This document shows, in pieces, positions 1 to 64,000 of a stretch of 64,000 bases of DNA. A program made the position numbers and the translations under genes. Positions within the stretch are counted from its first letter, which is position 1. Each line of letters starts with the position of its first letter. The stretch lies in the NCBI GenBank assembly GCA_016765295.1, contig JAESQF010000085.1, positions 1 through 64,000 of the forward strand. Reading direction: 5' to 3'. Origin of the DNA: Oleispira sp. Lineage in GTDB: Bacteria; Pseudomonadota; Gammaproteobacteria; Pseudomonadales; Oceanobacteraceae. The notes under the pieces were generated by a model that saw nothing but the letters and a program-made list of their open reading frames with translations, had not been told where the DNA came from and did no database searches.

Positions 1-150
1 GCGGGTCTGCTTGGTGAAAAGTATATCGGCCTGACAGTCGGTGCGGATGACGAATATCTAGAGGAGGGTGGGGTGATAGAAGATACTCAGTCCGCTTTAG
101 TACTAGAAGAGCTGATTGGTCAGTTCTTATTTAGCAAAGCGGAAGAGTAG
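1..150 (+). CDS. mlaD: MlaD, C-terminal fragment (MCE-family phospholipid transport protein), truncated by window start
   Basis: Open frame from base 1: AGLLGEKYIGLTVGADDEYLEEGGVIEDTQSALVLEELIGQFLF; followed by STAS-domain MlaB. Confidence 0.8.
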   Translation, partial: AGLLGEKYIGLTVGADDEYLEEGGVIEDTQSALVLEELIGQFLFSKAEE

Positions 151-159
151 GAGGTCAAT

Positions 160-471
160 GTGAAGAATGCTATGAATGCAAAGTTGATCGCTATTAGTCC
201 TCAGCAAGCCCAATTATCCGGTCGTCTTGACCGCTTAACGGCTAAGGAACTTTTGCAGCAAGGTCGGCGCCTTATTGCTAAGGCAGGATCACAATGGCAA
301 GTTGATCTAGCAGAAGTTAATCACTCAAGCAGTGTTGGCATCGCTTTGTTACTCGATTGGCTACGCTATGGTCAGGGAAAGAATGTAACTCTCGAATTTC
401 TCAACGTACCCGATAAAATGCTCGATGTAATCGAATTTAGTGGCCTAGCGGAAGTTTTTAAGCTGAACTAG
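160..471 (+). CDS. mlaB: STAS-domain protein MlaB
   Basis: STAS-like sequence (VDLAEVNHSSSVGIALLLDWLRYG), directly after mlaD. Confidence 0.8.
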   Translation: MKNAMNAKLIAISPQQAQLSGRLDRLTAKELLQQGRRLIAKAGSQWQVDLAEVNHSSSVGIALLLDWLRYGQGKNVTLEFLNVPDKMLDVIEFSGLAEVFKLN

Positions 472-626
472 TTCAAATTAGCTAGAATTCCTGCCGCTAG
501 AATGAAGAACAGACTTCGTCTTAACTCATAAATCCGCTATCATTACGCCTTTTGTATCATTGCCGCGCTCTTTTTATTAGAAAATAAGCGCTCATCGTCA
601 AATTATTAAGCGAACACGGGTGATTT

Positions 627-857
627 ATGTCTGCAGCTGACATCCAAGCATTATTAGAAAAAGAATTTCCAGGAAGTGAAATCACCATCGAAGAAGGCTA
701 CCACAATGAAATTGAAGTTGTGAGTGAGGCATTTGAAGGTAAATCAGCAGTGAAGCGACAGCAGATGGTCTATAAGCCATTAACGGAGTTAATTACCGGC
801 GGTACTGTACACGCAGTGAAAATCAGCGCGCTTACGCCTGCTGAAAAAACTAGCTAG
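627..857 (+). CDS. ibaG: BolA family protein (IbaG-like)
   Basis: BolA-like length and sequence; located between mlaB and murA. Confidence 0.85.
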   Translation: MSAADIQALLEKEFPGSEITIEEGYHNEIEVVSEAFEGKSAVKRQQMVYKPLTELITGGTVHAVKISALTPAEKTS

Positions 858-915
858 ACAGATAAAAAATAATAAGCAGCTATGAAAGTAAGTTGCACCT
901 ATAAAAGAACACTAG

Positions 916-2187
<1,272 letters not shown>

Positions 2188-2247
2188 GCAAACCGCTTAT
2201 TTTCCTAATTAGACAACATATGTAGAAGCCATCATTGGTTTATCACA

Positions 2248-2282
2248 GAAAAAGCATTCACCGATGAATGCTTTTTCTTTTT
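2248..2282 (+). terminator. Rho-independent terminator candidate after murA
   Basis: AAAAGCATTCA-ccga-TGAATGCTTTTTCTTTTT hairpin plus T tract. Confidence 0.75.
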
Positions 2283-2310
2283 AGAACATTTAGAGAAGAT
2301 TGAAAACGTT

Positions 2311-2979
2311 ATGACACAGCCTCTCACGATTGCCTTATCAAAAGGCCGCATTTTGGATGACACCTTGCCTTTATTAGCTGAGGCAGGCATCCATCCAGCA
2401 GAGGATATTAGTAAAAGTCGTAAACTGATTTTCGATACCAATCATGATCATATTAAGTTACTGGTGATTCGTGCTGCGGATGTACCAACCTATGTTGAGT
2501 ACGGTGCAGCTGATTTAGGCATCTCAGGTAAAGATGTGCTGATGGAATTCAATAGCGATAACTTGTATGAACCACTCGATTTAAAAATTGCTACTTGCCG
2601 CTTAATGACCGCTGCTCTAAAAGGTGCGGTTATGCCAGAAGGGCGCTTGAAAGTTGCGACTAAGTTTGTTGATGTGACTAAACGTTATTTCGCTGAGCAA
2701 GGTCGTCAGATTGATATCATCAAGCTATACGGTGGTATGGAGTTGGCCCCTATTGTTGGTCTAGCGGATTTGATTGTAGATATTGTTGATACCGGTAAGA
2801 CTTTACTTGCCAATGGTTTAGAGCCTCGTGATCACATGGCTTATATCAGCTCTCGTCTAGTGGTGGGTAAAGCCGCGATGAAAGTTAAGCATGCCCAGAT
2901 TCAGCCGATTATTGATCAGATGTCAGCGGCAGTCGATCGCCAAGAAAAGCAGCGTCAACAAGCTGAGAAGCAAGCATAG
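2311..2979 (+). CDS. hisG: ATP phosphoribosyltransferase
   Basis: [17 protein letters not shown]; short-form HisG followed by hisD. Confidence 0.97.
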
Positions 2980-3000
2980 AGATAGATTAGGGAATATAAA

Positions 3001-4308
3001 GTGACTATTGAAATTCGTCGTTTAGATACCAGTGATACTACTTTTTCTTCTGAGCTAGAAACACTTCTAGCTTGGGAATCGGTTTCTGATCATCAGGTTC
3101 AGAAAATCGTTACCGATATTCTGGCTGATGTGAAAACTCGCGGTGATGCTGCGGTTATAGAATACAGCAATCGCTTTGATCATCTGCATGTCGAAAGCAT
3201 GGATCAGCTAGAGCTGAATCAAGATCAGCTTGAAGATGCATTGAATACTTTACCTGCCGATCAACGCCATGCGTTATTGGCGGCCGCAGATCGTGTGCGT
3301 AAATACCACGATAAGCAAAAACAAGATTCTTGGCAGTATACCGAAGAAGATGGCACCTTATTGGGCCAGAAAGTAACCCCGATAGACCGCGTCGGTATTT
3401 ATGTACCGGGTGGCAAAGCGGCGTATCCATCTTCTGTGTTGATGAACGCAATTCCTGCCCACGTTGCTGGGGTTAAAGAAATCATCATGGTTGTTCCTAC
3501 TCCCGGTGGCCAATTAAACCAGCTAGTTTTAGCAGCGGCAGCGATTGCCGGTGTGACTAGGTTGTTTACTGTGGGTGGCGCGCAAGCGATTGCCGCGTTG
3601 GCTTATGGCACTGCGACTGTGCCTAAAGTCGATAAGATTGTTGGCCCAGGTAATATCTTTGTAGCAACGGCTAAGCGTCAGGTATTTGGTGCGGTTGGCA
3701 TCGATATGATTGCAGGCCCTTCAGAAATTCTAGTGGTATGTGACGGTAAGACCGATCCTGATTGGATCGCGATGGATTTGTTCTCGCAGGCGGAACATGA
3801 TGAAGATGCACAGGCGATTTTAATCAGCCCAGATCAGAATTTCTTAGATCAGGTGCAAGCGTCTATTGATAAGTTATTACCGACGATGGCGCGTAAAGAT
3901 ATTATCCGCGCGTCGCTTAATGCTCGTGCCGCGTTAATAAAAGTAAAAGATATGAACGAAGCGTGTGACGTGAGCAATACCATTGCTCCGGAACACCTGG
4001 AATTATCGGTTGCAGACCCACAGGCTTTATTGCCGCAGATTCGCCACGCGGGTGCAATCTTTATGGGTCGTCATACTTCAGAAGCGTTAGGTGATTATTG
4101 CGCGGGTCCAAACCACGTATTACCAACTTCCGGAACTGCACGCTTCTCATCACCATTAGGTGTCTATGATTTTCAGAAGCGTTCGTCATTGATCATGTGT
4201 TCGCCTGAAGGTGCTTCAGAGCTAGGGAAAATAGCTTCAGTTCTAGCCCGTGGTGAGCAATTAGAAGGGCATGCTCGATCTGCTGAATACCGGATAAAGA
4301 AGCAATAG
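3001..4308 (+). CDS. hisD: Histidinol dehydrogenase
   Basis: [53 protein letters not shown]. Confidence 0.98.
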
Positions 4309-4443
4309 CTCAATTCTAACCGCGATTCTTTCGAAAATAATTGCGGTGAAAAAACTAGTATTGCTAGCGTATTAAATACTCAAACTTTCTGAGTTTAAAA
4401 GCAACTTTAAGAATTATTATTGGGTAATTGTAGAGCAAATATG

Positions 4444-4490
4444 GGAGGCATGGATGCCGAGCTTAAGGCTACAGGGATGTATTCACGCCG
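4444..4490. repeat. Intergenic hairpin repeat (GGCATGGATGCC ... CTACAGGGATGTATTCACGCC)
   Basis: Two short inverted repeats; shares the CTACAGGGA...GTATTCACGCCGT core with the element near 59.85 kb. Confidence 0.55.
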
Positions 4491-4559
4491 TTTTGTGGCA
4501 CAATTCCCAATCATGATTCGTTTAAAAACCAATAACTCTTTTCTTTTCTAGAGACCTCC

Positions 4560-5648
4560 ATGACATCAATTTCCCAAATGGTTGAAAACCTAGTTCGTCC
4601 AGAAATTCGTGCACTATCAGCTTACCCTGTGGGTGATGCCAGTGGCATGGTGAAACTTGATGCGATGGAAAACCCGTATCAATGGTCGGCGGAATTAAAA
4701 CAAGCTTGGTTAGAAAAACTACAGCATGCCGATATAAATCGATATCCTCATCCGCAAGCACCAAAAGTTAAAGCGGGTCTACGCAAAGCGATGAACGTGC
4801 CTGAGCAGTTTGATTGCTTATTAGGTAATGGCTCTGATGAAATTATACAATTATTAGCGATGCTGGTGGCTAAGCCTGGGGCGAAAATCATGGCGCCAGA
4901 ACCTGGCTTTGTCATGTATAAAATGATCGCGACTTTCTGTGGTATTGATTATGTCGGCGTACCGCTAACCGTAGACTTTGAGCTGGACATGCCGGCGATG
5001 CTTAAGTGCATTAATGAGCAACAGCCAGAGCTGATATTTTTTGCTCAGCCTAACAACCCTACGGCAAATCTTTATTCTGAATCTCAGTTGCGTGAGCTTA
5101 TCCAAGCAAGTGAAGGTTTAGTGATTATGGATGAAGCCTACTTGCCTTTTTCCAGCCGTAACCACCTGCATTTTTTAGAAGAGTTCGATAACGTTTTAGT
5201 GATGCGTACGCTTTCTAAAGTCGGTTTGGCGGGTTTACGCTTGGGGATGATTTTTGGTCGCAGTGAATGGCTAAGTGAATTGGATAAAATTCGCATGCCG
5301 TACAATATTAATGTGCTGACACAACTCAGTGCTGAATTCGCACTCGAGCATTATGACATCTTGCTAGGGCAGTGTGAGCTGATTAAGCAAGAGCGCAGTC
5401 GTATGCAAATAGCCTTGTCAGGCTTAGGTTTTACGTGTTACGAGAGTGAAGCGAACTTTATTCTAGCTCGAGCGGATATGCCGTTTGAAGGCCAAGCAAG
5501 GGCCATTTTTGATCAGCTAAAGCAGCACAACGTTTTAATTAAGTGTTTGGCGGGTGGTCATCCATTATTAGAAAACTGCTTACGTTTTACCATAGGCACA
5601 GAGAAAGAAAATACGCTGTTATTAGAAGCATTAGCCGACATTTTGTAA
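4560..5648 (+). CDS. hisC: Histidinol-phosphate aminotransferase
   Basis: KLDAMENPYQW, NGSDEIIQLL, FAQPNNPTANLYS, RTLSKVGLAGLRLG. Confidence 0.95.
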   Translation: MTSISQMVENLVRPEIRALSAYPVGDASGMVKLDAMENPYQWSAELKQAWLEKLQHADINRYPHPQAPKVKAGLRKAMNVPEQFDCLLGNGSDEIIQLLAMLVAKPGAKIMAPEPGFVMYKMIATFCGIDYVGVPLTVDFELDMPAMLKCINEQQPELIFFAQPNNPTANLYSESQLRELIQASEGLVIMDEAYLPFSSRNHLHFLEEFDNVLVMRTLSKVGLAGLRLGMIFGRSEWLSELDKIRMPYNINVLTQLSAEFALEHYDILLGQCELIKQERSRMQIALSGLGFTCYESEANFILARADMPFEGQARAIFDQLKQHNVLIKCLAGGHPLLENCLRFTIGTEKENTLLLEALADIL

Positions 5649-5675
5649 TGTCTTCTAAATTAAAATAGCCTGCAT

Positions 5676-5726
5676 AAAAAAAGCCGCAATAATCAATTTC
5701 AACATTAATTATTGCGGCTTTTTTTA
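5676..5726. terminator. Bidirectional rho-independent terminator candidate
   Basis: AAAAAAGCCGCAATAAT...ATTATTGCGGCTTTTTTT between convergent genes. Confidence 0.85.
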
Positions 5727-5765
5727 TTGATACTTCTGTAAGTCGCCTGTTCTTTTGAAAAAGAA

Positions 5766-6341
5766 TTAACGCTTCTTAAGTGTCGATCCTCGATTATCCA
5801 AACGCGCCATGATCTCGAGCATTTCTTGTGCCTCAGCAGACGCTTTCATTAGCTTCTTAGTTTCTCGTTCGGCCTTTTCTTCAGAAATGGCTTCTTTAAT
5901 AGCCCGCTCTTTAACCGCGGAATTGGTACGACCAGAAGAAATTTTGGGCTTGGCGAATATAGTGGTAACCGGGCCATGAGAGTTACGAGCTTTGGCTGTG
6001 CTTGTTTTCTTCGGGGCTACTTTTTTAGGGGCGGCAATCTTTATTGGCTTCGGCTTGGTTGTTTTAATACCCACAAGGCTAATACCTTGATGTTCCTCCA
6101 TAGCTTCATCGAATAAATCTTTTAAATCTTCTCTATCGAACGCGACCGCATATTCAGTAGTAGAAAAGTTTTTTGCACCAAAGTCTCGAATGTCTTTAAA
6201 TAGACGAGCGGCAGTATGGTCTAATGCGGCAGCTTCTTGGTATTGCTTCCAGCGCTCTTCTACGCTGTCTTTTGTCGTACCAACATAGACTTCGTCGGTT
6301 ACATCATTGGTAATGGTAAAAACGATCAAAATACTTCTCAA
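5766..6341 (-). CDS. GIY-YIG-like domain protein with basic Lys/Pro-rich linker
   Basis: N-terminal FTITNDVTDEVYVGTTKDSVEERWKQY; C-terminal IAAPKKVAPKKTSTAK. Confidence 0.6.
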   Translation of the reverse strand: MRSILIVFTITNDVTDEVYVGTTKDSVEERWKQYQEAAALDHTAARLFKDIRDFGAKNFSTTEYAVAFDREDLKDLFDEAMEEHQGISLVGIKTTKPKPIKIAAPKKVAPKKTSTAKARNSHGPVTTIFAKPKISSGRTNSAVKERAIKEAISEEKAERETKKLMKASAEAQEMLEIMARLDNRGSTLKKR

Positions 6342-6412
6342 GTCTGGATGGAAAAAGGTTGAGCATTCTAATCGACCGTAGGAAAAAGGCCAGTTCCATT
6401 TTGTAATTTTTT

Positions 6413-6452
6413 AATCTTTTAATCTTTTAATCTTTTAATCTTTTAATCTTTT
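6413..6452. repeat. 8-bp tandem repeat (AATCTTTT)x5
   Basis: Five exact copies read directly from sequence. Confidence 0.95.
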
Positions 6453-6457
6453 TTAAA

Positions 6458-7642
6458 TTATTTCACAGGTTGTGGACTTTGCCTTTTTCCTGCGATAGCA
6501 ACAGTGCTTTGTTTACGGCCAGAGCGAATAAAGTCAATGCTAATATTTTCCCCTGGTCTTAATGATCCAATTTGATTCATCGCGGATTTTGCGCTGAAAC
6601 TATCTTTGTTATTAAGGGCCGTAAGAATGTCACCAATCATTAAACCTGACTGCTGCGCCGGTCCATTTAACGATAGGCCGGTGACTAACAATCCTTCTAG
6701 GGCATTAGGCAGGCCTAGCTCGATTAATAGTGCTGGAGTGGCTTCTTGAACCTCTATGCCCATCCAGCCACGAACCGTTTTACCAAATTGAGTGATGTCG
6801 GCTAATACCTGCGCAGCGCTATTAGCAGGAATAGCAAAGCCAATACCTTGGGAGCCACCAGATTGTGAATATATCGCGGCATTAATTCCGACTAAGTAGC
6901 CATGGGCATTAATAAGTGCACCACCAGAATTGCCTGGATTAATCGCAGCATCCGTTTGAATGTAATCTTCATAGGTATTTAAGCCTAATTGATTGCGCCC
7001 TAATGCGCTGATGATGCCCATGGTTACGGTTTGGCCAACTCCAAAGGGGTTACCAATAGCGAGCACCACATCACCAATATTCACCGGGCCAGATTCAGCG
7101 ATACGAATGTAGGATAGATTGGGTAAATTTATTTTTAATACCGCAAGATCAACCTCAGGATCAGTACCAATGAGCTTTGCTTCTATTTCTCGACCGTCGT
7201 GAAGGGCAACACGAATTTGATCGGCTCCTGCGATGACATGATGATTGGTCAAAATGTAACCGGCTTCGTTCATGATAACCCCGGAGCCTAAACTAGACTG
7301 CAATCTTTCTGTTGGCCTATCTTGGTTGTTGAAAAAGCGTTTCAAAAAGGGTGCATCTAATAGTGGATGCTTTTTTTCTTTAATAATACGTTGAGTAAAA
7401 ATGTTGACGACGGCGGGTGCTGCTCTATTTACCGCGGTTGCATAACTTACAGGTCCACTAAACATTTCCGCTGGATCAGAATTGTGATTTTCAGTGATTG
7501 CGCCTTGTTTTGCAGTCATAATAGCGGGAAGCCATTGTGGCTTGATCAAGAGAATCAACAACGCAATAATTAACCCCATTAGAATGGGAATTAAATAGAG
7601 CATTAGCCAATCTGTTGATTGTCGCTTAGTATCTGTACGCAT
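6458..7642 (-). CDS. degS: Periplasmic trypsin-like serine protease with one PDZ domain (DegS/AlgW type)
   Basis: TM N-terminus, SGVIMNEAGYILTNHHVIAGAD, DPEVDLAVLKI, NPGNSGGALINAHG, single C-terminal PDZ. Confidence 0.9.
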   Translation of the reverse strand: MRTDTKRQSTDWLMLYLIPILMGLIIALLILLIKPQWLPAIMTAKQGAITENHNSDPAEMFSGPVSYATAVNRAAPAVVNIFTQRIIKEKKHPLLDAPFLKRFFNNQDRPTERLQSSLGSGVIMNEAGYILTNHHVIAGADQIRVALHDGREIEAKLIGTDPEVDLAVLKINLPNLSYIRIAESGPVNIGDVVLAIGNPFGVGQTVTMGIISALGRNQLGLNTYEDYIQTDAAINPGNSGGALINAHGYLVGINAAIYSQSGGSQGIGFAIPANSAAQVLADITQFGKTVRGWMGIEVQEATPALLIELGLPNALEGLLVTGLSLNGPAQQSGLMIGDILTALNNKDSFSAKSAMNQIGSLRPGENISIDFIRSGRKQSTVAIAGKRQSPQPVK

Positions 7643-7737
7643 TATTATTGATCACATTATAATGACAAGCTTGTTGTCGGGTTCATCGTGTCATAACGTG
7701 AGTTTACTTTATTTATGGTTGTAATGCAGAGTTAGGA

Positions 7738-8508
7738 TTGATTATGAGTATAAAACGTAACGAATTAATGCAGTACCTTAATGCATTAATGCAGCCAGAA
7801 AAGTGTAAAGATTATTGCCCTAATGGCTTACAGGTTGAGGGTAAAGATACCATCACTAAAATTGTCACCGGAGTGACTGCGAGCCAAGCATTAATTGATG
7901 CCGCGATTGCACAGCAAGCGGATGCTATTTTAGTTCATCATGGCTATTTTTGGCGTGGTGAAAATGAATGTATTACCGGCATCAAAAAAAAGAGAATACA
8001 GTCACTATTGGCTCATGATATCAACCTAATCGCCTATCATTTACCTCTCGATAACCACAGCGAGTTTGGCAATAACGTACAGTTGGCAGAAGTATTAGGC
8101 TTGAAAATAGAATCCAGCTTAGATCCTAATGACCCCTCAATACCTGGCTTGATTGGCCGCCTGCCTAGACCCATGCCTGCCCATGCTTTTTCCGCGTGGC
8201 TAGGTGAGTGCTTAAAGCGCGAACCTTTACATCTTGGCGCTGATAAAGAGCAAATCATTGAAACCATTGCTTGGTGTACTGGGGGCGCTCAAGGTTATAT
8301 GCAATATGCTATTGATGCCGGTGTTGATGCATATTTAAGCGGGGAAGTTTCAGAGCCGAGTCATCACCTTGCGGTTGAAACCGGCACTCACTTTTTTGCT
8401 GCGGGGCACCATGCGACTGAACGCTACGGCGCTCGGGCACTAGGGCAGCATTTAGCCGATAATTTTGAGCTTGAAGTCAATTTTATCGATATTGATAATC
8501 CTGCGTAA
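7738..8508 (+). CDS. Nif3-like dinuclear metal centre hexameric protein
   Basis: YCPNGLQVEGK, AILVHHGYFWRGE, GHHATERYG. Confidence 0.9.
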   Translation: MIMSIKRNELMQYLNALMQPEKCKDYCPNGLQVEGKDTITKIVTGVTASQALIDAAIAQQADAILVHHGYFWRGENECITGIKKKRIQSLLAHDINLIAYHLPLDNHSEFGNNVQLAEVLGLKIESSLDPNDPSIPGLIGRLPRPMPAHAFSAWLGECLKREPLHLGADKEQIIETIAWCTGGAQGYMQYAIDAGVDAYLSGEVSEPSHHLAVETGTHFFAAGHHATERYGARALGQHLADNFELEVNFIDIDNPA

Positions 8509-8565
8509 TCAGCAATTTATCAGGCTACATTTTTCAACAAAATCAATCATTGATTCGGCAGCTAA

Positions 8566-8643
8566 ATAAGCAGGGCCTGCTAAGCTTTTTCTATACATAA
8601 CCACTCCTTGACGTTTATGGCTAGAAAATTGGGCCCTGCTTAT
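8566..8643. promoter_or_regulatory. 12-bp perfect inverted repeat; right arm overlaps start codon of first pilU-like gene
   Basis: ATAAGCAGGGCC (8566-8577) and GGCCCTGCTTAT (8632-8643). Confidence 0.45.
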
Positions 8644-9868
8644 GCCGATTAAAAAATACCTCGAAATACTCGCCAAACATGATGGCTCAGACCTCTATCT
8701 CAGTACCGGTGCGCCTCCTAGTGGTAAATTTCAAGGTGTGCTCAAACCATTAAGCAAAGAACCACTGAAGCCTGGGCAAATCTTTGAGATGATTCAAGAG
8801 GTCATGGATGATGATCAGAAATATGAATTTGAGCATGAATTAGAGCTGAATATGGCGATCAGTTTACCTGGGGTTGGGCGCTTTCGTTTAAACATGTTTC
8901 GCCAGCGTAATGAAGTTTCTGTCGTTGCCCGCAATATTGTCACCGATATTCCTAAATTTGATGACTTAGGTTTACCAGAAGTTTTGAAAAGTGTCATTAT
9001 GGAGAAGCGTGGCTTAGTCTTATTTGTCGGTGGTACCGGATCGGGTAAATCTACCTCGTTAGCCTCGTTGATCGATCATAGAAATAGCACATCTGCAGGT
9101 CATATCATTACTATCGAAGACCCAGTGGAGTTTGTTCATAGTCATAAAAAATCGATCATCAACCAAAGGGAAGTTGGGGTTGATACTAAATCTTTTCATG
9201 CAGCGCTTAAAAATACCTTACGCCAAGCCCCTGATGTGATCTTGATTGGTGAAGTGCGTGATGCTGAGACCATGGAGCATGCACTGGCTTTTGCCGAGAC
9301 AGGTCATTTAGCGATATCGACCTTGCACGCTAATAATGCCAACCAAGCTATAGATCGAATTATCAATTTTTTCCCTTCTGAACGTCATGCGCAGATACTG
9401 CAAGACTTGGGTTTAAATGTGAAGGCTATCGTATCTCAGCGTTTAGTACCCACTGTTGATAATAAGCGAGTAGCCGCAGTTGAAGTTCTATTGGGGAATA
9501 AAACCATTCAAGATCGAATTTATAAGGGAGATATTGATTCAATTAAAGAAATCATGGCGAAGTCTGAAAACTTAGGCATGCAAACATTTGATGCGGCTCT
9601 ATTTAAACTTCAGCAAGCGGGGAAAATTAGTTTAGATGAAGCCTTAAAAAATGCGGACTCGGCAAATAATTTACGTTTACGTATCAAGTTGGCAGAAGGC
9701 GATGGCCCAGCAGAAAGTAATCGTGGCAGCGGTGGTACAAGTAAAGAGCCTTCAGTATTCGATGGACTTTCTTTAGAAAAAACAGATGCCGAGAAGCAAG
9801 AGGAGCAAAAGCAGGCGCTTGAGGATGCAGAGTTAGAACGTTTCCAAGCCTCTAGGAAAAAAGATTAA
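8642..9868 (+). CDS. pilU: PilT/PilU-family twitching motility ATPase (PilU-type), paralogue 1
   Basis: GGTGSGKSTSLASLI Walker A, HIITIEDPVEFVH, RQAPDVILIGEVRD, AETGHLAISTLHANNA; extended C-terminus as in PilU. Confidence 0.9.
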   Translation: MPIKKYLEILAKHDGSDLYLSTGAPPSGKFQGVLKPLSKEPLKPGQIFEMIQEVMDDDQKYEFEHELELNMAISLPGVGRFRLNMFRQRNEVSVVARNIVTDIPKFDDLGLPEVLKSVIMEKRGLVLFVGGTGSGKSTSLASLIDHRNSTSAGHIITIEDPVEFVHSHKKSIINQREVGVDTKSFHAALKNTLRQAPDVILIGEVRDAETMEHALAFAETGHLAISTLHANNANQAIDRIINFFPSERHAQILQDLGLNVKAIVSQRLVPTVDNKRVAAVEVLLGNKTIQDRIYKGDIDSIKEIMAKSENLGMQTFDAALFKLQQAGKISLDEALKNADSANNLRLRIKLAEGDGPAESNRGSGGTSKEPSVFDGLSLEKTDAEKQEEQKQALEDAELERFQASRKKD

Positions 9869-9972
9869 CATTGTTATAAGTTATATAAGTTACGACTGAG
9901 TCACATTCCTAATCTATTGATACTATTGTTATAAAATCTAATGGTAAACTATTGTTCATTATAACGAATAAG

Positions 9973-11169
9973 AAAAATAGTATGCCGATCAGAAAATACC
10001 TTGAAGTACTCGCTAAGCATGATGGCTCCGATTTATATCTCAGTACCGGTGCACCTCCTAGTGCTAAATTCCAAGGTGTGCTAAAGCAACTTAGTAAAGA
10101 ACCACTCAAATCTGGTCAGATAGCAAAGATGGTCGATCAGATTATGGATGCTGATCAAAAGAAAGAGTTTGAGCAAGAGATGGAACTCAATATGGCGATC
10201 AGCTTACCTTCTGGTGGTCGTTTCCGAATCAACATATTCCGCCAGCGAAACGAAGTTTCGGTTGTTGCCCGTAATATTGTCACCGATATTCCTAAATTTG
10301 ATGATTTAGGCTTGCCTGTTGTTTTGAAAAAGGTGATTACTGCTAAGCGCGGTTTGGTTCTTTTTGTTGGCGGCACAGGGTCGGGTAAATCAACCTCGTT
10401 AGCCTCATTAATCGATTATAGAAATGAGACTTCTGCGGGCCACATTATTACGATTGAAGATCCGGTTGAGTTTGTACATACCCACAAAAAGTCGATCATT
10501 AATCAACGTGAAGTTGGAGTGGATACTAAGTCATTTCAGGCCGCGCTTAAAAATACTTTACGCCAAGCCCCTGATGTTATTTTGATTGGTGAAATTCGTG
10601 ATCGTGAAACTATGGAACACGCGCTAGCATTTGCTGAAACAGGTCATCTAGCGATTTCAACGCTGCATGCTAATAACGCTAACCAAGCTTTAGATCGTAT
10701 CATCAACTTTTTTCCACAAGAGCGCCATGCTCAGCTATTGCAGGACATGGGGTTGAATATGCAAGCGATTGTCTCGCAACGTCTGATTCCTACCGTTGAT
10801 GGCAAGCGTGTTGCAGCAGTAGAAGTATTATTGGGTAATAAAACCATTCAAGGTCTTATTTACAAAGGCGATACCGATTCGATTAAAGAAATAATGGAAA
10901 AGTCAGAAAATCTCGGTATGCAAACCTTTGATGCAGCTTTGTTTAAGCTCCAGCAGGCGGGTAAAATTTCGATGGAAGAAGCACTTAAAAATGCCGATTC
11001 GGAAAACAACTTACGCTTGCGTATTAAGTTAGCAGAAACAGGAAAACCAGTAGCTGAATCTTCGTCAGGATTGGCGGGCTTGTCGCTAGAAAAAACTCAT
11101 GAAGAGAGAGCGGTTGAAGCACGTATTTCCCATGAAGACGCTGAGCTAGCGGAATTGATGGGAGCATAA
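9973..11169 (+). CDS. PilT/PilU-family twitching motility ATPase (PilU-type), paralogue 2 (ORF open from 9952; internal ATG gives MPIRKYLE start matching paralogue 1)
   Basis: Very similar to paralogue 1 throughout; start chosen by alignment with paralogue 1. Confidence 0.85.
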   Translation, partial: KNSMPIRKYLEVLAKHDGSDLYLSTGAPPSAKFQGVLKQLSKEPLKSGQIAKMVDQIMDADQKKEFEQEMELNMAISLPSGGRFRINIFRQRNEVSVVARNIVTDIPKFDDLGLPVVLKKVITAKRGLVLFVGGTGSGKSTSLASLIDYRNETSAGHIITIEDPVEFVHTHKKSIINQREVGVDTKSFQAALKNTLRQAPDVILIGEIRDRETMEHALAFAETGHLAISTLHANNANQALDRIINFFPQERHAQLLQDMGLNMQAIVSQRLIPTVDGKRVAAVEVLLGNKTIQGLIYKGDTDSIKEIMEKSENLGMQTFDAALFKLQQAGKISMEEALKNADSENNLRLRIKLAETGKPVAESSSGLAGLSLEKTHEERAVEARISHEDAELAELMGA

Positions 11170-11232
11170 TATACTGAGATTACTTTATTATTTTTAATAA
11201 AGTAATCTCAAACACTTAATGAAAAACTAAGT

Positions 11233-12324
11233 TTAAACGTTAAAACGGTAATGCATTACATCACCATCTTTGATCAAGTATTCTTTACCTTCTAAGCGCC
11301 ACTTACCTGCATCTTTAGCACCGGCTTCACCTTTGAATTCGATGAAGTCTTCATAGGCAATAACTTCTGCGCGGATAAAGCCTTTTTCGAAATCAGTGTG
11401 AATAACACCCGCGCCATTAGGGGCGGTTGCGCCTACTTTTACTGTCCAAGCGCGAACTTCTTTAACGCCAGCTGTAAAGTAAGTTTGCAAACCTAATAAC
11501 TCATAACCCGCACGAATTACACGGTCAAGGCCGGCTTCTGTCATGCCCATATCTTCTAGAAATTCATTTTTTTCGTCATCGTCTAGTTCAGAAATTTCTG
11601 CTTCAATCTGGTTGCATACAACCACAACAACAGAATTATCAGCGGCGGCGATTTCGTTAACCACATCAAGGTGAGGATTGTTTTCAAAACCATCTTCGCT
11701 AACGTTAGCAATGTACATAACAGGCTTTAACGTGATCAAATGGAACTGATCATAAAGTTCGTAATCACCTTCTTCTTTTAGCAAAGTTCGGGCTGGTAGG
11801 CCTTCACTTAGATGAGCTACTAATACTTCTAATAAATCTTTTTGCTCAACTGAATCTTTAGCGCCACCCTTAGCAACACGTGATACTCGGTATAACTGCT
11901 TTTCACAAGATTCAAGGTCCGCCAAGATGAGTTCGGTATTAATGATATCGACATCGTCAAGTGGAGAGATTTTATTAGCAACGTGAATTACGTTTTCATC
12001 TTCGAAGCAGCGTACAACGTGAGCGATTGCATCGGTTTCACGAATGTTGGCTAAAAATTTATTTCCTAGACCTTCACCCTTTGAAGCACCTGCTACAAGG
12101 CCAGCAATATCAACGAATTCCATCGTTGTTGCTAGTACTTTATCAGGCTTAACAATTTCAGCTAATGCATCAAGACGCGCATCGGGCATAGGCACCATAC
12201 CTGAGTTCGGCTCGATCGTGCAGAAAGGGAAGTTCTCTGCGCTGATACCCGCTTTGGTTAGTGCGTTAAAGAGAGTCGATTTACCTACGTTGGGTAGACC
12301 AACGATTCCGCATTTAAAACCCAT
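11233..12324 (-). CDS. ychF: Redox-regulated ATPase YchF
   Basis: [26 protein letters not shown]; canonical YchF. Confidence 0.98.
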
Positions 12325-12370
12325 CTTGATGTCCTATATTTTGTTAAATTCTTTATAAACGCTGTCAGCG

Positions 12371-12955
12371 TTACGCTTTAAAAGTATGAAGTCTGTTCAT
12401 TGCTTTGCCCCAATCGCCTTTAACGGCATCGGGTAATACACGACAGGCTTCATCAATTGTCGCGTCCATCTGTGTTTTCTCGTTGGCGCTGGGTCGACCT
12501 AGTACGTGCCCAGTCACTCGACTTTTATCCCCTGGATGGCCAATGCCAATACGCAGACGATGAAAGTTTTTATTATTACCTAAGCAGGCAATGATATCAC
12601 GTAAGCCATTTTGACCACCGTGACCGCCGCCATTTTTTAACTTTGCCACACCTGATGGTAAATCTAAATCATCATGGGCGACTAAAATCTCTTCGGCATT
12701 AATTTTATAGAAATTGGCTAGCGCCTGTACGGCTTTGCCACTGTCATTCATAAAGGTAGTTGGAAATAATATCCATACATCTTGGCCATCAATTCGGCCT
12801 TGGCCGCTGATACCATAAAATTTCTTATCGGCTTTTAAGGAAATATTATAAGCACGAGCAATCTCTGAGATAAACCAAGCACCAGCATTATGGCGAGTCG
12901 CTTCGTATTCAGAACCTGGATTGCCTAAACCGACTATGAGTTTAATCTTGCTCAT
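12371..12955 (-). CDS. pth: Peptidyl-tRNA hydrolase
   Basis: [50 protein letters not shown]. Confidence 0.98.
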
Positions 12956-13026
12956 CTTTATCTACGTCTATCTATTATTGTTTATTAATCGCTTAGTATT
13001 CTAAACGTTTATTAACGCTGTAATAC

Positions 13027-13055
13027 AAAAAAGGGCTCATAAATGAGCCCTTTTT
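13027..13055 (-). terminator. Rho-independent terminator candidate
   Basis: AAAAAAGGGCTCAtaaaTGAGCCCTTTTT after rplY. Confidence 0.8.
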
Positions 13056-13102
13056 CTGTTTTCTCTCACCTTCATCACTTGTTGAGAATGAGAGAAAGAA
13101 GA

Positions 13103-13744
13103 TTACTCAGCAGCAGCAGCTTCGCCTTCGCCTTCTTCTTCAGCTATACCTTTAGGGGTAAACAAAGAAACAACAGCGGTATCGTGATCAGGACCATGAG
13201 ACAACGCTAAAGACTGTACGCCTTTAGGGAACTTGATGTCTGACAAGTGGATGATAGTACCCACTACAGCTTCAGCAAGATCGATTTCGATGAACAGAGG
13301 AAGATCGCCAGCTGCACAAATAACATCAATGCTAGTCATCTGGTGGTTAGCCTTAGCGCCGCCAACCTTAATCGCAGGACAAATATCTTCATTAATGAAG
13401 TGAACTGGAAGGTGAGACTTAAGAATCGTTGACTTGCTTACGCGCAAGAAATCAACGTGCATAACGTGGTCACGAGCAGGGTGACGCTGCATATCTTTCA
13501 ATACAACCTGTTCAGTTTTCTCACCAATGTTCAAAGTGATGATACTGCTGTAATAAGCTTCGTTTTCTAAAGCTTTTTTCAGCTCGTTAGCTTTTAGCGT
13601 AATGTTGGCTGGCTTACGTGCGTTGCCACCAGACTTTCCGCCATAAATAATAGCTGGAACTAGATTTTCTAAACGACGTAGGCGGCGGCTCGCACCTTTT
13701 CCTACTACTTCGCGAAGTTCTACGTTCAATGTTAAATCAGACAT
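13103..13744 (-). CDS. rplY: 50S ribosomal protein L25/general stress protein Ctc
   Basis: L25/Ctc N-terminal domain (VVGKGASRRLRRLENLVPAIIYGG) plus TL5 C-terminal domain; next to pth and prs. Confidence 0.95.
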   Translation of the reverse strand: MSDLTLNVELREVVGKGASRRLRRLENLVPAIIYGGKSGGNARKPANITLKANELKKALENEAYYSSIITLNIGEKTEQVVLKDMQRHPARDHVMHVDFLRVSKSTILKSHLPVHFINEDICPAIKVGGAKANHQMTSIDVICAAGDLPLFIEIDLAEAVVGTIIHLSDIKFPKGVQSLALSHGPDHDTAVVSLFTPKGIAEEEGEGEAAAAE

Positions 13745-13922
13745 AAGGTCTACCTTTCTTTATAAAAAATCACTGTCATGTTTAAAACTATGGTTTAAAA
13801 CTATGCAGTGACTAAGTGCAGAAAACCCCAAGGGTAAAATACCCCTGAGGTTCTCTATGTGCTGAAGAGTTTTGCGACCAAACTCCTCAACCTGAAACTG
13901 TTTTCGTTAGCTTTAAAAAGTA

Positions 13923-14864
13923 CTAGCGAAACATGGCGCTAATTGATTCTTCGTTATTAACACGACGAATTGATTCAGCTAATAAACCAGAAATTGTCAA
14001 TTGACGAACGCGACCTGATTTTTGTGCGTCAGCTGATAGTGGAATCGTATCAGTCACAACTAACTCATCAAGATCAGAGGCTTTTAAACGTTCAATAGCG
14101 GGGCCAGATAAAACGGGGTGAGTACAATAAGCAACAACGGTCTTTGCGCCACGATCTTTTAATGCAGCAGCAGCGTGACATAAAGTACCTGCTGTATCGA
14201 CCATGTCATCAACTAAGACACAGGTACGACCTTCAATATCACCGATAATGTTCATTACTTCGGCAACATTGGCTTCTGGGCGACGCTTATCAATAATTGC
14301 TAGATCAACATTTAACTGTTTAGCAAGAGCGCGTGCGCGAACAACACCACCTACGTCAGGAGAAACAACCACAAGGTCTTCATATTTCTGACGAGCGATA
14401 TCATCTAATAAAATTGGTGAACCGTATACATTATCAACAGGGACACTAAAAAAGCCCTGGATTTGGTCAGCGTGTAAATCAACCGTTAATACGCGATCAA
14501 TACCTGCACCTACCATCATGTCAGCAACAGCACGGGCACTAATTGGCACACGAGCACTGCGAGAACGACGATCTTGGCGAGCATAACCGAAATAAGGAAC
14601 AACGGCGGTAATACGTGAAGCGGAAGCACGACGTAAACCATCTGCCATTAGCAGAAGTTCCATCAAGTTATCGTTGGTTGGAGTGCAGGTCGGTTGAATA
14701 ATAAAAACGTCTTTACCTCGCACGTTTTCATTGATTTCAACAGCGATTTCTCCATCACTGAATTTTCCAACAGACATTTCGCCCATTGGGATATCTAAAC
14801 GATCAACAACTAATTGGGCTAATTCAGGATTGGCGTTGCCGGTAAATACCATCAGTTTGGACAC
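13923..14864 (-). CDS. prs: Ribose-phosphate pyrophosphokinase
   Basis: [39 protein letters not shown]. Confidence 0.98.
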
Positions 14865-14910
14865 TATGGGTCACCTTTAGAATTTTTCAATAATGGATAA
14901 TAAGAGAAGT

Positions 14911-14985
14911 TGGCTGGGATGGCAGGATTTGAACCTGCGCATGACGGGATCAAAACCCGTTGCCTTACCGCTTGGCGACATCCCA
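14911..14985 (-). tRNA. tRNA-Gln(TTG)
   Basis: Reverse strand TGGGATGTCGCCAAGCGGTAAGGCAACGGGTTTTGATCCCGTCATGCGCAGGTTCAAATCCTGCCATCCCAGCCA; cloverleaf, TTG anticodon, encoded CCA. Confidence 0.95.
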
Positions 14986-15004
14986 ACTTTTTAAAACCGT
15001 TTTT

Positions 15005-15898
15005 TCAAACGGAGCCGAATAATACCTTATGTGCAGAAGAAAGGTTAGTACCTTTCGCAATAAAAGTAATTAATTCAGCCGGAAGCTTACTTGCAACTTT
15101 CGTTGCTTTGTTCTCTGAAGCAAAGCTTAAGAAAACACAAGCTCCAGTTCCTGTCATCTTAGCAGAACCGAATTTGTTTAGCAAATTCAATGTCTTACCG
15201 ATTTCAGGGCTGAGTTTCGAGGCAACTAACTGACAGTCATTTCTGCTGTTGTTGGCCGCTTGTCCCTCAAGTGCGTGGCGCATATTAAGGATCTCACTGT
15301 CCCTTGTCAACTCTTTGTGTGAAAAGATTTCTTTTGTATCGGAATGAGCGTTTGGACAAGCCACTAGGAACCAATTTTGTACTAAATCTGGCAAGGGCGT
15401 TATCTTTTCACCTACCCCTTCGGCCCAGCAAGCTTGGCCTTTAATAAAGACAGGAACATCGGCTCCGAGTTTCACCCCGATTTCAGCTAGCTCATCTAAG
15501 GTTAAATTAAGTTGCCATAATTTATTCAGTGCTAACATGGTTGTCGCCGCATCCGAGCTGCCACCCCCTAAGCCACCGCCCATGGGTAATATCTTTTCTA
15601 ATTTGATATTCGCTCCGCAGTTACTACCTTTCATTTGCTTGTGCTGTTGCAGACTGCGTGCGGCTTTGATTATTAGATTATCTTCGAAATTAACCCCAGT
15701 TATTTCAGGGATTAACGTTAATTCACTATCGTCGCGAGGTTGGAAGCTTAATTGGTCGCCATGATCTAAAAATTGAAAGATGGTTTGTAATTCATGATAG
15801 CCATCTGCGCGGCGACCGGTGATGTGTAGCATCAGATTCAATTTTGCCGGCGCCGGGACGGTTAACCAAGGTGAGTTCTTATGGGCTTTGTTATCCAC
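15005..15898 (-). CDS. ispE: 4-diphosphocytidyl-2-C-methyl-D-erythritol kinase
   Basis: PAPAKLNLMLHITGRRADGYHELQT, PMGGGLGGGSSDAATTMLALN. Confidence 0.97.
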   Translation of the reverse strand: MDNKAHKNSPWLTVPAPAKLNLMLHITGRRADGYHELQTIFQFLDHGDQLSFQPRDDSELTLIPEITGVNFEDNLIIKAARSLQQHKQMKGSNCGANIKLEKILPMGGGLGGGSSDAATTMLALNKLWQLNLTLDELAEIGVKLGADVPVFIKGQACWAEGVGEKITPLPDLVQNWFLVACPNAHSDTKEIFSHKELTRDSEILNMRHALEGQAANNSRNDCQLVASKLSPEIGKTLNLLNKFGSAKMTGTGACVFLSFASENKATKVASKLPAELITFIAKGTNLSSAHKVLFGSV

Positions 15899-16475
15899 GA
15901 ATCGTCCACTCTTTTATTACGAAGGTGAATTTTAGTTGGTGGCCACTGATTTTAATGCGTCCAGGTAGCCAGGTATTTCCTCGGTACTGGTAGCGAGAAA
16001 AGTGCACCTGCCAGCCATGTTGTTGCAGACTTTCTAATAATCCTATGGAGTTGCGCACTTCCGTGGCCGCTGAGTTAGGGCTGGCCTGGCCTTTTACCCA
16101 ATAGCGAAGATCTAATACGGGAAATTGCCAGCCTAGATGTTGCTGCATAAGTTGTTCCGCAGTATCGGCTAAAACGGCATCTTTACCACCGACAGATAAA
16201 CTCGCGTATTGTGAGTTCCCTATTAAGTGACTAGAGCCTTGACCAAAAGGCCCAGACAAAAAGAGATCATATTCATCATACTCCTGACTCCAAGTTAAGT
16301 AGCCTGTCACTGCCTGTTGCTTATCAACAATAGAGAGCTTGCCTCGGACTTGCCAAGATTGAATTTTGTCTAGTTGGATTTTTAGTGCTGAGCTATCTTG
16401 CTGTAAGTTAAAAATGCTACAGCCTTGCAGGCTCGTACCCATGATGAGTACGAGCATTAATAAAGAGGTTTTCAT
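15891..16475 (-). CDS. lolB: Outer membrane lipoprotein LolB
   Basis: Lipobox LQGC, IQSWQVRGKLSIVDKQQAVTGYLTW; next to ispE. Confidence 0.92.
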   Translation of the reverse strand: MKTSLLMLVLIMGTSLQGCSIFNLQQDSSALKIQLDKIQSWQVRGKLSIVDKQQAVTGYLTWSQEYDEYDLFLSGPFGQGSSHLIGNSQYASLSVGGKDAVLADTAEQLMQQHLGWQFPVLDLRYWVKGQASPNSAATEVRNSIGLLESLQQHGWQVHFSRYQYRGNTWLPGRIKISGHQLKFTFVIKEWTIRG

Positions 16476-18235
16476 TCTGTTGCGGAATCTACTTTAAGTC
16501 GTTGTTGGGTATCTTTAATAACGGGGCTTTCAGGGTTGTCTTCTAAACCTTGCTGCCAAATACTTTGCGCTTCTTTATTTCTGTCTAATTTCCATAAAAC
16601 TTCACCTAGATGCGCGGCAACTTCATGATCTGGAAATTCATCATAAGCTTTTTGCAGTAATTCTAATGCTTTATAAAGATCCCCTAGGCGGTAATGAATC
16701 CAGCCTAGGCTATCGATAATAGCGGGGTTATTAGGGGATAGTTCATTGGCTTGCTCAACTAAGACGAGAGCTTCTTCTATACGATCGGTTTTATCCGCGA
16801 GGGTATACCCTAGTGCATTCATCGCCTCGGCATTTTTAGGGTTAAGCTGGATGATTTTACGTAAATCAGCTTCTAACTGAGTAATATCCCCCATTTTTTC
16901 TGCCAGTAAACCACGACTATAAAGGAAGTCGATATTGTCAGGGTCTTCAAGTAAAGCCATATCGGTAAGGTTGTAAGCTTCTTGAAAATCGCTTTCTTCT
17001 ATTAATAGTTCAACCTCTAGCATAACCAGCTCGGTATTGAACTTAGGATGCTGGCCACGGCTATGGCTTAAATAATCTCTGGCTGCATTGATGTCTTCTT
17101 GTTGCATTAATAGACGCACAGTTTGCAGTTGGGCAGGTAAAAACTGGCGACCTTGCTGTACTTGTCCCAGATTACGTAAAGCCCTTGGGTAATCTTTTTG
17201 TAATTCAGCAATGCGCGCTAAATAAAAATAGGCTTCGTCTGCAATCGGGCGAGTTAGTATGAGTGGGGTTAGGTTTGCAATAGCCTCGTCATATTCTTGC
17301 AGCTCTATGTTGAGTAAACCTAAAGAAAGTTGAATCGATTGATCGTCAGGGAAGTGCTGATTTAAATATTGAAATGCCGCACGGGCCTCTGTGTAACGTT
17401 TTAAGTCAATTAAAATACGCGCGCGCAAAATACCAATGCCCTTATGTTTAGGCATGTTGTCATGCAAATCATCCAGCCATACTAGAGCCTCTTCTGCTTC
17501 GCCGAGCTTATGTAATACGCGGGCTTTACTTAATGCTGCAGCGGTATAGTTAGAGCGTAATGCGAGTGCTTGATCAAAGGCGGGCAGTGCGGCGGGATAA
17601 TCTTCTAACTGTAATAAAAGTGTGCCTTTCGCCATCCAAAGCTGAGGGTAATCGGGATGTTTTTCGGTTAACGCTTCAAATTGCTGTAATAAATTGCGCT
17701 TTTGCTCGGGGGTTAAGTGTTGGGCGTTGAGGGCTAAATAATCAAATTGACTGGCGCCTGCTAGTTCTAGAACGGCCTCCATATGTACCAGGGCGTTAGA
17801 AAAATCCCCTTCAATCATCAGTGCTTGAGCTAAAACTTGATGAGCTTGGGGTTCAAATGGCGCGCTTTCGACCCAGATTTTAGCCGCGCGCAATGTGTAG
17901 TTATTAATTCCCATATACTGAGCAATGCGAGTAGCTCGCTCAGCAATACCGGCATCTTGAGTTTTCTCAGCTTGATCGAGGTAATTGACTAATGAAATAT
18001 CAAATTGCTGACGTTGGCCGGCAACTTCTGCAACTAATAGAGAGTATAAGGTAGGGGCAGGAAATGGACGGTAGTCAACGACCGCTTCTAATTCAGGAGA
18101 TACTACTTGAGAGTTGCCAATGCCAGCCTCATTTATATCTGAGTTATTACCTGAGCTGCTTGTCGGCAGATAAGCGCAAGCAGTCATCAAACTATGGGCA
18201 ATTAATAAACTAATAATCCGTACGAGCATAACCAT
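16472..18235 (-). CDS. TPR-repeat outer-membrane-associated protein upstream of lolB
   Basis: Many TPR repeats (AMNALGYTLADKTDRIEEALVLVEQANELSPNNPAIIDSLGW); lipobox-like TACAY. Confidence 0.88.
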   Translation of the reverse strand: MVMLVRIISLLIAHSLMTACAYLPTSSSGNNSDINEAGIGNSQVVSPELEAVVDYRPFPAPTLYSLLVAEVAGQRQQFDISLVNYLDQAEKTQDAGIAERATRIAQYMGINNYTLRAAKIWVESAPFEPQAHQVLAQALMIEGDFSNALVHMEAVLELAGASQFDYLALNAQHLTPEQKRNLLQQFEALTEKHPDYPQLWMAKGTLLLQLEDYPAALPAFDQALALRSNYTAAALSKARVLHKLGEAEEALVWLDDLHDNMPKHKGIGILRARILIDLKRYTEARAAFQYLNQHFPDDQSIQLSLGLLNIELQEYDEAIANLTPLILTRPIADEAYFYLARIAELQKDYPRALRNLGQVQQGRQFLPAQLQTVRLLMQQEDINAARDYLSHSRGQHPKFNTELVMLEVELLIEESDFQEAYNLTDMALLEDPDNIDFLYSRGLLAEKMGDITQLEADLRKIIQLNPKNAEAMNALGYTLADKTDRIEEALVLVEQANELSPNNPAIIDSLGWIHYRLGDLYKALELLQKAYDEFPDHEVAAHLGEVLWKLDRNKEAQSIWQQGLEDNPESPVIKDTQQRLKVDSATE

Positions 18236-18430
18236 CTTTTTCCATGTCTTCTGTCAATAGCATACTCTGAAAATTAACTAAAAGTCAGCGCTATGTCTTT
18301 ATTATGGGTGAAATAATGGTAGACAGGGTAATGTGGAAAAGATTTCATCATTATTTACCGTTATACTGTGTGCATTACACTCATAGCATCATAGTCATCG
18401 CATTATCGATAAGGTCAGATTTAGTCTCAA

Positions 18431-19762
18431 ATGGGAATCATAGCGCTCGGTATTAATCACAAAACGGCCCCGGTGGCAGTGCGTGAGAAAGTTTCGTTTG
18501 ATCCAGCCACCATGCCGGACGTTCTTCAGCAAGTGTTGCGTTCTCTATCGCCTGTGACTGAGGTATCGATTTTATCGACCTGCAATCGCACCGAAATTTA
18601 TTGTTCTTATGATAATGAGTGCGAGGGTGCGGATAAGCTTACTGGGCAAGCTTTAATTTCTTGGCTAAGTAAGCACCACGGTGTTGATGAGCAAGTCTTA
18701 CATGACTCATCTTATATCTATCATAATACGGATGCGGTTCAGCATATGATGCGAGTCGCCAGTGGCTTGGATTCCTTAGTTTTGGGTGAACCTCAAATTC
18801 TAGGTCAATTTAAATCTGCGTTTGCCGTTTCTCAGCAAGCGGGCACGACGGGTAGCAATCTAGGGCGATTATTTCGGCAAACGTTTACCGTTGCTAAAGA
18901 GGTGAGAACTAATACCGCAATTGGCCAAAACCCAGTATCGGTCGCGTTTGCTGCGGTTAGCATGGCAAAGCACATATTTTCCGATCTTGGTCAAAGTACG
19001 GCATTATTGATAGGTGCGGGTGAAACGATTGATTTGGTTGCTAAACACCTAAAAGATGCCGGTATAAAACAAATTATTGTGGCGAATCGCACCCTGGCGC
19101 GGGCGCAGAAATTGGCAGAACAGTTTCATGCTGAAGCCGTTTTGCTCGAAGATATTGCGCAAGAGCTACCGCGAGCAGACATCGTAATTTCATCCACCGC
19201 GAGTCCTTTACCCATATTAGGCAAGGGAACCGTAGAGCGAGCATTGAAAAAACGCCGCCACGCACCGATATTTATGGTAGATATCGCCGTGCCAAGAGAT
19301 ATTGAGCAAGAAGTAGGTGATTTAAATGACGTCTTTCTTTATACCGTTGATGATTTAAAAGATATAATCGAAGAAAATGTTAAGTCGCGTCAAGACGCCG
19401 CAGTACAAGCCGAACAATTGATTGTTTCGGGTGTAGAACGTTTTATGCGAGAATTGCGTTCGCTTGATGTGGTATCAATGGTGACGTCATTGCGAGGTCA
19501 TGTTGAATCTTTACGCGATGAATGTTTAATTAAAGCTCGCAAACAGTTAGCGAATGGCGATGATCCGGCTAAGGTATTACAGCAGTTCGCGCACATCTAT
19601 ACGAATAAAATATTGCACACTCCAACGAAGCAAATGCGTCAAGCCGGAGCCGAAGGCCAGCTTGAAGTAATGGATTGGGTACAAGAATTATTTCAACTCT
19701 CAAGTAGTACAGAAAACGATACTAGTGAGACTGAGACAGCAGAGAAGAATAAAGCAACATGA
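18431..19762 (+). CDS. hemA: Glutamyl-tRNA reductase
   Basis: [42 protein letters not shown]. Confidence 0.98.
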
Positions 19763-20847
19763 AGCAATCATTAGTACATAAGTTACAACATTTAAGTGAA
19801 CGATACGAAGAGATCGGTCACTTACTTGGGGATAATGAAATTATCTCTAATCAAGATAAATTCCGAACGTTATCAAAAGAATATGCTGAGCTGGAACCAG
19901 TGGTTCAGGCGTATGAATCTTTTACTCAAGCACAAGATGATTTATCTGAAGCTGAGCTGCTATTAAAAGACGAAGACCCTGAAATGCGCGAGATGGGCCA
20001 AGAAGAATTCAAATCGGCAAAAGTGACACTTGCGCGCTTAGAAGATGAATTACAGGTTCTATTATTACCAAAAGATCCAAACGATGGTCGTAACGTTATT
20101 TTAGAAGTGCGTGCGGGTACCGGTGGTGATGAAGCGGCTATTTTCTCAGGCGATTTATATCGCATGTATTCTCGTTATGCCGAAACTGCAGGCTTTCGTG
20201 TTGAAATATTAAGTACTAATACCGGTGATCACGGTGGTTATAAAGAAATCATTGCGCGTATATCTGGCACTGATGTTTATTCACAATTAAAGTTTGAATC
20301 CGGTGTTCATCGTGTACAGCGTGTACCCGAAACAGAATCTCAGGGACGAGTTCATACTTCTGCTTGCACGGTTGTAATTATGCCAGAAGTTGAAGAGGAA
20401 GACGCTATTGAAATTAAGAAAGCTGACTTACGGGTTGATACCTTCCGTGCGTCGGGTTCTGGTGGTCAGCACGTTAACAAAACCGATTCTGCGATTCGCT
20501 TAACTCACCTACCGACAGGATTTGTGGTTGAATGTCAGGATGAGCGTTCACAGCATAAAAACCGTGCTAAGGCGATGACGGTTCTTGCCAGTAGAATTAA
20601 TGATGCGGTCTTGCAAAAGCAGCAAGCAGAGCAAGCGGCGGAACGTAAAAGTTTGGTTGGCAGTGGAGATCGCTCAGAACGTATTCGCACGTACAATTAT
20701 TCACAAGGTCGAGTTACCGACCACCGAATTAACCTGACGCTTTATAAACTAGATGAAATCATGCAAGGGGATTTAGGCGCAGTATTGAAACCGTTAATAT
20801 TAGAACATCAAACGGAACAGTTAACGTCGCTAAGTTCGCAAAGCTAA
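19759..20847 (+). CDS. prfA: Peptide chain release factor 1
   Basis: [32 protein letters not shown] (GGQ), hemA-prfA overlap. Confidence 0.99.
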
Positions 20848-20886
20848 CCTTGATTTAGCCAACGCCTAAAGCGAAAGGAATAATAA

Positions 20887-22215
20887 ATGGATTCTTTGAT
20901 GGGGCCGTTACTGTCAGACTATTGGGCTATTTTATTATTCTTTTCGCTGCTATTAATAGCTTGCTGCAGCGGTAGTCTATTTTTTGGCAAAGTATTAGGT
21001 AAAGAACTGGGTAAAGAGATCGGCAAAAAAGACGCTGAAAAAATCAGTCAGCAATTGCAGGTTGAGAATGCACTACTGAAACAGAAAGTGCAGACTCAGC
21101 AACAGCACAATCAAGAATTACGTCAGCAAGATCAGCAGCTTTTTAAGCAGCAGCAACGTCAGCAACAGCAAATATTTGAAAACCTTTCGCATAAAATATT
21201 CGAAGAAAAGCAGCAACAAAATAAACAAGGTTTAGAAACCATCCTCAATCCTTTCAAAGACCAGTTAGAAGGTCTACGCAAGAAAGTAGAAGATGTTCAC
21301 CTGCATGATGCTAAAGACCGAGCGGTACTCAAAACACAAATAAGTGAGTTGCATCGACTCAATCAAAATATCACCGATGAAGCCCGTGCGCTGACGAAGG
21401 CTTTGCGTGGGGATAAGAAAACCCAAGGTAATTGGGGCGAGTTAGTCCTTGAAACAGTATTAGAACGTTCTGGTTTACGCTTAGGGGAGGAATACGTTCG
21501 TGAGCAAAATCATAGAGCCGATGATGGTCAGAATTATCGCCCTGATGTGATTATTAACTTACCGGAAGGTAAGCATATAATCGTCGATGCTAAGGTTTCT
21601 CTAAATGCTTATAACGACTTTATCAATGCCGACGATGATGCAATTAAGGCACAGTTTTTAAAACAACATATTGATGCCATTCGCAATCATATCAAAAGTC
21701 TATCGGCGAAAGCCTATCAGCAATTGCCCAAGCTACATTCCCCTGACTTTGTTTTTATGTTTATGCCGATAGAACCCGCTTTTATGGTTGCTTTTCAGCA
21801 TGATGAAAAACTTTTTATGGATGCTTTTGATCAGCGTATCGTCGTCGTTACGCCGACGACGTTACTCGCCAGTTTACGCACAGTAGAAAGTTTATGGTCT
21901 ATCGAACGCCGTGGAAAAAGTGCCGATGAGCTGGCTGAACAAGCAAGTAAGGTTTATGACCGCTTGCGGATTGTAGTCGAGAAAATGGATAAACTAGGCA
22001 ATCAGTTAAATAGTGCGCAAAAGACCTACGACGAAACTTACAGCTCCCTCGCACAAGGTCGAGGTAATTTAGTGAGTACGGCTAATCAGTTTGTTGAATT
22101 AGGCGTGAGAATTAAAAAAGAAATTCCTCAGGCTAATATGAAAGAAGCTCAAATGAAAGAGGCTCAAATGAAAGAGGCTCAAATGAAAGAAGCACAAGTA
22201 GAGCGCGTAAAATAG
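20887..22215 (+). CDS. rmuC: DNA recombination protein RmuC
   Basis: TM plus coiled coil, then KKTQGNWGELVLETVLERSGLRLGEEYVRE, RPDVIINLPEGKHIIVDAKVSL. Confidence 0.95.
   Translation: MDSLMGPLLSDYWAILLFFSLLLIACCSGSLFFGKVLGKELGKEIGKKDAEKISQQLQVENALLKQKVQTQQQHNQELRQQDQQLFKQQQRQQQQIFENLSHKIFEEKQQQNKQGLETILNPFKDQLEGLRKKVEDVHLHDAKDRAVLKTQISELHRLNQNITDEARALTKALRGDKKTQGNWGELVLETVLERSGLRLGEEYVREQNHRADDGQNYRPDVIINLPEGKHIIVDAKVSLNAYNDFINADDDAIKAQFLKQHIDAIRNHIKSLSAKAYQQLPKLHSPDFVFMFMPIEPAFMVAFQHDEKLFMDAFDQRIVVVTPTTLLASLRTVESLWSIERRGKSADELAEQASKVYDRLRIVVEKMDKLGNQLNSAQKTYDETYSSLAQGRGNLVSTANQFVELGVRIKKEIPQANMKEAQMKEAQMKEAQMKEAQVERVK
22138..22197 (+). repeat. In-frame 15-bp tandem repeat (MKEAQ)x4 at 3' end of rmuC
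   Basis: ATGAAAGA[AG]GCTCAA repeated; encodes MKEAQMKEAQMKEAQMKEAQ. Confidence 0.95.
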
Positions 22216-22303
22216 AAGGAATGAAGTAGCTCATTAATCTGGAACTTATCATTAATATCTAGCTCAAAGATTAAAATTCACTGTTAGCCAGGATCGAAAA
22301 ATC

Positions 22304-22777
22304 ATGCAGCGCTTACTCCTCATTATCTCTTTATACTGTGTATTCCCTATTTCATTATTGTGGGCAGATAATATGAAAGCCTTTCCACCGGCGGAAGAAG
22401 GGCAAGTTCGTTATGTCATACAGCTAGAGACAAAAGCCGATGAAGATGCTTTTAAAGTTGAGCTGGTGATCGGTAAGGAGGTAACGATTGATAGTGAAAA
22501 TAGTTATTTCTTTGCCGGTCAAATCAAAACACAAAATATACCGGGCTGGGGTTTTACCCGTTACGTCTTAGATGACCTTGGGCCGATGGCTGGAACGTTA
22601 ATGGCCGTTCGTGATGAGGCAGAAAAAGTCGAGCGTTTTATTCCTCTGTTAGGTGCGCCTTACCTTGTGCGTTATAACTCGCGTTTGCCTATTGTGGTTT
22701 ATGCTCCTGAAGATGCGGAAGTGCGTTATCGCATTTGGTCGGCGGCTGAAAAATTAAATGAAATAGAACCTGGTTAA
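22304..22777 (+). CDS. eco: Ecotin-family serine protease inhibitor
   Basis: Signal peptide; VIQLETKADEDAFKVELVIG, GWGFTRYVLDDLGPMAGTLMA, RYNSRLPIVVYAPEDAEVRYRIWSAAEK match the ecotin fold. Confidence 0.9.
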   Translation: MQRLLLIISLYCVFPISLLWADNMKAFPPAEEGQVRYVIQLETKADEDAFKVELVIGKEVTIDSENSYFFAGQIKTQNIPGWGFTRYVLDDLGPMAGTLMAVRDEAEKVERFIPLLGAPYLVRYNSRLPIVVYAPEDAEVRYRIWSAAEKLNEIEPG

Positions 22778-22785
22778 ACCTATAT

Positions 22786-23103
22786 ATGGCGACAGCGAAG
22801 AAAAAACCACCTCGACTAAGAGACTTAAAAGGCTTTGGCCCTAAGAGTGAAGAAATTTTAGCCCGAGTGGATATGCACAGTGTAGAGCAGTTTTTAAGCT
22901 GTGACGGCTTTGAACTGTATGCTGCACTGAAGAAAACCGTGAAAGGTACTGGGCTTAATTCAATTTATGCCATTCTAGGTGCCCAGCAAGATGTACACTG
23001 GCAAGAGATCGCTCGCACGCAAAAATATGAAATCCTATTACGCCTAGACGACATGGGATTAGCTCCAGAAAAAGCGAGCAAAAAGAAACCAGCCAAAGAA
23101 TGA
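22786..23103 (+). CDS. TfoX C-terminal domain-like (HhH) protein
   Basis: RDLKGFGPKSEEILARVDMHSVEQFL...GLNSIYAILGAQQDVHWQEIA. Confidence 0.75.
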   Translation: MATAKKKPPRLRDLKGFGPKSEEILARVDMHSVEQFLSCDGFELYAALKKTVKGTGLNSIYAILGAQQDVHWQEIARTQKYEILLRLDDMGLAPEKASKKKPAKE

Positions 23104-23201
23104 CTTAGCTACTTCACATGGCTGTCTTATTCCCTTTGGGTTAGAATATAGCCACTTCTCATCATTATTCTTCCCTCTATTTCTATACGATAGCGATTAG
23201 C

Positions 23202-23987
23202 ATGACAGACAACCCCTCTAATCTGAGCAATAAGCCTTCTTTAAGCTCTAATGATTTAAGCTCTGCCGACGATATTTATGCCGATAGTGCAGGCGAGCAA
23301 TTAGTCGGACAATTTACTTTTGACTCTGCAGTTGCTCGAGTTTTCCCTGACATGATTAGGCGCTCTGTCCCTGGTTATGCCGAGACAGTCGCTATGTCAG
23401 GGGTAATCGCCGGTGAGTATGCCCGTGATAATACTCAATTATATGATTTAGGCTGCTCACTGGGGGCTGTGACTTTAGCCATGCGTCACGGAGTGAAAGC
23501 AAAAGATTGTAAGATATTAGCTGTGGATAACTCCGAAGCCATGATAGAACAAGCAGGGCATTATTTAGCCTTGGATGATGGTAGCGTTGATGTAGAACTC
23601 GCCTGCGCAGATATTACCCAGATACGTATTGAAAATGCTTCCGTCGTCGCCCTCAATTATGTATTACAGTTTATACCCAAGGATCAGCGTCTAGGTTTGT
23701 TAAGCAATATTGCTCAAGGCTTGAATTTAGGCGGTGCTCTTATCCTATCGGAAAAAATCTGCTTTTCTGCGGATGAGCAGAAACTACAAGATAAACTACA
23801 TTTAGATTTTAAGCGCGCCAATGGTTATAGCGAGCTAGAAATTGCGCAAAAACGCAGCGCGATAGAAAACGTTTTAGTCCCTGAGACCGATGAGGATCAT
23901 GTTGCTCGCTTGCAGCAAGCAGGTTTTAGTCGGGTGATTCGCTGGTATCAATGTTTTAACTTCGTCTCTTATCTTGCGATAAAATAA
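23202..23987 (+). CDS. cmoA: Carboxy-S-adenosyl-L-methionine synthase
   Basis: DLGCSLGAVTLAMR, CADITQIRIENASVVALNYVLQFIP; next to cmoB. Confidence 0.96.
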   Translation: MTDNPSNLSNKPSLSSNDLSSADDIYADSAGEQLVGQFTFDSAVARVFPDMIRRSVPGYAETVAMSGVIAGEYARDNTQLYDLGCSLGAVTLAMRHGVKAKDCKILAVDNSEAMIEQAGHYLALDDGSVDVELACADITQIRIENASVVALNYVLQFIPKDQRLGLLSNIAQGLNLGGALILSEKICFSADEQKLQDKLHLDFKRANGYSELEIAQKRSAIENVLVPETDEDHVARLQQAGFSRVIRWYQCFNFVSYLAIK

Positions 23988-24025
23988 ATTCCTATACGCT
24001 TTAACGATTAATAAAGAACTTCATT

Positions 24026-25030
24026 ATGAATGTAGATGTATTCTCTTGGTTTGATGATGTGCAAACCGCCATGGCTGCAGAAGGCAGTTTATTAAAACCT
24101 TGGGCAGAGATTTTACCGCAGCAATTGCACGGTATTTTTAATGAAAAAGTACACGGAGATCAACAGCGTTGGTTAGATGCATTAGAGAGCCTACCAGCAA
24201 TTGAAAATGTCGCTATCGATCTTGAATTGGATCGAATTCAGCTTAGCAGTGATAGCATTAATGAAGACGTTGATGGTCAAGTGAAGGCCGGTTTGCAGCA
24301 ATTAGGCCCGTGGCGCAAAGGACCGTTTCAGTTTTTTGCTACTCATATTGATACCGAATGGCGCAGTGACTGGAAGTGGCAGCGCATCGTATCTCATCTT
24401 GCGCCATTAGAAGGACGCACTATTTTAGACGTAGGCTGTGGTTCGGGTTATCACATGTGGCGTATGCTAGGTGCCGGTGCGCAGCGTGTTGTGGGTATTG
24501 ATCCGTCGCGTTTGTTTCTCGCTCAGTTTCAAGCCTTTAAGCAATATGCGCAAACGGGGCAAGATAAATCTTTGAATATCGATTTATTACCGCTAAAAAT
24601 GGAAGATGTACCGCGGCCATTAAAAGCGTTTGATACCACCTTCTCTATGGGAGTTCTGTATCATAGAAAGTCGCCTTTAGATCATCTAGCGGAATTGAAA
24701 GATACGTTAAAGCCCGGTGGTCAACTGGTCCTAGAAACTTTGGTTATAGAAGGTGAGCTCGGCGAAGTATTAATGCCAGAAGATCGATATGCTCAGATGC
24801 GTAATGTTTGGTTTTTACCTAGCTGTGATACTTTACTACTGTGGGCTCGTCGTGCAGGGTTCAAGAACCCACGTATTGTAGAAAAAAATATAACGAGTTT
24901 AGATGAACAGCGTGCAACCGATTGGATGCAATATCAGTCGTTAACCGACTTTCTTGATAGTGAAGATAAAAGCAAAACACTTGAAGGCTATCCCGCACCG
25001 TTACGGGCAACACTTATCGCAGAGGCTTAA
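24026..25030 (+). CDS. cmoB: tRNA U34 carboxymethyltransferase
   Basis: RKGPFQFFATHIDTEWRSDWKWQR, DVGCGSGYHMWRMLGAGA. Confidence 0.97.
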   Translation: MNVDVFSWFDDVQTAMAAEGSLLKPWAEILPQQLHGIFNEKVHGDQQRWLDALESLPAIENVAIDLELDRIQLSSDSINEDVDGQVKAGLQQLGPWRKGPFQFFATHIDTEWRSDWKWQRIVSHLAPLEGRTILDVGCGSGYHMWRMLGAGAQRVVGIDPSRLFLAQFQAFKQYAQTGQDKSLNIDLLPLKMEDVPRPLKAFDTTFSMGVLYHRKSPLDHLAELKDTLKPGGQLVLETLVIEGELGEVLMPEDRYAQMRNVWFLPSCDTLLLWARRAGFKNPRIVEKNITSLDEQRATDWMQYQSLTDFLDSEDKSKTLEGYPAPLRATLIAEA

Positions 25031-25128
25031 ATTCAAATTATTTAAGCTGTCAAATTGTTCGAATCTGTCATTACTGTCTACACTGAAATGAATACATAGT
25101 CTGAAATTCAGTATTGAGTGAGATTGCC

Positions 25129-25629
25129 ATGTCGGATATCGAAGAATTAAGTGATGAGCAGAGAATTAGCTTATTAGAAAATAAAGTCGGAAAAAATCGC
25201 ACGGTGATAACCATTGTTGCGTTAACACTCATCATTATTTTATCGGTGTCCATAACCGTCCTTATTCTGAAGCTACTTCATGTCGACGAGCCGTATGTTT
25301 CAAACTCGAGTTTTGAGCAGCAAGCATTACTGATATTGCAATTGCAAACTGACATTGTTGAGCATAAACAATTAATTTCAGCATTGACGCTGACTTATGA
25401 AAAAAGCCAAGTGGCTGCTTTCCAACAGAACCTGATCGAGCAAGAGCAAAGCTATCAAAGATTTTTGGCGGCATTAAAGGTGGGGATGTTTGACCTTGCT
25501 AAAATGATACAAGGTTCTCGTACTTGGTTGGATGTGTATAACGATAAACTGGATGACGCGAGTAATCTGAGTCGCCAGCGTGAGCAAAACTTACAGCGTT
25601 TATCGGCTACTAAGGTGCTGCTGGATTAA
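25129..25629 (+). CDS. Hypothetical single-TM protein
   Basis: ORF open from 25114, ATG at 25129; TM TVITIVALTLIIILSVSITVLIL. Confidence 0.6.
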   Translation: MSDIEELSDEQRISLLENKVGKNRTVITIVALTLIIILSVSITVLILKLLHVDEPYVSNSSFEQQALLILQLQTDIVEHKQLISALTLTYEKSQVAAFQQNLIEQEQSYQRFLAALKVGMFDLAKMIQGSRTWLDVYNDKLDDASNLSRQREQNLQRLSATKVLLD

Positions 25630-25943
25630 CCATCAACCCAAACTTCACGAATAGCTTCGCCAAAATCATCGTAGATGATTTTTTTTCTAGGGCGCTTATT
25701 TTGTACTGCTGATATTTGATTACCTGATTTCTTGCGCTCATCCACAGCATTTAATACATCCGTTAAAGGCGTTCTTTCTTGCTTGCCTTGATTGAACCCC
25801 GTGCTGCGTTCGTCTATCTTGCCATTGATTAAGCCACTTTCCCCTCGTTCGAACTCCTGCACAGCCCCCCCTTTATTTAGGTACTGCTCAACTTCATTAT
25901 TCATTTGTTGGCGGATTTCGCGCTTAGTTGGGCGTTTAGTCAT
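25626..25943 (-). CDS. Small hydrophilic protein with SutA-like GGxVQE motif
   Basis: VEQYLNKGGAVQEFERGESG resembles the SutA core; convergent with upstream gene. Confidence 0.5.
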   Translation of the reverse strand: MTKRPTKREIRQQMNNEVEQYLNKGGAVQEFERGESGLINGKIDERSTGFNQGKQERTPLTDVLNAVDERKKSGNQISAVQNKRPRKKIIYDDFGEAIREVWVDG

Positions 25944-26081
25944 ACGGGCTTAGTCATAGATAGTTGGTCATAAAGGTTGGTTATAATCATTATTAGTCTT
26001 ATCGAATAGTATAGGTAGATAATTGCTTTATTTAGTTAGTTTACCGTATATTTGTCGATTCATGTAATTAAGAGAATTTGA

Positions 26082-26387
26082 ATGAAAACGGCCCTGTCTA
26101 AAATTAGTCTCTATTTAACCTTTATCAGTATTTTCTTACTATCAGCCTGTACAGAGGAGTCAATGAATAAGTGGTCTCGCCAAGCGGATAACTTGCTAGG
26201 AAAGGACCTGAGAGTTTCCTATGTTGATGGTGGCAAGGTCGTGAAAAGTTGGACCGTTAAAGATGGGAAAATCACTACCGGCCGAGATGACCAAGGTCGC
26301 GCAATTGGTTATTACTATTTTTGGAGTGTTGAAACTGGTTATGTGCAGCTGCCGATAGAGCGGACCTTGATCGAAGAAATAAAATAA
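26082..26387 (+). CDS. Hypothetical lipoprotein
   Basis: Signal peptide with lipobox LLSAC. Confidence 0.65.
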   Translation: MKTALSKISLYLTFISIFLLSACTEESMNKWSRQADNLLGKDLRVSYVDGGKVVKSWTVKDGKITTGRDDQGRAIGYYYFWSVETGYVQLPIERTLIEEIK

Positions 26388-26426
26388 TAAGATGAACCTT
26401 TAACTGTCGATAAGCACCAATATGAA

Positions 26427-27806
26427 ATGAAAAACAGACAAATAAAAAATAGCCTAATAAAAAACAGTCTAATAAAAAACATCCAGCCTTATGCTGCAAA
26501 AATCATTTCCAGTACTGCACTGCTTAATTTAAAGCGCTACTTATTTGAAAGTAAAAGACGTGTATTACGGCAACCTCATAAGATTGATGTTTATTTGCGC
26601 ATTAACGATCCGTATAGCTATCTACTCGTGCAGATACTGGCAGATTTTGAGCAGCGGTTTAAGGTGTCGATACAATTTAAAACCATTATGCAGCTACAAG
26701 ACGATATGTATCCAGAAGTGGGTATGTGGCATGACAATGGTTTTATTGATGCGACTCATCTTGCTCAATTGTATGGACTAAAGTTTCCTGCCCAGTCTCC
26801 TGATAACAATTTGATGCGAGTACAGCAGGGCACTCACTCTTTATTAAGGCTTGAATCTTTATCGCTAGAGGAGGGCTGTGATTGGCAGCAGATTAATTCA
26901 ATTTTTGCTCAGTATTGGTTTCAGCAAGGGCTTTCAAGTAATGATATTAGCCTGACAGACTCAATGTTAGTCGATCAATTGATAAATAATGAACAAGATT
27001 TAGCCAAGCAGGGGCATTATATGAGTGCCATGCTGCATTATGCGGGAGAGTGGTATTGGGGGCTTGACCGCCTCGACCATCTAGAAAAGCGATTGAATGG
27101 ACTCAATGCTCATCACGAAGCCAACAGCGCTGAAGTTTTATTCAATAAAACCTATGCGGATTTTTGTCGGCAGCCTAGGATAGCGGCTAGCCAAACAGAT
27201 AAGAAATTGGTGGTATTTTTCTCCATCCGCAGCCCTTATTCTCATCTTGGTTTACAGCAAGCCATAAAACTCGCGCAGCACTATCAGCTGGCATTAGAAA
27301 TAAAGCCCATCTTGCCAATGATTATGCGTGGTTTACCTGTGCCAAAAACAAAAAAAATGTACATATTTCACGATACTAAACGTGAAGCGGAAAAACTGGG
27401 CATTGATTATGGCTTTGTTGCTGACCCATTAGGGCAAGGTGTTGAAAATTGCTACCTTTTATTCAGTTATGCGCAAAGTTTAGGTTGCGAGCAGCAATTT
27501 GTATTAAATTATGCAAAGGCCGTCAATGCTCAGGGGATTCGCTCAGAGACAGACGCTGGCTTGAAGGTAATTGTGCAGCGCAGTGGCATGGATTGGGATT
27601 ATGCTAAATCAATATTACAGAACCCCGAGGCTGATAAAGAGTGGCGACAATGGGCGGAGAGTAATCGACTAGAAATGCTAGCTCTAGGATCTTGGGGGGT
27701 GCCCACATTTCAATACGGTGATCTGGTTCTATGGGGACAAGATAGAATCGGTATTATTGAGAGCGTAATACGTCAAGATCAGCTATTATTCTTGAGGGCT
27801 GGTTAA
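26427..27806 (+). CDS. Two-domain DsbA/HCCA-isomerase-like thioredoxin-fold protein
   Basis: Duplicated INDPYSYLLVQI / IRSPYSHLGLQQA; GSWGVPTFQYGDLVLWGQDRI. Confidence 0.75.
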   Translation: MKNRQIKNSLIKNSLIKNIQPYAAKIISSTALLNLKRYLFESKRRVLRQPHKIDVYLRINDPYSYLLVQILADFEQRFKVSIQFKTIMQLQDDMYPEVGMWHDNGFIDATHLAQLYGLKFPAQSPDNNLMRVQQGTHSLLRLESLSLEEGCDWQQINSIFAQYWFQQGLSSNDISLTDSMLVDQLINNEQDLAKQGHYMSAMLHYAGEWYWGLDRLDHLEKRLNGLNAHHEANSAEVLFNKTYADFCRQPRIAASQTDKKLVVFFSIRSPYSHLGLQQAIKLAQHYQLALEIKPILPMIMRGLPVPKTKKMYIFHDTKREAEKLGIDYGFVADPLGQGVENCYLLFSYAQSLGCEQQFVLNYAKAVNAQGIRSETDAGLKVIVQRSGMDWDYAKSILQNPEADKEWRQWAESNRLEMLALGSWGVPTFQYGDLVLWGQDRIGIIESVIRQDQLLFLRAG

Positions 27807-27970
27807 AAAATAGACAGTTGTGTGCGAAATCGACGGCTAATCACGCCAGAATGTGCATTCATTAAGGAAACTGTCGATGTTTTATCATTCTGACATAAAA
27901 CTCCATTACACTTGGCCCCGCATTCAGTAGAATGTCGGGTCTATGAGAACAATAAATAAAAGAGATAGTT

Positions 27971-28726
27971 TTGAAGGCAATCTGGTCCGCTAAAGGGTAT
28001 GTATTAACAGGCATCATAAGCTACGCGATATTTGTAGTATTGACGGCGCCTTTGGAATTTCTTTGGCCAAAAATCGAGCCTAAACTCGGTCCTCTACCAG
28101 TACAGATAGACGCGATTACGGGCACTATTTGGCAGGGACAAGTACACCTTAGTGCTGCTCAGATCGGTCAAGTTAGCGCCACATGGGATATTAAAATCAG
28201 TGATTTATTTTTCGGACAGCTCAGCGCTCAAATAACCGCTACTGGTGATGAACTGAAGCTTAATGGTCGAATCAGTACTGATGGCGAACAGGTAAATATA
28301 ACCGATACTGAAGCTTTTATGTCATCTCGCTATCTACAGCCGTTATTACGCCAAGGCCGTGCAAGTCTTGACGGTGATTTTGAATTGACCGCGTTTAATA
28401 GCCGATTATCTATTAGTGATAAGCAAGTCTACAGTGCCGAAGGGCGATTAGTCTTCTCGGGTGGCGATGTTAGCTTTCCAATCGACGGCAAAAAAATTAG
28501 TGCAAAACTTCCCATCTTAGTCGGTACTATTAGTAAGCCGAGTGATAATGTAGATTTACAAATCATTGATACCGAAGGTAATTCTATTGGCAGTGGCTAT
28601 ATTCAACCCGATGGTTGGGCCGGTCTGGTAATACGCCGTCGATTATTAGATTTGTTAGGGCAAAAGTGGCCTGCTGATGTGGGTGAAGATGCGATTATTT
28701 TTGAAGTGTCGCAGAAAATATTATGA
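27971..28726 (+). CDS. gspN: Type II secretion system protein N
   Basis: GspN-like: Y..FVVLTAPLEFLWPK...ITGTIWQGQ; followed by gspC and gspD. Confidence 0.85.
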   Translation: MKAIWSAKGYVLTGIISYAIFVVLTAPLEFLWPKIEPKLGPLPVQIDAITGTIWQGQVHLSAAQIGQVSATWDIKISDLFFGQLSAQITATGDELKLNGRISTDGEQVNITDTEAFMSSRYLQPLLRQGRASLDGDFELTAFNSRLSISDKQVYSAEGRLVFSGGDVSFPIDGKKISAKLPILVGTISKPSDNVDLQIIDTEGNSIGSGYIQPDGWAGLVIRRRLLDLLGQKWPADVGEDAIIFEVSQKIL

Positions 28727-28808
28727 TTAATCTAGGGATGGTAATGCTAAGGAAGCTAGTATTAGATGAGGCAGTGAGAGAGCGCTATGAGATGCAGGGG
28801 GCTATGTT

Positions 28809-29678
28809 ATGAGTGAGCAAACCGTTGTTCTTTTGCCGTGGCAGCGTATCAGCTTGATCCTAGCAAAATCTGTTTTTAGCGTATTATTAGCGAGTCAGCT
28901 AGCGGTATTAACGTGGATGATACTATCTCCGCCTACCTTAAAATTAATACCCCCTAGCCAGAGTAATAATATATCGGCCCAACAAAGCCAGGGCAGTATT
29001 GCTGATTGGCATATCTTTGGTAATGCCGCGATTGAAACGATTGCAATACCGAAAGAAGTTAACGCCCCAAAAACCCGTCTACGTTTAGAGTTATTAGGGG
29101 TTATGGCGGCGAGTAAACCGGAAAATTCCAGCGCAATTATTGCACCCAAAGGTGGAGCCGGTGAAAATTATCGAGTGGGTGATGTGGTTCAAGGCCGTAC
29201 TAAGCTTGCCGCAGTTCATAGTGATAAAGTGATTTTAGACAGTAACGGCAAACTAGAAACGTTGAAGTTTGATTTGGCCCGTAAGCAAAATATTCGTAAG
29301 TCTTCCCAGCGGACCCCGGCGCAGAAAAGATCTGCAGCGCGAGGCAGTTTAAAAGATCGCTTTAAAAAAGTACGTAATGCAGCAGATGCCGTCACACTAT
29401 TACGTGACGAAGTAAATAATAACCCTGCAGGTGCTTTGAAACAGATGGGTTTAGAAGCCGCCGCCAATGGCGAAGGTTATAAAGTTTCCAATTCCGGTTC
29501 CATGCTAACTCAGTTAGGTTTGCAACCAGGTGATATTATTTTGTCTGTCAATGGGCAGACACTTGGCAATCTCGATGATGATCAGAACTTATTGGAACAA
29601 GTATCCAATAGTGGTCAAGCGCGCTTAGAAATCCAGCGTGGCAATCGTCGTTTTGTCGTTAACCATACTATTAAATAA
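28809..29678 (+). CDS. gspC: Type II secretion system protein C
   Basis: TM, HR domain (DWHIFGNA, LRLELLGVMA...AIIAPKGGAGENYRVGD), C-terminal PDZ (LGLQPGDIILSVNGQ). Confidence 0.92.
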   Translation: MSEQTVVLLPWQRISLILAKSVFSVLLASQLAVLTWMILSPPTLKLIPPSQSNNISAQQSQGSIADWHIFGNAAIETIAIPKEVNAPKTRLRLELLGVMAASKPENSSAIIAPKGGAGENYRVGDVVQGRTKLAAVHSDKVILDSNGKLETLKFDLARKQNIRKSSQRTPAQKRSAARGSLKDRFKKVRNAADAVTLLRDEVNNNPAGALKQMGLEAAANGEGYKVSNSGSMLTQLGLQPGDIILSVNGQTLGNLDDDQNLLEQVSNSGQARLEIQRGNRRFVVNHTIK

Positions 29679-29689
29679 GGACTTAATCG

Positions 29690-31585
29690 GTGTTTAAGCG
29701 TTTTTGTAAAATAGCCTTGTTCGCAATGTCGATAATGATCAGTACGGCGACGTTCCTTGCCCATGCTGAAGAGCAAAATTGGCAAGTTAATATGAAAGAT
29801 GCCAATATTTCAGCCTTTATTGGCCAAATTGCTGATATCACAGGTAAAAGCTTTGTTATTGATCCACGGGTCAAAGGTAAGGTTACCGTGGTTTCAACAG
29901 AAACCATGAATACCGAAGCCGTTTATGAATTGTTTTTATCGGTATTGCAAGTACACGGATATGCCGCAGTCCCAGCTGGCGATGTCATTATGGTGGTGCA
30001 GCAAAACTCGGTAAAACAAAAAGGTGGAGACTTAGACGCTAAAATTAAAAAGCGAAGCCAAGAAATGGTTACTAAGGTCATCACGATTAAGAATACTCCC
30101 GCTTTAGACTTAGTGCCTATCTTACGTCCGCTAGTAGCAAAATATGGACATTTAGCCGGGGTAAGATCTGCTAATGCGTTGATTATCTCAGATCACGCTT
30201 CTAACATTTCTCGAATTGAACAAATCATCGATCGCTTAGATAAATCAGGTAGTGAAGAGCTGGAAGTTATTCAATTAAAAGAAGCTTGGGTCGGTAATGT
30301 GGTTACTATGCTGCAAAGCTTAGATCCCGATAAAGTAGCACAAGGTAAAGGGTCTAAAAATCGCAGTGCGGGTAGCATTCGAGTGGTTGCTGATGAACGC
30401 AGTAATCGTTTGATTATTAAGGGTGAAAAAACAGCTCGTGAGCGCATTCGTAAATTGATAAAACAGCTGGATAAGCCTTCTTATTTTTCCGGCAGTGCGA
30501 AAGTTATCCGCTTGAAATATGCCGATTCAAAAAAACTGGCTGAGTTAATTAAGAACCTGATGGCAGATTCAACAGGGGGTGGCAAAGATACTAATAAAGC
30601 AAAAGGTAAAGCCAGTGTTTTCGCCGATGAGGAACTTAATGCATTAGTAATACGAGCAGAACCTTCCATTTTAAAAGAGATTATTGATATTGTTCATGAG
30701 CTTGATGTGCGCAGAGCTCAGGTATTGATTGAAGCAGCCATTGTTGAAGTATCGGGTGATGTTAATGAGGCTTTAGGTATTCAGTGGGCAATTGGTGATA
30801 CGTCTGCGCCAGTTGCAGGGACCAACTTCTCTAATGCGGGTAACTCGTTAAATCAGATTGCGGGCAGTATTGCTGCTGGCACACCCAGTTTAAGTAATGG
30901 TCTAACCTTAGGTGGTTACAAGTCGACCAACGGCCAGTTTGATTTTGGCATGGTGATTCAAGCATTAGAAAGTCAGAGTAATACCAACCTATTATCGACT
31001 CCAAGTATTATGACTTTGGATAACCAAGAAGCCGAGATCATTGTCGGTCAAAACGTACCTTTCATCACCGGCTCTACATCATCAAGCGATAATAGTAATC
31101 CATTTACTACAATTACCCGTGAAGACATTGGTGTCACGCTTAAAATTAAGCCGCATATTCACGAAGGTAATGAAGTGCGTTTAGAAGTTGAGGTAAGTGC
31201 CGAGTCGGTAGCTAATACGACGGTACAAGGCCAAGCGGATTTAATTACCAATAAACGTCAGCTTAAAACAATGATCTTGGTGGCTAATAAAGAAACGGTC
31301 GTCTTAGGTGGCTTAATCAGTGATGATGTGACTGAAACCGAAAGTAAGGTTCCGTATTTAGGTGATATTCCCTATCTAGGTTGGTTCTTCAGAAGTACTA
31401 GCAGCCAGCATATTAAACGCAATCTAATGATATTTTTACGCCCGACTATCGTACTGGAAAAGCAAACAGCGACGAAACTCACCAACGAAAAATTTGAAGG
31501 CGTCTGGGAGTTTGTATTATCGAGTGAGTTTGCCAGCGACCCTATTGATGTGCGGATGAATCGTTTGTTTAAAGGTTCTCGATAA
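29690..31585 (+). CDS. gspD: Type II secretion system secretin
   Basis: N0-N3 domains plus secretin domain (VLIEAAIVEVSGD..., VPYLGDIPYLGWFFRS). Confidence 0.97.
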   Translation: MFKRFCKIALFAMSIMISTATFLAHAEEQNWQVNMKDANISAFIGQIADITGKSFVIDPRVKGKVTVVSTETMNTEAVYELFLSVLQVHGYAAVPAGDVIMVVQQNSVKQKGGDLDAKIKKRSQEMVTKVITIKNTPALDLVPILRPLVAKYGHLAGVRSANALIISDHASNISRIEQIIDRLDKSGSEELEVIQLKEAWVGNVVTMLQSLDPDKVAQGKGSKNRSAGSIRVVADERSNRLIIKGEKTARERIRKLIKQLDKPSYFSGSAKVIRLKYADSKKLAELIKNLMADSTGGGKDTNKAKGKASVFADEELNALVIRAEPSILKEIIDIVHELDVRRAQVLIEAAIVEVSGDVNEALGIQWAIGDTSAPVAGTNFSNAGNSLNQIAGSIAAGTPSLSNGLTLGGYKSTNGQFDFGMVIQALESQSNTNLLSTPSIMTLDNQEAEIIVGQNVPFITGSTSSSDNSNPFTTITREDIGVTLKIKPHIHEGNEVRLEVEVSAESVANTTVQGQADLITNKRQLKTMILVANKETVVLGGLISDDVTETESKVPYLGDIPYLGWFFRSTSSQHIKRNLMIFLRPTIVLEKQTATKLTNEKFEGVWEFVLSSEFASDPIDVRMNRLFKGSR

Positions 31586-31607
31586 TCGTCTAGATTATTT
31601 ATGTCAC

Positions 31608-31636
31608 CCAAAAGGTCAGCACTTGCTGGCCTTTTT
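31608..31636. terminator. Rho-independent terminator candidate
   Basis: AAAAGGTCAGCActTGCTGGCCTTTTTT. Confidence 0.75.
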
Positions 31637-31658
31637 TGTGACAGAAATAAAGCAAGAC

Positions 31659-32264
31659 TTACAGCACTTCTACTCCCATTTTCTCTAACAAATCTACCAA
31701 AGCAATCAACGGCAAGCCAATTAAGCTGTTTGGGTCCCTGCCTTCTAAGGCGCTAAACAGACGAATCCCTAAGCCTTCCGATTTGAAACTTCCTGCACAA
31801 TCCAATGGCATTTCTTGTTCGATATAGCGGCGTATTTGAGTTTCAGTCAATACTCGAAAGTGAACTGTAAACGGCTCAACCAGAGCTAAGGTTTGCTGAG
31901 TAACGCTGTTGTAACAGCATAAACCGGTGAGGAACGTTACCTGCTTACCACTGCAATCAGTCAATTGCTTAACTGCATTTTCTATCGTATGGGGCTTCCC
32001 TAAAATCTGTTGTTGGCCATCCACTTCGCTATTTATTTCTAGAATGGCGCATTGATCACTACCAATAATAATATGGTTGGGAAATTCATCTTTAAGCGCT
32101 TTCGCTTTTTCAATCGCGAGACGCTGTACATAGTCGTGGGCTGTTTCACCGATGAATAGAGATTCATCAATATCTGGACTAGCGCAAGCAAACGGTAGCT
32201 GTAATTTAGCGAACAGCTGCTGGCGATAAAGGGAGCTTGAAGCGAGTAATAGCGGCTGCGACAT
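31659..32264 (-). CDS. Maf-family nucleoside triphosphate pyrophosphatase
   Basis: LLLASSSLYRQQLFAKL, PDIDESLF, IIGSDQ, AGSFKSEGLGI..EGRDPNSLIGLPL. Confidence 0.95.
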   Translation of the reverse strand: MSQPLLLASSSLYRQQLFAKLQLPFACASPDIDESLFIGETAHDYVQRLAIEKAKALKDEFPNHIIIGSDQCAILEINSEVDGQQQILGKPHTIENAVKQLTDCSGKQVTFLTGLCCYNSVTQQTLALVEPFTVHFRVLTETQIRRYIEQEMPLDCAGSFKSEGLGIRLFSALEGRDPNSLIGLPLIALVDLLEKMGVEVL

Positions 32265-32294
32265 ATTAAGGTTCCAGAGGATGAAATTTAAAGC

Positions 32295-32323
32295 AAAAAA
32301 AAGGAGCCTAAGCTCCTTTTTTA
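32295..32323. terminator. Rho-independent terminator candidate
   Basis: AAAAAAAAGGAGCctaaGCTCCTTTTTTATTTT. Confidence 0.75.
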
Positions 32324-32352
32324 TTTTAGTTACTTATATAGTAACTAATCAC

Positions 32353-32934
32353 TTACGCTAGATTAGCGTTAGCGAATTCCCAGTTAACCAATGCCCAAAA
32401 AGCTTTTAGGTAATCAGGACGTACATTGCGGTAATCAATGTAATAAGCGTGTTCCCACAAATCAACAGTAATAAGAGGTGTTACACCTTCTTCTGTAATT
32501 GGCGTGCCAGCGTTAGATGTATTAACGATGTCTAGAGAACCGTCAGCTAGTTGTACTAACCAAGTCCAGCTTGCACCGAAGTTGTTTACAGCTTTGTCGT
32601 TCAATTTTTCTTTAAGCGCTTCGAAAGAACCGAAAGAAGCATTGATTGCATCAGCAATCTTGCCAGTTGGCTCGCCGCCGCCATTAGGGCTTAAGCTATT
32701 CCAGTAGAACGTATGGTTCCAGATTTGTGCAGCGTTATTGAAAACAGGGCCAGTAGAAGACTTAACGATTTCTTCCAGAGATTTACTTTCATCGGCAGTA
32801 CCGCCGATAAGACCATTTAACTTAACAACGTAAGTATTGTGGTGCTTACCATAATGGAATGACAAAGTTTCTGCAGAAATATGTGGCTCTAATGCATCCT
32901 GTGCATAAGGCAATGCTGGTAATTCAAACGCCAT
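32353..32934 (-). CDS. sodB: Superoxide dismutase (Fe/Mn type, SodB-like)
   Basis: [47 protein letters not shown]. Confidence 0.97.
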
Positions 32935-33188
32935 GGTTTCTCTCCGATATTAGCTGAGTGATGCGGATGTTTTGCAAGGTTCAAATGGGAGTTGAAGCCT
33001 GCATCCACAATCTGGGGTGAATAATAGCACACCTTAAATTATCCGCTACGCACGTAAAATGTGTGGTTTTAGTTTAACCACCATATCCGCTATACTAGTG
33101 GCACTTTAATACCTAGGGATTCCGGCTTAGAATTAAAACGGTATTAAAAATTATAACAATGAAAAATATTTGGGGATAAAAGGCGATT

Positions 33189-33998
33189 ATGTCAAACGAA
33201 CAAGAGCCGATGCCTAAAATGCAGGCTTCACAAGACGATATAGCATTACGTCAAAAACAACTACAGCAACGTCGAGTTGCAGCCCAGCGCGCAGCTAAGA
33301 CACGCCCTGCTTCTGCAGAACAGGTTATTACGTCCGCGCCTAAGCAAACAGTCGCTATCGTAGCACTTGTATTATCGCTTGCAATGGCCGCTTTTGCTGG
33401 CTTCTTATTTATGCAATTGCAAGAAGCGAATGCCCAGCTTAAAAAAGCGGAAGGCATTTTGAATGGTCACTCTACTAACCTAGCAGCGCTAAACGATAAA
33501 TTATCTGCCTCAGATGAGAACTCGAATTTATCGGTCGATGCTTTGCGTATTCTATTAAAAGACAATGGCAAAGAAATTCGTAAACTGTGGGATTTATCCA
33601 ATAAAACCAATAAGCCAAGAATTGCCAAGAATGGCAAAGCAATTGGATCGGTTAAATCATCTGTTGCCAAAGTGAATAAAAAAGTAGGCACGGCTAATGG
33701 CAATATCAGTGGCAATAAAAAGAGCATTGCTGCGCTTAAAAGCAGTTTAGCAAAAAATCAAAAAAGCCTTGAAGCTAAAATGGCTGCTGTTAAAGCATCG
33801 GTTAATGCCTTGCCGGCTGCAACAGAAAAGCGCATTGGAAATAACGAACAATCTATACGTTCAATTGATGCGACTCGTAAGAAGTTGAATAGCTCAATGG
33901 CAGAAGTCGAATCTCAGTTTAACGAGATGAAGCTTGAGATTGAAGACATTCAAATTCGTTTAGATCGCATGCAGAACGCAATGACAGGTACTTTGTAA
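33189..33998 (+). CDS. Hypothetical TM plus coiled-coil protein
   Basis: TM TVAIVALVLSLAMAAFAGFLFMQL followed by a long coiled-coil region. Confidence 0.7.
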   Translation: MSNEQEPMPKMQASQDDIALRQKQLQQRRVAAQRAAKTRPASAEQVITSAPKQTVAIVALVLSLAMAAFAGFLFMQLQEANAQLKKAEGILNGHSTNLAALNDKLSASDENSNLSVDALRILLKDNGKEIRKLWDLSNKTNKPRIAKNGKAIGSVKSSVAKVNKKVGTANGNISGNKKSIAALKSSLAKNQKSLEAKMAAVKASVNALPAATEKRIGNNEQSIRSIDATRKKLNSSMAEVESQFNEMKLEIEDIQIRLDRMQNAMTGTL

Positions 33999-34000
33999 GC

Positions 34001-34900
34001 TTGTCTATCGTCGAACTTGAGACTCGGTTGCTGCTGGCTTTGCAGCAACCTCTGCTAGCCTATTCCAATATTGAAAGCTTTCGCCAGCAAATGGCTGCTT
34101 CTTTTCAACAGTCCTCTCTACAACACAGTGCATTCTTTTTAGGGGCTCAATCGGCAACTCCTGGTATGGCCTTTTTATCGGGCTATCAAGCGGCACTTCG
34201 TTGTTTAGATCCCCTTTGCCCTGATGATGAATTCGCCGCTTTTTGTGTATCTGAAAAAGGCATTAAAAAGCCTTGGGATATGAAAACTCAATTACATCGT
34301 AGCGAATCCCGCTGGTTATTAAATGGCGCTAAAGGCTTTGTCATGCTTTTGCCGAATACCATCGACCGGTTGTATGTTGTGGCGAAGCGAGAAGATGGCG
34401 GCTTAAGTTGTGTCCAGCTTCCAGCTGATACCAAGGGATTATCGGTAGCCGAATCTTTAAACGCCCCCTTCATCAAGGACATCCCTCATGCGGGTATCTT
34501 ATTTGACCAGGTCAGTATTCAGGATGAACGGGTTCTAACGACCACTGCTCACCAGCATGCAAATAAGCCTTTTCGTTATTGGGAAGATGTTCATGTAGCG
34601 CTGGCAATGGCGGGCTGGATGTTGAGGCAGCTGTCAGAAATCCCTGAATATGAGGCTGTTAAGGCTTTAATGATGGGAAAATTTTGTCAGCTAATTGAAA
34701 ATTTCGAAGAACATCCTGACTATTATTCATTAGCAGGGTTGGATATCTTGGATGAATGCCATCGATTGCTGGATTTGGAGTCGAAAAAACTAGCAGAGAA
34801 GGTATTGGAAGTCTGGCAAATAGATCGTTTACTGCTGCAAATGGGATTTAAAATTCGCCAGCAGATACGTATTAAACTAGTAAATATTAGTGGGCAATAA
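34001..34900 (+). CDS. Divergent acyl-CoA-dehydrogenase-like protein
   Basis: FAAFCVSEKGIKKPWDMKTQLHRSESRWLLNGAKGFV resembles the ACAD middle domain; TTG start. Confidence 0.5.
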   Translation: MSIVELETRLLLALQQPLLAYSNIESFRQQMAASFQQSSLQHSAFFLGAQSATPGMAFLSGYQAALRCLDPLCPDDEFAAFCVSEKGIKKPWDMKTQLHRSESRWLLNGAKGFVMLLPNTIDRLYVVAKREDGGLSCVQLPADTKGLSVAESLNAPFIKDIPHAGILFDQVSIQDERVLTTTAHQHANKPFRYWEDVHVALAMAGWMLRQLSEIPEYEAVKALMMGKFCQLIENFEEHPDYYSLAGLDILDECHRLLDLESKKLAEKVLEVWQIDRLLLQMGFKIRQQIRIKLVNISGQ

Positions 34901-35300
34901 CGTTAGTTGAAATGTGTGGAGCACTCACATTTGATGAGCCAATTTGCGGTGCCGCTAGTTGAATTGGCACTGCTTGATTACCGACAAACTTTTCGTGATA
35001 GCGCTTATCCGTCAATGGTTCATCGCTAGGAACTTCGGCAACAGAGACTGAGTTAGCATCGTTACTCTTAACATTCGCAGTGCCCATCTCTTGATTTAAT
35101 AGGCGAGGGATGTCGAGACTTTGAGTCGTCGAGCGGTTGTAGCGTTTGGCGTTGCTGTAGTCGTAATGATGGGGGCGCTTTTTAGCTTCTTTAATCGCGG
35201 TAAAAATATCATCAGCGTAATACTCGTCATGGGGATTTATGCCCCATGAGCTAGCAGCAATACTTAAAGCGAATAGGGTTGCTGTTGTACGCATTAACAT
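34887..35300 (-). CDS. Hypothetical secreted protein, paralogue A
   Basis: Signal peptide; YNRSTTQSLDIPRLLNQEMGTA shared with the neighbouring ORF. Confidence 0.6.
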   Translation of the reverse strand: MLMRTTATLFALSIAASSWGINPHDEYYADDIFTAIKEAKKRPHHYDYSNAKRYNRSTTQSLDIPRLLNQEMGTANVKSNDANSVSVAEVPSDEPLTDKRYHEKFVGNQAVPIQLAAPQIGSSNVSAPHISTNVIAH

Positions 35301-35317
35301 AGCAGCTCCATTATTTC

Positions 35318-35863
35318 TTAAGGGCTATTTTCAGGGGTGATATAAGCATTAGAAGTCGCCGTAGAGCTAATATTCGAAGCGCTGCCAGAAAATGACTCAT
35401 CTCTATATTCGATACGTAGCACTTCAAACCCCGCCGGCTCTAGCTCACTAATATTAACTTCTGGTTCAATCGACAGAGTAAGAGCGGTTACTTTTCTATC
35501 AGTGAGAAACTCCATTTCGTTGCTGTCTTTCTCGCTGACCATCGCTTCCTGCTCAGACAGTTCTAGAGGAGATTTACGCTCAGGAGCTGTATCCCCAGGG
35601 CCCGCGGCCGTAGCGTCTAAAGCACCATCGACAACCTCTGTCGACATTTCCTGATTCAATAACTTAGGGAAATCAAAGCTCTGAGCAGTGCTGCGGTTAT
35701 ACCAGCGATTGCCTACATGAGTAGAGGCGGCTAGTTTGCCTCCTGCATCTTTTACCGCGATATCTAAATCATCGGTGTAATAAGGATTGTCATCCGCCTG
35801 AGCAAGCATCTGTAAACTGCCGGCAATAATGACCAAAGAGGTGATGAGAAAGGGGGCTTTCAT
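35318..35863 (-). CDS. Hypothetical secreted protein, paralogue B
   Basis: Signal peptide; YNRSTAQSFDFPKLLNQEMSTE shared with the neighbouring ORF. Confidence 0.6.
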   Translation of the reverse strand: MKAPFLITSLVIIAGSLQMLAQADDNPYYTDDLDIAVKDAGGKLAASTHVGNRWYNRSTAQSFDFPKLLNQEMSTEVVDGALDATAAGPGDTAPERKSPLELSEQEAMVSEKDSNEMEFLTDRKVTALTLSIEPEVNISELEPAGFEVLRIEYRDESFSGSASNISSTATSNAYITPENSP

Positions 35864-35970
35864 AAGTAAAATCCCTGTATTGTCGTTTTTTGTTATTTTT
35901 TGTTATGCATGGCATCATACAATCGACAAACTAATGATGCAAATGATCCCGCCGATTACAGGAAATAATA

Positions 35971-36636
35971 ATGATAAGAATTGGATTATTGATGCTAATG
36001 GTAGTTTTGCTGCCAGGCTGTACGATTTATCACGCCATCGGTGATGATTTTGGTAGCTATGTAGCACCCCCTAGTGGACAGGAGTTTCAACCTGTTGGCT
36101 ATCGCTGGGACTACGAACATACCGCACTAATTTATGTTTATCGCCCAGGGACAACTTGGTCGAACGATGAATTAGAAACTCCTAGTTTTTACATGAACGA
36201 TGAGCGTTTATTCAATATAAAAGGTGATGGTTATACCTGGTATGAGTTGGAGCCGGGCAATCATGAAATTATTATTCGTCGTCCATTGATGGGCTTATCT
36301 GGCATTAAGTTCTCAGATACCGTCGGCTTTACTTTAAAAGAAGTAGCGCAGTTAGAACTGAATGCTGAAGCCGGCAAGGTGTATTATTTGCGTTATTCAG
36401 AAGTCGATCAAGATGCGGCTTTATTTAAGAATATGACGTTTAATAAAAACCCTTTAGAAGTGGTAACCCCTGATATTGCATTGGCCGAAATTAAGCAAAC
36501 ACAAATGATTCATCATGGCCGTGGCTTAGTCAGTGTAACCCCTGATACTGAAGATCTACGCTTAGCTGAAGCTCAGCAAATGGAACAGATGCAAGAAGCA
36601 GAAGCGACCACAGAAAGCAGCTGGAATCCTTTCTAA
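35971..36636 (+). CDS. Lipoprotein, DUF2846-like
   Basis: Lipobox LLPGC; ALIYVYRPGTTWSNDELETPSFYMNDERLFNIKGDGYTWYELEPGNHEI. Confidence 0.65.
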   Translation: MIRIGLLMLMVVLLPGCTIYHAIGDDFGSYVAPPSGQEFQPVGYRWDYEHTALIYVYRPGTTWSNDELETPSFYMNDERLFNIKGDGYTWYELEPGNHEIIIRRPLMGLSGIKFSDTVGFTLKEVAQLELNAEAGKVYYLRYSEVDQDAALFKNMTFNKNPLEVVTPDIALAEIKQTQMIHHGRGLVSVTPDTEDLRLAEAQQMEQMQEAEATTESSWNPF

Positions 36637-36769
36637 TATCGCTTTGAGCAAACACAGCAATTGCCTGACGCTCCGTTTTAATTAAGTTACAATAAGCTAT
36701 AACGAAATACCCACCTCCCAGTGGGTATTGCTTATTTAGCGCACTGAAAACTTGATGAGGACGTGACCC

Positions 36770-38296
36770 ATGGCTAATGCCGTCACAGTTGTCCGCCAAG
36801 ATGATCTGATTGAGAGCATCGCGGACGCACTGCAATATATTTCATATTATCACCCTAAAGATTTCATCGACGCAGTTCATGAAGCGTATCTAAAAGAAGA
36901 ATCGAAAGCGGCTAAAGATGCTATGGCTCAGATTCTAATTAATTCCCGTATGTGTGCCGAAGGCCACCGCCCAATTTGCCAAGATACCGGTATTGTTACT
37001 ATATTTTTAAAAGTCGGTATGGATGTGCGTTTTGAAGATGCCACTATGGGCCTTGAAGATATCGCCAACGAAGGTGTGCGTCGCGCATACATGAATCCTG
37101 ATAATATCTTGCGAGCTTCTATTTTAGCTGACCCAGATGGTGCGCGTATAAATACCAAGGATAATACCCCGGCAGTTATTCACGTTAAATTAGTTCCAGG
37201 TAATACCGTCGATGTACACGTGGCGGCGAAAGGCGGCGGCTCTGAAGCAAAATCTAAATTCGCTATGTTGAATCCTTCCGATTCTGTGGTTGATTGGGTA
37301 CTAGAGCAAGTTCCTAAGATGGGTGCCGGTTGGTGTCCACCGGGTATGTTAGGCATAGGCATCGGCGGTACCGCTGAAAAAGCTATGATGCTTGCTAAGG
37401 AAGCACTATTAGAGCCGGTAAACATTCAAGAACTACAAGCGCGTGGTGCTGAAAACCGTGCTGAAGAGCTGCGCTTAGAATTGTTCGATAAGGTGAACAA
37501 GCTTGGTATTGGCGCACAAGGTCTTGGTGGTCTTACCACAGTAGTTGATATTAAAGTTGCCGATTTTCCAACTCACGCCGCCAACAAGCCGGTGGCGATG
37601 ATTCCAAACTGTGCCGCTACCCGCCATGCTCACTTTGTATTAGACGGCAGTGGCCCGGTATCATTACCTGCACCTAAGCTTGAAGATTGGCCGGAAATTA
37701 CTTGGGAAGTGGGTGAAGGCGTACGTCGTGTGAACTTGAATGAAGTCACTCCTGAAATGGTTAAAGACTGGCAGCCAGGCGAGACGGTATTGCTATCCGG
37801 TAAGATGCTTACTGGCCGTGATGCAGCGCATAAGCGCATGGTTGATATGATCAATAAGGGCGAAGAGCTTCCGGTTGATCTGAAAGGTCGCTTTATCTAC
37901 TACGTGGGTCCGGTTGACCCTGTTCGTGACGAAGTGGTAGGACCTGCGGGCCCAACGACGGCGACGCGTATGGATAAGTTCACCCGTACTGTATTAGAAG
38001 AAACGGGGCTACTAGGCATGATCGGTAAAGCCGAGCGCGGCCCTATGGGAATTGAGGCGATTCGTGATAACGAAGCGGTTTATCTGATGGCGGTGGGTGG
38101 TGCTGCGTATCTAGTATCTCAAGCGATCAAGGCTGCGGAAGTGGTTGGTTTTGCTGATCTAGGTATGGAAGCTATCTACGAATTCGACGTAGTCGATATG
38201 CCGGTAACCGTTGCCGTGGATTGTCGTGGTTCTTCTGTGCACATTACTGGACCGCAAGAATGGAAAGCTAAAATTGCGGCTAAGCAAATTGATTAA
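36770..38296 (+). CDS. Fumarate hydratase, class I
   Basis: RPICQDTGIVTIFLKVG, KGGGSEAKSKFAMLNPSDS, GPTTATRMDKFT. Confidence 0.96.
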   Translation: MANAVTVVRQDDLIESIADALQYISYYHPKDFIDAVHEAYLKEESKAAKDAMAQILINSRMCAEGHRPICQDTGIVTIFLKVGMDVRFEDATMGLEDIANEGVRRAYMNPDNILRASILADPDGARINTKDNTPAVIHVKLVPGNTVDVHVAAKGGGSEAKSKFAMLNPSDSVVDWVLEQVPKMGAGWCPPGMLGIGIGGTAEKAMMLAKEALLEPVNIQELQARGAENRAEELRLELFDKVNKLGIGAQGLGGLTTVVDIKVADFPTHAANKPVAMIPNCAATRHAHFVLDGSGPVSLPAPKLEDWPEITWEVGEGVRRVNLNEVTPEMVKDWQPGETVLLSGKMLTGRDAAHKRMVDMINKGEELPVDLKGRFIYYVGPVDPVRDEVVGPAGPTTATRMDKFTRTVLEETGLLGMIGKAERGPMGIEAIRDNEAVYLMAVGGAAYLVSQAIKAAEVVGFADLGMEAIYEFDVVDMPVTVAVDCRGSSVHITGPQEWKAKIAAKQID

Positions 38297-38349
38297 GCTT
38301 TAATTGCAAAGCTGCAACTGATTGACCTTAACGGTTTTAATCATTTTGA

Positions 38350-38386
38350 AAGCCGAACTTATGGTGACATAAGTTCGGCTTTTTTA
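38350..38386. terminator. Rho-independent terminator candidate
   Basis: AAGCCGAACTTATggtgacATAAGTTCGGCTTTTTTA. Confidence 0.85.
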
Positions 38387-38440
38387 TGCCTAACGGAAAC
38401 ATCTTTAGCTGAACTGGCTATACTTATATTATCAATAGCA

Positions 38441-38482
38441 GCTCTGAATATTAGACGCTCTGAATATTAGACGCGCTGAATA
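38441..38482. repeat. 16-bp tandem repeat GCTCTGAATATTAGAC, about 2.6 copies
   Basis: Two exact adjacent copies plus a partial third just upstream of phhB. Confidence 0.9.
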
Positions 38483-38496
38483 AATAGGACCTTGAT

Positions 38497-38796
38497 ATGG
38501 CATGTGATAGTAGTGGCAAGCTCGATTCTTTAGCGGCGGTAGATTTACCGGATGGCTGGCGAGTTGAGCAGCAAGATGAAGTCGATCATCTAATCAAACA
38601 GTACCGCTTCAAAAACTTTGTCAGTGCGATGCACTTTAGTAATGAAATTGCTGAACTAGCAGAAATCCATAATCATCATCCGATGATTATCACTGAATGG
38701 GGCAAGGTATCGCTGCATTGGTGGACTCATACCGCAAAAGGGATTACAGCATTGGATCTTAAGTTAGCCAGACTCTCTGATGATCTCACTGACTAA
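38497..38796 (+). CDS. phhB: Pterin-4a-carbinolamine dehydratase
   Basis: FVSAMHFSNEIAELAEIHNHHPMIITEWGKVSLHWWTHTAKGIT. Confidence 0.93.
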   Translation: MACDSSGKLDSLAAVDLPDGWRVEQQDEVDHLIKQYRFKNFVSAMHFSNEIAELAEIHNHHPMIITEWGKVSLHWWTHTAKGITALDLKLARLSDDLTD

Positions 38797-39136
38797 TACC
38801 AATGTAGTCGACCAACATAGCACTCCCTTCACAGCCATGAGATTTGATACTGACCTTGTATTGATGGTTCAACGCCGCGAGCACTAATTGAAACTTCCTC
38901 TCATTGACAACGTTATGATCGCTATAAGATCTATATCTATTCGACAGTTTTCCGCCACATTTATGTGTTTTTTGAGACGTAAAAAAGTCAAATCCTGGGG
39001 AGGATTCATCTTCTATTTGATAAATAGAAATGATTTTTAAATTATTCTTCGTTTTCTTATTTTGCTCGGCATAAAGCTGAGCCGTTGATGAAATACAACT
39101 GATAAAAACAAACGAAAATTGGATCAATAACTTCAT
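38786..39136 (-). CDS. Small secreted hypothetical protein
   Basis: Signal peptide; two Cys in mature region; convergent 11-bp overlap with phhB. Confidence 0.5.
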   Translation of the reverse strand: MKLLIQFSFVFISCISSTAQLYAEQNKKTKNNLKIISIYQIEDESSPGFDFFTSQKTHKCGGKLSNRYRSYSDHNVVNERKFQLVLAALNHQYKVSIKSHGCEGSAMLVDYIGISQ

Positions 39137-39252
39137 GAATTCTCCTGCTATAAATAGCTTAGCAAAAAATTGAGAATTTTCACCCGCAATAAAATACTGA
39201 ACTATGCTGACAACAAGGAAATAAGAAAAACATCAGGGTTAAAGGAATATTG

Positions 39253-40311
39253 ATGCTTGTTCGCATAATGAAGTACCTAAGTATTGCTCTTTTTAGCATG
39301 AATTTTGTATGGGCAGTAGGGCCAGATGATTCCTTTATGGCAGAGCCAGGGCCTACGTTATATACGGGATTTGAACAGTTATTAGATGACGATAAAACAC
39401 TTGTATTAGAGGAACTACTTGATCTTAATGAAAATATAAAACGCATTGCACTTTATCATAATGGCGATCGCCTACATCGATTAATACCCAAGCAAGTACA
39501 TCAAATGATTGAAAATAAGCTTATGGGACGCCTTATTGAAAGTGGGCGCTTCGAAGTTATTCAATGCATAGAGTGTCGTACAACAAAAGTTGAAATGACT
39601 GCTAATGAATTAAAAATCAGTCAGGCGGCAGAAAATAATCAGCAATTAAGAGCCTTGTCTAAGCAAGTAAGGGCCGATGCATTTATGTTTTGGAATGCCT
39701 CTGTTCATGATAATAAATTCACTATTAATTTACGTTTAATTGATGGTGCCAATAATCAATTGGTTTGGTTGAAAGAATACAGTAAACGCACGACCAAAGA
39801 AGCTGAAGACATGGACTTCAGTACGGTTCGATATGAAGTAATTGTCGGTGCTTGGGGAGTAGGAGGCAGTCGAAAAAATACAGTGGGAGGTAGTGATGCT
39901 GAGCTCACAGGGGTTACCGCTTTTGGTTTTCGTCGTAGAGAGAGCATGTCTATTAATGAGCATATTGAATATACCCTAGGTTTGGAATATTTTAGAAATT
40001 ATTCCGATACAGACTTATTTAATTTAAGTGGTTATAACTTAGAGGGTCGTATTATTGCGGGTATTCCGTCACTGGAAGATATTATTAAGACCAATGTTTA
40101 TCTCGGCATAGGGCAATCCTTCTTTAATAATGCCAATAGTTTGATCTTCCGTTTTGGTTTTGAATTTCCATTTTTTACCGACGGGTTTATGAACTTTGGT
40201 GCAATTGTCATGCAGGAAAGTGATGTCAAGTGGAAAGTAAATTCAAGCTATGAAGAAGCTGGAACATTTGGTGGTACTAGTTATGACCTTACCTTAGGCG
40301 TGAGATTTTAG
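39253..40311 (+). CDS. Predicted outer-membrane protein: CsgG/FlgO-like N-terminal domain plus C-terminal beta-barrel
   Basis: Signal peptide; MIENKLMGRLIESGRFEVIQ...VRADAFMFWNASVHDNKFTINLRLIDGANNQLVW; C-terminal alternating aromatic strands ending ...DLTLGVRF; ATG at 39253 with upstream AAAGGA. Confidence 0.65.
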   Translation: MLVRIMKYLSIALFSMNFVWAVGPDDSFMAEPGPTLYTGFEQLLDDDKTLVLEELLDLNENIKRIALYHNGDRLHRLIPKQVHQMIENKLMGRLIESGRFEVIQCIECRTTKVEMTANELKISQAAENNQQLRALSKQVRADAFMFWNASVHDNKFTINLRLIDGANNQLVWLKEYSKRTTKEAEDMDFSTVRYEVIVGAWGVGGSRKNTVGGSDAELTGVTAFGFRRRESMSINEHIEYTLGLEYFRNYSDTDLFNLSGYNLEGRIIAGIPSLEDIIKTNVYLGIGQSFFNNANSLIFRFGFEFPFFTDGFMNFGAIVMQESDVKWKVNSSYEEAGTFGGTSYDLTLGVRF

Positions 40312-40313
40312 GG

Positions 40314-41018
40314 ATGATTATGAAAATAATATTAACGTGCATTAGCATGATTATTCTAAGCGCTTGCACGTTAGAGCGCAGTAACAGAACACTGACACAG
40401 TATGGTGATAGCCAGCCTGACTGGACAATCAGTACAAGTGAAGCAAGTGTCGAAATAACAGATAAACAATTAGCTCAACGAAATGAAATAGCCAAGCTAG
40501 CGAAAAAAAGCCATGGCTTAATGCATATACATAGATTTGGCCCTGGATTTGACGTGCTGATGACGCTCGATGCCGGAGATAGCGATGTTATATTTAGTAT
40601 GAAATTGCCCGGGGGTAATGCCGATAAATTCGTGGAAGATGTATCCACGCTGGAGATCGCAGAAAAAAATAAGCAATTATTAGAAAGTCTTGATGACGAC
40701 AAGGCTGAACTGCATAGCAAAGAACTGGTGCAGCGAAACGAGATGATCGAGCAAAAAAAATTACAACAGTATCAGGCATCCACTCAGCATATTTTCAGTG
40801 CGCAGTCATTGTTCTATAAGAAACAGTACTGGAAATCACTGGATGAAACCAATAAAGCATTAGAGCTAGTCCCCACTTCGGCTCAGGCTTATGCTTTAAA
40901 AGGCAGTATTTATTATAAAATGGGGCTGAATGACGAAGCTAAAGTGAGCTGGCAGCAGGCGCTTGAAATCGATCCTAGTATGGATCAAGTAAAAACTAGC
41001 TTGGCACGGTTGAAATAG
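40314..41018 (+). CDS. Lipoprotein with C-terminal TPR
   Basis: Lipobox ILSAC; FYKKQYWKSLDETNKALELVPTSAQAYALKGSIYYKMGLNDEAKVSWQQALEIDP. Confidence 0.75.
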   Translation: MIMKIILTCISMIILSACTLERSNRTLTQYGDSQPDWTISTSEASVEITDKQLAQRNEIAKLAKKSHGLMHIHRFGPGFDVLMTLDAGDSDVIFSMKLPGGNADKFVEDVSTLEIAEKNKQLLESLDDDKAELHSKELVQRNEMIEQKKLQQYQASTQHIFSAQSLFYKKQYWKSLDETNKALELVPTSAQAYALKGSIYYKMGLNDEAKVSWQQALEIDPSMDQVKTSLARLK

Positions 41019-41027
41019 GAAAGATCA

Positions 41028-42968
41028 ATGAATACTAATAAAGCATCCTATACAAAATATATATTCATATTATTTATTGTTTTTTCATTTAATTCTGCAT
41101 TTACAGAAGAGCAAGGTAAGACATTTGAAGTGCCGGCTAAAAAGGACGAAATCGAAGAGGCGCGTTTTAAAAATGAGCTGGAAGCAAGACTGAATAGAGA
41201 TCTACAAGCCTATCTAGGTAATAATCGTTTTATTATTCATGTAGAAGCCGAGCTAAGGAAAACTCGGACGATTGTAAAAGAAACCGTAGTTTCTTCTCCA
41301 GTGAATATACCTGAAAGACCCGTATTTACCTCGCGTCCACTACCTGCTAAACCGCTGGTGAATAGAGGTCATGAAGTAGAAGAAAGTTTGCCAGGGTTGC
41401 CTACCAGTGATTTGCCTATATTTGAAGATAATAGTGATGAAGTAAACGCCTTAAAAGGTCGTGTTCAAGAATTAGTAAATGAGCGGCAACAAGCGTTAAG
41501 TTATGCGGAGAAATTACGCAAAGAAGCGGAAAAACAGATTAAAAAAATCAGAGAAAAAACTTTGGGTTATCGAAACTCAATAAAAAAATTAACGATAACA
41601 GTGGTGCTAGATAAAAACATTAAAGATCAGCAGGTTGAGTTTATACGCAGCCTTATTACCCGGAAGGCTCGATTAGATGAGCTGCGAGGGGATACGTTAA
41701 AAATAGTCAGAACAGAATTTAAAGGCTTAGCAGAAAGACCAGTTGTAGTAGATTGGTGGCAGCAATATCAAGGCTGGATTATGCTGCTATGTTTTGGCCT
41801 GATGATGTTGCTGCTGTTATTTGCGTTATATTTATTTAATAAGCGGTTAACAGAAAGTTTACGCGAGAATCAGCGTCGCAGTGAAAACTTTGATAATCTT
41901 ACCGTTCCCGCTGCAGTTGAAATGGCCCCATTAAAGAGTAGTGGCCGTGACGATAACGAACGCCGTCGCCAATTGAATGAAATGCGCCAAGAGCTAGTAA
42001 CGATTGGCCTTGGCCAGCCTAAATTATTTCAGCAGCGTATTGCTGAACAATTAACTAACGGCAATAGTCAGAATATCGTTGCCCTCTATGATGTGATGGG
42101 GAAAAGTCTATTTCGCAGCTTGTGCCCCAAAATTTCCAGTGAAGATTTAGACAGTTTAGTTGATCAGGCAGAGAGCCAGCCACTCGATAGTGAACAGAAG
42201 TTTTCTAGTTTGAATAACTTGCGTCAAGAGTTATTAAGGGCGCTAGGGGATGATGATAATGGCAATGAACCTTTTGCTTTTTTAGAAAAACTTAATGATT
42301 CACAAGTGTTATACCTGATAAAAGAAGAAGATACACGAATCAAGGCCTTACTATTGTCTCAGATGCTGTCAAAAAGAGCGGCGAGCATTATTCAACGTTT
42401 AGAAGGCCGTGAGCAATCAGCAGTCGCTTATGAACTTGGTGAATTTGAAACATTACCGGTATCAACCTTTAAAGATGTTGCCGATCGCTTAGCGAAAAAA
42501 TCGCTTAATGTCCCTAGTTTTGAAAATGTATCGGCTAATGGTCTAACCGTTTTGATTAATATGCTAGATACCATGAGCAGCGGTGAAGAAACTCGTTTAT
42601 TAAAAACGTTGAAAGCCGATAAACCCGAAACCTATTATCGTTTACGACAAGTTTATTATACATTTTCTGATCTTATGCGCACACCTGAAAGGGTGATCGC
42701 CAATGAATTGCGCGATATCGACCGATTGACAATGGCGCTTTCACTTTGTGGCGCACCGATAGAATTTAAACGCCATATTCTTGTAGGCTTGCCTACTAAA
42801 CTACGTTCATCGGTTATTTCAGAACTTAAAATCCAAGAAGGCCAGGCAGGGAAGGAGCAGATTGAACAAGCTCGAACCACAGTGGTTAGTAGTATGCGTG
42901 AAGTGTTAAAATCGGGTCGTTTTTCTATGGACGAATTAGTTGATACTAGTGCTAGTAGTGCAAATTAA
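41028..42968 (+). CDS. FliF-like periplasmic/TM segment fused to FliG-like rotor domains
   Basis: N-terminal TM/signal; RLNRDLQAYLGNNRFIIHVEAELRKTRT and IKKLTITVVLDKN...RGDTLKIVRTEF (FliF C-terminal style) then TM WIMLLCFGLMMLLLLFALYLF then FliG-like LRQVYYTFSDLMRTPERVIANELRDIDRLTMALSLCGAPIEFKRHILVGLPTKLRSSVISEL. Confidence 0.8.
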   Translation: MNTNKASYTKYIFILFIVFSFNSAFTEEQGKTFEVPAKKDEIEEARFKNELEARLNRDLQAYLGNNRFIIHVEAELRKTRTIVKETVVSSPVNIPERPVFTSRPLPAKPLVNRGHEVEESLPGLPTSDLPIFEDNSDEVNALKGRVQELVNERQQALSYAEKLRKEAEKQIKKIREKTLGYRNSIKKLTITVVLDKNIKDQQVEFIRSLITRKARLDELRGDTLKIVRTEFKGLAERPVVVDWWQQYQGWIMLLCFGLMMLLLLFALYLFNKRLTESLRENQRRSENFDNLTVPAAVEMAPLKSSGRDDNERRRQLNEMRQELVTIGLGQPKLFQQRIAEQLTNGNSQNIVALYDVMGKSLFRSLCPKISSEDLDSLVDQAESQPLDSEQKFSSLNNLRQELLRALGDDDNGNEPFAFLEKLNDSQVLYLIKEEDTRIKALLLSQMLSKRAASIIQRLEGREQSAVAYELGEFETLPVSTFKDVADRLAKKSLNVPSFENVSANGLTVLINMLDTMSSGEETRLLKTLKADKPETYYRLRQVYYTFSDLMRTPERVIANELRDIDRLTMALSLCGAPIEFKRHILVGLPTKLRSSVISELKIQEGQAGKEQIEQARTTVVSSMREVLKSGRFSMDELVDTSASSAN

Positions 42969-42976
42969 GGAGTGTT

Positions 42977-43780
42977 ATGAATCGTTTTTCTTTTAGTACC
43001 TTAGTCGGTATCAGCGCTGCGGTTAGCTTATTTATTTATGCCATCGTTTCCAGTACAGAAAATTATCTGATGTTTATCAGCGTATCAAGTTTTGCTTTGG
43101 TAGCGGGTAGCACGTTTGCTGCTTCATTAATTAGCTATACCACTCGGGATGTACTGATTGCGATGAAAGCATTAGCAGAAACCTTTTTTCATTCCCCGAC
43201 AAGTCCAAAATACTTACGAGCTCATGTTGAGCGTTTTGTAGAATGGAGCCAGATTTATCGCAGCGGCGGTATCTCTGCTTTAGAAATGTCACTGACCGAA
43301 AAAGAAAAAAAAGATCCCTTTCTTACTCACGGTATGGAGTTGTTAAGCAGCGGTCATAAAAATCACGATATAAGAACCATATTAACCGATGATATGGATG
43401 CTTTCTGGCAACGTATGACGGTGGAATCAAAAGTCTTAAATACCATGGCCGTCTATGCACCGGGCTTTGGCATGGTGGGTACCATTATTGGCTTAGTCAT
43501 TATGCTGGATAATATGAATGGTGATATGGCAGCATTAGGTAAAGGCCTATCTTTAGCACTGATTACTACCTTGTATGGAGTGGTATTAGCCAACCTCATT
43601 TTTAAACCTGCGGCCAATCAAGTAACAGAGAAACAAGAAGCGTTGTATTTTCGTGATCAAATATTGGTTGAGGGTTTTGTACTATTAGCTGAAAAGCGTG
43701 ATGCATTTTTTATCCAAGATCGACTCAATGCTTATCTTAATCCGAGCATGCGTCTGCAACCTGCAGAAGATAGCTTGTAA
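42977..43780 (+). CDS. MotA/PomA-like stator subunit
   Basis: SGGISALE...FLTHGMELLSSGHK, MAVYAPGFGMVGTIIGLVIMLDNM, ALGKGLSLALITTLYGVVLANLIFKPAAN. Confidence 0.92.
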   Translation: MNRFSFSTLVGISAAVSLFIYAIVSSTENYLMFISVSSFALVAGSTFAASLISYTTRDVLIAMKALAETFFHSPTSPKYLRAHVERFVEWSQIYRSGGISALEMSLTEKEKKDPFLTHGMELLSSGHKNHDIRTILTDDMDAFWQRMTVESKVLNTMAVYAPGFGMVGTIIGLVIMLDNMNGDMAALGKGLSLALITTLYGVVLANLIFKPAANQVTEKQEALYFRDQILVEGFVLLAEKRDAFFIQDRLNAYLNPSMRLQPAEDSL

Positions 43781-44460
43781 TGGAGGAATCCGTATCGAGT
43801 AAACACCGAGGTTTACGCCGTCGCCGTCCTAACTTTGATGACTCCTCGAGTTCATGGTTAATAACGTACTCTGATGCCATTACTTTATTACTCGCTTTTT
43901 TCGTTATGATTTTATCCGTATCAGATCTTAATCAAGGCAAGGTCGAAGCATTAAAAGAAGGCTTATCAGAAGCGATGACAGGAGAGGCACCACCAACCCC
44001 TTTTACGGATATTAAAGAGGGGCTGGAGCAGTTAATTGCGAAAAATGGTTTAGAGAACCAAGTATCCGTTACCTTAGATGCGAAGGGGGTGAAAATAGAA
44101 TTTGCCAATGTTGCTTTATATCAATCAGGTTCAGCAGATATCAAGCCAGAAGCTATTTCTACATTAAAAGAAGTGACTCGGGTTATACGAGAAACCAGTC
44201 ATAAGACTCACATGGTCGAAGTGGAGGGGCATACTGATGATGTTCCTATTCATACAGAAAAGTTTCCTTCCAATTGGGAGTTGTCATCAGTACGAGCAAC
44301 CAATGTTGTGAGATATTTATTAGCTCAAGGGATTGAAAAAGAGCGGCTAAAGGCTGTGGGTTATGCGGACAGTCGGCCAAAAGAAAATAGTAAAAACCTA
44401 CCCCTTAATCAACAGCGCCAAAATAATCGACGTATTGTTGTTTTTGTAAAACGATATTAG
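43780..44460 (+). CDS. MotB/PomB-like stator subunit with OmpA-type peptidoglycan-binding domain
   Basis: WLITYSDAITLLLAFFVMILSVSD (plug/TM with Asp), VEGHTDDVPI...NWELSSVRATNVVRYL. Confidence 0.93.
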   Translation: MEESVSSKHRGLRRRRPNFDDSSSSWLITYSDAITLLLAFFVMILSVSDLNQGKVEALKEGLSEAMTGEAPPTPFTDIKEGLEQLIAKNGLENQVSVTLDAKGVKIEFANVALYQSGSADIKPEAISTLKEVTRVIRETSHKTHMVEVEGHTDDVPIHTEKFPSNWELSSVRATNVVRYLLAQGIEKERLKAVGYADSRPKENSKNLPLNQQRQNNRRIVVFVKRY

Positions 44461-44503
44461 CTTGTTAAAAATAGGGCCATTTTATCAAATGGCTGACTTA
44501 TAG

Positions 44504-44543
44504 ATGACACTAAAGTGTCATTGAACGTTATTTAATTTGTCAC
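44504..44543. promoter_or_regulatory. Palindrome ATGACACTaaAGTGTCAT and possible Pho-box-like half-sites upstream of phoX-like gene
   Basis: 8+2+8 inverted repeat at 44504-44521; GTGTCAT at 44515 and TTGTCAC at 44537 are 22 bp apart. Confidence 0.35.
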
Positions 44544-44605
44544 CTTCTTCAACTAGCCTGCTCTCTCCAGTAATTAATTTATAAAAATCGAGAGAGAAAT
44601 AGGTT

Positions 44606-46507
44606 ATGGAACTCCTTCAAAAAAACGGTCTATATAAGGCCATGTTACTTGCGATGACAACCTCCATGTTAGTAGCATGTGGTTCTGATTCAGATGGCGA
44701 TGATGGTGGCGTGGGTGTTTCAGGCGCACAAGGATCTTCTGGTACTAGTGGTGATGATGGTATAAATGGTGCTGATGGTATAAATGGTGCTGATGGTATA
44801 AACGGCGAAGATGGTCAAAACGGTGCAGATGGTCAAAACGGCGCGCCTTCTAATGCGGGTTTAACGCGCCTAGCCCAAGCACCGATTGGCGCTGAATTTA
44901 CCGGTATGTATCTTAATGGTGATGGTACTTTTTTCATAAACGTTCAGCACCCTTCAACCGATAATACAAGCGAGAATTCACAGGGTCATACTTTCGATAA
45001 GGGGACGGTCGGTGTTGTAACGGGGGCCGATTTTAATAATTTGGGTAAAGTGGCTGCGCTGGATTTAGCCATCACGGATGCCGATAAAGAAGTTGTATCG
45101 ACAGCGGTAGGTAAGTACCAGGTTCTTTTACAGCAAAATGATGTACTGGAAGATGGCTTTACTGCAGGTGATATTGTTAAGAAAGACGGTACAACGTTAG
45201 TTAAAAATTCTAACGACCCAGATTTTAACGGTGTAGTACCTGATGGCAGCGGTGGCTATTACGTTTATACCAATTGGGAAGATCGCACGGGTGGTATGAG
45301 CCGTATTCAAATATCTGGTTTAGGCCCTGATGGCTACAGCCTGATTAAAAAAGAAGGCATGCTGGACTTCTCTTCCGTTGATGGCACATGGGTAAATTGT
45401 TTTGGTACGGTAACTCCATGGGGAACACCTATTTCAGCGGAAGAGTTGTATTACGATAATAGCGCTGACTGGTTTGATCCAACGTATAAGTACTTTGGTA
45501 ATGCCGTTGCCGTTGCGCAATACATGGGATACCCAGAAGACCAATCAGGTAATTGGGGAAATCCATATAACTATGGTTACAACGTAGAAGTAGGCACAGA
45601 TGGCACCGTTACTGAGGAGAATGTTGCTAATGTTGAAATAGAAAAACGTTTTGCCTTAGGTCGTTTCTCTCATGAAAATGCGGTAGTTATGCCCGATAAA
45701 CGCACAGTTTTCCAAAGTGATGATGGCAGCAATACTGTTTTCTTCAAATTTGTCGCAGATGTCGAGAGTGACTTGAGTGCGGGTACTTTGTACGCTGCTA
45801 AAGCGACTCAGGCGAGTAATACTTCGACCACTGCAGAAGCTGCATTTGGAATTGAATGGGTCATGTTAGGGGCAGGTAATGATGCTCAAATTGAAGCGTG
45901 GATTGATTCTTACGATGGTACTTTTGCAGAAGCAAAACATATCACCGATCAGCAGATCAACGATTGGGCAGAAGCTAAGCTTGGCAAAGATTTGGATGGC
46001 GTAAACGGTATCGCTGCTAGTCCATTCATGGATGATCGCCCAGCTTTTTTAGAAACACGAAAAGCCGCAAAAGCTTTGGGAGCCACTGCTGAATTTAATA
46101 AAATGGAAGGCGTAAACATTAATTATGACCTAGCTGAAACTTGGTGGAATGGTGGTGATGCTGATGGTGTGCAGGCCTATTCCTATATGGCGATGTCAAC
46201 GATCGGTGGTGGTATGACGGATGATGACGGCGCCATTCAAATTAATACGGCTCATGGTAGTTGTGGTGCTGTTTACCGTATGAAGCTAATTAAAAATGCT
46301 GCGGGTTTAGTTGATGTAAAAACGATGATTCCTGCAATCATTGGCGGTCCATACTTTGCTGATCGCGCGGTTAATGAGTGTGATGTTACCAATATATCAA
46401 ACCCAGATAACCTAGTTATCCTGAACGATGGTCGTGTATTAATTGGTGAAGATTCAGGCAACCATGAAAATAATATGGTGTGGGTATTTGATGATCCTGC
46501 GATCTGA
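44606..46507 (+). CDS. PhoX-like (DUF839) lipoprotein with collagen-like Gly-X-Y stretch
   Basis: Lipobox LVAC; GXY repeats; NCFGTVTPWGTPISAEE, GRFSHENAVVMPDKRTVFQSDDG, NPDNLVILNDGRVLIGED. Confidence 0.8.
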   Translation: MELLQKNGLYKAMLLAMTTSMLVACGSDSDGDDGGVGVSGAQGSSGTSGDDGINGADGINGADGINGEDGQNGADGQNGAPSNAGLTRLAQAPIGAEFTGMYLNGDGTFFINVQHPSTDNTSENSQGHTFDKGTVGVVTGADFNNLGKVAALDLAITDADKEVVSTAVGKYQVLLQQNDVLEDGFTAGDIVKKDGTTLVKNSNDPDFNGVVPDGSGGYYVYTNWEDRTGGMSRIQISGLGPDGYSLIKKEGMLDFSSVDGTWVNCFGTVTPWGTPISAEELYYDNSADWFDPTYKYFGNAVAVAQYMGYPEDQSGNWGNPYNYGYNVEVGTDGTVTEENVANVEIEKRFALGRFSHENAVVMPDKRTVFQSDDGSNTVFFKFVADVESDLSAGTLYAAKATQASNTSTTAEAAFGIEWVMLGAGNDAQIEAWIDSYDGTFAEAKHITDQQINDWAEAKLGKDLDGVNGIAASPFMDDRPAFLETRKAAKALGATAEFNKMEGVNINYDLAETWWNGGDADGVQAYSYMAMSTIGGGMTDDDGAIQINTAHGSCGAVYRMKLIKNAAGLVDVKTMIPAIIGGPYFADRAVNECDVTNISNPDNLVILNDGRVLIGEDSGNHENNMVWVFDDPAI

Positions 46508-46535
46508 TCATAAATCTTTAACAATTAAGCAGTAT

Positions 46536-46567
46536 AAAGGAGGGAGGCATTAGCCTCCCTTTTTTAT
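46536..46567 (+). terminator. Rho-independent terminator candidate
   Basis: AAAGGAGGGAGGCattaGCCTCCCTTTTTTATT. Confidence 0.85.
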
Positions 46568-46583
46568 TATCGAGATTATTTGA

Positions 46584-48224
46584 ATGAAAGAGCTTGTATG
46601 CATATTGGTTCTGGCTGTCTTTATGGTTGGTTGTTCCGATACAGAAAGCGCTGAAAGTATTACATCTGATTACGAGTACTTATTTCCTTTAGAGGTGAAT
46701 AAGACTTCGAATAAAGAGGCTGTGATTCCTCCTCAGTGTTATACCAAGCATGAAGGTAAGTATAATCCCTGCATGGTATGCCATCAAAGCTATACCTTCG
46801 GTTCTCGTCCTAATGCCATGTCTGATGGCAACCTGCAAACAGCTTATGACTTTTCTGATTATGGTTTCAAGAATCATTGGCAAAATTTATTCGAAGATAG
46901 AACAAGTAGAATTAAAAAAATTAGTGATTTAAAAGTTAATAAATATATTTCAGAAGATAATTACACTCCCCTGATTGAAGATTTAAAAGCATCTGCCTGG
47001 GATGGAGTTATTCCTGAAATTGAGAATCTTCAAAAGGGTGCGCTAGCATTTGATGAATATGGATTCGCCATTGATGGCAGTCAGTGGGTCGCATTTAATT
47101 ACAAACCAATGCCTAGTACTTTCTGGCCGACTAATGGTTCAACAGATGATGTGATGATTAGATTGCCGATTGAATTTCGTATCAGTAGCTGCATAAATAT
47201 GTCAGAAAATAAGGATGTTTATATTGCGAATCTTGGTTTGTTAGAATTAGCAATTCAAGGGAAAGATGCTGTATCGATTCCTAATGTTGATGAAAGAAAT
47301 ATTTGTGATGATATTAATGGCGATGGTGAAATTACGAATAATGTTAGTCGCATCATTAAGCGGAAAAGTTATTTTGGTAATGCTGGCAATGTTGTAGTGC
47401 GAGATATGCTTTATCCACAAGGGACAGAGTTTTTACATTCAGTTCGATATGTTGGGGTGGATTCATACGGTGCCATTTACATTCCAGAGAGAATGAAAGA
47501 GCTGCGCTATATGGTCAAAACGAATGATTTTGATCAGTTATCGTTAAGCTCAATGTATGGTAACGAACAGCAAGAAAAAATTGATGGAAACCTTCCAACT
47601 TACAATTATAAAAAAACAGGTTCAGCCAATGAGTTTGGTTGGAAGCTGCTGGGTTTCATTGAAGATCATCAGGGGAGGTTACGTTTACAGAATCGAGAGG
47701 AGACAATGTTCTGTATGGGATGTCACAAAACGATTGGTACAACAATTGATCAAACATTTTCATTTCCAAGAAAAGTCTCTGGGGTCAATGGCTGGGGCTA
47801 TATTAATTTGAAGGGAATGATTGATGCACCTAATATTATCGGATCTACAGGCGGTGAAATTTTGAACTATCTCAAGGCAGTCGGGGGAGGTGATGAGTTT
47901 AGGCAGAATGATGAAATGATATCGCGCTGGTTCTCTACCGATGGAGAGGTTTTGGAAGATAAGGTCAATATGGCCGATGTGTATGAGTTGATTACTCCAA
48001 GCCCTGAAAGAGCATTGAAATTGAATAAGGCCTATTGGACGATCGTGTTAGATCAAGATTTCAATCACGGTCGTGATGCGAATATAACACCTGCTCGCAA
48101 TGTCTATAAAAGTATCGATGAGAATAGCCCAATATTAGCCGATAAACTTAGTAGGAAATATGATATCCGCTTACGCTGGGAAGAAGACGAGAAGGTTTTA
48201 ACCGATGACAGTGCTGGGCTATAG
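46584..48224 (+). CDS. Lipoprotein with two c-type heme motifs (CMVCH, CMGCH)
   Basis: Lipobox MVGC; two CxxCH motifs. Confidence 0.75.
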   Translation: MKELVCILVLAVFMVGCSDTESAESITSDYEYLFPLEVNKTSNKEAVIPPQCYTKHEGKYNPCMVCHQSYTFGSRPNAMSDGNLQTAYDFSDYGFKNHWQNLFEDRTSRIKKISDLKVNKYISEDNYTPLIEDLKASAWDGVIPEIENLQKGALAFDEYGFAIDGSQWVAFNYKPMPSTFWPTNGSTDDVMIRLPIEFRISSCINMSENKDVYIANLGLLELAIQGKDAVSIPNVDERNICDDINGDGEITNNVSRIIKRKSYFGNAGNVVVRDMLYPQGTEFLHSVRYVGVDSYGAIYIPERMKELRYMVKTNDFDQLSLSSMYGNEQQEKIDGNLPTYNYKKTGSANEFGWKLLGFIEDHQGRLRLQNREETMFCMGCHKTIGTTIDQTFSFPRKVSGVNGWGYINLKGMIDAPNIIGSTGGEILNYLKAVGGGDEFRQNDEMISRWFSTDGEVLEDKVNMADVYELITPSPERALKLNKAYWTIVLDQDFNHGRDANITPARNVYKSIDENSPILADKLSRKYDIRLRWEEDEKVLTDDSAGL

Positions 48225-48227
48225 AGT

Positions 48228-49010
48228 ATGAGTGTATCAATTTTAGAAATGGTGATGGCATGCTTAGTGATGGGGTTAGGTATTGGAGCGGATGTTGCGT
48301 TAGCAACATTTCTTCAGGCTAATACTATGGGCAATAAGCGAGCGGTATTGTTTTGGATTGTTGGGGTGACCTTAACGCATACATTGTTTCCAATGATTGG
48401 TTATTTGTTAGCTCATTTCAGTATATACAGTGCGCCAATGATTAGTCCGGTAATTGGGCTTGTTGCTTTTTCTTTTATTGCATATTTTGTAATTGATGAA
48501 TTGGATGTTGGCAGTGAAGAAACTGATGACTCCAATAATGGACAGATACTAGTGACGGTAGGCTTAATTTTAACCGTTAGTTGGGATGCCTTATGGTCGG
48601 GTCCAGCAAAATCTGCACAAGTTATTGGCTGGCCGGATTATTGGGTATGGTCATCATTTCTTATTGTTGGTCTGGTAGTCTCAGTATTTTCTATTGTTAG
48701 CTACTTTTTAGCCAAGCAGGTTGATATTAAGATTCGTCAGCCTAAATGGATGTCGTTTGATTTTGGTCAATGGGTTCAATTGTCGGTTGTTAGCTATTTT
48801 GGTTTGCTAGCATTGTTGAGATATACTTTTGATGTGCAGTGGCTTTGGTGGAAATTACTCATGGTTAGCTTTATATTGATGGCGATAATCTTACATCGCA
48901 TAGCGATAAAAAATATAGCCATCAAACATGTCGTTATTAAGAGTTTAGCTATTAAAGATGTAGTCAAGAAAGGTGAGGGGGATATCAGTAGTTTGATTAC
49001 TCTCAGCTAA
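48228..49010 (+). CDS. Polytopic membrane protein (MntP-like appearance)
   Basis: Six or so hydrophobic segments; GLGIGADVALATFLQANTMGNKRAVLFWIVGVTLTHTLFPMIG. Confidence 0.6.
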   Translation: MSVSILEMVMACLVMGLGIGADVALATFLQANTMGNKRAVLFWIVGVTLTHTLFPMIGYLLAHFSIYSAPMISPVIGLVAFSFIAYFVIDELDVGSEETDDSNNGQILVTVGLILTVSWDALWSGPAKSAQVIGWPDYWVWSSFLIVGLVVSVFSIVSYFLAKQVDIKIRQPKWMSFDFGQWVQLSVVSYFGLLALLRYTFDVQWLWWKLLMVSFILMAIILHRIAIKNIAIKHVVIKSLAIKDVVKKGEGDISSLITLS

Positions 49011-49045
49011 CTTAACTAAAAATTCATATCTAATAAATCAGTAGG

Positions 49046-50404
49046 TTATTTTACTATCTCATAACAAGGAATGTAATCACCGCTAATTTTCATTCGGCCT
49101 TGGGCAGCCATGTTCGCTAATAACTCATCCATTGCATGCATGATTTCAGAGTCGCCGTTAATCTGAAATACTCCATGTTTTTTCACGGCTATAATTCCTT
49201 CCTCTTTTACGTTGCCTGCCACAATACCGGAAAACGCTCGGCGTAAGTTAGCCGCAAGTTCATGAATAGGCATTGATTTAGAAATCTCTAACGCCGCCAT
49301 GTTTTCATGGGTTGGCTCAAAAGGCTGCTGAAAACTTTTAGCTATGGTAATGCCCCAATTATAAAAGAAGGCATCATTGGTAGAGCGACGATACTCAAGT
49401 ACATTAGCCAAACCAGATTTCATTTTTTGCGCGACCTTAGTCGGGTCGTCTATTACAATATCAAAACGCTGCTGTGCTTTTTTACCCAGAGTTAAGCCAA
49501 TAAAATCGTTCACTTGCTTAAAATATTCTGCGCTATTAGCAGGGCCAGTTAATACAACGGGAAAAGGAATATCTTCATTGTCTGGGTGCAGTAATATTCC
49601 CAATAGATAAAGAATTTCTTCTAGTGTGCCTGGGCCACCGGGGAAAACAATAATACCGTGAGATAAACGAATGAAGCTTTCAAGGCGTTTTTCAATATCC
49701 GGTAAAATTACCAATTCATTGACAATAGGGTTTGGCGCTTCAGCAGCAATAATCCCTGGCTCTGTAATACCGATGTAGCGTCCGTTTTTAATGTGCTGTT
49801 TAGCATGGCCAATTGCCGCACCTTTCATCGGTCCTTTCATTGCACCAGGGCCGCAGCCCGTGCCAACATCTAATCCGCGCAGGCCAAGTTCATAACCGAC
49901 TTCTTTGGTATATTCATATTCATGACGGGGGATTGAGTGTCCTCCCCAGCAAACGACTAATTTAGGTAAATAGTCGGGCTGCAAAATGTTAGCGTTACGT
50001 AAAATATGAAAGGCGGCATTAGTAATATCTTCACTATTATTTAAATCAAAGCGCTGGCTTTGTACTACAGAATCTTCGGTATACAAAATATCTCGTAATA
50101 CGGAAAATAAATGTTCGCGAATGCCTTTAATAATTTCGCCATCGACGAACGCATGAGATGGGGCGCCTTTAAGATCTAAGGTGATGCCTCGGTCTTCTTG
50201 CTTAACGTGAATGTGAAAATCTTTGAACTGTTCAACCGAAGATAAGTAATCATCAGAATTGCTGCCGCAATTTAATACGGCAAAAGCACAGCGTCTAAAG
50301 AGTTCGTAAGTATGGCTGCTGACATCACAAATCTGAGTCACTTCACGTTTTGATAAAACCCGTAAATTGTATTTCGGATTTATATGGGCGTTGATTGTAT
50401 GCAT
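49046..50404 (-). CDS. ppnN: Nucleotide 5'-monophosphate nucleosidase PpnN (LOG family)
   Basis: GLDVGTGCGPGAMKGPMKGAAIGHAKQ, SHGIIVFPGGPGTLEEILYLLGIL. Confidence 0.95.
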   Translation of the reverse strand: MHTINAHINPKYNLRVLSKREVTQICDVSSHTYELFRRCAFAVLNCGSNSDDYLSSVEQFKDFHIHVKQEDRGITLDLKGAPSHAFVDGEIIKGIREHLFSVLRDILYTEDSVVQSQRFDLNNSEDITNAAFHILRNANILQPDYLPKLVVCWGGHSIPRHEYEYTKEVGYELGLRGLDVGTGCGPGAMKGPMKGAAIGHAKQHIKNGRYIGITEPGIIAAEAPNPIVNELVILPDIEKRLESFIRLSHGIIVFPGGPGTLEEILYLLGILLHPDNEDIPFPVVLTGPANSAEYFKQVNDFIGLTLGKKAQQRFDIVIDDPTKVAQKMKSGLANVLEYRRSTNDAFFYNWGITIAKSFQQPFEPTHENMAALEISKSMPIHELAANLRRAFSGIVAGNVKEEGIIAVKKHGVFQINGDSEIMHAMDELLANMAAQGRMKISGDYIPCYEIVK

Positions 50405-50451
50405 ATTGATTCCTTGTCAGAATGGATTGCCTTTTATACCCCGAGCACTTT

Positions 50452-51081
50452 TTATGCCCAGAGTTCTAAGGGGCCATAGTGGCTGACTACCTTGATTATA
50501 TCGGTACGGCTAACAATGCCTAATATTTGATGGTTTTCGGATATGATGGGTAATGCACCAAGGTCGTATTCATAAAGAATGCGAGTAGCTTGGCGAATAT
50601 CAGTATCCGAAGAGAAACAAAAGACTCGCTTGCTGGCGAATTGCATAATATTTTCAAGGTCTATGTTTTTCTGTATGCCTGGTCCTTGTAAAATATCGCG
50701 CTCAGAAAGCATGGCCAAAACTATGTTGTTCTCATCGATAATAGGAATGTGGTGAAAACCGTGATGTTGAAAAAGTTGCCAAGCATCATTAACGCTTGCA
50801 TCGGCAGTAAGGGTAATTATTTGATCAGACATAATTTCAGCGAGTAGCGAAACCCTACTGGGGTTCTTTTGTGCTTGTCGCTGTTTTATTAAGTTGGATG
50901 GACCATCACCCTGGCCAGGTGAAATAGTACTGGTTTGTGAAATAGCACTATCGGAAGAAAATTGATGATATTGATCAATCGCCACAGAACTTTTAGTCGC
51001 TTGAGTTTTTATCGCGTTACGACGCTTATTATTTTGCGGCGTTACAACTCGTCTTCCCATCTCTACAACGATCAGTGCCAA
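50452..51081 (-). CDS. Tandem CBS-domain protein
   Basis: IMSDQIITLTADASVNDAWQLFQHHGFHHIPIIDENN...LGALPIISENHQILGIVSRTDIIK. Confidence 0.88.
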   Translation of the reverse strand: MALIVVEMGRRVVTPQNNKRRNAIKTQATKSSVAIDQYHQFSSDSAISQTSTISPGQGDGPSNLIKQRQAQKNPSRVSLLAEIMSDQIITLTADASVNDAWQLFQHHGFHHIPIIDENNIVLAMLSERDILQGPGIQKNIDLENIMQFASKRVFCFSSDTDIRQATRILYEYDLGALPIISENHQILGIVSRTDIIKVVSHYGPLELWA

Positions 51082-51224
51082 TTCGATCTCCAGTTTTTCT
51101 TAAGATATACAAATCACTGCTTTCTTCATAAGACCACTATCTATATTCTAGTGCAAGTTTAATGGCTTGGCATGACGGCTGTAGTCTAGTAACAATAGTG
51201 TATTTTGAGTGTATCGAGTAATAA

Positions 51225-52115
51225 ATGGAACAAGTATATAGATTAACCATATCCTGCCCAGATCGCGTAGGAATCGTTGCCAAAGTTGGAGAGTTTGTCT
51301 CCTCTCAAGGTGGTTGGATTGTTGAAGCCAATCATTACGCTGATACTTCTGTTGAGCAAGGTGGCAGCGGATGGTTCTTTATGCGCCACTGCATTAAAGC
51401 CAGCTCATTACCTTTTGGCTTAGCAGAGTTTAAAGAAAAATTTGCTCCCATTGCGCAAGAATTCGAAATGGATTGGCAGATTAACGACAGCGACGAAGCA
51501 AAAAGAATTATTTTAATGGTGAGTAAAGAAAGCCATTGTTTAAGTGACTTGCTGCATCGTGTGCACAGTAAAGAATTATTTTGTGAGATCCCGTGTGTGA
51601 TTTCCAATCATGATGATCTTCGTTCGATGGTTGAATGGCATGGCATTCCCTTTTTTCATGTGCCGATGATACGAAGTAATGATGAAGAAGAGCATAAGGC
51701 TAACAAGCAAGAGCACTTCGATCGAGTTAATAGCATCATTGTTGAGCATAAAGCCGATAGCATTGTACTTGCGCGTTATATGCAGATCTTGCCCGCTGAA
51801 ATTTGCCAGCAGTATGCGGGGCAAGTGATTAACATTCACCATAGCTTCTTACCTTCATTCGCCGGTGCCAAACCTTATCATCAGGCAGCGGAGCGAGGAG
51901 TGAAGTTGATTGGTGCGACGTGTCACTATGTGACCGAAGAGTTGGATGCAGGGCCTATCATTGATCAAGACGTGATGCGCATTAGCCATAGAGACAGTAT
52001 TGAAGATACCGTGCGCTTAGGAAAAGATGTGGAGAAGCGAGTTCTGGCTCGAGGCGTGCGAAGTCATGTAGAAGATAGAGTGCTTCTTCATGGTAATAAA
52101 ACGATCGTCTTCTAA
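51225..52115 (+). CDS. purU: Formyltetrahydrofolate deformylase
   Basis: ACT N-terminal domain; INIHHSFLPSFAGAKPYHQAAERGVKLIGATCHYVTEELDAGPII. Confidence 0.96.
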   Translation: MEQVYRLTISCPDRVGIVAKVGEFVSSQGGWIVEANHYADTSVEQGGSGWFFMRHCIKASSLPFGLAEFKEKFAPIAQEFEMDWQINDSDEAKRIILMVSKESHCLSDLLHRVHSKELFCEIPCVISNHDDLRSMVEWHGIPFFHVPMIRSNDEEEHKANKQEHFDRVNSIIVEHKADSIVLARYMQILPAEICQQYAGQVINIHHSFLPSFAGAKPYHQAAERGVKLIGATCHYVTEELDAGPIIDQDVMRISHRDSIEDTVRLGKDVEKRVLARGVRSHVEDRVLLHGNKTIVF

Positions 52116-52125
52116 ATAGAGGCAT

Positions 52126-52156
52126 AAAAAAACGGAGCTAATAAGCTCCGTTTTCA
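52126..52156 (+). terminator. Rho-independent terminator candidate
   Basis: AAAAAACGGAGCTaataAGCTCCGTTTTCATTT. Confidence 0.7.
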
Positions 52157-52160
52157 TTTC

Positions 52161-52224
52161 CTACATCCATGTAGTCAACCCTACGGGCTTCTTCGAAGTG
52201 CAAAATAGCTGTCCTGCTATTTTG
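52161..52224. repeat. Intergenic multi-hairpin element (CTACATCCATGTAG ... CAAAATAGCtgtcctGCTATTTTG)
   Basis: Successive small palindromes with TCC-containing loops. Confidence 0.6.
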
Positions 52225-52246
52225 TTTTTTCCACTTTCTATATGGC

Positions 52247-53218
52247 TTACTTCTTATGGTAAGAAAGCGCCGTATCAACTTCATCAGTAGAACCCATCAC
52301 CACAGAAACACGCTGGTGAATATCAGTCGGCGTTACTTCCATAATCGGTGCGTGAGCCGTACTGGCTTTACCACCCGCTTGCTCGATCAGCATGCTCATT
52401 GGGTTTCCTTCGTACATCAAACGTAACTTACCTGGCTTAGAAGGATCGCGGTTATCGTATGGGTACATAAAGATACCACCACGAGTCAGGATACGATGAA
52501 CTTCAGCAACCATTGCCGCAACCCAACGCATGTTATAACGCTTACCTAAAGGACCTTCTTCGCCTTTCAGTAAATCGGCTACGTAGTTTTGCATCTCAGG
52601 TAACCAAAAACGCTGGTTAGACATGTTGATCGCGAACTCTTGAGTCTGCGTAGGAATCTGAATATTCTCACGCATCAACAGGAATTCACCGGTTGCAGGA
52701 TCCATCGCGAAGGAATGAACACCTTCGCCAGTGGTTAGCATCAAAATTGTTGATGGGCCATAAAGAACATAACCGGCAGAAACTTGCTCAGTACCCGCTT
52801 GTAAATAGGCATCGGCTTTAGCGGCATCAACGTCTTTCGTTGTTTTCAAAATAGAGAAAATAGTACCGACAGTAACGTTAACATCGATATTAGAAGAACC
52901 GTCTAAAGGATCAAACAAAACAAGATATTCGCCATCTTCATTACACGCAACCGGGAAGTCTTCTTCTTCGCTCGCCATGCCTTTAACCATGCTCATACTG
53001 GCTAACTGATCTTTGATGATGTCGTTAGAGATAACGTCTAACTTCTTCTGCGTTTCACCTTGAATATTTTCTTCACCAGCACAGCCTAAAATACCTGCTA
53101 ATGCACCCTGTTGTAGCTTGTTGGAAATATCTACACAAGAAGTCATAAGACCATTAAGAATGGCAGCAATATCGCTTGGAGTATTGTGCGCTTGCAGGAA
53201 CGATGGCAATGATTGCAT
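52247..53218 (-). CDS. fbp: Fructose-1,6-bisphosphatase class I
   Basis: [50 protein letters not shown]. Confidence 0.98.
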
Positions 53219-53449
53219 ATCTGGTTCTCGAAAATGATTAGGCGAATATAAAAAAGTGCTGCATCTTACCTGAAATCAGCCTCAGTTTGAATGCCTAAAG
53301 ATTGAACAGTGACCTAAGGCAACAAAGAGTTCACTGCTATTTCTATTGCGCTAGGGTGAAAGTCGTAGGATTGCGGGCCTAGCCCAGTTACTGGCGACGA
53401 AAGGCAAGAGCAAGTACACTAGTCGAATACGATTTCTGTGGTAGTTTGC

Positions 53450-54868
53450 ATGCATCTTCATATTTTGGGTATCTGTGGCACTTTTATGGGTAGCTTGGCT
53501 CAATTGGCTAAGGCTCAAGGACACAAAGTGACCGGTTCTGATCAAGGCATTTATCCGCCCATGAGCGATCAGCTCGAGCAGGCGGGTATTGAAGTTATTG
53601 CGGGTTTTGATCCAGCACAGCTAGATCCTGCCCCGGATTATGTGATTGTGGGTAATGCCATGAGCCGTGGTAATCCGGCAGTTGAGTACGTCCTTGATCG
53701 TGGCCTACCCTATATTTCCGGTCCTGACTGGATGGGTAAGTACTTACTCGCAGATAAATGGGTAATGGCCGTTGCCGGTACTCATGGCAAAACTACGACT
53801 TCCAGTATGCTGGCTTGGCTATTGGAATATGCTGGTATGAATCCCAGTTATTTGATTGGTGGTGTACCTGAAAATTTCTCCACTTCAGCGCGTCTCACCG
53901 ATTCGAATTTCTTCATAATAGAAGCCGACGAATACGATACCGCCTTCTTTGATAAACGCTCTAAATTTGTTCATTACCATCCAAGAACGCTGGTGATGAA
54001 TAATCTCGAATTTGATCACGCTGATATCTTTGATGATCTCGCCGCGATTGAGCGTCAGTTCCATCACCTTGTAAGAACCGTGCCTTCTACTGGGCAAATA
54101 ATTTATCCCCGTGATAACGAAGCATTACAGCGTGTTATCGCTCAAGGTTGCTGGAGTGAGCAAGAGTACATTTGCTCGGATAAAAATCAAACAGAAGGCT
54201 GGGCGGTCGAAACCGTACTAGCCGATTTCAGCCAGTTCAATGTTTATCATCAGGGGCAGTTAGCCTGTGAAGTGAAGTGGTCACTTAATGGTGAACACAA
54301 CATGTATAATGCCTTGGCCGCAATTATTGCCGCGCGCCATGTTGGTATCGAGCCTAAAACCGCCGCCGCCGCGTTAGCCGAATTTCAATCGGTTAAGCGC
54401 CGGATGGAGCTGGTAGGTGAGGTTGGCTCAGCGGGTAAAACGGTGCGCATTTATGACGATTTCGCTCATCATCCTACGGCCATAAAACTGACCTTGGCAG
54501 GAGCGAAAGCTTCACAGCAAGTACAAGGGCGAAGTGGGCGTTTAATCGCAGTATTAGAACCGCGATCGAATACAATGAAGCTGGGCGAGCATAAAGCCAA
54601 GTTGGCCGCGAGTATTGAAGACGCAGATCATACTTATTGGCTTGAACCCGAAGGGTTATCTTGGTCGTTAACCGACGCGGTATCGAACATGAAAAATCAG
54701 CAGATATTTACCACGGTCGAAGCATTAGAGCAACAGCTGTTGCTTGATATTAAAAGTGGCGATGATGTCGTCATAATGTCGAATGGCAGCTTTTCGGGGA
54801 TTCATCGTTCGCTATTGGCTAAGCTAACTGAGAAAGCGTTAGTGCAAAAAGAAAGTGAGCTGTCATGA
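53450..54868 (+). CDS. mpl: UDP-N-acetylmuramate:L-alanyl-gamma-D-glutamyl-meso-diaminopimelate ligase
   Basis: HILGICGTFMGSLAQLAKAQGHKVTGSDQGIYPPMS, GTHGKTTTSSMLAWLLE, YDDFAHHPTAI. Confidence 0.97.
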   Translation: MHLHILGICGTFMGSLAQLAKAQGHKVTGSDQGIYPPMSDQLEQAGIEVIAGFDPAQLDPAPDYVIVGNAMSRGNPAVEYVLDRGLPYISGPDWMGKYLLADKWVMAVAGTHGKTTTSSMLAWLLEYAGMNPSYLIGGVPENFSTSARLTDSNFFIIEADEYDTAFFDKRSKFVHYHPRTLVMNNLEFDHADIFDDLAAIERQFHHLVRTVPSTGQIIYPRDNEALQRVIAQGCWSEQEYICSDKNQTEGWAVETVLADFSQFNVYHQGQLACEVKWSLNGEHNMYNALAAIIAARHVGIEPKTAAAALAEFQSVKRRMELVGEVGSAGKTVRIYDDFAHHPTAIKLTLAGAKASQQVQGRSGRLIAVLEPRSNTMKLGEHKAKLAASIEDADHTYWLEPEGLSWSLTDAVSNMKNQQIFTTVEALEQQLLLDIKSGDDVVIMSNGSFSGIHRSLLAKLTEKALVQKESELS

Positions 54869-55494
54869 ATAACTCGACGGCTAACATTTGTGTCGCATCT
54901 AATGTTTGTGTGGCTATAACAGGCGCATCAGGTTCACTGTATGCGATGCGCCTAATCGAAATTTTATTAAAAAATGGCTGCACAGTATCGGTTATAATTT
55001 CCAAAGCTGCGCAGTTAGTGATGGCGACGGAAACCGAGTTTAAAATTCCGGGCCAAGTACGTGGCCAAGAAGAATATCTACGGGAACACTTCGGCGCTAA
55101 TGAAGAACAGCTGAAAGTTTATGGACGTGAAGATTGGATGTCACCTTGGGCATCAGGTTCTGGCCGTAAGGGTGCGATGGTAATTTGCCCTTGCAGTACC
55201 GGAACATTATCGGCGGTAGCAACCGGTGCCAGTAATAATTTAATTGAACGTGCGGCCGATGTTGCTTTGAAGGAGCGTCGACAATTAATTCTCGTGCCTA
55301 GAGAAACACCATTTTCGACCCTGCACTTACAAAATATGCTAACGCTAAGCCAGATGGGAGCCGTTATTTTACCGGCCAGCCCTGGGTTTTATCGTCAGCC
55401 AGAAAAAATAGAAGACCTCATCGATTTTGTCGTTGCACGAATTCTTAATCAATTAAATATTGAACATGATTTATTACCTCGCTGGGGCGAGTAA
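54865..55494 (+). CDS. ubiX: Flavin prenyltransferase UbiX
   Basis: VAITGASGSLYAMRLIEILL, PCSTGTLSAVATGASNNLIERAADVALKERR. Confidence 0.97.
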   Translation: MNNSTANICVASNVCVAITGASGSLYAMRLIEILLKNGCTVSVIISKAAQLVMATETEFKIPGQVRGQEEYLREHFGANEEQLKVYGREDWMSPWASGSGRKGAMVICPCSTGTLSAVATGASNNLIERAADVALKERRQLILVPRETPFSTLHLQNMLTLSQMGAVILPASPGFYRQPEKIEDLIDFVVARILNQLNIEHDLLPRWGE

Positions 55495-55560
55495 AACTCA
55501 GGTTTCGAATCAGTATTTAAACATTAATATTTAACATGTCAGTAATTTTTGGAAGTCGTA

Positions 55561-55895
55561 TGAACAAAGTAGAAAAACGTGTATCGAAAGATGGCGATAA
55601 AGTTACACACATCATCATGGGTCTAGCGGCCGGTATTATTATTTCTGTGGTCTCGCTTGAGTATTATGGCTACCTACGTCATTCAAAAGAGGTGGACTCT
55701 GCCATGATTGAAGACTTTAAGTTATTAACCTTGAAACCAGGTTATAACGTAAAGACGTCAGCAAAGCCTTCTGGAAAAACAGCATTTTGTTCTGCTGGTA
55801 GCTTATTAATGAGAGCGGATAAAACTCCGGGAGTGTCGGGTATTTTGGTGGATAAAAAAGGCAGAATAATTAACTGTGATAACAAAAAAATGTAA
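55561..55895 (+). CDS. Hypothetical single-TM protein
   Basis: TM IIMGLAAGIIISVVSLEYYGYL; ATG at 55561. Confidence 0.55.
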
Positions 55896-55975
55896 AGGGC
55901 ATAGTTGATAAAAAATTGTTGATAGATAACTGTTGAAAATAATAACAATTAGAAATACCAGGCTTTAACGACCTT

Positions 55976-58465
55976 ATGATGAAATCACCTTATTTAATCT
56001 TATTGGGAAGCACTTTTTTAATCACGCTGGGCAGTAGTCAGCTGGCCAGCGCTGATATTGCGGATATGGATAACGACGGTATTGCCGATCATATCGATAC
56101 CGACCGCGATGGTGATGGCCTTTCTAATTTTATGGAAACCGCCAGTGGCACCGATCCTGATGTTGCGGATCAATTCGATATGGATAATGACGGCATCCCT
56201 GATGCCATCGACTCTGATCAAGATGGCGACGGTGTTCTTGATAAAAACGATGATTTTCCACGAGACCCTAATAGCATACGCGATACCGATGGTGACGGAA
56301 TTCCTGACCATCGAGACAAAGATATCGATGGTGATCTAATTAGTAACGAGTATGAACAGCAGCTGGGTTACGAGGCTTATAATCGCCACAATACTCCTGT
56401 TGATCGCGATCATGATGGTATCCCTGATGTTCTTGATAGCGACATGGATAATGATGGATATGAAAATCATAACGATGATTTTCCATTATTAGCGTCAGAG
56501 TGGCGTGATCTTGATGGCGACGGCATTGGCGATAATGTTGATACGGATTGGGATGGTGATGGCATTAGTAACGAATGGGAGCAGAAGCTAAATTATGATC
56601 CACGAGATAAAAATAGCTTTCCTGTCGACCTAGACGGTGATGGCATTCCGGATAATGAAGATAATGACCGAGACGGCGATGGGGTTGCTGATAAAGATGA
56701 CCTCTACCCAGATGATGCAAAAGATTGGGCGGATATGGATAACGATGGCCTACCGGATAATCAAGACCAGGATACGGATGGCGATGGCATTCCAAATGTT
56801 TTTGAACTACACCTAGGTACCGACCCATTAAATGCCAGTGACTTCCCAAAAGACAGCGATAACGATTCAATGCCAGACGCGTTTGATATCGATCGAGATG
56901 GCGATGGTTATGTCAATAAATTTGATTTATTCCCAGATGATCCCAGTGAATGGGGAGATCTAGATCAAGACGGTATCGGCGATAATTCCGATCCTGACCG
57001 TGATAATGATGGCTACTCCAATGAGGATGAATTACTTGCCAATACCAGTGATCGGGATAGCGAAGATCGTCCAGAAGATTTAGATAGCGACGGTATTGCC
57101 GATGTCAGTGATGAGGATATAGACGGCGATGGCTACTTAAACAGTGTCGATGTATTCCCTTACAACAATAAAGACTGGTTAGATCTCGATGGCGATGGCA
57201 TTGGTGATAATGCCGATGGTGACCGAGATGGCGATAACATCAATAATGACTATGAATTACGCTTAGGCTTTGACCCTAACTCTGCCAAGAGTGTGCCAGC
57301 TGATTTGGATGGCGATGCGATTCCTGATGCTTTAGATCATGATATAGACGGCGACTTCATTGCCAATGCTTTAGACGTATTCCCATTGGATAAGAACGAG
57401 TGGTTAGATCATGACGCAGATGGCCAAGGGGATAATGCAGACCTTGACCGTGATGGCGATAACATCAGTAATGAATATGAAAAGATAATCGGTACCAATG
57501 ATCTCGATGCGCAAGATACCCCCGCGGATCTTGATGGTGATGGCATTCCTGACAGCCTGGATGATAATCGAGATGGTGATGATTACCTTAATAAAGAGGA
57601 TGTTTTCCCTGATAATAAAGCCGAGTGGGCTGACATGGATGGTGATGGTCGTGGGGATAACTCAGACTTAGATATCGATGGCGACAAAATCAGTAATAAA
57701 TTCGAACTTCAGCTTGGCTTCAATCCGCTAGATGCTAGTTCGACGCCGAAGGATATGGACAAGGACGAAATTCCTGATGCGCTTGATAGTGATAAAGATG
57801 GCGACGATGTTGCTAACCAACAAGATAAATTCCCTAGCGATCGTACTGAGTGGGCTGACATGGATGGTGATGGCATCGGTGACAATTCAGATTTAGATCG
57901 AGATGGCGACCGCATTAGCAACGACTATGAGCTAGCCCTTAAAACCGATCCTAATGATGCCGCTTCAACCCCAGCCGATATGGATGGTGATCGTATTCCT
58001 AATGCATTGGATGACGATCGTGATGGCGATAATATTATTAATAATGATGATGTCTTTCCTGATGATAACAAGGAGTGGGCAGATTTAGATGCCGATGGCA
58101 TCGGTGATAATAGTGATAAAGACCGTGATGGTGACGGTTACAATAATCGCTATGAAGTTGTAGAAAGAACGGACCCATCAGATGCGACGAGTTACCCAGA
58201 TAAAGTGACTCCCGTATTTGAAGGGGCCAGCTGGCAGGATGATAATACCCTAGTCGGTATGGCATTTGATGATGGTATGGGAGTCGATAAAATTTGGCTA
58301 GAGGATGAGTCGGGTAAGCAGTGGCCAGGTAAGTTCTTATATATGAGCCATTTTAAAATACCGTTCGAGGGCTCAGCTGAAGGTGAATTAACCCTAATAT
58401 TATTAGACAAGGCGGGCAATCGAACTCAGCAAGGAATAAGCGCTAGGCAAGCTAGTGCAGAATAA
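55976..58465 (+). CDS. Exported protein made of thrombospondin type 3-like calcium-binding repeats
   Basis: Signal peptide; many DxDGDGIxDxxDxDxDGDx repeats; distinct C-terminal domain VFEGASWQDDNTLVGMAFDDGMGVDKIWLED. Confidence 0.9.
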   Translation: MMKSPYLILLGSTFLITLGSSQLASADIADMDNDGIADHIDTDRDGDGLSNFMETASGTDPDVADQFDMDNDGIPDAIDSDQDGDGVLDKNDDFPRDPNSIRDTDGDGIPDHRDKDIDGDLISNEYEQQLGYEAYNRHNTPVDRDHDGIPDVLDSDMDNDGYENHNDDFPLLASEWRDLDGDGIGDNVDTDWDGDGISNEWEQKLNYDPRDKNSFPVDLDGDGIPDNEDNDRDGDGVADKDDLYPDDAKDWADMDNDGLPDNQDQDTDGDGIPNVFELHLGTDPLNASDFPKDSDNDSMPDAFDIDRDGDGYVNKFDLFPDDPSEWGDLDQDGIGDNSDPDRDNDGYSNEDELLANTSDRDSEDRPEDLDSDGIADVSDEDIDGDGYLNSVDVFPYNNKDWLDLDGDGIGDNADGDRDGDNINNDYELRLGFDPNSAKSVPADLDGDAIPDALDHDIDGDFIANALDVFPLDKNEWLDHDADGQGDNADLDRDGDNISNEYEKIIGTNDLDAQDTPADLDGDGIPDSLDDNRDGDDYLNKEDVFPDNKAEWADMDGDGRGDNSDLDIDGDKISNKFELQLGFNPLDASSTPKDMDKDEIPDALDSDKDGDDVANQQDKFPSDRTEWADMDGDGIGDNSDLDRDGDRISNDYELALKTDPNDAASTPADMDGDRIPNALDDDRDGDNIINNDDVFPDDNKEWADLDADGIGDNSDKDRDGDGYNNRYEVVERTDPSDATSYPDKVTPVFEGASWQDDNTLVGMAFDDGMGVDKIWLEDESGKQWPGKFLYMSHFKIPFEGSAEGELTLILLDKAGNRTQQGISARQASAE

Positions 58466-58703
58466 TATAACGATTGTTCTGCATAAGATTTAAAGCGGAC
58501 TATAGTTATCTTTAAGGATAAACACTACACCCTAGTGGGCGCGCATCGAAAGGTGACGCGCTTTTTTATTGCCTATTTTTTGGCTCTTTATTTTGCTCTG
58601 TTTACGAGTTTGTTTTATAGGTATGAAGCAGGCATACTCAAGCCATCATAATAATAACAACAAGTGCTCGGCATTATCACTGAGTACCGCAGGTCTACCT
58701 CCC

Positions 58704-59564
58704 ATGGAAAATATCAGCGAGATGAATTCAGCTACCGATACGTCACGCATCAGCATCAGTGCGCATTACACGGGTTATATCTGGTATAAAAATGGCCTTT
58801 CTCATCGGCAGTTTGTGACGCCCATGGGTCGTGCAGCCTATTGGGCATTAAAGCCAATGAATGTCTTTATGCAGGCAATGATAGGCGCCAGCATTGACAC
58901 TTTTTTGATGCAACGCCATTTTGTTTTAGATCATTTAGTTGAGCAGGCTATCGAAGAAGGTTATGAGCAAATTGTTGAGTTGGCCGCGGGGCTTTCTTCA
59001 CGGGGTTATTTGATCAAGCAAGCTCATCCTGGTGTTCATTATGTAGAAGGTGATTTACCCGGTATGTCAGCGCGCAAGGCGGAATTGCTAGATCAATTAT
59101 GTCGCCAGCCAGGTCATATCACGCAGCCATGTAATATCCTTGATGAATCGGGTGAACATTCAATAGAATCGTTATTAGCGGGTTTGGATAAATCGAAGAA
59201 GACGTTAATCATTACCGAAGGCTTGGTTAATTATTTTGACCTAGGCACCATCCGCAAGGTTTGGTCGCGCATGGCCATCGCGATGAAAGATTTTCCACAA
59301 GCGCGTTATATTACTGAAGTGTATCCAAAATTAGAACAACACCCGTCGTATAAGTATGTAAAAGTTGCGCAGAAAGTCGTTGGCTTTTTTACCCAGGGCG
59401 AATACCCATTGCATTACAGTTCGGATGAAGAGATGCAGCAGGGTTTCTTAGAGGACGGCTTTGCTCGCGTTAACGTAACGGCACCCGAAGACTATTACGA
59501 TAAGTTAGACATGCCAACCAGCTCACGCCAAAGCTTAGTACGATTGGTTGTGGCTGATGTTTAG
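58704..59564 (+). CDS. Class I SAM-dependent methyltransferase, LCMT/PPM1-like (ORF open from 58569)
   Basis: YEQIVELAAGLSSRGYLI, HYVEGDLPGMSARKAELL, LIITEGLVNYFDLGTI. Confidence 0.8.
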   Translation: MENISEMNSATDTSRISISAHYTGYIWYKNGLSHRQFVTPMGRAAYWALKPMNVFMQAMIGASIDTFLMQRHFVLDHLVEQAIEEGYEQIVELAAGLSSRGYLIKQAHPGVHYVEGDLPGMSARKAELLDQLCRQPGHITQPCNILDESGEHSIESLLAGLDKSKKTLIITEGLVNYFDLGTIRKVWSRMAIAMKDFPQARYITEVYPKLEQHPSYKYVKVAQKVVGFFTQGEYPLHYSSDEEMQQGFLEDGFARVNVTAPEDYYDKLDMPTSSRQSLVRLVVADV

Positions 59565-59611
59565 GATTTGTTTATAAAGCAAGATCAATAGCTTCCAGTT
59601 GGACCGTGATC

Positions 59612-59708
59612 TGCTGGCGCTCAGCATGAAGGTGACTCCATCCGTGGAGCACCTTCCGGCTTACACATCCCTGTGTAATCGCTCACTGAGCTGCGAAGCT
59701 TCCCTTCG
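59612..59708. repeat. Intergenic multi-hairpin element (AAGGTGaCTCCAtccgTGGAGCACCTT; TTACACAtcccTGTGTAA)
   Basis: Consecutive palindromes, TCC-containing loops. Confidence 0.65.
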
Positions 59709-59800
59709 TTTACATAAAACCAAAAAATTACTTAATCTAAAGCCGTCATATCTTTATTCTCAAAAGGAATTAAATCTAGATTGCTATTTGTGGCAGTGTA

Positions 59801-59913
59801 TTGGGTGGTTCGTTTTAGGGGCGTTCACGCCGCAGGGAAGCGGGGGTCGAGGCTACAGGGAAAGGGAGGTACGACCGGAGTATTCACGCCGTACCCTAAA
59901 AGGAACCACCTAA
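59801..59913. mobile_element. MITE-like 113-bp element with 20-bp imperfect terminal inverted repeats
   Basis: TTGGGTGGTTCGTTTTAGGG ... CCCTAAAAGGAACCACCTAA (18/20 match when reverse complemented). Confidence 0.45.
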
Positions 59914-59976
59914 TGCGATGCGTATCAAATTTTTAATCACGGCGTTTCAGAATAATAACAAGTATAGCAATTCAAC

Positions 59977-60954
59977 TCACTGCTCAGAAAATGCAGCCAA
60001 TTGCAGCGTCGTTTTCTGCTGTTTGGTTAAGCTTTGCAATAAGCGTTTCTGCAGTTCTTGAGCGGTTTCACCGGTTGACCAAGTTGCCGCGCTGGTGGAC
60101 AAACTTAGTTCTGCGACAGGATCCCATGATTGCTGTTGCAGATTGCGCTTAATTCGCTCCATCAAAACAATCGCGCCATCGTTGGTACAATGAGGTAATA
60201 GCAGAATAAATAAATCTTCTTCTAAGCGAAAAACTTCATCTCCTGCGCGAATGATGCTGCGCGAACGATCAGTGAACTGAGATAAAAATTGATCCATAGA
60301 GCGACGGCCATGAATGTCCATCATCTGATGATAATCATCAATGGTTAACGCAATTAAACTGATCGGGTCCTGAGTGTTTTCACTGCGGCTAATTTCACGA
60401 TCTAGGGTGTGATAAAAATGACGCTTATTATAAGCACCACTGACTGGATCAGTGAGCGCCAAACGGCGTAAAGATTTTTGCTTAACTTGAGTAAGATAAG
60501 CATAACAAAATGCCGAACCTAAAAATAAACAATAATTAATGCCCGAGCGCAGTCCCTCTTGCCAGCCAAACTCATTCCACATCATAGACGTAGTGATCAT
60601 CGCCACAACAAGATTAAGAATGGTCGCATTTAAAATAGGCAGGCAAAAGAAACTGAATAATGGCAAAGCATACAAATAATGCGTCATCAGCTCAGGGAAT
60701 TCAGTTAACTGATACAGCGCTAATAACGACAGAACAGAAATCAAAATGTGATGTACCCAAAGAGCAGGGGTATGGTCCCGATTTATATAAATATAGATAG
60801 CACTGAATAAAAATGCGGGAACGGCAATGGCATTCGATAAAACCAAAGAGAACAAACCTTGGCGATATTGGTCGATCATTAAAATACAAATCGCGAAAGC
60901 GGCTAAGGTATATAGAATGATTTGGATGCGTAATGTTAACTGTTGTTGAGGCAT
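59977..60954 (-). CDS. Membrane protein with degenerate GGDEF domain (EEDLF)
   Basis: 6TM N-terminus; LTDPVSGAYNKRHFYHTL; RAGDEVFRLEEDLFILLLP. Confidence 0.85.
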   Translation of the reverse strand: MPQQQLTLRIQIILYTLAAFAICILMIDQYRQGLFSLVLSNAIAVPAFLFSAIYIYINRDHTPALWVHHILISVLSLLALYQLTEFPELMTHYLYALPLFSFFCLPILNATILNLVVAMITTSMMWNEFGWQEGLRSGINYCLFLGSAFCYAYLTQVKQKSLRRLALTDPVSGAYNKRHFYHTLDREISRSENTQDPISLIALTIDDYHQMMDIHGRRSMDQFLSQFTDRSRSIIRAGDEVFRLEEDLFILLLPHCTNDGAIVLMERIKRNLQQQSWDPVAELSLSTSAATWSTGETAQELQKRLLQSLTKQQKTTLQLAAFSEQ

Positions 60955-61889
60955 TAGTTAGACTCCTCAAACTGAGATGCTGCCCGCTTTAGCAAACTAT
61001 AGCTATCATCCTCAGGGCGGTAGGTCGCCATTTGAATAAGAAATTTGTTCTGCGCTGCGTGGCGTAGTTTACTGATTTGAGATTTTAAATTGTCGCACCA
61101 CTCCTCGCCATCCGCGGTCGAACTATTGGGCAGTAATATAACAAAATCATCACTGTTTAAGCGATAACAGGTATCGTACTCACGAATGTTTTTTTGCAAC
61201 CTATGTCCTGCATTAGCAATGCGATTCTCATACTCCTCAGCTTTTAGTTGTTGCCAGGTTACAGGAAGACGAATAATGATTAATACCATTGCCGTGCGTT
61301 GACGGTCAGCGCGGGTGATTTCCTTACCCATATTGTGATGAAATTGATGTTCGTTATAGACCTGGGTCAGCGGATCGGTATTGATTAAATTCGACAGCAT
61401 CATATTACTGCGCTCGTTCACTAACGCGTAAACCAGCGAAAACACATAACAAGCAGAGTAAGTGAAAAGTATCTGCAAGCGAATATAGCTATCAAAATTG
61501 TTTAGAACAACTAAAAAGATAATTGCGCTATAGGTTAGGGTAATATAATTAGCGGTCTTGAACGAAAATACGAAGAACGCATAGATAGGGAAAAAATAGA
61601 CCCACTGAGCAATATGGCTTTCTTGCTGCATACCAAAAATAGTGAAGCAGCCTAATAAAATCGTCAGCGCCCACTCAACATAATGAGGCGTACGCTTTTT
61701 ACGGCGCAATAGTAAAGAACTAGCATAGATAACCAGCAGTGCGCTAAAAGTCGCCGCCACTAACGCGAACTCGCGATCATCTTTTAAATAGTCGAGCATC
61801 GCAAGAATACTCAGAGCGAAGGCCGCTAGCAGGCAATAGACAACTTTCACCTGCATAACGATAACTTGCTGAAGGGCGGGTTTTTCCAT
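60954..61889 (-). CDS. Membrane protein with degenerate GGDEF domain (NSDDF); ORF open to 62051 but ATG at 61889 preferred
   Basis: TM N-terminus; NTDPLTQVYNEHQFHHNM; REYDTCYRLNSDDFVILLP; long ORF start would overlap proA. Confidence 0.85.
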   Translation of the reverse strand: MEKPALQQVIVMQVKVVYCLLAAFALSILAMLDYLKDDREFALVAATFSALLVIYASSLLLRRKKRTPHYVEWALTILLGCFTIFGMQQESHIAQWVYFFPIYAFFVFSFKTANYITLTYSAIIFLVVLNNFDSYIRLQILFTYSACYVFSLVYALVNERSNMMLSNLINTDPLTQVYNEHQFHHNMGKEITRADRQRTAMVLIIIRLPVTWQQLKAEEYENRIANAGHRLQKNIREYDTCYRLNSDDFVILLPNSSTADGEEWCDNLKSQISKLRHAAQNKFLIQMATYRPEDDSYSLLKRAASQFEESN

Positions 61890-62024
61890 AAACGATAATA
61901 AACAACTAGTGAGATAAATTCCCCTAAGTGTAGATCGAAATAGAGTGGATGAACAAACCTTTCCTTCACTGTATACTGAAGCCAATGAAAATTTATTAAA
62001 AGCAGCCCATATATAAAGAGAGCA

Positions 62025-63284
62025 ATGATGGAAATCAAACAATATATGCAAACCTTAGGTCAGCAAGCGCGCCAAGCGTCTCGAGCGATGGCTCGTGCGA
62101 CCACTGGGATTAAAAACCAAGCATTATTGAATATTGCAGAACAGATTGAGAGCAGTCGTGAAGGGCTAAAACAAGCCAATGCAAAAGACATGGCGCGTGG
62201 CGAAGAAAACGGCCTAGATGCTGCGTTACTTGATCGTCTTGAGTTAACGGATGACCGCATTGATACCATGCTTGAAGGCCTAAAGCAGGTTGCAGGTTTG
62301 GCTGACCCAGTGGGTGGAATTACCGATTTGAACTATCGCCCAAGCGGAATTCAAGTGGGCAAAATGCGTGTGCCATTAGGTGTTATCGGTATTATTTATG
62401 AGTCTCGTCCAAACGTTACGATTGAAGCGGCTAGCCTGTGCTTAAAGTCGGGCAACGCGACGATCTTACGGGGTGGCTCAGAAGCCATAGAATCAAATCA
62501 AGCATTAGCGGCCTGTATCGCTAAAGGACTTGAAGACGCGGGTTTACCGACACAAGCCGTACAAGTCATTGAAACCACCGATCGCGCAGCGGTGGGTGAA
62601 ATGATCACCATGCCTGAATATGTCGACGTGATTGTTCCTCGTGGTGGCAAAGGCCTGATCGAGCGAGTTAGTCGTGATGCGAAAGTGGCGGTCATCAAAC
62701 ACCTCGATGGTATTTGCCACGTTTATATTGATGATCAAGCCGACTTCGCTAAAGCGACGAATATTGCCATCAACTCAAAAACTCATCGTTATGGCACTTG
62801 CAATACCATGGAAACCTTATTGGTTCACCAGGATATTGCTGACAAAATCTTGCCAGATTTAGCATCGGCTTATACCGCGATTGGAGTTGAGCTACGCGGT
62901 TGTGAAAAAACCATGGCTATTTTGCCTGTTGCCATCGCAGCGACCGCAGAAGATTGGGATACCGAATACCTAGCGCCAATTTTAGCGATTAAGATTGTGG
63001 CCGATTTAGACGAGGCGATTGAACACATCAATGTTCACGGCTCACACCATACCGATACCATCGTCAGTGAAAACTATACTAAGTCACGCCGTTTCTTAGT
63101 TGAAGTTGACTCAAGCTCGGTGATGATTAACGCCTCAACCCGTTTTGCCGATGGTTTTGAATATGGTTTAGGGGCTGAAATTGGTATCTCTACCGATAAA
63201 ATTCACGCTCGTGGTCCTGTCGGCCTTGATGGCTTAACGTCGCAGAAATACGTTGTACTGGGTGACGGCGAAATTCGTAAGTAG
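62025..63284 (+). CDS. proA: Gamma-glutamyl phosphate reductase
   Basis: [54 protein letters not shown]. Confidence 0.98.
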
Positions 63285-63286
63285 AA

Positions 63287-63943
63287 ATGATCAAGCATAT
63301 AGCGTTATTAGGCGGCACCTTCGACCCGATTCATATTGGTCATTTACGGATGGCGGTAGAATTACGCTTGGCAGGTTTTGATGAGGTTCGTCTTATACCT
63401 AATAACGTGCCGCCGCATCGTGAGCAGCCAAAAGCTTCAGCCCAGCAACGTTTAGCTATGATTCAGGCCGCTTGTGATCAGCTATCTCAGCAGGGTATGG
63501 CGGGAATAGTCGCCGACGATATTGAACTTAAGCGAGAGCAGCCTAGTTACAGTATCGCGACGCTTGAGTTGTTACGAAAACAACTACCCAAAGAGACCGC
63601 ATTAAGCTGGGTGATGGGTGATGATGCTTGGGAATCTATTCACAGCTGGCACCGAATAAACGAATTTTTAGGGCTCGCCAACCTAGTAATCATCAACCGG
63701 GGTCATGATAATCAGTTCTCGGTCGATACATTACAAGGACAATGGCTGAAAGAACACGCCACAGAGCTGGATAATTTGTTAGAATGCACCAATGGAAAGC
63801 TAATTCGCCTTAATTGGCGCTTATTAGATGTATCTGCAACCTATTTGCGCAGCTTATTAGCGCAGGGTGAAGGGGCTCAGTTATTGACCCCCGATGTCGT
63901 CTTAAATTACATCGCAGAACACCAACTTTATCAACTTGACTGA
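63287..63943 (+). CDS. nadD: Nicotinate-nucleotide adenylyltransferase
   Basis: IALLGGTFDPIHIGHLRMAVEL, VSATYLRSLLAQGE. Confidence 0.98.
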   Translation: MIKHIALLGGTFDPIHIGHLRMAVELRLAGFDEVRLIPNNVPPHREQPKASAQQRLAMIQAACDQLSQQGMAGIVADDIELKREQPSYSIATLELLRKQLPKETALSWVMGDDAWESIHSWHRINEFLGLANLVIINRGHDNQFSVDTLQGQWLKEHATELDNLLECTNGKLIRLNWRLLDVSATYLRSLLAQGEGAQLLTPDVVLNYIAEHQLYQLD

Positions 63944-63962
63944 AAGCCATAGCGAAAACTCA

Positions 63963-64000
63963 ATGCAAACTGAAGAAATTAAAAAATTAGTTATCAGCGC
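63963..64000 (+). CDS. rsfS: Ribosomal silencing factor RsfS, N-terminal fragment
   Basis: MQTEEIKKLVIS start after nadD; truncated at window end. Confidence 0.65.
   Translation, partial: MQTEEIKKLVIS

What the first reader, a model, noticed from the sequence alone, without database searches (positions are those of the whole stretch)
39253..44460. Candidate non-flagellar rotary motor: OM protein, TPR lipoprotein, FliF-FliG fusion, MotA-like and MotB-like in one operon
Seen: five same-strand ORFs with gaps of 2-9 bp or a 1-bp overlap. In order they encode a signal-peptide protein with a CsgG/FlgO-like domain and a barrel-like C-terminus ending in F, a TPR lipoprotein, a FliF-like/TM/FliG-like single chain, a MotA-like protein and a MotB-like protein with an OmpA peptidoglycan-binding domain. 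Known: in flagella MotAB stators drive FliG, which is carried on the FliF MS ring. Inference: this set holds a rotor base, a stator and envelope-spanning partners but no export gate, rod, hook or filament genes in the window. It could be a minimal ion-driven motor doing envelope work, such as gliding-like motility, surface-structure rotation, transport or mechanosensing. I do not know of a described system with this exact composition.
Basis: partly seen in the sequence, partly recalled or inferred. Interest (0 to 1): 0.95.

Follow-up and report, generated by a model that had tools for sequence, protein, structure and literature searches.

The report
Flagellar-type motor module without a flagellum
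Some gammaproteobacteria carry a conserved five-gene set with the torque parts of the flagellar motor (a rotor fused into one chain, plus its ion-driven stator) and two outer-membrane partners, and it occurs even in a genome with no detected flagellar export or switch genes, so it is probably a rotary machine used for something other than swimming.

Summary
Five tightly packed genes encode a CsgG/LpoB-like outer-membrane barrel protein, a TPR lipoprotein, a single-chain FliF(C-terminal)-TM-FliG fusion, a PomA-type MotA and a MotB. Profile searches and structure matching confirm each part except the barrel protein, which rests on its predicted fold alone. The same five genes are contiguous in 22 genomes of four gammaproteobacterial families. 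They sit in two different gene orders, and no other nearby gene is shared by all four families. The fusion's FliG part forms one fully supported clade apart from flagellar FliG. One carrier genome with the full set lacks FlhA, FliM, any other FliG and a flagellar-type stator; a second flagella-free genome carries a partial set. Most other carriers also have flagellar genes. Stator hallmarks are kept: the three Na+-binding threonines, the rotor-contacting arginine and the MotB aspartate. The FliM-binding EHPQ motif is replaced. Best reading: a separate, probably Na+-driven, switchless rotary motor working between inner and outer membrane. Rotation and output are inferred, not shown. The nearest precedent I found is the Chlamydia FliF-FliG chain, which has no described stator or outer-membrane partner.

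The parts
39253..40311 (+). Outer-membrane protein: signal peptide, CsgG/LpoB/FlgO-like periplasmic domain with an invariant CxEC motif, then a C-terminal beta-barrel of about 8 strands ending in RF
   Evidence: weak FlgT_M/FlgO/LpoB; 21 homologues; model matches LpoB 4q6l, GNA1162, PelBC and OmpA/NspA/OmpW barrels
40314..41018 (+). TPR lipoprotein (lipobox LSAC, +2 residue T, so probably outer membrane)
   Evidence: TPR_1 3.5e-10; homologue in every cassette
41028..42968 (+). FliF-FliG single chain: signal peptide, FliF RBM3/beta-collar (about residues 32-231), one transmembrane helix (within 243-290), weak FliG_N-like helices (305-410), FliG_M (425-495), FliG_C (527-633)
   Evidence: (FliG 3hjl 3.5e-30, FliF 6scn 1.3e-12)
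42977..43780 (+). MotA/PomA-type stator subunit; PomA R88, E96, T158, T185 and T186 equivalents are R95, E103, T169, T197 and T198
   Evidence: PomA 8bri 2.3e-30; tree; residues; PMC10374538
43780..44460 (+). MotB-type stator subunit: TM helix with the ion-binding Asp (ITYSD), short linker, OmpA peptidoglycan-binding domain
   Evidence: (closest NCBIfam model MotD 2.5e-54)

Best explanation
The five genes encode a complete, flagellum-independent, ion-driven rotary motor. The MotB-like protein holds MotA on peptidoglycan. MotA, probably powered by Na+, turns a ring of the FliF-FliG chain in the inner membrane through its FliG C-terminal domain. The FliF beta-collar of that ring turns in the periplasm and works on an outer-membrane assembly made of the barrel protein and the TPR lipoprotein. 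There is no FliM-type switch and no exported axle, so the output is envelope work in one direction: moving or gating an outer-membrane complex, or surface movement. Shown: the homologies, domain order, synteny, separate FliG clade and occurrence without detected flagellar genes. Inferred: ring formation, rotation, Na+ coupling, lack of switching and the output.
For: FliG and FliF regions of the fusion match solved FliG and FliF by sequence and predicted fold. The stator groups with flagellar MotA/PomA, not ExbB/TolQ, though with weak support. In 21/21 cassettes the Na+-site threonines T158/T185/T186 and stator R88 are kept, and E96 is E or D in 19/21; these residues are needed for Na+ selectivity and rotor contact in PomAB (PMC10374538). 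The MotB Asp is invariant in the 13 aligned. The five genes are the only families shared across four families, in two gene orders. Genome G785 (93% complete) has the full cassette but no FlhA, FliM or other FliG, and only one further MotA/ExbB protein; its cassette contig matches its genome by tetranucleotides. The EHPQ FliM site of FliG_M is replaced in all 22 chains.
Against: No experiment. PomA D114 and R232 are lost in all 21 stators, and FliG D288/D289 are only partly kept and lost in one family, so the torque interface is altered. Most carriers have flagella too, so cross-talk is possible. Only one flagella-free genome carries all five genes, and it is a 93%-complete draft. FliG_N similarity is weak. 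Nothing identifies a part linking the FliF collar to the outer membrane. The fusion model has low pTM (0.30).
Confidence: 0.6

Rival explanations
1. An accessory of the ordinary polar flagellum: an extra stator and outer-membrane ring set (like MotX/Y, FlgT/O/P) that boosts or stabilises the flagellar motor, with the fusion joining or nucleating the flagellar rotor.
For: All tested carriers in families f1 and f7, and three of four in f176, encode FlhA. The stator resembles PomAB/MotCD and the barrel protein has a FlgT/FlgO-like domain. G1125 has FlhA and FliM but its only FliG_C hit is in the cassette.
Against: G785 has the whole cassette with no FlhA, FliM or second FliG, and G859 has part of it with none of these. 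In the window genome and the one-contig relative G005 the cassette is far from the flagellar genes. It brings its own rotor, and flagellated relatives in the same genera lack it.
Confidence: 0.14
2. A non-rotating force transducer like TolQRA or ExbBD-TonB: MotAB turns locally and moves the fused chain to pull on the outer-membrane protein or TPR lipoprotein for envelope integrity or transport, without a full ring rotor.
For: No export, rod or axle genes. Two outer-membrane partners and a peptidoglycan-binding stator. Two families add a Sel1-repeat protein, with a Pfam-detected SPOR domain in the f176 member tested.
Against: The chain keeps the FliF ring-building motif and beta-collar and the FliG M and C domains rather than a Tol/Ton-like lever. 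MotA groups with flagellar stators, weakly.
Confidence: 0.18
3. A degenerate relic of a second flagellar system that has lost its export and axial genes.
For: All parts of the inner-membrane motor have flagellar homologues.
Against: Strong purifying selection on all five genes, the same five-gene content in four families, dedicated non-flagellar outer-membrane partners, and a FliG clade outside the sampled Aquifex, Thermotoga and gammaproteobacterial FliGs.
Confidence: 0.03
4. An anti-phage defence system of the Zorya kind, using a MotAB-like stator.
For: PADLOC ZorB models hit the MotB-like protein (1.3e-20), as they would any MotB; ZorA models hit the MotA weakly.
Against: No nuclease or helicase partner among the shared genes. 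The MotA is only 267 aa and lacks the long ZorA tail. The cassette sits at a conserved chromosomal site near fumA in most of the family rather than in a variable island.
Confidence: 0.03

Closest known systems
Flagellar motor (FliF MS ring, FliG, PomA/PomB or MotA/MotB)
   Same: Same torque pair (MotA against FliG_C), FliF RBM3/beta-collar, MotB OmpA domain, Na+-site threonines
   Different: FliF RBM1/RBM2 absent; FliF and FliG are one chain; EHPQ FliM-binding motif replaced; no export gate, rod, hook, filament, FliM or FliN in the cassette; separate FliG clade
Chlamydiaceae FliF-FliG fusion (Bergeron 2016, PMC4768692)
   Same: A natural FliF-FliG chain outside a flagellum
   Different: As described, the Chlamydia chain is about 330 aa with an RBM2-like FliF part and only a FliG_M-like region, alongside FliL and FlhA; no dedicated stator or outer-membrane partners reported. 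Here it is the RBM3/collar part plus FliG_M and FliG_C, in an operon with MotAB
Other MotAB-type ion motors: AglRQS, GldLM, ExbBD-TonB, TolQR, ZorAB
   Same: Ion-driven A/B stator doing non-swimming work
   Different: None of these is known to me to use a FliF/FliG rotor; the cassette stator groups with flagellar stators, weakly
FlgO/FlgP/FlgT and MotX/MotY outer rings of Vibrio-type motors; LpoB, CsgG, PelC ring-domain family
   Same: The barrel protein's periplasmic domain has this fold
   Different: Here it is fused to an 8-stranded-type barrel, and sequence similarity to known members is below cut-off
Hat-like inner-membrane structure related to the flagellar T3SS (PMC9380563)
   Same: A proposed flagellum-related but non-flagellar structure; only its title and the start of its abstract were seen here
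   Different: It is tied to flagellar T3SS (export) proteins, which are absent from this cassette

Membership tests
Flagellar rotor (FliF/FliG) | FliG middle and C-terminal domains | tested here: met
   Pfam over cut-off; 3hjl 3.5e-30; fold match
Flagellar rotor (FliF/FliG) | FliG N-terminal domain | tested here: inconclusive
   Pfam FliG_N hit weak and placed on the M region; hhalign of the N region alone prob 5.8, E 0.0065
Flagellar rotor (FliF/FliG) | Full FliF with RBM1-RBM2-RBM3 and two TM helices | tested here: not met
   Only YscJ_FliF_C found; match starts at FliF residue 233; N-terminus looks like a signal peptide in most homologues
Flagellar rotor (FliF/FliG) | FliM-binding EHPQ motif in FliG_M | tested here: not met
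   Replaced in all 22 cassette chains (E followed by varied residues), present in all 7 flagellar FliGs
Flagellar gene cluster | Export gate (FlhA) and switch (FliM) linked to the rotor genes | tested here: not met
   The window genome's FlhA and FliM are on contigs C13 and C20, the cassette on C110; none among shared neighbours
Flagellar-type stator (FIT class, PMC12505986) | MotA core and position near flagellar MotA rather than ExbB/TolQ | tested here: met
   PomA 2.3e-30; tree groups it with flagellar stators, weakly supported
Sodium-driven stator | PomA T158, T185, T186 (conserved in all Na+ stators per PMC10374538) | tested here: met
   21/21 cassettes
Sodium-driven stator | Measured Na+ dependence | not testable with these tools
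   needs physiology
Torque-generating stator-rotor pair | Charged contacts PomA R88/E96/D114 and FliG R281/D288/D289 | tested here: inconclusive
   R88 21/21, E96 E/D in 19/21, D114 0/21; FliG R281 is K/R in all but G859, D289 acidic in f1 and most others, lost in f176
Zorya defence | ZorA with long tail plus ZorC/D or ZorE effectors | tested here: not met
   MotA is 267 aa; no such shared gene
Chlamydia-type FliF-FliG fusion | RBM2-only FliF plus FliG_M, with FlhA in the genome | tested here: not met
   RBM3 plus FliG_M and FliG_C; occurs without FlhA

The most novel reading that the evidence does not exclude
A previously undescribed class of self-contained rotary motor. The flagellar torque pair (FliG and MotAB) works in its own right on a fused FliF-FliG ring coupled to a dedicated outer-membrane ring, without type III export. 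Its FliG lineage branches outside the sampled flagellar FliGs from Aquifex, Thermotoga and gammaproteobacteria, so it could be a very old offshoot of the flagellar rotor.
Probability: 0.45. Interest if true: 0.97.

Novelty: new variant of a known kind. Interest (0 to 1): 0.9.

Why it matters
[quoted passage not shown] This cassette gives a concrete, compact and conserved candidate: rotor, stator and outer-membrane partners in one five-gene operon. Close homologues are in one-contig genomes, one of which (4,406,383 bp) is, from memory, the size of Oleispira antarctica RB-8, a culturable strain. If it rotates, it would show that the FliG-MotAB torque generator works outside flagella, bear on how the flagellar motor was assembled in evolution, and add a new ion-driven machine to the Gram-negative envelope.

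Tried and rejected
Literature searches for an existing description found only the Chlamydia fusion and engineered FliF-FliG fusions; bioRxiv is not held. Plasmid search found only ordinary FliG. Defence-system scan: only generic MotB/MotA hits. PDB sequence search with the barrel protein: nothing. Main-text search of two proteomics papers on related alkane degraders named no cassette-like motor protein (supplements not available). Promoter-like sites were no more common than in shuffles and no convincing operon-end terminator on the + strand was found. The downstream PhoX-like and haem-protein genes were considered as extra components and rejected: they vary even within the family, and PhoX evolves faster. 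MAG contamination as the source of the flagella-free cases was considered; composition argues against it.

Full report
What was checked. Pfam confirms the FliF_C, FliG_M, FliG_C, MotA, MotB_plug, OmpA and TPR domains. The first protein has only weak FlgT_M, FlgO and LpoB hits. Its model from a 21-member alignment matches LpoB (4q6l), GNA1162 and PelBC for the periplasmic half, and OmpA, NspA and OmpW barrels for the C-terminal half.

The fusion. A profile of 22 chains matches solved FliG structures over the M and C domains (3hjl, 3.5e-30) and Salmonella FliF from residue 233 to its C-terminus (6scn, 1.3e-12). The AlphaFold model has moderate local confidence (pLDDT 76, pTM 0.30), so only local folds were used. 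It shows a FliF RBM3 domain with interrupted collar strands, one long helix that includes the transmembrane segment, then a helical FliG-like region. Foldseek finds full-length FliG, then FliF RBM3/collar. FliF RBM1 and RBM2 are missing. A FliG_N equivalent is plausible but weak.

Conservation and gene content. The fusion was found in 14 of 24 genomes of the window's family, in 2 of 23 genomes of a second family in the order, and in further families of the class, including 4 of 13 genomes of one other order. It was absent from every other genome of a 399-genome phylum sample. Reading the neighbourhoods gives 22 full cassettes. Eighteen run OMP-TPR-FliFG-MotA-MotB and four run MotA-MotB-OMP-TPR-FliFG. 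All-against-all comparison of the flanks of representative loci shows that these five families, and no others, are shared by all four families. Nonsynonymous change is far below synonymous change, which is near saturation, in all five genes. One relative (G013) has an in-frame TAG in the fusion.

Relation to flagella. The window genome has its own flagellar FliG, FliM and FlhA on contigs C13 and C20, away from the cassette on C110. G785 (93% complete) carries the full cassette but no FlhA, no FliM and no second FliG, and just one other MotA/ExbB protein. G859 (98% complete), also without these genes, carries a partial, divergent set: the TPR lipoprotein, a FliF-type chain without FliG, a FliF-FliG chain and a Sel1-repeat protein, with no cassette-type stator found. 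In tetranucleotide make-up both cassette contigs match other contigs of their own genome (0.88 for G785, 0.91-0.94 for G859) and not other carriers. In the tree the cassette FliG parts form one clade (100/100) opposite flagellar FliGs from Aquifex, Thermotoga and gammaproteobacteria. The branch is long and the tree unrooted, so great age is possible but not shown.

Mechanism. The stator is closest to PomA in the PDB (2.3e-30) and to flagellar rather than ExbB/TolQ proteins in the tree, with weak support. PomA's three Na+-coordinating threonines, R88 and (19/21) the E96 acid are kept; D114 and R232 are not. The MotB ion-binding Asp is invariant in the aligned set. On the FliG side the R281 position is K or R in all but G859, the D288/D289 pair is partly lost, and the EHPQ FliM motif is gone. 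I read this as a working torque generator with retuned contacts and no FliM switch. The functions of the PomA residues come from PMC10374538; the roles of the FliG residues and of EHPQ are general flagellar knowledge. That the ring turns, and that the turning is passed to the TPR lipoprotein and barrel protein, is inference. In f176 and f218 a Sel1-repeat gene (SPOR domain detected by Pfam in the f176 member tested) lies next to the set, which hints at a peptidoglycan-related site of action.

Novelty. I found no description of this gene set. The nearest precedent is the Chlamydia FliF-FliG chain (PMC4768692), which differs in FliF part and FliG extent and has no described stator. A recent survey explicitly leaves open what rotor proteins do in species without filaments (PMC12199754). 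A preprint describing this set cannot be excluded because preprints are not in the library.

Limits. No experiment, no multimer prediction. Genome sampling covered Pseudomonadota only, and within it subsets. Only one flagella-free genome has the full set, and it is a fragmented draft. Names of most genomes are hidden; the three named relatives are uncultured Oleispira/Thalassolituus assemblies.

Noticed in passing
window 44606-46507 and 46584-48224: Directly downstream lie a PhoX-like lipoprotein with a collagen-like GXX repeat and a protein with two CxxCH haem motifs; they are variable within the family and not part of the cassette.
   Followed up: partly
L066:4011-5558, L060:12974-14545, L061:6331-7827: A Sel1-repeat protein (SPOR domain detected in L066) lies next to the cassette in two distant families and may be a sixth, peptidoglycan-binding component.
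   Followed up: partly
L061:2660-6334: G859 has two tandem FliF-type chains, one without and one with FliG, and no cassette-type MotAB or barrel protein nearby.
   Followed up: partly
window 39253-40311 (residues C106, C109 of the TTG-started ORF): An invariant CxEC motif in the barrel protein's periplasmic domain in all 21 homologues; it could be a disulfide or metal site.
   Followed up: no
genome G1125 (L066): A 99%-complete genome with FlhA and FliM whose only FliG_C hit is the cassette fusion; either a missing flagellar fliG or a possible double use of the cassette rotor.
   Followed up: no
G000 contigs C13 and C20: FlhA and FliM occur twice with nearly identical scores, suggesting a strain mixture or assembly duplication in the window's draft genome.
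   Followed up: no
L035 (G013) fusion gene: An in-frame TAG interrupts the fusion in one relative; pseudogene or sequencing error.
   Followed up: no

Follow-up and report, generated by a model that had tools for sequence, protein, structure and literature searches.

The 64,000-nucleotide stretch analyzed here (the window) carries two genes, ORF1 and ORF2, directly ahead of genes for a rotor and a stator of flagellar type, and the question is what these two proteins contribute to a motor. We conclude that they are probably the outer-membrane-side parts of a dedicated five-gene rotary motor that is related to the flagellum but non-flagellar. The features of the two genes are as follows.

39253-40311, forward strand: ORF1, predicted secreted protein with a FlgO/LpoB-like domain and an eight-stranded outer-membrane barrel (ORF call, AlphaFold2, Foldseek, orthologues)
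39358-39795, forward strand: ORF1 residues 36-181, alpha/beta domain of FlgO/LpoB/CsgG type (AlphaFold2, Foldseek, Pfam, orthologues)
39565-39576, forward strand: near-invariant CxEC of ORF1, inside that domain (orthologue comparison)
39826-40308, forward strand: ORF1 residues 192-352, predicted eight-stranded beta-barrel, ending YDLTLGVRF (AlphaFold2, Foldseek, strand alternation)
40314-41018, forward strand: ORF2, lipoprotein with a lipobox, a conserved beta motif and C-terminal TPRs (ORF call, Pfam, alignment)
40509-40610, forward strand: ORF2 residues 66-99, conserved motif HGLMHIHRxGPGxDVLMTLDAGDSDVxFxMxLP (alignment)
40815-41015, forward strand: TPR region of ORF2 (Pfam)

ORF1 begins with the ATG at 39253, which has AAGGA a few bases 5' of it, and its stop is at 40311. 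The AlphaFold2 model, built on an alignment of 24 sequences, has a mean pLDDT of 77.7 and a pTM of 0.51. It contains a helix/strand domain at about residues 36-180 and eight long strands at about residues 192-351, most of the latter with pLDDT >90. Both parts proposed for this protein in a preliminary description, a domain of CsgG-like type and a barrel, are therefore present in the predicted structure. In Foldseek comparisons of the barrel to the PDB, eight-stranded outer-membrane barrels ranked first (NspA, OmpA, OmpX, OmpW and Ail), with E values of about 1e-5 to 1e-4 (1.6e-5 for NspA) and prob 1.0. The rmsd of these alignments is high (7-9 A), so that a fold class is claimed here but not a geometry; closure of the predicted barrel and the arrangement of the two domains are uncertain. 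The alternation of hydrophobic and polar residues in the predicted strands exceeds that of shuffled sequences (z 2.9; 72 of 20,000 shuffles reach the value), and most gammaproteobacterial members of the ORF1 family end in LGxRF. With its amphipathic strands and C-terminal aromatic signal, this half of ORF1 is predicted to be an eight-stranded barrel like those of OmpA, OmpX and OmpW, in keeping with the outer-membrane signature first noticed at its C-terminus.

The first domain of ORF1 gave Foldseek matches to LpoB (5.2e-5) and FlgT (1.8e-4), and also to TolB, GNA1162 and PelBC. ORF1 of the window is below threshold in Pfam for FlgT_M (0.006), FlgO (0.015) and LpoB (0.09); its FlgO (PF17680) score is 15.6 bits, against a cut-off of 22.6 bits. 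The FlgO profile matches 8 of 9 ORF1 orthologues, and one from a second phylum (L144) lies over the cut-off (E 2.4e-7, 31.1 bits). The CsgG profile (PF03783), by comparison, matches just 1 of the 9, with a best E of 0.065, which is too weak to assign ORF1 to that family. Sequence searches of ORF1 gave no useful match in the PDB and none in NCBIfam. Thus, of the CsgG/FlgO resemblance originally suggested, the likeness to FlgO, LpoB and FlgT stands, while a close relation to CsgG proper does not. By these tests ORF1 is neither a canonical FlgO nor a CsgG. The FlgO family is described as lipoproteins with no further domain, encoded among flagellar genes, whereas ORF1 has a predicted barrel and belongs to a five-gene unit; no lipobox was seen in it. 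A canonical FlgO was sought in relatives as the source of ORF1, and none scored over the Pfam cut-off. The fusion of a FlgO-type domain to a barrel, taken as a whole, matched no solved protein in the PDB sequence search or in Foldseek. The CxEC of the first domain is near-invariant in both phyla; L144 has AxEA in its place and L145 is also without it, the two cysteines having been lost together.

For ORF2, the lipobox and terminal TPR of the preliminary description were both confirmed. The lipobox reads LSAC, with Cys18 invariant in a 23-row alignment (A5), and the TPR_1 match in Pfam has an E value of 3.5e-10. The lipobox is a gammaproteobacterial feature; orthologues from the second phylum, for example L144 and L140, have by eye an ordinary signal-type N terminus. 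An ORF1 orthologue in genome G414 (L062, 9059-10485) is accompanied by an ORF2 of 104 aa that keeps only the lipobox/N terminus and the conserved motif. This genome is without the rotor fusion, and a canonical FliG is the sole FliG found in it, a case that counts against the assignment of ORF1 and ORF2 to the motor.

In the window, ORF2 is followed by the rotor fusion and by MotA and MotB after gaps of 9, 8 and -1 bases. A scan for terminators and promoters gave nothing decisive. The features of these three genes are as follows.

41028-42968, forward strand: rotor protein, a FliF(RBM3/collar)-FliG fusion (sequence profiles, structure matches)
41121-41714, forward strand: RBM3-like region of the fusion
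about 41754-41837, forward strand: TM segment of the fusion
41940-42242, forward strand: FliG_N-like region of the fusion
42300-42512, forward strand: FliG_M of the fusion
42606-42926, forward strand: FliG_C of the fusion
42977-43780, forward strand: MotA/PomA-type stator subunit (Pfam, alignment)
43780-44460, forward strand: MotB-type stator subunit (Pfam, NCBIfam, alignment)

Sequence profiles identify the M and C domains of FliG in the fusion, together with the RBM3/collar/second TM region of FliF; RBM1 and RBM2 of FliF were not detected in it. Structure searches match the same proteins, FliG at 3.7e-11 and the FliF RBM3/collar ring at 8e-4 to 3e-3, and FliG_C superposes with a TM-score of 0.88 over 89 columns. 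With FliG_M, FliG_C and FliF RBM3, the fusion is a rotor of flagellar type. The FliM-binding EHPQR is lost, and most members have E-D/E-x-R/K. This loss agrees with the lack of FliM/N genes in the five-gene unit, which in both respects differs from a flagellar C-ring. At L007/L031 (G133) a single in-frame TAG lies within the rotor fusion, the unit being intact otherwise; it could be an error or real.

The stator genes are conserved at the positions that matter in the flagellum. The torque-site Arg of MotA (equivalent to E. coli R90) is invariant in 15 aligned units, as are the channel Asp and the SNWELS peptidoglycan-binding motif of MotB; the MotA Glu equivalent to E98 is kept in most of the 15, the exceptions being L052, L053 and L061. 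The pair thus has the torque Arg/Glu, channel Asp and peptidoglycan-binding domain of MotAB/PomAB stators. In the flagellar motor FliG Asp289 pairs with MotA Arg90 (PMC7564593). The position of FliG_C Arg281, read from alignments, is Lys or Arg in the fusion.

A profile-derived scan with the fusion across 84,980 species genomes found 20 loci. Nineteen of these, all gammaproteobacterial contigs of other genomes, carry all five genes on one strand as ORF1-ORF2-fusion-MotA-MotB, most of them only a few bases apart; the other (L055), from Ca. Tanganyikabacteria, has fusion-ORF2-ORF1. A named strain with the complete unit is Thalassolituus maritimus DSM 24913 (L043). The genes are rare: the fusion occurs in 9 of 295 genomes of the order, and the ORF1 profile in 4 of 369 genomes of the class, the window's own included. 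The class-wide search placed ORF1 in three more families, represented by G313 (L054), G345 (L061), where the order is MotA-MotB-ORF1-ORF2-fusion, and G414 (L062), which has ORF1 and the front of ORF2 only. ORF1 was found in five further genomes of the phylum of L055: in two the unit is complete and arranged fusion-ORF2-ORF1-MotA-MotB (L144, L145), two have fusion-ORF2-ORF1 (L142, L143), and one has ORF2-ORF1-MotA on a 3.9 kb contig (L141).

The genes of the unit are linked in L061 and in L144/L145 despite their other orders, and thus the linkage outlasts both rearrangement and distance. Its retention across two phyla upholds the earlier proposal that ORF1 and ORF2 go with the FliF-FliG/MotA/MotB motor. 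Synteny left by recent common descent was rejected as the cause, since distant carriers have different neighbouring genes and arrange the unit differently. Contamination is an unlikely source of the Tanganyikabacteria copy, since four further genomes of that phylum have ORF1, ORF2 and the fusion on one contig, a fifth has ORF2-ORF1-MotA, and the GC of the copy is like that of other loci in its genome.

The genome of the window also encodes canonical FliG, FlhA, FliM/N and flagellin, and most carriers of the unit likewise have canonical FliG and flagellar genes; a flagellum accompanies the unit in nearly all of them. This co-occurrence, and the FlgO/FlgT-like first domain of ORF1, would suit an accessory to the ordinary flagellum, in which ORF1 and ORF2 would form an H-ring-like part, with the fusion and MotAB as additions to the flagellar motor. 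We regard such a role as unlikely: the unit has its own stator and its own rotor, the latter without the FliM-binding motif, its contig is not the one that carries the flagellar cluster, and it occurs in G313 without flagellar markers. No canonical FliG, FlhA, FliM/N or flagellin was found in this genome, which is 93% complete and carries the whole unit; as a single fragmented draft, and the only good-quality carrier without a flagellum, it lends thin support to the independence of the unit. G1011, the genome of L053, has matches to FlhA, FliM/N and flagellin and none to canonical FliG, which may reflect draft incompleteness.

No adhesin, load, filament, rod, hook or export-gate gene is conserved in the unit, and with no rod, hook or filament gene any output would be at the periplasm or the outer membrane. 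A motor coupled to an outer-membrane protein could there act on a moving load, the rotor dragging the barrels or their outside ligands along or around the outer membrane in surface motility or envelope remodelling. To our knowledge the Agl-Glt machinery of Myxococcus has no FliG/FliF rotor, and only the MotAB superfamily is common to it and the unit. Compared by architecture, it likewise combines a motor of MotA/B type with TPR proteins and with an outer-membrane protein that has the OmpA fold (PMC3169522). A moving load is nevertheless possible rather than probable, as the unit includes neither an adhesin nor any other conserved partner at the surface. Domains of FlgO/LpoB type are more familiar from static rings of the outer membrane or from regulators. 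Far less plausible is a device for export or permeation, like CsgG or PelC, which would merely share an operon with the motor or be energised by it. PelBC is among the structural matches of ORF1, and secretion complexes contain CsgG and PelC domains; however, the conserved neighbours include no gene for a substrate, curli or polysaccharide, and we know of no case in which a barrel of eight strands is wide enough for protein export. The predicted fold of the ORF1 N-domain is that of CsgG, PelC and LpoB. The solved members matched here have no fused eight-stranded barrel, and the CsgG barrel is built from many subunits. The defence system Zorya was also considered. ZorB matches at E 1e-20 and ZorAB is likewise a MotA/MotB-type pair, but the MotA of the unit is short and flagellar-like, and ZorA matches weakly. 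Zorya was rejected, there being no long-tailed ZorA and no ZorC, ZorD or ZorE among the five proteins; PHROGs and PADLOC returned no phage or defence assignment.

The unit is thus like a flagellar motor with an H-ring-type element, yet it is not a flagellum. It has in common with the flagellar motor FliF RBM3/collar, FliG M and C, the torque Arg, the channel Asp and the peptidoglycan-binding motif; it differs in that FliF and FliG are fused, without detectable RBM1/RBM2 and without EHPQR, and in having no genes for FliM/N, export gate, rod, hook or filament. The Vibrio H-ring (FlgO, FlgP, FlgT) similarly places a FlgO/FlgT-type domain at the outer-membrane side of a PomA/MotA-type motor, for anchoring. 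FlgO belongs to this ring as an outer-membrane lipoprotein; the ring serves as the anchor of the motor, and assembly of the stator ring depends on it (PMC7990780). Vibrio FlgO has no barrel, whereas the ORF1 domain is fused to a predicted one, and the five-gene unit encodes its own rotor and stator and has no L/P-ring, rod or hook gene.

From these features we infer a machine, including its place at the outer membrane, its assembly, its rotation and its output. MotB would tether the MotA-MotB stators to peptidoglycan, and these, powered by ion flow, would rotate an inner-membrane ring made of the FliF(RBM3)-FliG fusion. The eight-stranded barrel of ORF1 would hold this protein in the outer membrane, with the FlgO/LpoB-like domain in the periplasm. 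ORF2, lipid-anchored in gammaproteobacteria, would use its conserved motif and TPRs to bridge ORF1 and the rotor or stator. In specific terms, the two proteins most likely act at the outer membrane as an anchor or bushing, comparable to the H-ring, that holds the machine in position; torque coupled to a moving outer-membrane load would be the second choice.

On balance we lean towards a new envelope-spanning rotary machine, present in Gammaproteobacteria and in the phylum of the Tanganyikabacteria. Its flagellar-type MotAB/FliG motor, with neither a filament nor a secretion apparatus, would drive an outer-membrane complex made up of the TPR protein and the fusion of FlgO domain and beta-barrel, or would be held by that complex. 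No description of the unit was found in the literature searched, which covered few subscription papers and preprints, so that an earlier description elsewhere is possible. If the reading is correct, a flagellar torque generator works without an export gate, rod or filament, which bears on the modular assembly of the flagellar motor. The small and complete gene set of Thalassolituus maritimus DSM 24913 makes the purpose of the motor testable.

Several neighbouring or related genes were also observed. In L061, a protein with Sel1 repeats and a SPOR domain is encoded directly upstream of MotA (11975-13546). A different and smaller FliF(RBM3)-FliG fusion, of 564 aa, is found in another family of the order (L149, 7818-9512; G193:C1, about 2261817-2263511), in an 18 kb stretch without matches to MotAB, ORF1 or ORF2. 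It keeps EHPQ, in contrast to the fusion of the window, and is followed by FliM-like, FliN-like and FlhG-like genes. In the window, the unit is closely followed (44606-48224) by genes for a PhoX-like protein with collagen-like repeats and then a CxxCH lipoprotein, a pair that adjoins the unit in some relatives only.

Follow-up and report, generated by a model that had tools for sequence, protein, structure and literature searches.

The closest described system to the locus analysed here is the flagellar motor, with its FliF MS-ring, FliG and the MotAB stator. Flagellar FliF comprises three ring-building motifs, RBM1, RBM2 and RBM3, and two transmembrane (TM) helices. Engineered or mutant proteins of Salmonella and Vibrio in which the FliF C-terminus is joined to FliG in one chain have been described (PMC6079021, PMC11481574), and engineered fusions of this kind assemble rings (PMC11481574, PMC6079021). 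Other systems, namely Agl–Glt gliding of Myxococcus (PMC3169522), GldLM (PMC8986121), Tol–Pal and Zorya, resemble the locus in a different respect: no flagellum is involved, and an ion-driven 5:2-type motor is proposed to reach through the envelope to its outer-membrane partners. We found no report of a FliF- or FliG-type rotor in any of these four, and no published case of a FliG–MotA rotor–stator pair outside the flagellum. For natural FliF–FliG fusions or a cassette containing one, our partial coverage of the literature returned engineered fusions only, so a prior description is possible; in a 2025 survey of how MotAB evolved, FliG is named once and FliF never (PMC12505986).

Here we describe a natural FliF–FliG fusion gene, and the genes around it, in a 64,000-nucleotide stretch of Oleispira sp. 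DNA (the window). The features are as follows.

39250..40311, + strand: outer-membrane beta-barrel protein with an N-terminal periplasmic FlgO/LpoB-like domain and an invariant CxxC (C106, C109) (AlphaFold, FlgO match, conservation)
40314..41018, + strand: TPR lipoprotein with C-terminal TPR (Pfam TPR_1, 3.5e-10; lipobox Cys18)
41028..42968, + strand: FliF(RBM3)–TM–FliG fusion, proposed rotor (Pfam, profile, AlphaFold and structure matches)
41139..41723, + strand: FliF RBM3-like domain of the fusion, residues 38–232, with a predicted insertion (structure alignment to the FliF S-ring)
41772..41837, + strand: single TM helix of the fusion, residues ~249–270 (hydrophobicity; helix 240–284 in the AlphaFold model)
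42258..42947, + strand: FliG middle and C-terminal domains of the fusion, residues 411–640, torque helix K591/E599 (Pfam, hmmsearch of the PDB, 8ucs)
42977..43780, + strand: MotA-like stator subunit (Pfam MotA_ExbB, 7e-25; PomA, 2.3e-30)
43780..44460, + strand: MotB-like stator subunit with plug/TM and an OmpA-type peptidoglycan-binding domain (Pfam MotB_plug, 1.5e-14; OmpA, 8.6e-19)

A natural fusion of FliF RBM3 and FliG

An earlier note, made from the letters of the DNA, had read the ORF at 41028–42968 (+) as the C-terminal part of FliF and FliG in one protein. The ORF begins with ATG and runs for 646 codons (646 aa) with no internal stops, all the peptides quoted in that note are found in it, and concordant Pfam, profile and structure searches confirmed the fusion. 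Three Pfam domains scored above the gathering cut-off: YscJ_FliF_C at residues 59–231 (E 2.2e-7), FliG_M at residues 425–495 (E 1e-11) and FliG_C at residues 527–633 (E 4e-15). A profile built from 13 fusion relatives and run against the PDB (hmmsearch) matched FliG chains at 1.1e-18 and a FliF MS-ring chain at 4.1e-8. Against TIGR00207, the NCBI fliG equivalog, the fusion scored 62.2 bits, below the cut-off of 226.7.

Structure prediction, which the note had named as the check on its reading, recovered both an RBM3 and a FliG_C-type fold, with Z about 12–15 for each half. The AlphaFold model (single chain, built from 18 sequences; mean pLDDT 71, pTM 0.32) matched FliG (E 5e-11) and FliF RBM3/collar (E 3.6e-4) in Foldseek. 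With a second aligner, RBM3 (residues about 37–232) was superimposed on FliF S-ring structures at Z 12.4–13.9, mostly 2.1–2.6 Å over 93–99 residues (best alignment Z 13.9, 2.4 Å, 97 residues), and the FliG_C on MotAB-bound FliG (8ucs) at Z 13.2, 1.5 Å over 88 residues.

The MS-ring likeness postulated in the earlier note holds for RBM3 but not for a whole MS-ring protein: RBM1 and RBM2 are absent from the fusion, which has one internal TM against the two of FliF, and only about 12 residues separate RBM3 from the N-terminal hydrophobic segment. That segment is present as the note had it, but looks like a cleavable signal peptide, to judge from AxA-like sites in most relatives; if it is one, the mature fusion would be single-pass. 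The one remaining TM, placed by the note near 41775–41840, falls at residues ~249–270 (window ~41772–41837). Between the first two strands of RBM3, where flagellar FliF has its collar, the model predicts coil and a long helix (residues 136–173). The TM is followed by a helical region (residues 305–410), then by FliG_M and FliG_C. In the helical region no FliG_N was recognised from sequence, and only full-length FliG alignments hint at one. The laboratory fusions of Salmonella and Vibrio are full-length, whereas this one is natural, lacks RBM1 and RBM2 and lies beside its own MotAB.

The fusion is encoded with a stator and two outer-membrane partners

The earlier note saw the fusion but overlooked three things: that FliF is reduced to RBM3, that motA and motB follow immediately, and that genes for outer-membrane partners precede it. 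The fusion is the third of the five same-strand genes listed above, a tight operon in which the intergenic gaps measure 2, 9 and 8 bases and motA and motB overlap by one base. Scans for a cassette promoter and terminator gave nothing clearly above chance.

The MotA and MotB proteins carry features of a flagellar-type stator, namely the Arg/Glu interface in MotA and the TM Asp, plug and OmpA anchor in MotB. Their nearest solved structures are PomA and MotB, respectively. MotA R95/E103 align with PomA R88/E96, and the ion-binding TM Asp of MotB lies in YSDAITLLL (MotB structures matched at 1.9e-30); both subunits score under the curated NCBIfam equivalog cut-offs. The flagellar motor likewise has RBM3, FliG_M/FliG_C and MotA/MotB, with the Asp in the TM and peptidoglycan anchoring through OmpA; the cassette differs in that FliF is cut to RBM3 and fused to FliG, and an outer-membrane barrel and a TPR lipoprotein are added.

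In the AlphaFold model of the first protein (39250–40311), the barrel matched OprF (Z 14.1) and OmpA (Z 12.7), and the N-domain matched LpoB (Z 9.6). FlgO matches were obtained for 4 of 8 members of this protein group (best E 9.3e-4). The periplasmic domain resembles LpoB and FlgO, the latter one of the proteins (FlgO/FlgP/FlgT) that form outer-membrane rings in Vibrio-type flagella, but is joined to an eight-strand-type outer-membrane barrel, not to a lipid anchor. In the TPR lipoprotein, the lipobox C18 is invariant in an alignment of 14 members. Compared with Agl–Glt, GldLM, Tol–Pal and Zorya, the cassette has a flagellar-type stator (plug and OmpA domain) and different partner genes; its Pfam matches give no hint of Glt proteins.

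Several other genes of the window also stood out. Just upstream and divergent (38786–39136, −) lies a gene for a small, secreted-looking protein of 116 aa with no Pfam match, kept in many loci of the family. Downstream, 44606–46507 (+) encodes a lipoprotein, a PhoX-type alkaline phosphatase whose N-terminus bears a collagen-like Gly-X-Y repeat. Its gene commonly, though not invariably, lies 3' of the cassette; some relatives have an unrelated collagen-repeat alkaline phosphatase in its place. The PhoX gene is followed by that of a lipoprotein-like protein of 546 aa (46584–48224, +) with the CxxCH motifs CMVCH and CMGCH, possibly a c-type cytochrome. We did not count the downstream genes among the cassette parts: the collagen-repeat PhoX/alkaline phosphatase and 46584–48224 vary by lineage, and the CTP synthase and enolase found downstream in Bermanella relatives are housekeeping genes. 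Farther along, 55976–58465 (+) encodes a protein of 829 aa, probably at the cell surface, that has calcium-binding repeats of thrombospondin type 3.

The cassette is conserved across gammaproteobacterial orders

We found the fusion in 18 other genomes of the 33 searched from the window's family (38–80% identity), with carriers including Thalassolituus maritimus and assemblies labelled Oleispira, Thalassolituus, Oceanobacter and Bermanella. It also occurs in one genome from another family of the order (G847) and in other gammaproteobacterial groups (G074, G106, G151 and four relatives of G106). A 398-genome sample of the phylum gave no further fusion matches at E<=1e-30, and a search of plasmids returned ordinary flagellar FliG only. 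All five genes stand together in 32 loci, the window included, if contig ends and the single internal stop of the G013 copy are tolerated; these loci come from relatives of Oleispira, Thalassolituus and Bermanella, from a second family in the same order and from two further gammaproteobacterial orders.

Two groups depart from the arrangement in the window. In the order of G106, the cassette is rearranged to motA–motB–barrel–TPR–fusion. There, a gene of ~510–525 aa lies directly 5' of motA (L061 12974–14545, L127 3011–4558, L128 3673–5199, L126 9125–10705) and is likely a sixth component of the cassette in that order; the copy in L061, the only one scanned, has Sel1 repeats and a SPOR domain. 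In G151, a divergent locus (L062 2660–6334) encodes a TPR lipoprotein, a 430-aa FliF-RBM3-like paralogue without FliG, a 789-aa FliF–FliG fusion and a Sel1 gene, and this 2.1-Mb genome gave no MotA match at E<=1e-8.

Conservation bears on whether the cassette could be a functionless relic, that is, a decayed fliF–fliG–motAB whose first two genes were fused through loss of a stop codon. In its favour, fliF and fliG adjoin in flagellar operons (Vibrio, PMC11481574), and one copy of the fusion, that of G013 (L037/L046), has a single premature in-frame TAG that leaves pieces of 558 aa and shorter, maybe a broken copy or a sequence error. Yet homologues of the fusion are 35–78% or, by another count, 35–80% identical across their full length, so neither a sequencing artefact nor chance accounts for it. 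In all five cassette genes, nonsynonymous change is far below synonymous change, the latter being saturated, so that dN/dS is mostly not computable. With five genes co-conserved in distant orders and a long, separate FliG clade as well, the relic reading is already contradicted, and we regard it as highly improbable.

Cassette FliGs are separate from flagellar FliGs

The locus holds no genes for FliM/FliN, the export apparatus, rod, hook or filament. The earlier note had proposed that the fusion dispenses with the FliM/FliN C-ring, and two lines of evidence support this. The EHPQ(R) motif of FliG, through which FliM is bound (PMC3091841), is present in 19/19 flagellar FliGs but in none of 20 cassette FliGs. 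FliM/FliN were found in neither G074 nor G151, both of which have the fusion; the other carriers tested have FlhA and FliM/FliN. FlhA likewise is absent in G074 and G151 and present in the remaining 21 of 23 carrier genomes tested. In G074 (93% complete), the sole FliG_M is that of the fusion and the sole MotA found is that of the cassette; because this assembly is fragmented (810 contigs), its missing flagellar genes are strong evidence, not proof.

The cassette could instead be an accessory of the ordinary flagellar motor, supplying an alternative stator and an extra rotor-like ring or adaptor docked on the flagellum, with the FlgO-like protein in the outer-membrane ring of the basal body. 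The prevalence of FlhA among carriers and the similarity of the barrel protein to FlgO would fit such a role. Against it stand G074 and G151, with the fusion but without FlhA and FliM/FliN, the reverse case of relatives that have flagellar FliG but no cassette (G007, G012), and the loss of EHPQ. In the window's own genome, moreover, fliG and flhA are found on contigs other than that of the cassette. We therefore judge an accessory role improbable. In the FliG tree, the cassette members group together with 100/100 support, and flagellar FliGs, including those encoded alongside them in a genome, fall outside. From the G074 and G151 data, the relatives with flagellar FliG but no cassette, EHPQ loss and the separate clade, we conclude that the cassette is not a broken flagellar operon, nor is it a part that the flagellum requires.

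Two observations belong with these genomes. The window's assembly (G000; 71.8% complete, 147 contigs) contains FlhA and FliM/FliN twice each (C13, C20), which suggests strain redundancy. A MotA of G012 clustered beside those of the cassettes but was rejected as a cassette member; it belongs to a stand-alone motAB pair, and the rotor and outer-membrane genes are absent.

Torque interface and proposed mechanism

In the flagellum, MotA R90/E98 pair with FliG D288/D289 and R281 (PMC12505986). Residue conservation suggests that this torque interface is partly kept in the cassette. On the rotor side, the position of E. coli R281 is basic in 19 of 20 cassette FliGs and that of D289 acidic in 14/20, while the D288 position is acidic in 7/20; equivalents of K264 and R297 are mostly not kept (n = 20), and the order of G106 has lost the acidic pair. 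On the stator side, an Arg in the role of E. coli R90 is found in all seven cassette MotAs compared and an acidic residue at the E98 position in six.

That the torque charges are not strictly conserved is one reason to consider a non-rotating envelope machine, in which RBM3 forms a static ring or channel (compare SpoIIIAG and T3SS ring proteins) and MotAB transmits force in the manner of TolQR/ExbBD. SpoIIIAG (Z 9.3) and proteins of PrgK/EscJ type (Z about 8) were further structural matches of RBM3, and the partnership with an outer-membrane protein and a TPR lipoprotein is reminiscent of energy-transducing systems. The match of RBM3 to FliF, however, is clearly better than that to SpoIIIAG; a complete FliG_M/FliG_C pair is kept and conserved, and MotB has the plug and the OmpA-type anchor known from flagellar stators. 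A non-rotating machine is an unlikely reading.

Gene content, domain folds, co-conservation and the absence of flagellar genes in one carrier are observed here. We think it probable that the five genes at 39250–44460 encode a stand-alone, ion-driven rotor–stator of flagellar type that acts on an outer-membrane complex, independent of FliM/FliN and the export apparatus. The presence of FlhA in most carriers, the torque charges that are not kept and G151, where the fusion occurs with no MotA match, speak against this reading. Ring assembly, rotation, outer-membrane coupling and biological role are what we infer for it. A MotA5–MotB2 stator, held to peptidoglycan by the OmpA domain of MotB, would turn using the ion gradient, and the cytoplasmic domain of MotA would engage the FliG_C torque helix of the fusion. 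The fusion would oligomerise through its periplasmic RBM3 into an S-ring-like ring; that engineered FliF–FliG fusions assemble rings speaks for this. As each FliG would be covalently tied to the ring, we propose that a FliM/FliN C-ring, RBM1/RBM2, rod and export gate are not needed. The periplasmic face of the ring may then move or energise the outer-membrane complex of barrel protein and TPR lipoprotein; the purpose may be surface motility, adhesion or envelope upkeep.

Whether the cassette represents an undescribed class of machine is a more evenly balanced question. It may, with about even chances, be a self-sufficient five-gene ion-driven rotary machine whose rotor ring is a one-protein FliF–FliG, working on the outer membrane without a flagellum, C-ring or secretion apparatus, possibly near a minimal or pre-flagellar rotor–stator, or else a captured flagellar rotor. 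If the stand-alone rotor–stator reading is true, a flagellar rotor would be able to work outside the flagellum, served by a stator of its own, free of FliM/FliN and with a single chain providing both rotor ring and torque ring. Such a cassette would offer a reduced system for structural study of torque transfer between MotA and FliG and would bear on the evolutionary assembly of the flagellar motor. It also suggests an as yet undescribed ion-driven process at the outer membrane in common marine bacteria, oil-degrading ones included.
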